From contig JAGFXS010000024.1 in NCBI GenBank assembly GCA_017861415.1, positions 1 to 11,817 on the forward strand: a stretch of DNA of 11,817 bases, read 5' to 3'. The notes beneath the pieces were generated by a model, which saw only the letters and a list, made by a program, of their open reading frames with translations, was not told where the DNA came from and made no database searches. This document shows positions 1 to 11,817 of the stretch, one piece after another. Within the stretch, counting starts at the first letter, position 1; every line of letters starts with the position of its first letter. The stretch comes from Bacillota bacterium (GTDB lineage Bacteria > Bacillota > Clostridia > Oscillospirales > Oscillospiraceae). Both the position numbers and the translations under genes were made by a program.

Positions 1-404
1 GGATTGGGCACCGGAAAGAAGAAGGCCGCATAGGAGGGCCCCTCCTCCAGCAGTTTTAGCAGGGCGTTCTGCCCGCTGGGGTTCATGGTTTCCGCCGTAC
101 TGATGATATAGACCTTAAAGGCACCCTCATTGGGTCTAATATAGGCGTCTGTCCGCATGGCGCGGATCTGATCCACCTTCAACGTCTCTCCCGGAACACC
201 CACATGGATGATGTCCGGGTGGATACCCTCCAGTGCCTTCCGGCAATGGGGGCAGACGCCGCAGGGGGGTGTCTCTCCGGTACAGAGATAGGCTCTGGCG
301 GTCTCTTCCGCCAGCTCCCTTCGATTCTCTCCGGTGAAGATCAAGGCCGAAGGATAGCGAGTCCGACCCAGGGCAGATTCCCGGCCCTCCTTGGATTGTA
401 CCAC
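1..404 (-). CDS. holB: DNA polymerase III subunit delta-prime (clamp loader), N-terminal part, runs off the left edge
   Basis: Only about 134 N-terminal residues lie in the window. Reading the minus strand gives SALIFTGEN near residue 18, a four-cysteine C-x6-C-x2-C-x2-C cluster with CGVCPHC, then GIHPDII, VDQIRAMR, AYIRPNEG and NALLKLLEEGPS. This is the AAA+ delta-prime/DnaX pattern with its zinc module, and VDQIR...QNALLKLLEE is diagnostic. The subunit belongs to the clamp loader that puts the DnaN ring on primed DNA. The usual Walker A GxxGxGKT is absent: TGENRRELAEE stands in its place, so this is probably a non-ATP-binding subunit, as is known for E. coli delta-prime. I chose the GTG at 404 because AGAGGGG lies 6 nt upstream. 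In-frame ATGs at 449 and 443 also exist but have no Shine-Dalgarno site. The gene follows the hydrolase stop by 78 nt with no terminator seen, so co-transcription is likely. Confidence 0.82.
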   Translation of the reverse strand, partial: MVQSKEGRESALGRTRYPSALIFTGENRRELAEETARAYLCTGETPPCGVCPHCRKALEGIHPDIIHVGVPGETLKVDQIRAMRTDAYIRPNEGAFKVYIISTAETMNPSGQNALLKLLEEGPSYAAFFFPVPN

Positions 405-482
405 AACATCCCCCTCTTTACACCTGAGATTCTTCCCATTCATCCACATATGTATCACATTTATTGGGCCGATCAGACCGCC

Positions 483-1424
483 TTAGCCATAGAATGCTCG
501 ACGCAGCGCCGCGTAGCTCAGTTCATAGGCCTTCTGGCTAATCCGAGCCTCGGGGACGCCAAGCTCAAAGCAGTGGAAGGCACCGGGGAACACATGGCAC
601 TCCACCGGGATTCCCGCCTGGAGAAGCCGTGCCCAGAAGGCCATGTTCTCGTCCCGCACGGGATCCAATTCCCCCACAAAGGAGAAGGCTGGGGGCAGAT
701 CCCTCAGGTTCCGGCAGAGAGCCGGAGCATCGTAGTAGTCCACGGCCTTATCCTCACAGAGATAGAGATCCCAGGAGGTACGGTTGTTCTCGTAGCACCA
801 AACTTTTTGGGAGGTGATCTCCTGGCTGGAGGGCGTCTCCAGATGCCAGTCCAGCTCCCCGTAGAGAGGCATCTGCAGGCATAGCTTGGGGCCATTTCGA
901 TCCCGGGCCATCATAGCCAGAGCCGCCGTGATGGTGCCCCCCGCAGAGAGTCCCGCTGCTGCCAGGCGGGTGGGATCAACCCCAATGGATGCTGCGTTTT
1001 CATGCACCCACAAAAGCGCTGCATAGGCGTCCTCCACCGGGGCGGGAGCCTTCCACTTGGGGGCCAGACGATACTCCACCGAGATGACCACGCAGCCCAC
1101 AGCCTTCACATATCGCTGGCACAGGCTCTCCTGCCGGTAAACACTGCCAAAGAGAAACCCTCCGCCGTGGAAAAACAGCAGACCTGGGGCAGGGCCCGTC
1201 CCTTCTTGGGGGGCATAGCACCGCAGCTTGATGGACGGCGCACCTTGAGGCCCGGGGATGGTTTCTTCCCAGGTTCGCACCGCCGGATCCTCCCGCAGGG
1301 CCTCTAGCTCCAAAGTATTCATTTTTTCCACAAAGTCTTCTAAATTGTCGAAATCAAAGCCGGGGGATGCATCATACCAGCGTAACAGCTCTGGATCTAT
1401 GCGGCTTCTTAGGCGATCTTCCAT
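483..1424 (-). CDS. alpha/beta hydrolase, HSL (family IV) esterase/lipase type
   Basis: A 313-aa cytoplasmic-looking protein with no signal peptide. It shows the HSL-family oxyanion-hole motif HGGGF at residues 86-90. The nucleophile elbow is GLSAGG at 158-163 with Ser160. The presumed catalytic acid is Asp254 in GELDPVRDE and the His is His284 in FPGAFHCF. The YRLAP motif at 118-122 and the PVEDAYAAL helix are also typical. The family hydrolyses short acyl esters or amides, but the natural substrate cannot be read from the sequence. GDSAGG is usual in this family, so Leu159 before the serine is a mild oddity. A good Shine-Dalgarno (AAGGGAGG) lies 8 nt before the ATG. The gene sits 126 nt after jag behind a strong hairpin and directly before the holB-like gene. 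Nothing links it to replication, and it looks like a lineage-specific passenger in the origin neighbourhood. Confidence 0.88.
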   Translation of the reverse strand: MEDRLRSRIDPELLRWYDASPGFDFDNLEDFVEKMNTLELEALREDPAVRTWEETIPGPQGAPSIKLRCYAPQEGTGPAPGLLFFHGGGFLFGSVYRQESLCQRYVKAVGCVVISVEYRLAPKWKAPAPVEDAYAALLWVHENAASIGVDPTRLAAAGLSAGGTITAALAMMARDRNGPKLCLQMPLYGELDWHLETPSSQEITSQKVWCYENNRTSWDLYLCEDKAVDYYDAPALCRNLRDLPPAFSFVGELDPVRDENMAFWARLLQAGIPVECHVFPGAFHCFELGVPEARISQKAYELSYAALRRAFYG

Positions 1425-1439
1425 GAACGAGGGCCTCCC

Positions 1440-1490
1440 TTATGATTCCCTGCCGGTTCCATTCCCCAACCACGGGGCACCCGGCAGAAC
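1440..1490 (-). repeat. imperfect stem-loop in the leader of the hydrolase gene
   Basis: CTGCCGG near 1449-1455 pairs with CCGGCAG near 1479-1485, and there is a CCCC/GGGG pairing inside. The hairpin sits between the jag terminator-like stem and the hydrolase ribosome binding site. It could be a second, weaker terminator for the upstream operon or a 5-prime-UTR structure. It has no U-run, so the role is open. Confidence 0.35.
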
Positions 1491-1503
1491 CCGATTACAG
1501 ACA

Positions 1504-1531
1504 GCGCGGCGGGAGCCCTCTCCCGCCGCGC
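1504..1531 (-). terminator. GC-rich hairpin after jag, likely end of the rpmH-jag operon
   Basis: A perfect 12-bp inverted repeat, with arms 1504-1515 and 1520-1531 and a 4-nt loop, starts about 20 nt after the jag stop. On the minus strand the stem is followed by TGTCTGTAATC, which is only weakly T-rich. It is therefore a strong stem without a classical U-tract. It probably terminates or attenuates the upstream operon before the hydrolase. The plus-strand side has no T-run immediately after the stem. Confidence 0.5.
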
Positions 1532-1550
1532 GACATCAGGCGCTTTTCAC

Positions 1551-2423
1551 TTAGTATTTATGCTTGCCTTTGGTGTAGGCAACCACCGTGCGACGATTTG
1601 GCTCGGTTCCTGTGGAGTAAGTCACCACATCAGGGAACTCCTGCAAGGCTTCATGAATCACATGGCGCTCGTAGGCGTTCATGGGCTCCAGGGTGATGTT
1701 CTTACGATACTTCACAACCTTGCCTGCCACTTTCTCCGCCAGACGGCGGAGAGATTCCTCACGCTTGGCACGATAGTTTTCCACATCAATGTGGATGCGA
1801 ATCCGCTTGGTGCGGCTGCGGTTTACGGAGTAGTTAGTAAGCTGCTGAATAGCATCTAGGGTCTCACCCCGGTGGCCGATGAGGGCGCCCAGCTGGTCAC
1901 CCTCCAAATAAACCTGATAGCCGCCCTCAGCCCGTGCCTCAATACGAGGTGTGGCCTGGACGTCCAGCTGCGTCATCAAGCCGGTGAGAAAACTGTGAAT
2001 CTTCTCCACCGCATCACCGGATGCCGCACTCCCCTCATGGGGCTCCTCCGAGACAGGGGAAGCCACCTGCTGTGCTGGGGCCGCAGTCTGATGGACGGGA
2101 GCCTGAACCTTAGGTGCCGCCTCTTTTGCTGTTTCCTTGATAGGTGCCGTTTCTTTAACGGGCTCCCTCACCGGAGCCTCCTTCACCGGAGCCTCCTTCA
2201 CGACGGCTTCCTTTACGGTTACTTCCTTCTTGGGACGTATCTCGTCGGGTGCCTCGTAGCTCACCTTGACTCTGGCAGGGGTAGAGCCCAGTCCTAAAAA
2301 GCCGCTCTTTGCTCTTTCCAGAATTTCCACGGAAACGTCATCGCGCTCCAGACCTAGCTGAGAAAGGGCAGAGGCAATTGCTGCCTCTTCATTTTTTCCC
2401 GTTGCCTCAATCCATTTTATCAT
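1551..2423 (-). CDS. jag: RNA-binding protein KhpB/Jag (Jag_N, KH and R3H domains)
   Basis: A 290-aa protein. Residues 1-55 form the Jag-N domain, with KSGFLGLG at 39-46. Residues about 60-130 are a low-complexity linker rich in Lys, Glu, Ala and Pro, with five-residue repeats of the APVKE type. The KH domain is at about 137-215, with the GxxG loop as GHRG at 183-186. The R3H domain is at about 222-290, with Arg253-x3-His257. The family binds RNA, partners with KhpA, and in streptococci affects cell division and elongation through a phosphorylated residue. I infer a similar envelope-related RNA role here. It begins 15 nt after the yidC stop, and that stop codon forms part of its own Shine-Dalgarno TAAGGAGG. 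The long charged linker is within the range seen in this family. Confidence 0.95.
   Translation of the reverse strand: MIKWIEATGKNEEAAIASALSQLGLERDDVSVEILERAKSGFLGLGSTPARVKVSYEAPDEIRPKKEVTVKEAVVKEAPVKEAPVREPVKETAPIKETAKEAAPKVQAPVHQTAAPAQQVASPVSEEPHEGSAASGDAVEKIHSFLTGLMTQLDVQATPRIEARAEGGYQVYLEGDQLGALIGHRGETLDAIQQLTNYSVNRSRTKRIRIHIDVENYRAKREESLRRLAEKVAGKVVKYRKNITLEPMNAYERHVIHEALQEFPDVVTYSTGTEPNRRTVVAYTKGKHKY
2170..2199. repeat. 15-bp tandem duplication inside the jag linker
   Basis: The unit ACCGGAGCCTCCTTC occurs twice head to tail (2170-2184 and 2185-2199), with degenerate copies on either side. It encodes the APVKE-type repeats of the Jag linker. Exact DNA identity of the two units suggests a recent slippage duplication. 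Confidence 0.85.
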
Positions 2424-2438
2424 GGCAGTGCTGCCTCC

Positions 2439-3800
2439 TTATTCATCCAACTTTTCGGCAGATTCCTCCAGCACGGCGGAATCCTCCTGAATAACCGGCA
2501 TCTCTTCCTGTGCCGGGGCGGTCACGGCTTCATTGAGCTTCATCCCGTGGGGAAGCTCTTCCTGGGCGGGTCCCTTCTTAACTTTCTTGGACTTCCGCTC
2601 CTCCGTAGCCTTACCCGTGTCTGCTATCTTCGTTTCCTTTTGGGCTGCCGTTTTTTCCCGGATGATATCATCCGGATCACGATAGGGTGTGGTGGGGTGC
2701 CGCTCTCCATCAAAGGTTCTGCCCTTGGCATAGGCACGCATACCCACGCGGCTCTCGGCGATGCCGTCTGTGCTGACGCGCCGCTCCATCTTAATCCGTC
2801 GTGCTTCCTCGGCTTTCTGACGCTTCTGGTCAGCTGCCTGCTTTTTTAGCTCTTTTTCCTTTTCCTTTTGAGCAAGTGCTCGCGCCTCAGCCTCTGCCTT
2901 GGTTTTTCTCACATGCTTCCGTAAGATGCCGATGGAGCAGAATTCCTGCCCGATGGCAAACACGCTGTTCGCTGCCCAGTAAATACCCAGTGCTGCGGGC
3001 AGGGTGAAGCCCAGCCAGAGGGAGATCACAGGCTGAATGATATACATGGAACGGGTGGTGCTGTCCTGCGCCGCATTGTGGGTGCCCAGAACCCGGCGGT
3101 TAATGTAGGTGGTGATCATCATGGAAGCCAATGCTGCAATGGCAGCGAAAATGGGGATGAGAAACAAGCCCACTTCGCCCCAGGTCATAGCCACATCTTT
3201 GCTAAAGAAAGCCATATCGGGTATCTTCGATAAGTTCATGCCGAAGAAAGTGAAGTCGATTGGTCCGCCATGGGCGGTAATTTTTGCAGCAATGTCCGGC
3301 AGGGCCACCTGAATCTCACCAAAGCGATCATACACCTGCTGGGCAATGGTAAGCTGTGCCACAGATGTGGTAGCAGTGCCAGTCGCTGCGCCTGCGCCCT
3401 GAATAAAGGTAATCAGCTGCTCAAGCTCCCCGCCTGCCTTGGTGGTCAGATTCAGCAGATAGGTAAAGGGCTGACTCAAAATGAAGTACAGCGCCATGAG
3501 GATGGGAATAGGCGCCATGGACCAGATACATCCACCGGAAGGCTTGACGTTCTCCGTGGTGTAAAGGTTCTGCAACTCAATGCTGTAGCGCTGGCGGTCG
3601 CTGCCGTATTTCTGCTGGAGCGCCTTCTGCTTATCGGACAGACGGCTCATGTCCAGCATGCCCTTTCTCCCTCGGATGGAGATGGGGAACAGAATAATCT
3701 TAAAGATCAGGCCAAACAGAATGATGGCCAGACCGTAGCTTCCTGTAATGGCATAGAGCCAACCCAGAAGTAGTGAAAAGGGCTTCAAAATTATCGTCAT
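2439..3800 (-). CDS. yidC: membrane protein insertase YidC/Oxa1 family
   Basis: A 453-aa polytopic membrane protein. The first hydrophobic block (about 8-40) ends in the conserved LFPISIRGRKGM. The cytoplasmic coiled-coil loop follows at about 52-82 (QQKYG...LYTTENVKPSGGC). Next come MAPIPILMALYFILSQP at about 95-111, a variable extracytoplasmic stretch at about 118-205, and further membrane segments at about 209-233 and 251-290 (PALGIYWAANSVFAIGQ). The tail from about 291 to 453 is long, cytoplasmic and highly charged: Lys/Arg-rich first, then acidic. The protein inserts and folds membrane proteins with or without SecYEG. There is no lipoprotein signal peptide of the B. subtilis SpoIIIJ type. 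The residue where many homologues carry the groove arginine appears to be Lys34. A GGAGG site lies 10 nt before the ATG. yidD lies 113 nt upstream. Confidence 0.95.
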   Translation of the reverse strand: MTIILKPFSLLLGWLYAITGSYGLAIILFGLIFKIILFPISIRGRKGMLDMSRLSDKQKALQQKYGSDRQRYSIELQNLYTTENVKPSGGCIWSMAPIPILMALYFILSQPFTYLLNLTTKAGGELEQLITFIQGAGAATGTATTSVAQLTIAQQVYDRFGEIQVALPDIAAKITAHGGPIDFTFFGMNLSKIPDMAFFSKDVAMTWGEVGLFLIPIFAAIAALASMMITTYINRRVLGTHNAAQDSTTRSMYIIQPVISLWLGFTLPAALGIYWAANSVFAIGQEFCSIGILRKHVRKTKAEAEARALAQKEKEKELKKQAADQKRQKAEEARRIKMERRVSTDGIAESRVGMRAYAKGRTFDGERHPTTPYRDPDDIIREKTAAQKETKIADTGKATEERKSKKVKKGPAQEELPHGMKLNEAVTAPAQEEMPVIQEDSAVLEESAEKLDE

Positions 3801-3913
3801 ATTGTCATTGCCTCCAAGTTACTTTGCTGAAGAACAAGTTGTCCCCTTCGTTCGGCACTCCGATGTTATCCTGAAAGCGCGACGGGCCTTGCCGCTGATC
3901 CGCAGGAGCCGGT

Positions 3914-4132
3914 TTAGGGCACAGGATCGTATTCAATTGACTTCTGCCGGTGAAAAGGATTACAGCGCAGAATCCGCCGGAGGGCAAGCCAGCCGCCACG
4001 CCACGCCCCATACTTTTCAATGGCCTCCATGGCGTAGGCCGAGCAGGTGGGAATGTAGCGGCAGCGGGGGGCGATTCCCGGTGAGATAAACTTCCGATAG
4101 AAACGGATGAGCCATAAAAAAAGCCCTTTCAT
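3914..4132 (-). CDS. yidD: membrane protein insertion efficiency factor YidD
   Basis: A 72-aa protein with the YidD signature almost intact: [10 protein letters not shown] (9-18), [11 protein letters not shown] (24-34), EAIEKYG (36-42) and RRILRCNPF (52-60). It carries three conserved cysteines (24, 30, 57) and an amphipathic hydrophobic N-terminus. The family is a small membrane-associated helper for YidC-dependent insertion. The ATG overlaps the end of rnpA by 4 nt (ATGA), and AGGAGAGGGAGA within the rnpA end supplies the Shine-Dalgarno, so the two are translationally coupled. The order rnpA-yidD-yidC is the usual one. Confidence 0.95.
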
Positions 4133-4518
4133 TTCTCTCCCTCTCCTTTGAGCACAGCAGCCTGGTGCGCTACAGTTTCTTCAGTCCGGAGTAACTTTGC
4201 CCGCTTAGCCAGTCCCAATAGACTGTGCTCCAGTTCCCGGTAGCTGCTGTGTACCGCCCGTACCCGGGCCACCACCACAAGATCATGTCCGGGCATAAAC
4301 CGTTCCTCATTGGTCCGGTAAATCTCCCGCAGCCGGCGGCGAACCAGGTTCCGCTTTACAGCCTTACCCAGCTTGCCCCCAACCGTAATCCCCAGCCGGT
4401 TTTCTTTGCCGCCGTTTTTCCGCCAATACAGGGCCAGATATGGGGAAACCTCACTTTTTCCCTTGGCATATAACCGGCGGAACTGCCGGTTCTCCTTTAA
4501 GGAAACCGTATATTTCAC
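4129..4518 (-). CDS. rnpA: ribonuclease P protein component
   Basis: A 129-aa basic protein that binds the RNase P catalytic RNA and helps mature the 5-prime ends of tRNAs. [18 protein letters not shown] (40-57) leads into the RNR-type motif [11 protein letters not shown] (55-65), and GHDLVVVAR (77-85) is the conserved central strand. The start is GTG at 4518-4516, not ATG: AAGGGGA sits about 7 nt upstream, and the first residues read [17 protein letters not shown], as expected for the family. The N-terminal aromatic tract (FRRLY) is present. It follows rpmH by 151 nt, a longer gap than usual for this pair. The last 4 nt overlap yidD. Confidence 0.96.
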
Positions 4519-4669
4519 GTGATCTTCCCCTTTTACCCTTCAGACATCCGCCTTGCCCGTGCATCTTTAGCATGGCACAGGTAGGCCTGTCTTTTCCCGG
4601 ATGCTTCGCAGGGGCGGTGGAATCCTGCTCCCCCGCCCCCTTTGGATTTCTATGCGATTTGCCCAATCA
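4519..4669 (-). other. rpmH-rnpA intergenic region with weak hairpins
   Basis: This is 151 nt of non-coding sequence on the minus strand. A possible GGGGCGG/CCGCCCC stem begins shortly after the rpmH stop, and a small ACAGG/CCTGT hairpin lies further on. Neither has a U-run, so neither is called a terminator. They may stabilise the short rpmH message or partly attenuate into rnpA. The open frame crossing this gap (4451-4666) does not resemble a protein. Confidence 0.4.
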
Positions 4670-4804
4670 TCAGTGGGTTAGCCGGGCGCGGCCCCGGGCA
4701 CGGCGACGTGCCAGAACCTTGCGACCATTTCTGTCGGCCATACGCTTCCGAAAACCGTGCTCCTTGGAGCGCTGACGCTTCTTAGGCTGATAGGTACGAA
4801 CCAT
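4670..4804 (-). CDS. rpmH: 50S ribosomal protein L34
   Basis: A 44-aa highly basic protein of exactly the usual L34 length. It starts [18 protein letters not shown] and continues RKRM...[19 protein letters not shown] before TGA at 4672-4670. [19 protein letters not shown] and [10 protein letters not shown] are the family signature. AGGAGGTG ends 7 nt before the ATG at 4804. It is first in the left-arm operon, downstream of a near-consensus promoter and a structured leader. The gene is short enough to be missed by length-filtered gene calling. Confidence 0.97.
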
Positions 4805-4823
4805 GACGATACACCTCCTGTAT

Positions 4824-4902
4824 CTTGTTACAAGCGGCAAAGCCGCCCTCCACGAACAGGATGTCCCGGAAACACAGGCCCGTTCCCAAGTCTTTCATCC
4901 TG
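4824..4902 (-). promoter_or_regulatory. structured 5-prime leader of rpmH
   Basis: Between the predicted transcription start (about 4958) and the rpmH Shine-Dalgarno there are three inverted repeats: CAGGATG (4857-4863) with CATCCTG (4896-4902), enclosing GGAA/TTCC (4868-4871 with 4883-4886); GCGGC/GCCGC (4834-4838 with 4842-4846) with a 3-nt loop; and the near-palindrome CTTGTTACAAG (4824-4834), next to the AGGAGG site. Overlap of the last two makes them mutually exclusive. This suggests a regulated ribosomal-protein leader, but I do not recognise a named family. Confidence 0.4.
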
Positions 4903-4964
4903 CGGTCGTCACTGTAAAATGCGCTGGCTGCCCATAGGGGGCAGAGTAACTCAGCGTGATGAAT

Positions 4965-4993
4965 ATTATAACGGAAAGAAAAAGCATCGTCAA
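4965..4993 (-). promoter_or_regulatory. sigma-A type promoter for rpmH
   Basis: On the minus strand TTGACG (4993-4988) and TATAAT (4970-4965) are separated by exactly 17 bp, which is 5/6 and 6/6 matches to the housekeeping consensus. Transcription would start near 4958 and leave a leader of about 150 nt before rpmH. Confidence 0.85.
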
Positions 4994-5120
4994 CCTCATT
5001 TTTTGCTCAAAGAGCTCCCTTTTTCAAAAATATGATGTTATTTCAGTAAAAACCCCACATCTTGTGCAATTATTCCCTCGCACCCTGAAAAATAAATATC
5101 AACGGTGTTTGTCGGGCAGC

Positions 5121-5148
5121 TTGATAGTTCTTACATTATTAAAATAAT
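5121..5148 (+). promoter_or_regulatory. candidate distal promoter for dnaA
   Basis: TTGATA (5121-5126) and AATAAT (5143-5148) are spaced by 16 bp, each one mismatch from the sigma-A consensus. It would start transcripts about 45 nt upstream of those from the proximal promoter. The site also overlaps an AT palindrome, so the resemblance could be fortuitous. Confidence 0.45.
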
Positions 5149-5165
5149 TATCCCCATAAAATTTC

Positions 5166-5194
5166 TTGCTCTTTGGCCCTCTTTTTGGTATAAT
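5166..5194 (+). promoter_or_regulatory. candidate proximal promoter for dnaA
   Basis: A perfect TATAAT (5189-5194), preceded by GG, lies 17 bp after TTGCTC (5166-5171), a 3/6 match to the -35. Transcription would begin near 5201, giving a leader of about 220 nt before the dnaA ATG. It is the last good promoter-like element before dnaA. Confidence 0.65.
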
Positions 5195-5215
5195 GATTCT
5201 CGTGAATCTGCTCCC

Positions 5216-5256
5216 TGTGGAGGAAAAGATCCTACCCGCCCCTTGTGGAGGAAAAG
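5216..5256 (+). repeat. two direct copies of TGTGGAGGAAAAG in the dnaA leader
   Basis: Exact 13-bp repeats lie at 5216-5228 and 5244-5256, 28 bp apart. Each contains AGGAAAAG, which resembles the purine core of the dnaA Shine-Dalgarno (AGGAAAGAAGG). Neither has a start codon at normal spacing. As DNA, TGTGGAGGA is two mismatches from an inverted DnaA box, so a protein-binding role is also possible. Confidence 0.75.
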
Positions 5257-5257
5257 G

Positions 5258-5413
5258 CTTCTTTCCTATGAATTTCAATATGGGGGCGCCCACTCGAATG
5301 CGTGATGCCCTCGTCTGGCACAGAAAGGGCAGCGCATTCCTTGTTTCATAGATTGAGACGCCGCACGAGCGGCGTTTTGTATCCAGTTGGACGCATTCCA
5401 TTCAGGAAAGAAG
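5258..5413 (+). promoter_or_regulatory. predicted long-range RNA structure that could mask the dnaA ribosome binding site
   Basis: CTTCTTTCCT (5258-5267) is the exact reverse complement of AGGAAAGAAG (5404-5413), the dnaA Shine-Dalgarno region. After a 2-nt bulge, GAA (5270-5272) can continue the helix with TTC (5401-5403). Nested inside, GAATGCGT (5296-5303) is the exact reverse complement of ACGCATTC (5391-5398). Inside that are a TGCCCT/AGGGCA hairpin (5306-5311 with 5326-5331) and the 5358-5375 hairpin. A competing fold pairs TTTCCT (5262-5267) with AGGAAA (5249-5254), which would free the Shine-Dalgarno. Pairings were found by eye, and no folding energy was computed. Confidence 0.5.
5355..5380 (+). 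terminator. terminator-like hairpin inside the dnaA leader
   Basis: ACGCCGC (5358-5364) and GCGGCGT (5369-5375) form a perfect 7-bp stem with the loop ACGA, followed by TTTGT. The stem is GC-rich and the T-run is short. The T-run is only on the plus-strand side, so the element points towards dnaA. No annotated gene precedes it on this strand. It is therefore either an attenuator of dnaA or the end of a small RNA of about 175 nt. Confidence 0.5.
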
Positions 5414-5420
5414 GTCGCAT

Positions 5421-6740
5421 ATGAACTCTGCCAATGAGATCTGGGTGAAAATTGTCGCTCTCATGGAAAAGGAGGTAACCGCCACTACCATCGGCACCTG
5501 GTTTGATGACGCCGTGGCCGTGGCACTGGAGGAAAACCGCTTTGTCCTCTACACCCCCTCGGAATTCAAGAAGGAAATTATAGAGGGCCGCTATATCCCC
5601 GTGATGAAAAAGGCCCTTTATGAACTGTTTTCAGCAGACTTTGATGTTCTGGTGCTGGGAGAGGGAGAGATGGATCAGTACCAGAATCCTGCCGATAAAT
5701 CCGGTCGTTTCCTCCCCGGTACCGAGGAATATACCTTTGAGCGCTTCGTGGTGGGCAACTCCAATAAGTTCGCCCATGCCACCGCAGTAGCAGTGGCAGA
5801 AAATCCGGGGCAGAGCTATAACCCCCTTTTCATCTACGGGGAATCCGGTTTGGGCAAAACCCACCTCCTTTATGCCATCGCCCGCACCATCCATAAGAAT
5901 CACCCTGATTACCGCATCATTTACATCCGGGGCGACGCTTTCACCAATGAATTAATCCACGCCATCCGAGAAGGCAGAAATCAGGAATTCCGGGACAAGT
6001 ACCGCTCCGCCGACGTGTTTCTCATGGACGACGTTCAATTCATCGCCGGACGTGACTCTACCCAGGAGGAGATGTTCCATACCTTCAATGCGCTCTACGA
6101 GGAGAGAAAGCAGATCGTCTTCACCTCAGACCGTCCCCCGAAGGAGATGCTCCGTCTGGAGGACCGTCTGAAAACCCGGTTTGAATGGGGCCTCTTGGCG
6201 GATATCCTCCCCCCGGACTATGAAACCCGCATGGCAATCATTAAAAATAAAGCCATCCGCATGGGTGTGGAGCTGCCGGAGGAGGTCCTCACCTATGTGG
6301 CGGAGAACATTACCGCCAACGTCCGCCAGATTGAAGGCACCGTGAACAAAATCCTGGCTTATCGGGATCTGCTGGGCAACAGCGTGGACTCCGGCACCGT
6401 CACCCGAGCTGTTCGGGATATGTTTAAGGATCCCACGGACATTCTTCCATCGGCAGATGTCATCATTGATGAAGTCTGTAAATTCTACAGCATCGAGGAT
6501 GATGCCCTTCGGGGTCAGGGCAGAACCAAGGACACCGCCCAGGCCAGACAGATCGCCATGTATCTCATCCGTAATATGACCAGCCTCTCCCTGAAGGAAA
6601 TCGGCCGGGAATTTGAAAACCGGGACCACAGTACCGTGCTGCATTCCATAGAACGCATCGAAAAGATGAAGAAGCAGCGGCCGGATATTGCCGAGGTTCT
6701 CAAGGATATCAAAACCAATATTAATGCTCGCTACGAGTGA
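5421..6740 (+). CDS. dnaA: chromosomal replication initiator protein DnaA
   Basis: A 439-aa protein of normal family length. Domain I is at about 1-80 and a short domain II at about 81-103. The AAA+ domain III has Walker A GESGLGKT (140-147), Walker B VFLMDD (199-204), VQFIAGRDSTQEE (205-217), sensor 1 around IVFTSDRPP (232-240), an arginine-finger region RLKTRFEWG (249-257) and sensor 2 NVRQIEG (300-306). Domain IV carries the DNA-binding signature IGREFENRDHSTVLHSI (394-410). GG is more usual than EN just before RDHSTV. DnaA binds 9-mer boxes, unwinds oriC and loads the helicase, and it represses its own gene in many bacteria. The Shine-Dalgarno AGGAAAGAAGG ends 7 nt before the ATG. It is preceded by a leader of about 220 nt with predicted structure. 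Confidence 0.99.
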   Translation: MNSANEIWVKIVALMEKEVTATTIGTWFDDAVAVALEENRFVLYTPSEFKKEIIEGRYIPVMKKALYELFSADFDVLVLGEGEMDQYQNPADKSGRFLPGTEEYTFERFVVGNSNKFAHATAVAVAENPGQSYNPLFIYGESGLGKTHLLYAIARTIHKNHPDYRIIYIRGDAFTNELIHAIREGRNQEFRDKYRSADVFLMDDVQFIAGRDSTQEEMFHTFNALYEERKQIVFTSDRPPKEMLRLEDRLKTRFEWGLLADILPPDYETRMAIIKNKAIRMGVELPEEVLTYVAENITANVRQIEGTVNKILAYRDLLGNSVDSGTVTRAVRDMFKDPTDILPSADVIIDEVCKFYSIEDDALRGQGRTKDTAQARQIAMYLIRNMTSLSLKEIGREFENRDHSTVLHSIERIEKMKKQRPDIAEVLKDIKTNINARYE

Positions 6741-6924
6741 TGAATGCAAAGGGTTTCCACTTACCTTTTTCCACACCTTTTGTGAATATGTGTAAGGGTT
6801 CCTGTGGATATTTTTCCTTTCCTGCGGATTCGTGGAAAAAAAGCGGGGATTCATCCACACCCCCTGTGAATGGAAAAAACCTTTACTTTCAACCCTTTGC
6901 CGGAGTTTTCCACATAAATTTTGC

Positions 6925-6948
6925 CTACGGCTACTGTTACTACATTTA
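6925..6948 (+). promoter_or_regulatory. candidate DnaA-trio element
   Basis: Reading in triplets from 6925 gives CTA CGG CTA CTG TTA CTA CAT TTA; on the opposite strand these are mostly TAG/TAA. DnaA-trios are repeated TAG-like triplets next to a DnaA box at the unwinding site in Firmicutes. Here the run starts 10 nt after the TTTTCCACA box at 6906-6914. Two of the eight triplets do not fit. Confidence 0.45.
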
Positions 6949-6980
6949 ACCTATCCTCTCCTGGAGAGAAACAGCTTTGA

Positions 6981-6988
6981 AGAAAGGA
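6981..6988 (+). promoter_or_regulatory. ribosome binding site that fixes the dnaN start
   Basis: AGAAAGGA lies 8 nt before the ATG at 6997. It supports that start over an in-frame extension beginning at 6832, which would run through the origin and add 55 residues unlike any clamp. Confidence 0.75.
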
Positions 6989-6996
6989 ATCCGTCT

Positions 6997-8106
6997 ATGA
7001 AATTCAGCTGTGAAAAAGCAATCCTGCAGAATGCTATCGCCACCGCAGCTCGTGCTGTATCGCCGAAAAGCTCCATTCCCGCCCTGGAGGGTCTGCTATT
7101 AGAAGCCGAAACTCTCTTGGCTGTCACCGGCTACAATCTGGAGACAGGAATCCGCTCCACAATGGAGGCTGAGATTGAAAAACCCGGCTCCTTGGTTCTA
7201 CCCGCCCGGCTCTTCGGCGATATCATCCGGAAGCTGCCTGATGATATTGTAACCTTCTCCGCGGATAAGCTGCAAGTAAACATCCGCTGCGGCCCCGCCT
7301 CCTTTAATTTGATTGCTATGGATCCCGACGACTTTCCCCTCTTGCCCTCGGTGGATTATCAGCACTCCTTTACTATCTCCGAGCGGACCCTGCGGGCTAT
7401 GATTTCTGAGACCCTCTTTGCTGTCAGTGATAACGAGAGTAGGCCCATTCATACCGGATCACTCTTTGAGGTGGAACCCGATACCTTAACCATGGTTTCT
7501 GTAGATGGTTTCCGTCTGGCCCTGCGCAGGGAGGCCCTTCATGAATCGGAGGGCAGCTTCCAGTTCGTCGTTCCCGGTTCAGCTCTCTCTGAAGTTGAAA
7601 AGATTTGCCGGGATGCCGATGATCCCGTCATCGTAACCATGGGAGCCCGCCATACCATGTTCCAATTTGAGAGGGCTATGTTGGTATCCCGCCGTCTGGA
7701 AGGAGAATTTTTGGCATGGCGAAAGGCCATTCCAAGAGAAAACCCCATTAAGGTGATGGTGGAGGCCAGAGAGCTGCTCACCTCCATTGAACGAGTATCC
7801 CTCATCATCAGCGACAAGCTGAAAAGCCCTCTGCGCTGCACAGTGGGGGAGGGAGAGCTGCAGCTGGTGACCAAAACCTCCGTGTCTGATGCTGCGGACA
7901 CCTGCGTCATCGAGGGTGATGGAAAAGGACTGGAGATTGGTTTTAACAACAAGTATGTGATGGACGCTTTGAAAGCCGTGCCGGCTGATAAGGTTCATTT
8001 GGAATTTAACAGCGGTGTCTCTCCCTGCGTCATTTCCCCCTTGGATGGAGAGGAAGAAAACTTCCTTTATATGATTCTGCCCGTGCGTCTGAAGGCGGGA
8101 GAATAG
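6997..8106 (+). CDS. dnaN: DNA polymerase III subunit beta (sliding clamp)
   Basis: A 369-aa protein, close to the family norm of about 366, with three clamp folds. It begins MKFSCEKAILQNAIATAARA and shows SSIPALEGLLLEA (25-37), the conserved start of the first domain. DPDDFPLLP lies near 109-117, VSVDGFRLALR in the middle domain, and FLYMILPVRL at the C-terminus forms part of the partner-binding pocket. As a ring dimer it tethers polymerases, MutS and ligase to DNA. The ATG at 6997 is supported by AGAAAGGA upstream and by the family N-terminus. The stop overlaps the yaaA ribosome binding site (TAGGAG), so yaaA translation probably follows dnaN. Confidence 0.98.
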   Translation: MKFSCEKAILQNAIATAARAVSPKSSIPALEGLLLEAETLLAVTGYNLETGIRSTMEAEIEKPGSLVLPARLFGDIIRKLPDDIVTFSADKLQVNIRCGPASFNLIAMDPDDFPLLPSVDYQHSFTISERTLRAMISETLFAVSDNESRPIHTGSLFEVEPDTLTMVSVDGFRLALRREALHESEGSFQFVVPGSALSEVEKICRDADDPVIVTMGARHTMFQFERAMLVSRRLEGEFLAWRKAIPRENPIKVMVEARELLTSIERVSLIISDKLKSPLRCTVGEGELQLVTKTSVSDAADTCVIEGDGKGLEIGFNNKYVMDALKAVPADKVHLEFNSGVSPCVISPLDGEEENFLYMILPVRLKAGE

Positions 8107-8115
8107 GAGTTTACC

Positions 8116-8331
8116 ATGACACAAAAACAAGCGGTATCCATCACCACGGACTTTATTAAGCTGGAGGGACTCCTCAAATTTGCCGGGGTGACCGGCACCG
8201 GGGGAGAGGCGAAGGTTCTCATTCAGGATGGAAACGTCCGGGTCAACGGGGAGGTCTGCCTCATGCGTGGGAAGAAAATCCGCGTGGGGGATACGATCAC
8301 CCTCCCGGGAATCGAGCTGACCGTCACATGA
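8116..8331 (+). CDS. yaaA: S4-domain RNA-binding protein YaaA (RlbA-like)
   Basis: A 71-aa protein consisting almost wholly of an S4 fold: IKLEGLLKFAGVTGTGGEAK (14-33), then GNVRVNGEVCLMRGKKIRVGD (39-59). It belongs to the small S4 proteins always found between dnaN and recF in Firmicutes. They probably bind structured RNA, and a role in ribosome assembly has been suggested, but the exact function is unsettled. It lies 9 nt after the dnaN stop, with GGAG 6 nt before its ATG. Its TGA overlaps the recF ATG by 4 nt, so the two are coupled. Confidence 0.93.
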   Translation: MTQKQAVSITTDFIKLEGLLKFAGVTGTGGEAKVLIQDGNVRVNGEVCLMRGKKIRVGDTITLPGIELTVT

Positions 8332-9479
8332 GGGTCAATTCCATTGCCCTGGATGGCTTTCGTAACTACGAGGGCTTTCAAGCCGATTTTTCCCCGGAGG
8401 TGAATATCATCTGCGGTGAAAATGCGCAGGGGAAGACCAATTTGTTAGAGTCTATTGATTATCTATCCGGCTCTAAATCTCACCGCACCCGGAAGGATCA
8501 GGAGCTCATTGGCTTTGGGAGAGATTTAGCTTCTATCCGGGCGGAAATAGTTAGCCGCGACCGGGATTTTCGGGTGGAGATTGACCTGAATCGCAGCGGA
8601 AGACGGAAGATTCTGGTGAATCAGGTGAAGCTTAAGAAGACCTCGGAGCTGTCCGGCTATTTGCGAACGGTGCTCTTCTGTCCGGAGGATCTTTCTCTCA
8701 TCCGGGAAGGGGATGCGGAGAGGCGGCGTTTTTTGGATCGCTCTATCTCTCAGCTGCGGCCTAAGTATGCCGACGCCATCGCCCAATACAACCGGCTGTT
8801 GGAGCATAAGACCAGAATTCTGCGGGATTGGGGCGAAAAGCCCGGGCTGCTGGATGTTTTAGATGAATTTGGAGACGCTTTGGCCCGATCGGGGGCTGTA
8901 GTGATCCATTATCGGGCACACTTTATTCGGAAGCTTCATGTGATTTCCCGGGAAATACAGGCGGACTTTTCCGGCGGGCGGGAGGAGCTCACCCTTCGCT
9001 ATGAGACGGTAAAAACCGTCACCGATCCCTTTGCGCCCCCGGCGAAGCTCTATCCCCAGCTGCTGGAGCATCAAGAGCGGCATCGTCGGGCGGAGCTGAG
9101 TAGCCGCCTGTGCCTTTCTGGGCCTCATAAAGACAATCTTGCCGCAGAGATTGGCGGTACGCCTGCCCGGCAATTTGCCTCCCAAGGACAGACGCGAACC
9201 GTGGCCTTGTCCCTCAAGCTGGCGGAGAGGGAGCTGCACCGGGAGGATACGGGTCAGTGGCCCGTACTGCTGCTGGACGATGTTCTCTCGGAACTGGATA
9301 AGAAACGTCAGGAATTTGTTCTGGAGAGAATCCGAGGTGGACAGGTGTTCATCACCGGCTGCGAAATTCCCGAGACAAGAAGGGAAGAGACTAAGCTTTT
9401 TGTCATTGAAAAGGGGGCACTGGCCCCCGGTTTCTGTGTTCTGCCCGAAAAGGAACTACCGGGAGAGAACTCCGGTTAG
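8328..9479 (+). CDS. recF: DNA replication and repair protein RecF
   Basis: A 383-aa SMC-like ABC ATPase. It begins MRVNSIALDGFRNYEGF, the typical RecF start. Walker A is GENAQGKT (30-37), the signature motif SQGQTRTVALSLKLAE lies at 285-300, Walker B is VLLLDD (313-318) and the D-loop SELD is at 321-324. The conserved SGPHKDN is at 264-270. With RecO and RecR it helps load RecA at single-strand gaps and supports restart of stalled forks. Length is slightly above the usual 360-370 because of a short C-terminal extension after VIEKG. Translation is coupled to yaaA by the ATGA overlap. No Shine-Dalgarno of its own is obvious. Confidence 0.98.
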   Translation: MRVNSIALDGFRNYEGFQADFSPEVNIICGENAQGKTNLLESIDYLSGSKSHRTRKDQELIGFGRDLASIRAEIVSRDRDFRVEIDLNRSGRRKILVNQVKLKKTSELSGYLRTVLFCPEDLSLIREGDAERRRFLDRSISQLRPKYADAIAQYNRLLEHKTRILRDWGEKPGLLDVLDEFGDALARSGAVVIHYRAHFIRKLHVISREIQADFSGGREELTLRYETVKTVTDPFAPPAKLYPQLLEHQERHRRAELSSRLCLSGPHKDNLAAEIGGTPARQFASQGQTRTVALSLKLAERELHREDTGQWPVLLLDDVLSELDKKRQEFVLERIRGGQVFITGCEIPETRREETKLFVIEKGALAPGFCVLPEKELPGENSG

Positions 9480-9500
9480 ATCGTATCAAATACAATGCCG

Positions 9501-9532
9501 TTTTCCACAAAGGCCCCATGTTTTGTGGAAGA
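9501..9532. repeat. inverted repeat with paired DnaA-box-like arms between recF and remB
   Basis: TTCCACAAA (9503-9511) and TTTGTGGAA (9522-9530) form a 9-bp inverted repeat with a 10-nt loop. The left arm includes TTTTCCACA (9501-9509), identical to two 9-mers in the predicted origin; the right includes TGTGGAAGA (9524-9532). It lies in the 80-nt gap before remB. It could be a DnaA site, an mRNA hairpin, or a weak terminator (GATGATTTTC follows the right arm). Confidence 0.6.
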
Positions 9533-9559
9533 TGATTTTCTGTTGAAAGGAGAAGTCTT

Positions 9560-9841
9560 ATGTATCTGCATCTGGGCCAATCGGTCGTGATCCCTTTTCG
9601 GGATGTGGTGGGCATCTTTGATCTGGATAATGCCAGCTTCTCCCACCGGACCCGGGCCTTTCTGCGTCAGGCGGAGGAGAGGGGACATGTGATAAATGTC
9701 TCCGAGGAGCTTCCCAAGTCCTTTGTCCTCTGTAAGACAAAAGAAGACGGTGTCCAGGTGTATATTTCCCAGTTGTCCTCCGCCACCCTCCTTCGACGGG
9801 CAGAGGATAGCCAGATGGAAGGTAATTTCCTTCTAGGTTAG
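9560..9841 (+). CDS. remB: extracellular matrix regulator RemB (DUF370 family, YaaB)
   Basis: A 93-aa protein that opens MYLHLGQSVVIPFRDVVGIFD, followed by LDNASFSHRTRAFLRQAEE (22-40) and VSEELPKSFVL (47-57), the DUF370 core, then VYISQLSSATLLRRA (66-80). In B. subtilis remB (yaaB) lies at this exact position between recF and gyrB, and the related RemA is a DNA-binding activator of biofilm matrix genes. Its job here is inferred from family and position. AAAGGAGAAG precedes the ATG by about 5 nt. The stop is 18 nt before the gyrB start. Confidence 0.93.
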   Translation: MYLHLGQSVVIPFRDVVGIFDLDNASFSHRTRAFLRQAEERGHVINVSEELPKSFVLCKTKEDGVQVYISQLSSATLLRRAEDSQMEGNFLLG

Positions 9842-9844
9842 TGA

Positions 9845-11797
<1,953 letters not shown>

Positions 11798-11817
11798 GGA
11801 TAGAGCGGGGGAATTGA

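Follow-up and report, generated by a model that had tools for sequence, protein, structure and literature searches.

The window analyzed here, a stretch of 11,817 nucleotides, comes from an Oscillospiraceae genome (G000) of 152 contigs and 72.87% completeness, and covers its rpmH-dnaA-dnaN region. The dnaA gene, which encodes the initiator protein of chromosome replication, was assigned from the list of open reading frames and by protein comparison, and the closest DnaA found was a [Clostridium] viride protein, which is 86% identical (loci L002/L031). Upstream of dnaA, the motif TTGCTC-N17-TATAAT resembles a promoter, and transcription would therefore probably start near 5201. The features relevant to the dnaA leader, all on the + strand, are as follows:

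5166..5194, + strand: inferred dnaA promoter, TTGCTC-N17-TATAAT, read from the sequence
5201..5420, + strand: inferred dnaA leader of about 220 nt, its start placed from the promoter only
5249..5254, + strand: local competitor AGGAAA, which can pair with 5262-5267 and hold the anti-Shine-Dalgarno (complement checked)
5258..5267, + strand: anti-Shine-Dalgarno CTTCTTTCCT, exact reverse complement of 5404-5413
5268..5351, + strand: possible upstream reading frame of 27 codons, ATG to TAG, adjoining the anti-Shine-Dalgarno
5296..5339, + strand: hairpin P1, 5296-5303/5332-5339 plus 5306-5311/5326-5331, pair probabilities 0.90-0.999, which excludes helix 2
5355..5378, + strand: hairpin P2, core 5358-5364/5369-5375 with loop ACGA, core pair probabilities 0.85-0.997
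5391..5398, + strand: 3' strand of the proposed helix 2, ACGCATTC, within the second CGCATTCC copy
5404..5414, + strand: Shine-Dalgarno region of dnaA, AGGAAAGAAGG, read from the sequence
5421..6740, + strand: dnaA, 439 codons

To place these features among relatives, 175 dnaA loci were reduced to 146 by removing duplicates and loci with less than 90 nt upstream, and 144 of these had at least 150 nt upstream. A strict TTGnnn-N17-TATAAT arrangement was observed no more than 330 nt from dnaA at 95 of the 144 loci, and a looser form at 136. In the window, the 5166-5194 site was absent from the list of a generic promoter scan, and our own scoring placed TTGATA-N16-AATAAT at 5121-5148 slightly above it. 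Both candidates lie upstream of the anti-Shine-Dalgarno (anti-SD), so the anti-SD would be inside the RNA either way, and the promoter scan gave no + strand promoter-like site within 5270-5420. The placement of the anti-SD within the dnaA transcript, as judged from the 5166-5194 promoter, thus agrees with the earlier note on this DNA. The possible 27-codon frame at 5268-5351 is in the same frame as the listed open reading frame 5166-5351; it was not conserved in the relatives examined and may have arisen by chance.

Several other elements were seen around the leader. A DnaA-box-like TTATCCCCA with one mismatch lies at 5148-5156, upstream of the inferred -35 element, and is a candidate autoregulation site. 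Five DnaA-box matches (at most one mismatch) fall at 6767-6914, between dnaA and dnaN, and the whole window holds 17 such matches versus about 4 expected; the origin is likely located in this dnaA-dnaN interval. The AT-rich ACATTATTAAAATAATTATCC occupies 5131-5151, upstream of the dnaA promoter, where several relatives look similar by eye. Within the leader, a direct repeat, TGTGGAGGAAAAG, occurs at 5216-5228 and 5244-5256, 28 bp apart, and contains GGAGG, which resembles an SD, together with part of TGTGGA, a DnaA-box-like sequence.

The earlier note had proposed that the Shine-Dalgarno (SD) of dnaA is masked by a complement built into the leader, and the complementarity itself was confirmed. 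CTTCTTTCCT at 5258-5267 matches the reverse complement of AGGAAAGAAG at 5404-5413 exactly, and this helix 1 can be extended by 3 bp past a 2-nt bulge, through GAA at 5270-5272 and TTC at 5401-5403. Of 5000 dinucleotide-shuffled versions of the 198-nt leader, 0.34% contained an SD complement of at least 10 nt (P 0.0034). We then compared the 88 loci in which a promoter was called and the leader measured at least 60 nt; the calling was done automatically, and some of the promoters (L029, L148) are questionable. At 10 nt, the SD complement of the window exceeds all others in these 88 leaders (the next has 8), and simple arithmetic turns the P of 0.0034 for one leader into about 0.26, or one in four, for the best of 88. 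SD complements in the other leaders of this set did not, as a group, exceed those in shuffles.

Helix 1 was also evaluated by structure prediction. In the predicted ensemble of 5201-5460, its pairs have probabilities of 0.41-0.69 per bp. Minimum-energy folding recovers it for 5201-5430 and for 5258-5425 but not for 5186-5429, where the centroid alone retains it. Compared with shuffles, the leader gave a fold z of -2.44 for 5201-5430 and a further value of -2.63, and 5258-5425, a segment selected on the basis of the finding, gave a z of -4.59. Leaving 5404-5423 unpaired would take 8.0 kcal/mol of ensemble energy (-85.6 versus -93.6). Overall, these predictions suggest that, at equilibrium, the anti-SD covers the SD in about two of every three molecules.

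A local partner of the anti-SD had been overlooked earlier, as the anti-SD can also pair with 5249-5254 (AGGAAA/UUUCCU). In predictions on the growing RNA, this local competitor (pair 5251-5265) has a probability of 0.30-0.64 before the SD is transcribed and of 0.20-0.25 afterward, and capture of the anti-SD by the SD reaches 0.87-0.97 at 5413-5416 and later settles at 0.59-0.69. Among the 96 loci with a leader of at least 55 nt, the SD core GAAGG of the window ranks 26th lowest in mean accessibility (0.24) and second in the long-range share of SD pairing (0.63). By these predictions, burial of the SD is ordinary among dnaA leaders, and burial by a distant strand is not.

A second complement was likewise verified, GAATGCGT at 5296-5303 being the exact reverse complement of ACGCATTC at 5391-5398. 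The proposal that this helix 2 is nested in helix 1 and stacks with it in order was not borne out, its probability being 0.00 in the 5201-5460 ensemble because 5296-5303 pairs locally with 5332-5339. We therefore ruled out helix 2 as part of the fold; forcing it would cost 6.1 kcal/mol of ensemble energy. CGCATTCC occurs at 5333 and again at 5392, and with the 3' strand of helix 2 placed in this second copy, its complementarity to the 5' strand could be a side effect of the repeat. A nested 8-mer complement was found in 3.7% of 2000 loop shuffles with a spacing of at least 50 nt and in 11.7% with any spacing of at least 3. Instead of helix 2, the prediction gives hairpin P1, whose parts 5296-5303/5332-5339 and 5306-5311/5326-5331 pair at 0.94-0.999 and 0.90-0.999, respectively. 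A short U run (UUUUG, four U) comes after hairpin P2 and is able to base-pair with the 5' strand of its stem, and a terminator scan of 4700-5600 listed no terminator-like site; P2 is terminator-like at most. Against shuffles, the best local hairpin of the window leader had a p of 0.07.

Next, conservation of the leader was examined in congeners and in other genomes of the family, no conspecific genome being among them. A search with 5195-5425 (231 nt) at E <=0.1 found no homologous leader in the 15 other congeneric genomes, and besides the self-match, the 16 genomes (own included) gave matches of 20-35 bases alone. Among 300 family genomes (own included), a sample of the larger group in which two candidates were scored per genome and weak matches were possibly missed, only matches of 21-41 bases were found at E <=0.001. 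Sensitive blastn against 119 records likewise revealed no homologous leader. By promoter call, the leaders of 13 congeners measure 47-114 nt, versus 220 nt here. Neither helix was kept in the relatives examined, which is, as far as these genomes go, the outcome named in advance as speaking against the proposal, and control of dnaA by a conserved anti-SD pairing gained no support, as no relative examined has a homologous leader. A conserved switch is thus unsupported, and what is left is either chance or a brake peculiar to this lineage; a device found in this species alone is possible. An origin of the leader as a mobile or repeated insert was also considered and rejected, the leader having one match in its own, incomplete genome. 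The statement in the earlier note that no named riboswitch or leader family for dnaA is known to match stood: the window has zero Rfam matches at the gathering threshold, and relaxed thresholds gave only eukaryotic or weak chance matches, none convincing.

To learn how common leader stem-loops are in the family, we analyzed the 76 loci whose leader had at least 55 nt after 14 nt were trimmed at the SD end. The best 40-nt local hairpin beat at least 95% of 40 shuffles in 43 of these 76 leaders versus 19 of 75 promoter-upstream stretches, and when the test was run again with 30 shuffles, the figures were 40 of 76 for leaders, 9 of 64 for coding stretches and 17 of 53 for stretches upstream of dnaN; the control rates are well over 5%, and the leaders tested are related. 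Whole-leader folding showed no excess, with z < -2 in 22.7% of the 88 leaders versus 21.8% of upstream controls. An excess at this threshold was confined to the 41 leaders of at least 95 nt (41%, versus 22.5% upstream and 16.7% coding). The local-hairpin counts suggest that dnaA leaders in Oscillospiraceae often carry strong local stem-loops, and P1 (5296-5339) and P2 (5355-5378) may be the counterparts of these stem-loops in the lineage of the window.

The dnaA leaders of a related genus, g63, have a recurrent 12-bp hairpin, R1, followed by GGCG-CTTTGAAAGTTT:

L037:1932-1978, L057:1906-1954, L058:1898-1946, L059:1383-1431 and others: R1-type hairpin with GCGCTTTGAAAGTTT, dnaA leader, g63

Of 18 leaders, 14 were selected by the sequence that follows the stem and aligned as A1 (L029, L043, L089 and L157 being left out). 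In A1, 96.4% of cells pair, and both sides changed in three pairs. The covariation score and the paired share were above those of all 500 column shuffles; the count of pairs with changes on both sides was matched by 148 of the 500 and equaled by a version slid by two columns. A covariance model of R1 matched 16 of 39 g63 genomes at E <1e-7, in every case 15-59 nt upstream of dnaA and on its strand, and in 8 of the 16 the hairpin is identical to a row used to build the model. The remaining 23 genomes had no match at this threshold, three of them having weaker ones. In 120 family genomes, the same threshold gave two matches only, one at dnaA (G077) and one elsewhere (G103). The G103 match is positioned like a terminator between genes, and R1 resembles the ordinary terminators of these organisms elsewhere; therefore, R1 itself may be terminator-like. 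No Rfam match was found in the leaders of the R1-bearing loci L037, L057 and L072. R1 is, like the hairpins of the window, a stem-loop in a dnaA leader upstream of the SD; it differs in that its model finds no match in the window leader even with filters off, when 11 weak matches (E <=10) appear elsewhere in the window.

In a Faecousia-like clade, 14 of 20 leaders were aligned as A3. The six left out (L089, L093, L098, L105, L107 and L110) mostly differ in length, and L107 is a near-copy of L106. The alignment contains an 8-bp stem near the RNA 5' end in which 77.3% of cells pair. Six of its eight pairs changed on both sides, a number reached by 6 of 500 shuffles and also by the alignment slid by two columns; several members have a shifted or different stem, so that A3 undercounts or misplaces some. 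In the Faecousia-like leaders L087-L108, a stem-loop starts soon after the inferred RNA 5' end (for example, L094:1914-2000), with stems that differ among species and mostly still pair.

Leaders have also been enlarged separately, in an Intestinimonas-type group (34 versus 148-171 nt) and in a Flavonifractor-like group (33 versus 174 nt), and the 220-nt leader of the window compares with 103 nt in its nearest relative. The enlarged leaders located are as follows:

L124:1329-1500: enlarged dnaA leader
L033:1825-2000: enlarged dnaA leader
L140:1306-1491: enlarged dnaA leader

These three span the range of 148-174 nt, and their close relatives have 33-34 nt. The Intestinimonas-type L124 leader was matched in four of eight genomes of its genus, three times just upstream of dnaA and once as a 20-nt scrap. 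The Flavonifractor-like L140 leader was found just upstream of dnaA in four of seven genomes, two of which also hold 23-25-nt scraps elsewhere. A conserved anti-SD was considered for the Intestinimonas-type leaders, where a five-sequence consensus pairs the SD with GCCCCU; it shows almost no compensatory change, single-sequence folds give long-range SD pairing of 0.00-0.03, and we do not claim it.

We put at about even odds (roughly 0.5) the reading that the anti-SD pairing in the window is lineage specific and at most a passive brake, not a conserved switch that senses a ligand or protein, and that the hairpins reflect a habit of the family. The pairing would then at most lower DnaA translation passively, by analogy with the brake on initiation formed by stem P5 of the Caulobacter dnaA 5' UTR (PMC8443254). 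P1 and P2 would together be this lineage's version of a sequence-variable family habit of placing stem-loops in the dnaA leader, which could plausibly serve stability of the mRNA 5' end and tuning of translation. Here, the leader structure is predicted throughout and the transcription start is an inferred one. The anti-SD may even be without any effect, given that dnaA must be translated and that the minimum-energy fold of 5186-5429 lacks helix 1. A purely coincidental complement, noticed because many leaders and features were inspected, appears rather unlikely to us. It draws on the rise of the single-leader P of 0.0034 to about 0.26 for the best of 88, on an SD accessibility (0.24) that is only 26th lowest of 96, and on the background raised by purine-rich SDs facing pyrimidine-rich leaders; nevertheless, no other of the 88 leaders has so long a complement, the SD is covered by this one, and the fold around it beats shuffles.

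A translational switch, the view of the earlier note in revised form, is an unlikely explanation. In it, AGGAAA at 5249-5254 would hold the anti-SD until capture by the emerging SD, with the balance being shifted by a signal or by the amount of DnaA. The anti-SD does have two mutually exclusive partners whose order changes as the RNA grows, and the long-range burial of the SD (0.63) is second of 96; nevertheless, helix 2 does not form in the prediction, runs of purines and pyrimidines readily yield such partners, the other leaders have no general excess of SD complements, and with no homologous leader there is neither conservation nor covariation. A conserved switch seems to fit the window leader less well than a passive brake or a coincidence does. 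It is also quite improbable that P2 (5355-5378) and its short U run stop some transcripts before dnaA. Such attenuation would fit the stability of P2, the UUUUG after it and the resemblance of the g63 R1 hairpin to ordinary terminators elsewhere, and it is opposed by the lack of a listed terminator-like site in 4700-5600 and by a U run of four bases that are able to pair with the 5' side of the stem. Highly improbable, finally, is coupling of DnaA to a 27-residue peptide, whereby ribosomes starting at ATG 5268 would cover the anti-SD and free the SD. The ATG directly follows the anti-SD and is preceded by purine-rich, SD-like sequence, but so short a frame is common by chance and the leader was found in no relative examined.

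Besides the passive brake in the window, a broader proposal for the family can be offered tentatively, as possible but short of likely. Oscillospiraceae would control dnaA posttranscriptionally through a leader stem-loop that is kept by structure and position, not by sequence, and has been repeatedly enlarged, the anti-SD of the window being the elaboration of one lineage. Because it is not conserved, the anti-SD of the window is by itself of little importance. How DnaA synthesis is set is little known beyond a few model bacteria, and if leader stem-loops affect translation or the lifetime of the mRNA, replication in a large gut family would have an additional, posttranscriptional layer of control, with the R1 hairpin of g63 as a concrete element that can be tested. 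In the open-licence literature searched, no title dealt with structure in a clostridial dnaA leader, which is no proof of absence.

In leaders of the translational riboswitch type, the SD can be hidden by an upstream strand, and that anti-SD can itself be held back by a competitor. The window leader resembles them in having a strand able to mask the SD and a competitor able to hold the anti-SD, and it differs from them in having no conserved sensor domain, no homologous leader in the relatives examined and no Rfam match. In Caulobacter crescentus, published accounts describe a 155-nt dnaA 5' UTR in which structure around the start site lowers translation initiation (PMC8443254, PMC4489657, PMC4117421), and according to one of them, the starvation response needs the N-terminal peptide and not the dnaA 5' UTR (PMC8443254). 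The likeness lies in a long, structured dnaA leader; Caulobacter differs in belonging to an unrelated phylum, in having no obvious SD and in having a probed fold. Autoregulation of dnaA through DnaA boxes, as described in a further source, acts on transcription via the DNA and not via the leader RNA (PMC8203912), and the window resembles such systems in its DnaA-box-like TTATCCCCA at 5148-5156.
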